A DNA stretch of 8,752 nucleotides, from the NCBI GenBank assembly GCA_023406965.1, contig JAEXTI010000168.1, positions 1 to 8,752 on the forward strand, written 5' to 3'. This DNA comes from Chloroflexota bacterium (GTDB taxonomy: Bacteria; Chloroflexota; Anaerolineae; Anaerolineales; Anaerolineaceae). This document shows, in pieces, positions 1 to 8,752 of this stretch. Below the pieces are notes generated by a model, which was given only the letters and a program-made list of their open reading frames with translations, made no database searches and was not told the origin of the DNA. The position numbers and the translations under genes were made by a program. Numbering within the stretch: the first letter of the stretch is position 1; each line of letters begins with the position of its first letter.

Positions 1-14
1 TCAAGGATGGGCAT
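1..14 (-). CDS. Start of an unidentified downstream gene, cut by the left edge
   Basis: Read on the minus strand, an ATG at 14-12 follows GGAG (complement of 20-23) with 5 nt between them, a well placed ribosome binding site. It lies just 17 nt beyond the stop of the solute-binding-protein gene. Only M-P-I-L and part of a fifth codon (Asp or Glu) are visible, so no function can be given. The position suggests it is cotranscribed with the binding-protein gene. Confidence rests only on the start signal and the spacing. Confidence 0.4.
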
Positions 15-30
15 TGCAACTCCGGAGAAG

Positions 31-1233
31 TTATTGTGCGAGCAAGTGGTTGAGTTCGCGAGCTGTTTGGGAAAGGGTACGCGTGATCAAGCTGTCGGCA
101 GAGCGATAGGGGTCCGCAAATAATTGCGTGCAGATCGAATATAGGGCCTGGCTGAGACGATCTTCGATCAGGCTCCAGTGTTTGACGGCTGGCAGGGTCC
201 GCCCGCAGCGGGTGGATTCTACCAGAGCAGCATGGGCGGGCGAGCCGTTCAATTCGGGGGAGTTGATGCCCCGCAAGCGGGCAGGGGCCAGCCCGGCCTG
301 GCGCGCGTAGGCAATGATGGAGGGAGAGGTGGAGAGGAACTGCACCAGTTCGACAGCCTCACGCTCGCAGGTCACACCGCTGCGGATGACCAGGGTGGAG
401 CCGCCCACAAATGGAATTCCGGGCAGGCGGGCGACGGCCAGGTTGCGGAGGAATTCGGGGTTGGGAAAAGTGGAGGGGGGCTGCATGACCCATGTGCCGC
501 CGATGGCCATGGCGGCGTCGTGTTTGAACAGGGCTTCTTGCGTGCCGACGGTTTCCAGTGTTTGCCGCCCTTCGGGTGAAAGGGTCTGGTAGAGGTGAAA
601 ATAATCTTTGACGCCCTGGACGAATTCGGGTTGATCGAAGAGAACCTGCTTGCCGTCGCGGTGGATGAAATCTCCGCCGGCCCGCCAGACCCAACTGGCA
701 ACGACCCGGATCAGGTTGGAAGGGTAAGCTTTGCAGGGCAAGGCGATGGGGATGTTGATCCCGGCGGCACTGAGACTTTTGGCGGTCGCGTGGAGTTCTG
801 CCAGATTGCACAGACCCATTTGGGGGTTGATTCTGGCCGAGGCGAACAGGTCTTTACGGTAATGCAGCAGGATCGTGTCTGCCAGCCAGGGGATGGCCCA
901 GGTATCGGTTTCCCCGGCCAGATGGGTACATTCCAACAGGGCGGGGAGGTACTCGTCGTTTCCCCGGCATTGATCCATTTCGTGGGCGGAATAGGGGCGC
1001 AGGGTGCCGGAGGCGATCACGTCGCTCATCCAGGCGGTATCGACTTCGGCGATGTCAATGGATCCGTTGTTGGGAATGCCGGCCTTACCCAGACCCTGGC
1101 GCGCTTCTTGCCAGGGTTGGAAACGGACATGGACGCGCGCGCGGGATTGGGCGGCGAATTGGCCCAAGGCGGTTTGTAGAGCGGTTTGAGATGAACCGCC
1201 GCGGTCGATGACGGAGAGATACAACGCGTCCAT
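31..1233 (-). CDS. Family-1-type solute-binding protein without a signal peptide
   Basis: A 400-aa protein of the sugar ABC transporter substrate-binding class. Typical signatures are IDIAEVDTAWMSDVIASG (residues 59-76, followed by LRP), DTWAIPWLADTILLHYRKDL (110-129), the hinge/ligand region around AMAIGGTWVMQ (241-251), and GGSTLVIR plus AVELVQFLS in the C-terminal lobe. Exported members begin with a lipoprotein or Sec signal, but this one starts M-D-A-L-Y-L-S-V-I-D directly at the first beta strand. Two in-frame TAA stops lie 7-12 nt before the ATG, so no upstream start can add one. No Shine-Dalgarno sequence precedes the ATG; a TATAAT does, suggesting leaderless translation. The product should be cytoplasmic, perhaps a ligand sensor rather than a transport component (inference). 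No permease or ATPase gene is visible. The substrate is unknown; carbohydrate is the family default. Confidence 0.85.
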   Translation of the reverse strand: MDALYLSVIDRGGSSQTALQTALGQFAAQSRARVHVRFQPWQEARQGLGKAGIPNNGSIDIAEVDTAWMSDVIASGTLRPYSAHEMDQCRGNDEYLPALLECTHLAGETDTWAIPWLADTILLHYRKDLFASARINPQMGLCNLAELHATAKSLSAAGINIPIALPCKAYPSNLIRVVASWVWRAGGDFIHRDGKQVLFDQPEFVQGVKDYFHLYQTLSPEGRQTLETVGTQEALFKHDAAMAIGGTWVMQPPSTFPNPEFLRNLAVARLPGIPFVGGSTLVIRSGVTCEREAVELVQFLSTSPSIIAYARQAGLAPARLRGINSPELNGSPAHAALVESTRCGRTLPAVKHWSLIEDRLSQALYSICTQLFADPYRSADSLITRTLSQTARELNHLLAQ

Positions 1234-1241
1234 AGATAGTT

Positions 1242-1247
1242 ATTATA
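1242..1247 (-). promoter_or_regulatory. -10 box for a leaderless transcript of the binding-protein gene
   Basis: A perfect TATAAT on the minus strand ends 8 nt before the ATG at 1233. Transcription normally starts about 6-8 nt after a -10 box, which would place the mRNA 5' end at or within 1-2 nt of the ATG. I see no good -35 hexamer at the usual distance. The window has no other start signal for this gene. Confidence 0.55.
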
Positions 1248-1297
1248 CAGCGGGAAGGGGGCAACGCCGGGCGGGTTTGGCGAGGAAAACCGATACC

Positions 1298-1325
1298 TTG
1301 TCAAATGGGGAAAGGCTGGTACAAT
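1298..1325 (+). promoter_or_regulatory. Promoter of the tRNA-Pro gene
   Basis: TTGTCA (1298-1303) and TACAAT (1320-1325) are separated by 16 nt. The tRNA begins 10 nt after the -10 box. This is a plausible housekeeping sigma-factor promoter, divergent from the binding-protein promoter. Confidence 0.65.
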
Positions 1326-1335
1326 TGCTGCGTAT

Positions 1336-1410
1336 CGGGGCGTGGCTCAGTCCGGATAGAGTGCACGGTTCGGGTCCGTGAGGTCGGCGGTTCGAATCCG
1401 CCCGCCCCGA
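1336..1410 (+). tRNA. tRNA-Pro (anticodon CGG)
   Basis: A full cloverleaf of 75 nt can be folded by eye. The acceptor stem is CGGGGCG (1336-1342) with CGCCCCG (1403-1409) and the discriminator is A1410. The D stem is GCTC/GAGT, with one G-T pair. The anticodon stem is CACGG/CCGTG around the loop TTCGGGT, with anticodon CGG at 1371-1373. The T arm is GGCGG-TTCGAAT-CCGCC. The C1-G72 pair, A73 and G37 are hallmarks of bacterial tRNA-Pro. The CCA end is not encoded: the discriminator is followed by CAA, so CCA must be added enzymatically. It decodes CCG proline codons. Confidence 0.95.
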
Positions 1411-1561
1411 CAAAAAGCCTTCAAACGAGGGCTTTTTTGATTCGTGTCGGCGGGTTCTCCCATCGAGGGACGCGGAATCCGCCCGCCCCGACACTACAAG
1501 AAGCTTTCAAGCGAGGGCTTTTTTGATTCGTGCCGGCGGGTTCTCCCATCGAGGGATGCTG
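1395..1561 (+). repeat. Tandem duplication of the tRNA 3' end plus terminator
   Basis: Two units follow each other: 1395-1475 (81 nt) and 1476-1561 (86 nt). Both contain, in order, AATCCGCCCGCCCCGACA (the 3' T arm, acceptor strand and discriminator of the tRNA), the terminator region ending CGAGGGCTTTTTTGATTCGTG, and CGGCGGGTTCTCCCATCGAG. They differ by a few substitutions and a 5-nt insertion in the second terminator arm, which weakens that hairpin. Within each unit GGCGGGTTC faces a downstream complement (GAATCCGCC at 1475-1483, GAACCCGCC at 1582-1590), so larger hairpins are also possible. The second unit encodes no tRNA 5' half and is not a gene. Confidence 0.85.
1412..1438 (+). terminator. 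Intrinsic terminator of tRNA-Pro
   Basis: AAAAAGCCTTC (1412-1422) pairs with GAGGGCTTTTT (1427-1437) around an AAAC loop, with one G-U pair, and ends in a run of six T. It begins one base after the tRNA discriminator position plus C. A diverged copy lies 86 nt downstream. Confidence 0.85.
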
Positions 1562-1573
1562 GCGATTGCGAGC

Positions 1574-1592
1574 GGGGCGGGGAACCCGCCCC
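1574..1592. repeat. Perfect GC-rich palindrome
   Basis: GGGGCGGG (1574-1581), a GAA loop and CCCGCCCC (1585-1592) form an 8-bp perfect hairpin flanked by CTAC. Short GC-rich inverted repeats of this type are often dispersed in Chloroflexota genomes, so this may be one copy of such a family (inference). There is no T run, so it is unlikely to be a terminator. Confidence 0.6.
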
Positions 1593-1601
1593 CTACATCA
1601 G

Positions 1602-1640
1602 AAAAACGCCTCCCGAGCAGGTTGCAGGGGAGGCGCTTTT
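1602..1640 (-). terminator. Intrinsic terminator of the GH3 gene, possibly bidirectional
   Basis: CGCCTCCC (1607-1614) pairs with GGGAGGCG (1628-1635) across a 13-nt loop. On the minus strand the hairpin is followed by TTTTT (complement of 1602-1606), and it lies 16 nt after the GH3 stop codon. On the plus strand it is followed by CTTTTG, so it could also stop read-through from the tRNA side. Confidence 0.8.
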
Positions 1641-1655
1641 GTTCTGTGATCCAGC

Positions 1656-3479
1656 CTAATAGCTCAGCCCAAAGCCGAAGGGGAAGAGCGGGTCGCCGCT
1701 GTCATAGGGCACGTCGGTTTTCTGGGCTTTGACGGCCTCCATGGAGCGGGGCAGTTCGAAGGGCAGTTTGCCGGTGGGGTTCCAGTGACCAAAGATGACG
1801 TCCAGCAGAGCGGCGTCTTCGGCGCCAAAGCTGCCGATGAGACCGGCGCAGGCTTCGGCGATTTCGGGGATGACGGCCGGGCGGTCGAGGTGGATGGCGA
1901 CAACCGTTGGGACTTTGGCCATGATCTCCAGCAGACGCTCTTTTTCGGGGCTCTTGAAGTCCAGGTCGTCGTAGTGGAACCAGGACGAGAATCCCTCGCC
2001 AATGGTTTGAAAAGGCGTCACCAGGCGCAGGAGGGCAAAGTCGGCTTCTTCGGGCGTGGCTACCACGTCGGCGTAGAGGGCCAGAGAGTCGGTCTGGTAG
2101 CCTTCTATATAAACATTGGGGCGGTTGGACAGGGGCAGGACTCCTTGCTTGAGCAGGACCAGCGACTTGCGTTGGGCGCGCTCGCCCGCGGCGCAGAAGT
2201 CCGGGTTACCGACGATGCCCGCCGATTCTTCGGGATCGAGGTAGGGGTTGTCAAACAGGCCCAGGCGGAACTTGTCGAGCAGCAGCCTTCGCGCCGATTG
2301 GTCGATACGGGCTTCGCTGATCTGCCCGCTGCGCACCAAGTCCAGGATGATTTCGGGGCATTCCTCGCCGCCGAACTGATCGCAGCCGGCGTCCAGCACC
2401 TTTTTGGCGCGCTCGGGCACGGAGAGATGCTCGACGCCCCAGGCGCGGGCCTCCATGATCAATTTGCCGTCGATGACCAGTTCATTGAGCAGGCTCCAAT
2501 CAGTGCAGACCACGCCGTCGAAACCGTATTTTTCGCGCAGCAGGCCGGTGATGACGGCCTTGTTGTAGCCGAAGCCGACCTCCTCGATGCCTTCGACACC
2601 GATGGGCTGGCCGTAGTAGGGCATGATCTGGCCGGTGCCGGCGCGGAAGGCGGCCTCAAAGGGGGGCAGGTGGTAGTTGAAGTTATGGCCGGGGTAGATT
2701 TGCTCTTTACCGTAGGAGAAGTGCGGGTCATGGCCATCTTTCTGCGGGCCGCCGCCGGGGAAGTGTTTGGTCATGCAGCTCACCGAGGTTGGGCCGATGG
2801 CTTTGCCCTGGAAGCCGCGGATGTAGGCTTCGACCATTTGAGCCGATAGTTCGGCGTCTTCGCCAAAGGTGCCGTCGATGCGCGGCCAGCGCGGCTCGGT
2901 AGCCAGGTCGGCCATGGGATGCAGGGCAGCGGAGATGCCTACGGCGCGGTATTCCTGGCGGGCGATGTCGCCAAACTCCTGCACCAGGTCAGGGTCGTTG
3001 GTGGCGGCCAGGCCGATCGGTTCGGGCCAGCGCGAGAAGGCGTCGGTGACTTCGGAGGCGCCCGCAAGATTGCTATAGCCGTGGCGCGGATCGGATGAAA
3101 CGGTGACCGGGATGCCCAGGCGGGTGCGCTCGGCCAATTTTTGAAGCTTGTTGGACCATGTGGCAGCCAGGCGCGGCTCGGGCAGAGCATGCACGTTGTA
3201 ATGGTTCATGTTGAGCTCGAGTAGGTTGTGCAGGGTGGAGAAGGGCCTACCCCAATTCATGCCTTCGACTAACTCGCCATCCATGCCAACCGGGATGACG
3301 TTGTGGAACATCAAGCCGACCTTTTCCGCCAGGGACATTTGGGAGAGCAGGTCTTCCACGCGTTCTTCGATGGGGCGGCGCGGGTCTTCGTATGGGTCGA
3401 GGCGACCGTTTTTGTTCAGGTCGCGGAAGGTGATGCCATCTTGGGTCATGAGGGGGGCTTCGGGTGGGAGTTGAGACAT
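1656..3479 (-). CDS. Glycoside hydrolase family 3, beta-glucosidase type
   Basis: A 607-aa enzyme, with no signal peptide seen, expected to release terminal beta-linked sugars from oligosaccharides in the cytoplasm. An EF-hand-like loop DLNKNGRLDPYE lies at residues 20-31. The (beta/alpha)8 domain carries SSDPRHGYS (about 128-136), EPRWPRIDGTFGED (about 195-208), the conserved KHF (238-240) and GFDGVVCTDW, whose Asp327 is the expected catalytic nucleophile. The second domain includes RKSLVLLKQGVLPL and ends in LFPFGFGLSY immediately before the stop, so the fibronectin-III-like domain of many GH3 enzymes is absent. The ATG at 3479 is chosen because GAGGT lies 6 nt upstream; a TTG at 3494 would put that site inside the gene. 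The gene is monocistronic, with its own terminator. Substrate specificity cannot be read from sequence. Confidence 0.93.
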   Translation of the reverse strand: MSQLPPEAPLMTQDGITFRDLNKNGRLDPYEDPRRPIEERVEDLLSQMSLAEKVGLMFHNVIPVGMDGELVEGMNWGRPFSTLHNLLELNMNHYNVHALPEPRLAATWSNKLQKLAERTRLGIPVTVSSDPRHGYSNLAGASEVTDAFSRWPEPIGLAATNDPDLVQEFGDIARQEYRAVGISAALHPMADLATEPRWPRIDGTFGEDAELSAQMVEAYIRGFQGKAIGPTSVSCMTKHFPGGGPQKDGHDPHFSYGKEQIYPGHNFNYHLPPFEAAFRAGTGQIMPYYGQPIGVEGIEEVGFGYNKAVITGLLREKYGFDGVVCTDWSLLNELVIDGKLIMEARAWGVEHLSVPERAKKVLDAGCDQFGGEECPEIILDLVRSGQISEARIDQSARRLLLDKFRLGLFDNPYLDPEESAGIVGNPDFCAAGERAQRKSLVLLKQGVLPLSNRPNVYIEGYQTDSLALYADVVATPEEADFALLRLVTPFQTIGEGFSSWFHYDDLDFKSPEKERLLEIMAKVPTVVAIHLDRPAVIPEIAEACAGLIGSFGAEDAALLDVIFGHWNPTGKLPFELPRSMEAVKAQKTDVPYDSGDPLFPFGFGLSY

Positions 3480-3507
3480 GGGATTACCTCGCAAGTAGGA
3501 TAAAGGT

Positions 3508-3513
3508 ATTATA
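3508..3513 (-). promoter_or_regulatory. -10 box of the GH3 gene
   Basis: A perfect TATAAT on the minus strand lies 28 nt before the ATG at 3479, leaving room for the GAGGT ribosome binding site in a leader of about 20 nt. No convincing -35 hexamer is seen upstream, so an activator may help, or my assignment may be wrong. Confidence 0.45.
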
Positions 3514-3592
3514 TCCCGGGAGCGGGGACCGGGTTGTGTTTGGTTGCGGATTTCACCGCGGTAACCTCAAAAAGGCCGTTTTTTCCCATCTA

Positions 3593-3619
3593 TTGTATAC
3601 GCCAAATTTATGATAATAT
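3593..3619 (+). promoter_or_regulatory. Possible promoter of the zinc-ribbon gene
   Basis: An AT-rich stretch holds TTGTAT (3593-3598) and overlapping -10-like hexamers GATAAT (3612-3617) and TAATAT (3614-3619). The 15-nt spacing for the second is short, so the exact boxes are uncertain. It would give a leader of about 110 nt before the ATG at 3740. Confidence 0.35.
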
Positions 3620-3680
3620 TTATAAATAAAACCAGGCGACATCAGTTCTTGGTTGAAATACCGGGCTGAGATTGCCAGGG

Positions 3681-3714
3681 GGAACCCATTTGGGTTACCA
3701 ATCATCGTGTTGGT
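3681..3714 (+). promoter_or_regulatory. Structured 5' leader with two competing hairpins
   Basis: AACCC (3683-3687) pairs with GGGTT (3692-3696) around an ATTT loop, extendable by GG/CC across a bulge. ACCAA (3697-3701) can instead pair with TTGGT (3710-3714). The two share bases 3698-3699, so the extended first hairpin and the second cannot form together. They sit 13 nt before the AAGGAG ribosome binding site. Stems are short, and function is unproven. Confidence 0.3.
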
Positions 3715-3739
3715 CCAAAACTCTATAAGGAGAAAAAGT

Positions 3740-3892
3740 ATGGTATTCGAAGGCTATTGCGTCAAGTGCAAGAAGAAACAGACAGTTTCGGACGGGGTTG
3801 AGAAAGAAACCCCCAACGGCCGCAAGATGGCTCAGGGAACATGCCCCGTTTGCAAGACTAAGGTAACGCGCTTCCTGGCTACCAAGAAGTAA
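3740..3892 (+). CDS. DUF5679-type zinc-ribbon protein, 50 aa
   Basis: A small basic protein starting M-V-F-E-G-Y. Two CxxC knuckles (CVKC, residues 7-10, and CPVC, residues 36-39) are separated by a linker with the family-typical NGR...QGTCPVCKTK pattern, giving a four-cysteine zinc ribbon. I recognise this as the DUF5679 family, whose biochemical role is not known. The ATG at 3740 is preferred over an in-frame TTG at 3653 because AAGGAG (3727-3732) lies 7 nt upstream and the homology-like region begins here. It is a single-gene unit with an upstream leader and a downstream terminator. DNA or RNA binding is possible for such a ribbon but is not shown by the sequence. Confidence 0.85.
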   Translation: MVFEGYCVKCKKKQTVSDGVEKETPNGRKMAQGTCPVCKTKVTRFLATKK

Positions 3893-3899
3893 AGGCACT

Positions 3900-3934
3900 C
3901 CACGCGACAGCGTGGCAGGCCAGGAAAACCTGGC
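3900..3934. repeat. Two adjacent perfect hairpins after the zinc-ribbon gene
   Basis: CCACGC-GACA-GCGTGG (3900-3915) and GCCAGG-AAAA-CCTGGC (3919-3934) are each 6-bp perfect stems with 4-nt loops, separated by 3 nt. They start 7 nt after the stop codon and have no T run. They may be RNA structures in the 3' UTR or a copy of a dispersed palindromic repeat; this window cannot distinguish the two. Confidence 0.7.
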
Positions 3935-3949
3935 TACAATTGCTAAATG

Positions 3950-3975
3950 AAAAGCCCTCGTAAGAGGGCTTTTCC
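3950..3975 (+). terminator. Intrinsic terminator of the zinc-ribbon gene
   Basis: AAAAGCCCTC (3950-3959) pairs perfectly with GAGGGCTTTT (3964-3973) around a GTAA (GNRA-type) tetraloop, ending in TTTTCC. The stem is 10 bp. Being symmetrical it could act in either direction, but only the plus-strand gene reads into it. Confidence 0.85.
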
Positions 3976-4042
3976 TATTTGATGAGATATGGATTGCCTG
4001 GGGGAAGCTTTAGATCATTTTGGCAATGGAATGAACTATTCG

Positions 4043-4120
4043 TTGTAGAACCTTTTTGTCCAGTTTTATGCTACAATTTCCTTGAAATATTGTATAAATA
4101 TATAGACAAAATGTTTACAA
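4043..4120 (+). promoter_or_regulatory. AT-rich promoter/operator region of the carotenoid operon
   Basis: The 180 nt between the terminator and crtI is far more AT-rich than the genes. It contains two spaced inverted repeats of the same core: TTGTAG (4043-4048) facing CTACAA (4071-4076), and TTGTA (4090-4094) facing TACAA (4116-4120). TACAAT (4072-4077) and several TATA-like hexamers offer -10 candidates, but no single pair with a good 16-18-nt spacer stands out. The repeated half-sites could be operators for a regulator of pigment synthesis. Light/B12-sensing MerR-type CarH/LitR proteins control many bacterial crt operons, but no regulator gene lies in the window. Confidence 0.4.
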
Positions 4121-4154
4121 AATCTGCATTGCATTCACCTGGGAGGAAAACATT

Positions 4155-5639
4155 ATGAATAAGGTTGTCATCATTGGATCGGGAATGGGCGGCCTGGCTA
4201 CTGCATTGCGGCTGGCGCATCATGGTTTTGGGGTGACGGTTGTGGAGAAGCAGTCTCGTCCAGGCGGGAGAAGCACCATCCTCGAGCAGGAAGGTTTTCG
4301 GGTGGATGTGGGGCCAACCATTTTGGTGATGAAAGATACCCTCGAGGATACTTACCGCGCCATTGGCCAGGACTTGAACCAGCGCATTCAGTTCACGCAG
4401 TTGGATCCCAACTATCGAATTTATTATCACGACCAGACTCATTTGGATTTATATAACAACATGGCCCAACTGGCGATGGAGGTGGAGCGCGTGTCGCCGG
4501 GGTCGGCGGAGCGATTGTTCCGTTTCATCGGCGAAGGGGCCAAGAAGTTTGAATTGGGCATGGATTTTGTCGATCGGAACTTTGACCGCATCACCGACCT
4601 GGCCAACCCGGTGGCGCTGACGCGGCTGCTTTCGACCGGGGCGCATGAAAACATGTACCGGCAGGTGGCGGATTTCTTCAAGCATGATGATAAGCTGACC
4701 AAGGCATTTTCGTTTCATTCGATGTTTTTGGGGCTGTCGCCATTTGAAGCGCTGGCTATGTACAGCCTGATCACATATGCCGATCTGGCGCTGGGGATGT
4801 GGTATCCGCACGGTGGGTTGTACCGGATTGTGGAAGACATGGTGGAACTGGCAAAGGGGATGGGGGTTGAGTTCCGCATGAAGGCTCCCGTGGCTGAGAT
4901 TTTGATCGAGTCGGGGCGCACGCGGGGCGTTCGCCTGGAAAGCGGCGAGGAGATTGCGGCGGATTTGGTCATTTCCAACGCCGACTTGCCTTATACCTAC
5001 CAGAAGCTCATTCCCGCGCGCCACCGCAAGACCTATACCGATCAACGGTTGAGTAAGATGAAGTATGGCTGCTCGGGCTACCTGTTGTTCCTGGGCGTGA
5101 ACAAGACCTATACCCACTTGCGGCACCAGGGGTTGTACTTCTCAGAAGATTACCAGGCCAATTTGGATGCAATCTTCAAGTACAAAGTTTTGCCGGAGGA
5201 TCCTTCCTTCCACTTGAACGTGCCGACCATGACCGACCCCAGCCTGGCGCCGGAAGGGCACAGCCTGGTGTATGTTTTGGCGCCCATGCCAAACCTGACG
5301 GCCAATATCGACTGGAAAGTGGCGGGACCGCAACTGCGCGAAACATTGCTTTCGAAGCTTGAAAAGGTGGTGGATCCCGACTTGCGCAAGCATATTGTGT
5401 GGGAGAGCACTTACAGCCCGGAAGATTACCTGACGGATTTCAACGCTGTGCATGGCACCGCCTTTGGTTCGTTGTCACATGGGTTCTTCCAGTCTTCCTA
5501 TTTCCGACCGCATAATGTGGCCCGGGATATTCGGGGGTTGTATTTTGTTGGGCAAGGCACCTATCCGGGGATTGGGATGCCGATGGTGCATTTATCGGCG
5601 AAGCTGGTTGCAGAAAGGATCTTGAAAGAATGGAAGTAA
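4155..5639 (+). CDS. crtI: Phytoene desaturase CrtI
   Basis: A 494-aa FAD-dependent carotenoid desaturase that introduces double bonds into phytoene on the way to neurosporene or lycopene; the number of desaturations cannot be read from sequence. The N terminus has the dinucleotide-binding GSGMGG (8-13), the ribose-binding acidic residue Glu31 and RPGGR (35-39). The middle shows the family pattern FSFHSMFLGLSPFEALAMYS and MWYPHGG. The C-terminal FAD motif is GLYFVGQGTYPGIGMPMV (461-478) then HLSAKLVAERI; most bacterial CrtI have a GTHPGxGxPG-like form here, so Tyr and Met are variants. The start follows GGGAGGA (4141-4147) by 7 nt. It is the first gene of the operon and overlaps crtB by 10 nt. 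Confidence 0.93.
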   Translation: MNKVVIIGSGMGGLATALRLAHHGFGVTVVEKQSRPGGRSTILEQEGFRVDVGPTILVMKDTLEDTYRAIGQDLNQRIQFTQLDPNYRIYYHDQTHLDLYNNMAQLAMEVERVSPGSAERLFRFIGEGAKKFELGMDFVDRNFDRITDLANPVALTRLLSTGAHENMYRQVADFFKHDDKLTKAFSFHSMFLGLSPFEALAMYSLITYADLALGMWYPHGGLYRIVEDMVELAKGMGVEFRMKAPVAEILIESGRTRGVRLESGEEIAADLVISNADLPYTYQKLIPARHRKTYTDQRLSKMKYGCSGYLLFLGVNKTYTHLRHQGLYFSEDYQANLDAIFKYKVLPEDPSFHLNVPTMTDPSLAPEGHSLVYVLAPMPNLTANIDWKVAGPQLRETLLSKLEKVVDPDLRKHIVWESTYSPEDYLTDFNAVHGTAFGSLSHGFFQSSYFRPHNVARDIRGLYFVGQGTYPGIGMPMVHLSAKLVAERILKEWK

Positions 5640-6541
5640 GCAACACGGGTGTCAAGATGGCTGGTTTGGATTTTGTGGATCAAACCCTGAAGGATGATTA
5701 TTTGCATTGCCTATCCATTATGAGCGGGGCAAGCAAGAACTATTCTTTTGCCAGCCGGTTTTTGCCCCCCGAAAAATTGCCGCACGTTGGCGCGCTGTAC
5801 GCCTTTCTGCGCGTGGGTGATGATCGGGTGGACGTGTCGCATAACGGGTTCCACTCGCCGCTGGAGGCGATTGAAGATTGGGAGCGAAGCTACTGGCATG
5901 CCTTTGAGGTGCGAGCCAGCCCCGACCATGTGCTGCGGGCTTATCTCAATACGGCAGCCCGTTTTGAGATCCCGCCGCAGCTCATGGCGGCCTATTTTAA
6001 GGCCATGAAAGCCGATTTGACGGTGACGCGCTTCGAGACCTTCGCCGATTTGCTGGAGTATATGGAAGGCAGCGCCATGACCGTGGGGCGGGCGATGACC
6101 CATATCATGGGCATTGTCCCCGGGTTGACAATGGAAGAAGTACTGCCTCATGCGGATGCGCTGGCTATTGCCATGCAGCTCTCCAATTTTTGGCGGGACG
6201 TGGCTTACGATTGGTCGATTGGACGGGTGTATATCCCACAAGAAGACCTGCGCCGCTTTGGAGTGAGCGAAGAGGATATCGCTGGGCAGCGCATGACGCC
6301 GCAATTTGCCGAGCTGATGAAATTCGAAATCGACCGCACCGAGGCGTATTACCGGAAGGCGCGTTTGGGGGTTCCGATGCTGGCGTCGGGAAGGTGGGGC
6401 GTGCAAAGCGCACTGGAAATCTACCGGGCGATTAATACCTGTATTCGACGCCGGGGGTATGGTGTTTTTGGGCCGCGCGCCGGCGCAAACAAAGTGGAAA
6501 AATCACTCCTGGCGGCGAAGGCATGGTGGGTGGCGCGGTGA
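5630..6541 (+). CDS. crtB: Phytoene synthase CrtB
   Basis: A 303-aa squalene/phytoene synthase family enzyme condensing two geranylgeranyl diphosphates to phytoene. Both Mg-diphosphate-binding Asp motifs are intact: DDRVD (64-68), within LYAFLRVGDD, and DVAYD (190-194), within QLSNFWRDVAYDWSIGRVYIP. The active-site-flanking YSFASRFLP (38-46) is also present. The ATG at 5630 lies inside the end of crtI (the stop is 5637-5639) and has AAAGGA about 10 nt upstream. An ATG at 5657 is a possible later start, with a poorer upstream site, and would remove nine residues. Translational coupling to crtI is likely. No geranylgeranyl diphosphate synthase gene is present in this window, so the precursor enzyme must be encoded elsewhere. 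Confidence 0.94.
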   Translation: MEVSNTGVKMAGLDFVDQTLKDDYLHCLSIMSGASKNYSFASRFLPPEKLPHVGALYAFLRVGDDRVDVSHNGFHSPLEAIEDWERSYWHAFEVRASPDHVLRAYLNTAARFEIPPQLMAAYFKAMKADLTVTRFETFADLLEYMEGSAMTVGRAMTHIMGIVPGLTMEEVLPHADALAIAMQLSNFWRDVAYDWSIGRVYIPQEDLRRFGVSEEDIAGQRMTPQFAELMKFEIDRTEAYYRKARLGVPMLASGRWGVQSALEIYRAINTCIRRRGYGVFGPRAGANKVEKSLLAAKAWWVAR

Positions 6542-7374
6542 AGTGGATGAAAACCTTAACGGGGAGATTGATCAACGCCTGGAACTGGCTGGTTCCGGCG
6601 CATGCGAGAGCTTTGCGTTGGGCCTGGGCGGGAATGGTGGCGGTGTGGGTCGTTACCATGTTGCTCACACCTATCCTGATTTTTGGGATTGGAGACCATT
6701 TGTTTCCAGCGATTTCAACCGTGACGGTGCTGCTGCAGTTGGCTGCCAGCTTGCTGGCGCTGCGCATGGGCTATGGGCTGCGGCAGGTGGGCATGATGGT
6801 CGTTGTTTCGGCTGTACTGACCTACAGCGTTGAATTGTTGGGCTCCAAAACCGGGTTTCCTTTTGGACCTTATCATTACACCGATGCATTGAAACCGCAC
6901 CTGTTTGGCGTGCCCATGCTCATTCCCCTGGCGTGGCTGATGATGCTGCCGGCGTCCTGGGGCGTGGCTTCACTGATTGCCGGAGAGAAGCCGTCCAAGT
7001 GGGTCTACGCAGGGTTATCCGGTTTGGTTTTCACCGCCTGGGACCTGTACCTGGACCCGCAGATGGTGTTGAAGGGGCTGTGGGTGTGGCACGAGCCCAG
7101 CGGTTACTTCGGCATTCCGTGGAGTAATTACCTGGGCTGGTGGGCGACAGCGTCCCTGCTGACATTGATTCTGCTTGAACTGAGGTTACTGCCGATCAAT
7201 GCGCCGGATCATTCCTGTGCGCGAAGACCGCTGCTGGTGATTTACTCCATCACCTGGGTGTTTCAGGTGGTGGCGTTGGGCGTGTTTTGGGAACAGCCCG
7301 GCCCGGCATTGGCGGGTTTTGCCGGAATGGGCGTTTTTGCCCTGTGGGCGTGGCGCAAGGCGTTGATGAAATGA
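6523..7374 (+). CDS. cruF: Carotenoid 1,2-hydratase CruF (DUF422 membrane protein)
   Basis: A 283-aa polytopic membrane protein of the CruF/bisanhydrobacterioruberin-hydratase family. It adds water to the C-1,2 double bond of an acyclic (psi) carotenoid end, giving a tertiary hydroxyl. Family signatures in order are ELLGSKTGFPFGPYHYT (104-120), GVPMLIPLAWLMM (129-141), TAWDLYLDPQMV (171-182) and YFGIPWSNYLGWW (195-207), between hydrophobic helices. The start is uncertain: the ATG at 6523 overlaps crtB by 19 nt, a GTG at 6538 would give the common GTGA stop-start overlap, and an ATG at 6547 follows GGTGA. All give the same core protein. Its substrate would be the CrtI product made by the two upstream genes. 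In cyanobacteria CruF pairs with the glycosyltransferase CruG, which matches the family-2 glycosyltransferase two genes downstream. Confidence 0.9.
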   Translation: MVGGAVKWMKTLTGRLINAWNWLVPAHARALRWAWAGMVAVWVVTMLLTPILIFGIGDHLFPAISTVTVLLQLAASLLALRMGYGLRQVGMMVVVSAVLTYSVELLGSKTGFPFGPYHYTDALKPHLFGVPMLIPLAWLMMLPASWGVASLIAGEKPSKWVYAGLSGLVFTAWDLYLDPQMVLKGLWVWHEPSGYFGIPWSNYLGWWATASLLTLILLELRLLPINAPDHSCARRPLLVIYSITWVFQVVALGVFWEQPGPALAGFAGMGVFALWAWRKALMK

Positions 7375-7979
7375 GTATGTGGCTGTGGACGGCGTTGGGT
7401 TTTTTGGCCGGGTCACTGCCCTTTTCGGTGTGGGTGGGGCGGGTGGCGGGCGGGGGCGACATCCGCAAGGTGGGGGATGGCAACCCCGGCTCGATGAACG
7501 TGGGCCGGAAGCTGGGCTGGCGCTGGTTCCTCATCGCCATGCTGCTGGACGCGATCAAGGGATTCATCCCGGTGGGATTCGCGTACTTTCGGGGAGGGAT
7601 GGACGGGTGGCAACTGGTGCTCATCGTGCTGGCCCCGGTGCTGGGGCACGCGTTTTCGCCCTGGCTGAAGTTTCGCGGGGGCAAGGCCGTTGCCGTTACC
7701 TTTGGGGTATGGTTTGGCTTGATCTTGTGGAATGCAGCCATTATTTTTGGCGTGTTCTTGCTTTTTATGTACCGCACGGTGAAGGTGAGCGGATGGGCGT
7801 TGATGCTGGCCTTTGGGCTGTTTGGGATTGTCGTGGGAATCATTTATTTTCCCAGCCACCCGCAGTGGGCGGTCATTTGGGTTGGGAATGCGCTGATTTT
7901 GGGAATCAAGCACTGGGATGATCTGCGCCAGCCGCCCGGGCTGCGTCCCTGGCTGGCGAGGTTGTTGGGGCGATTATGA
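7371..7979 (+). CDS. PlsY-family membrane acyltransferase with altered motifs
   Basis: A 202-aa integral membrane protein of the PlsY (acyl-phosphate:glycerol-3-phosphate acyltransferase) family, normal in length and topology. The N terminus MSMWLWTALGFLAGSLPF and the block DIRKVGDGNPGSMNVGR (30-46) match motif 1, normally GSGNxGATNxxR. LGHAFSPWLKFRGGKAVAV (91-109) matches motif 2, normally FKGGKG. KHWDDL (180-185) matches motif 3, normally RHRENI. Arg46 and His181 are kept, but the motif-1 Ser is Asp36, the GGKG Gly is Ala106, and the motif-3 Glu and Asn are Asp183 and Asp184. The ATG at 7371 overlaps the cruF stop (ATGA), and the next gene overlaps its own stop the same way. An upstream in-frame TTG would add 28 residues lying over cruF and is rejected. 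It could be plain phospholipid PlsY; the context and substitutions favour a specialised acyltransferase (inference). Confidence 0.85.
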   Translation: MSMWLWTALGFLAGSLPFSVWVGRVAGGGDIRKVGDGNPGSMNVGRKLGWRWFLIAMLLDAIKGFIPVGFAYFRGGMDGWQLVLIVLAPVLGHAFSPWLKFRGGKAVAVTFGVWFGLILWNAAIIFGVFLLFMYRTVKVSGWALMLAFGLFGIVVGIIYFPSHPQWAVIWVGNALILGIKHWDDLRQPPGLRPWLARLLGRL

Positions 7980-8752
7980 TATTTTGGCTCGTGCCGATTG
8001 TGATTCTGCTGGGTTTGGCGGCGATTGCTGTCCTGAACACGATCACCTATCCCAGGTTGCGCCCGGCACAGCCCAAGAACAAGCCGCTGGTATCGGTGAT
8101 CATTCCGGCACGGAATGAAGCCGGGAATATCGCTTTGGCGGTGCGCGGGCTGCTGGCGCAGGAATACCCGAACCTGGAAGTGCTGGTGGTGGATGATCAA
8201 TCGGAGGATGGAACCGCGCAGGTGGCGCTGGAATCCGCCCAAGGGGATCCACGCTTGCGCCTGCTGCAGGGCCAGGAACTGCCCGCGGGTTGGCTGGGGA
8301 AGAATTGGGCCTGTCACCAGGCGGCTTTACAGGCGCGCGGGGAGGTGCTGATTTTCACCGACGCGGACGTGCGCTGGAAGCCGGGGGCAGTGGCTGCTTT
8401 GCTGGCGGTGATGGATAAAAACGAGGTGGATTTGCTGGCGGTTTGGCCGTGGCAGATCACCCAGACCTGGGGCGAGCGGCTGGTGGTGCCGATGATGACG
8501 TTTACGGTGCTGTCATACCTGCCGGAACTGGCTGTGCGCAAGATGCCGCAGCCTTCGCTGGCGGCGGCAACCGGACAGTGCCTGGCTTTCCGGCGGGAGG
8601 CTTACGAGCGAAGCGGCGGGCACGAAGCTGTGCGCGGGAATGTACTGGACGACATGGGCCTGGCGTGGAATATCAAGCGCGGCGGGATGCGCATGGGGCA
8701 GGCCCTGGCCTGTGGGTTGATTGAGACACGCATGTATGATGGTTGGGCGGCT
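7976..8752 (+). CDS. Family-2 glycosyltransferase, CruG/HpnB/CrtQ-like, 3' end cut by window
   Basis: The frame opens with ATG 7976, overlapping the preceding stop by 4 nt (ATGA), and stays open for 259 codons to the right edge. An N-terminal membrane helix (about 3-23) precedes a GT-A domain: VSVIIPARNEAGNI (39-52), VLVVDDQSEDGT (69-80), GWLGKNWAC (105-113), the metal-binding DAD (129-131) within IFTDADVRWKPGA, TGQCLAFRREAY (199-210), and LDDMGLAWNIKRGG (224-237), the LDD carrying the likely catalytic acidic residues. TRMYDGW near the edge is also family-like. This subgroup includes carotenoid glycosyltransferases CruG and CrtQ and hopanoid-associated HpnB; full-length members usually have roughly 370-390 residues, so the C-terminal membrane part is missing here. 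Placed after cruF, it probably glycosylates the new carotenoid hydroxyl; the sugar donor is unknown. Confidence 0.88.
   Translation, partial: MIFWLVPIVILLGLAAIAVLNTITYPRLRPAQPKNKPLVSVIIPARNEAGNIALAVRGLLAQEYPNLEVLVVDDQSEDGTAQVALESAQGDPRLRLLQGQELPAGWLGKNWACHQAALQARGEVLIFTDADVRWKPGAVAALLAVMDKNEVDLLAVWPWQITQTWGERLVVPMMTFTVLSYLPELAVRKMPQPSLAAATGQCLAFRREAYERSGGHEAVRGNVLDDMGLAWNIKRGGMRMGQALACGLIETRMYDGWAA

Follow-up and report, generated by a model that had tools for sequence, protein, structure and literature searches.

The question raised by this locus is why a gene of the PlsY family should lie among carotenoid genes, and which acceptor its product would acylate. The window (the whole stretch of DNA that was analysed, 8,752 nucleotides in length) encodes the PlsY-like protein together with a carotenoid hydratase and a glycosyltransferase, and its features are as follows.

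4155..5639, forward strand: CrtI-type phytoene desaturase family protein (TIGR02734, 506 bits)
5630..6541, forward strand: squalene/phytoene synthase family protein in the CrtB position of the operon (PF00494, 218 bits)
6523..7374, forward strand: CruF-type carotenoid hydratase (PF04240, 142 bits; TIGR03460 CruF, 99.7 bits, below the cut-off of 154.7)
7371..7979, forward strand: PlsY-like acyltransferase of the D36/A106/D184 clade (PF02660, 129 bits; TIGR00023, 106 bits; AF2 pLDDT 94.3; TM 0.81 to 5xj6)
7476-7478, forward strand: GAT codon of Asp36, replacing the phosphate-clamp Ser35 in Aquifex numbering (codon and alignment; clamp according to passages of PMC5700162)
7686-7688, forward strand: GCC codon of Ala106, replacing Gly105 of the phosphate-hole loop (codon and alignment; loop according to passages of PMC5700162)
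7920-7922, forward strand: GAT codon of Asp184, replacing the phosphate-clamp Asn180 (codon and alignment; N180D data from passages of PMC5700162)
7976..8752, forward strand, running past the window end: GT2 glycosyltransferase, CruG/HpnB-like (PF00535, 104 bits; HpnB 163 and CruG 151 bits, both below cut-off)

Gene order and the Pfam matches agree with the original prediction, which had placed the gene in a carotenoid operon between the hydratase and the glycosyltransferase. Four-base ATGA overlaps flank the PlsY-like gene on both sides, joining it to the CruF-type and GT2 genes. The best NCBIfam match of the 5630..6541 protein is HpnC (172 bits) and phytoene synthase scores 144 bits, all of these under cut-off. 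A tRNA-Pro (cgg) is present at window positions 1336-1411. Literature on plsY and carotenoids gave, among the matches listed, no earlier description of a PlsY in a carotenoid operon.

The PlsY-like frame is open from the ATG at 7371 to the TGA at 7979 and encodes an intact protein of 202 amino acids. Its match to PF02660 lies far above the cut-off of 24.1 bits and is the sole Pfam match at an E value of 0.001, a PF01553 domain being absent, while its score against the PlsY equivalog TIGR00023 (106.3 bits) misses the cut-off of 137.2. The AlphaFold2 model (mean pLDDT 94.3) has a TM score of about 0.81 to 5xj6, the G3P-bound Aquifex PlsY. The protein therefore shares with PlsY (acyl-phosphate:glycerol-3-phosphate acyltransferase; PF02660, TIGR00023; structures 5xj5-5xj9) the fold, the GGK of the phosphate-hole loop, R46, H93 and H181, but differs from it in S36D, G106A, N184D and Met42, in scoring below the TIGR00023 cut-off and in having a GT2 as genomic partner. 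Motif 1 reads GDGNPGSMNVGR, motif 2 FRGGKA and motif 3 KHWDD. Both claims made earlier about these motifs hold, namely that residues have been replaced through clear codons without a frameshift and that the equivalents of Arg46 and His181 are kept; K105 and H93 are kept as well.

Passages of PMC5700162 describe how Aquifex PlsY grips the phosphate of G3P with Ser35, Arg45, Lys104 and Asn180, and binds the acyl-phosphate through His92 and the backbone amides of residues 104-107. They term the G3P pocket highly invariable; among 7,288 homologs Asp takes the place of Ser35 in 2.7% and of Asn180 in 1.7%, and the N180D mutant loses more than 95% of its activity towards G3P (PMC5700162). The window protein does not have this clamp, since Asp36, Arg46, Lys105 and Asp184 stand at the four positions. 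Met42 is found where Aquifex PlsY has Thr41, described there as contacting the acyl-phosphate. The acyl-phosphate site would thus be retained, with the G3P clamp swapped for one carrying two acidic residues, and a kept donor site beside a changed acceptor site makes acyl-phosphate the likely donor. Two acids opposite two kept bases would make a poor site for phosphate and one suited to sugar hydroxyls. However, R46 and K105 are both bases of the phosphate clamp, and their presence counts against a changed acceptor. Together with H181 and the PlsY fold, these residues would be expected of an ordinary, perhaps slow, G3P acyltransferase that serves phospholipid synthesis with a rearranged clamp. 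We regard such an enzyme as quite improbable, and the activity lost by N180D is one point against it.

The window substitutions, judged by alignment, are far beyond chance, because Asp36 is found in 120 of 121 aligned proteins (the query and the best 120 of 3121 matches), the remaining one having a gap. Ala106 is present in 120 of the 121 proteins, and 116 have Asp or Glu184. To widen the comparison, genome contigs were searched; the best 80 of 322 loci were taken and 70 further loci were added. The 153 PF02660-type frames correspond to 122 distinct rows, split at an author-set 190 bits into 82 rows of the clade and 40 others. D36 is found in 81/82 clade rows, P39, W114 and W142 in all 82, and A106 in 81/82, the last count being biased, like those for A94 and P97, because the locus search patterns include these three columns, with D36, P39, W114 and W142 lying outside them. 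D or E184 is present in 75/82 and Arg or Lys46 in 78/82, and the donor side is equally uniform (H93 and GG in 82/82, K105 in 81/82). Among the 40 other PF02660 copies the corresponding counts are S36 33/40, G106 40/40, N184 29/40, P39 0/40, W114 1/40 and W142 2/40. The same residues were read in a class sample, an even draw of 150 genomes from the class to which G003 belongs, a genome itself picked as a carrier; this sample was used because in a phylum-wide one only 11 of 151 genomes had a match at E 1e-40. Thirty loci were examined, from 30 of its 34 carrier genomes, which hold 35 places, and four of these loci (in G003, G019, G020 and G030) are shared with the selected set. D36 and P39 are present in 30/30 of them, A106 in 27/30, W142 in 26/30 and D or E184 in 24/30.

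A quick tree with SH-aLRT support, calculated with columns 36, 39, 106, 142 and 184 removed and showing several long branches among the 40 others, places the 82 on one side of a branch and the 40 on the other (SH-aLRT 99). The original prediction had to reckon with the same substitutions being widespread among ordinary PlsY proteins in the phylum; this is not borne out, since the D36/A106/D184 copies form a clade apart from the other copies. Its question whether cruF-adjacent copies form a clade sharing Asp36/Ala106/Asp184 is answered in part; such a clade exists but is wider than the cruF-adjacent copies. The nearest neighbours of the window protein in the tree (L001, L020, L027, L017 and L018; support 91) are all loci with carotenoid genes. 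Members of the clade come from MAGs assigned to Chloroflexota and to several other phyla; as the relatives are almost all MAGs, misbinning may account for the labels other than Chloroflexota. L139:2878-3735 (reverse strand), a long-branched PF02660 copy that falls outside the clade, has Glu at 36 and Asp at 184 and adjoins a GT2 gene. Position 140 (Ser in 27/42 cruF-adjacent copies and in 1/35 without a carotenoid gene seen nearby) was considered as an acceptor switch and set aside; no contact is claimed for it because Aquifex Ser142 aligns nearer to column 143.

These counts also bear on the idea that the protein is a decayed or non-catalytic PlsY copy serving as a membrane scaffold for the pathway. 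The window protein departs from PlsY at two clamp residues and at the position of Thr41, and a stop codon lies inside the clade match at 4/35 class-sample places, as might be expected of decay. However, the replacement residues are near-invariant, all 82 clade genes are open across 191-210 residues, and Pro39, Trp114 and Trp142 are newly conserved (82 against 0, 1 and 2 of the 40 others, with W142 at the lower frequency given above in the class sample), which makes a scaffold very improbable. A change of acceptor rather than decay is well supported by inference, because the new residues are near-invariant in the paralog clade, the relatives carry another PF02660 copy, and N180D alone costs Aquifex PlsY nearly all of its activity.

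At least two PF02660 genes were found in 30/30 genomes of relatives searched, and PlsX in 29/30. Residues of the other copies were read at 71 of 73 PF02660 places, the two left out both being in G028. This genome (that of L070, titled Dehalococcoidia UBA6808) has seven PF02660 genes. Another copy keeps Ser36, Arg46 and Asn184 in 28/30 genomes, and one more gene, in G026, is cut before Ser36. The full clamp is present in a copy of 15/30 genomes (that of G026 seen only from after Ser36). In 14/30 only the clamp Lys is missing from the other copy, with Ser, Arg and Asn retained, and in G020 neither type was seen. A division of labour, in which the clade protein would take a share of G3P acylation, is therefore conceivable in the genomes of the latter two kinds. 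Against it stand the 15 genomes with a complete-clamp copy and the fact that all 14 Lys-less copies read SGR in motif 1, so the basic residue may have moved in them. The SGR copies represent a further PF02660 type, with GGAG or GGVG as motif 2, in which the clamp Lys is lost and Asn38 is changed to Arg (L088, L091, L092, L106, L125, L126, L127, L130, L133, L135, L137, L138, L140 and L147).

The genomic partner also argues against an ordinary G3P acyltransferase. A GT2 gene scoring above 180 bits adjoins 24/30 class-sample clade loci against 1/40 of the other copies, the one being L139 (Fisher p=4e-12; the limits of 180 bits, fixed after the values were seen, 250 bp and 400 bp are author-set). 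In the selected set, 73/82 clade genes have a window-type GT2 on the same strand no more than 250 bp away, two of these matches being weak (63 and 100 bits). Over 69 pairs, the distances among PlsY-like proteins correlate with those among their GT2 partners (r=0.59, 0/2000 permutations), which shared descent alone could also give. No such GT2 adjoins 9/82 selected and 6/30 class-sample genes, three of these 15 ending at or near a contig end. Among the neighbours at L055 and L040 a glycosyltransferase was not found by Pfam, and in four of the six class-sample loci (L170, L175, L177 and L180) the neighbours include a lycopene-cyclase-type gene of PF18916 (28 to 48 bits, cut-off 27). As the glycosyltransferase is the commonest partner, its product is the most reasonable candidate for the acceptor. 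We therefore lean, by a small balance of probability, towards the PlsY-like protein being an acyl-phosphate-dependent acyltransferase that would esterify the glycoside which the partner GT2 produces, in this operon a carotenoid glycoside. It is an evenly poised possibility that the clade comprises the first PlsY-fold enzymes to acylate an acceptor other than G3P by acyl-phosphate, forming with GT2 a portable glycolipid-capping pair whose aglycone would come from the surrounding genes (a carotenoid in the window).

How closely the clade is tied to carotenoids can be judged from the genes around it. CruF lies directly upstream of 42/82 clade genes, in a set selected by similarity and including the window. 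Across the 150 class-sample genomes the clade is present in 34, PF04240 in 44 and PF00494 above cut-off in 51. PF00494 co-occurs with the clade (21/34 carriers against 30/116 non-carriers, p=0.0002), 13 of the 21 having both on one contig within 12 kb. Co-occurrence with PF04240 is not significant across the same sample (14/34 carriers, p=0.09), and the two genes are adjacent in only 7/34 carriers. Neither family is present in 13/34 carriers, where the MAGs may be incomplete. Among 13 genomes chosen as having no cruF beside the clade gene, 11 are without PF04240 and 11 without PF00494; these absences too may stem from incompleteness, the relatives being almost all MAGs. A carotenoid-only reading of the clade was rejected on these counts, and the 13/34 carriers without either family make the clade wider than carotenoids. 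The earlier proposal of a changed acceptor with acylation of a carotenoid glycoside or a precursor thus stands by inference as regards the acceptor, and as regards carotenoids for the window operon and its nearest relatives, but not as what defines the clade. A carotenoid acceptor is likely for the window operon and is not a defining trait of the clade.

In the pathway that we favour, PlsX would make the acyl-phosphate donor and the GT2 would first attach a sugar to the CruF-hydrated carotenoid. The PlsY-like protein would then move a fatty acyl group from acyl-phosphate to a sugar hydroxyl, and the product would be a fatty-acid ester of the carotenoid glycoside. Where a carrier lacks carotenoid genes, the PlsY-like and GT2 pair would act on another glycolipid. 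The reverse order seems unlikely; in it, acylation, again by acyl-phosphate and not of G3P, would come first, on the hydroxylated lipid or on a small polyol, and glycosylation by the GT2 would follow. In its favour, gene content does not reveal which enzyme acts first, the PlsY-like gene lies between cruF and the GT2 gene, and the pair exists without carotenoid genes. However, tertiary 1'-hydroxyls are poor acceptors, and the carotenoid esters described for the phylum, in the passages of the sources cited below, are glycoside or glucoside esters.

Passages of PMC4155588, PMC3368417 and PMC2615216 report or propose carotenoid glycoside esters in Chloroflexus, Herpetosiphon and Thermomicrobium, genera whose genome papers name CruD as a carotenoid glycoside acyltransferase. 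PMC4155588 and PMC3368417 credit the esters of the phylum to CruD, with which the PlsY-like protein would have its product class, an acylated carotenoid glycoside, in common; PMC2615216 assigns them alternatively to an acyltransferase domain fused to a hydroxylase. In 17/17 cruF-bearing genomes, one of which has only 5.8 kb of contig upstream, the 10 kb to either side of the clade gene contain no PF01553 match. CruD, which we take to be a member of PF01553, would thus be of a different protein family from the PlsY-like protein, and the missing PF01553 fits a replacement of CruD. In Anaerolineae-type genomes that have no PF01553 gene by the cluster, the PlsY-like protein would be a candidate for the acylation of carotenoid glycosides. 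Staphyloxanthin synthesis, to judge from its description in a passage of PMC8502411, is comparable in that the glycosyltransferase CrtQ and the acyltransferase CrtO likewise yield an acylated sugar on a carotenoid. If the favoured reading is true, a natural clade with a rebuilt G3P pocket would illustrate how the acceptor of an acyl-phosphate enzyme can shift, and proteins now named PlsY, several of them among the best 120 of 3121 matches, would be misnamed.

Two further arrangements were seen around clade genes. A MerR-type regulator family lies upstream of the clade gene in nine loci, with and without cruF (L007, L009, L024, L032, L033, L034, L042, L056 and L078); its representative at L007:6172-7479 has MerR and B12-binding domains. 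At L035:8044-11135, a locus from which cruF is absent, consecutive genes on a single strand encode Heliorhodopsin, Staygreen, the PlsY-like protein and GT2.
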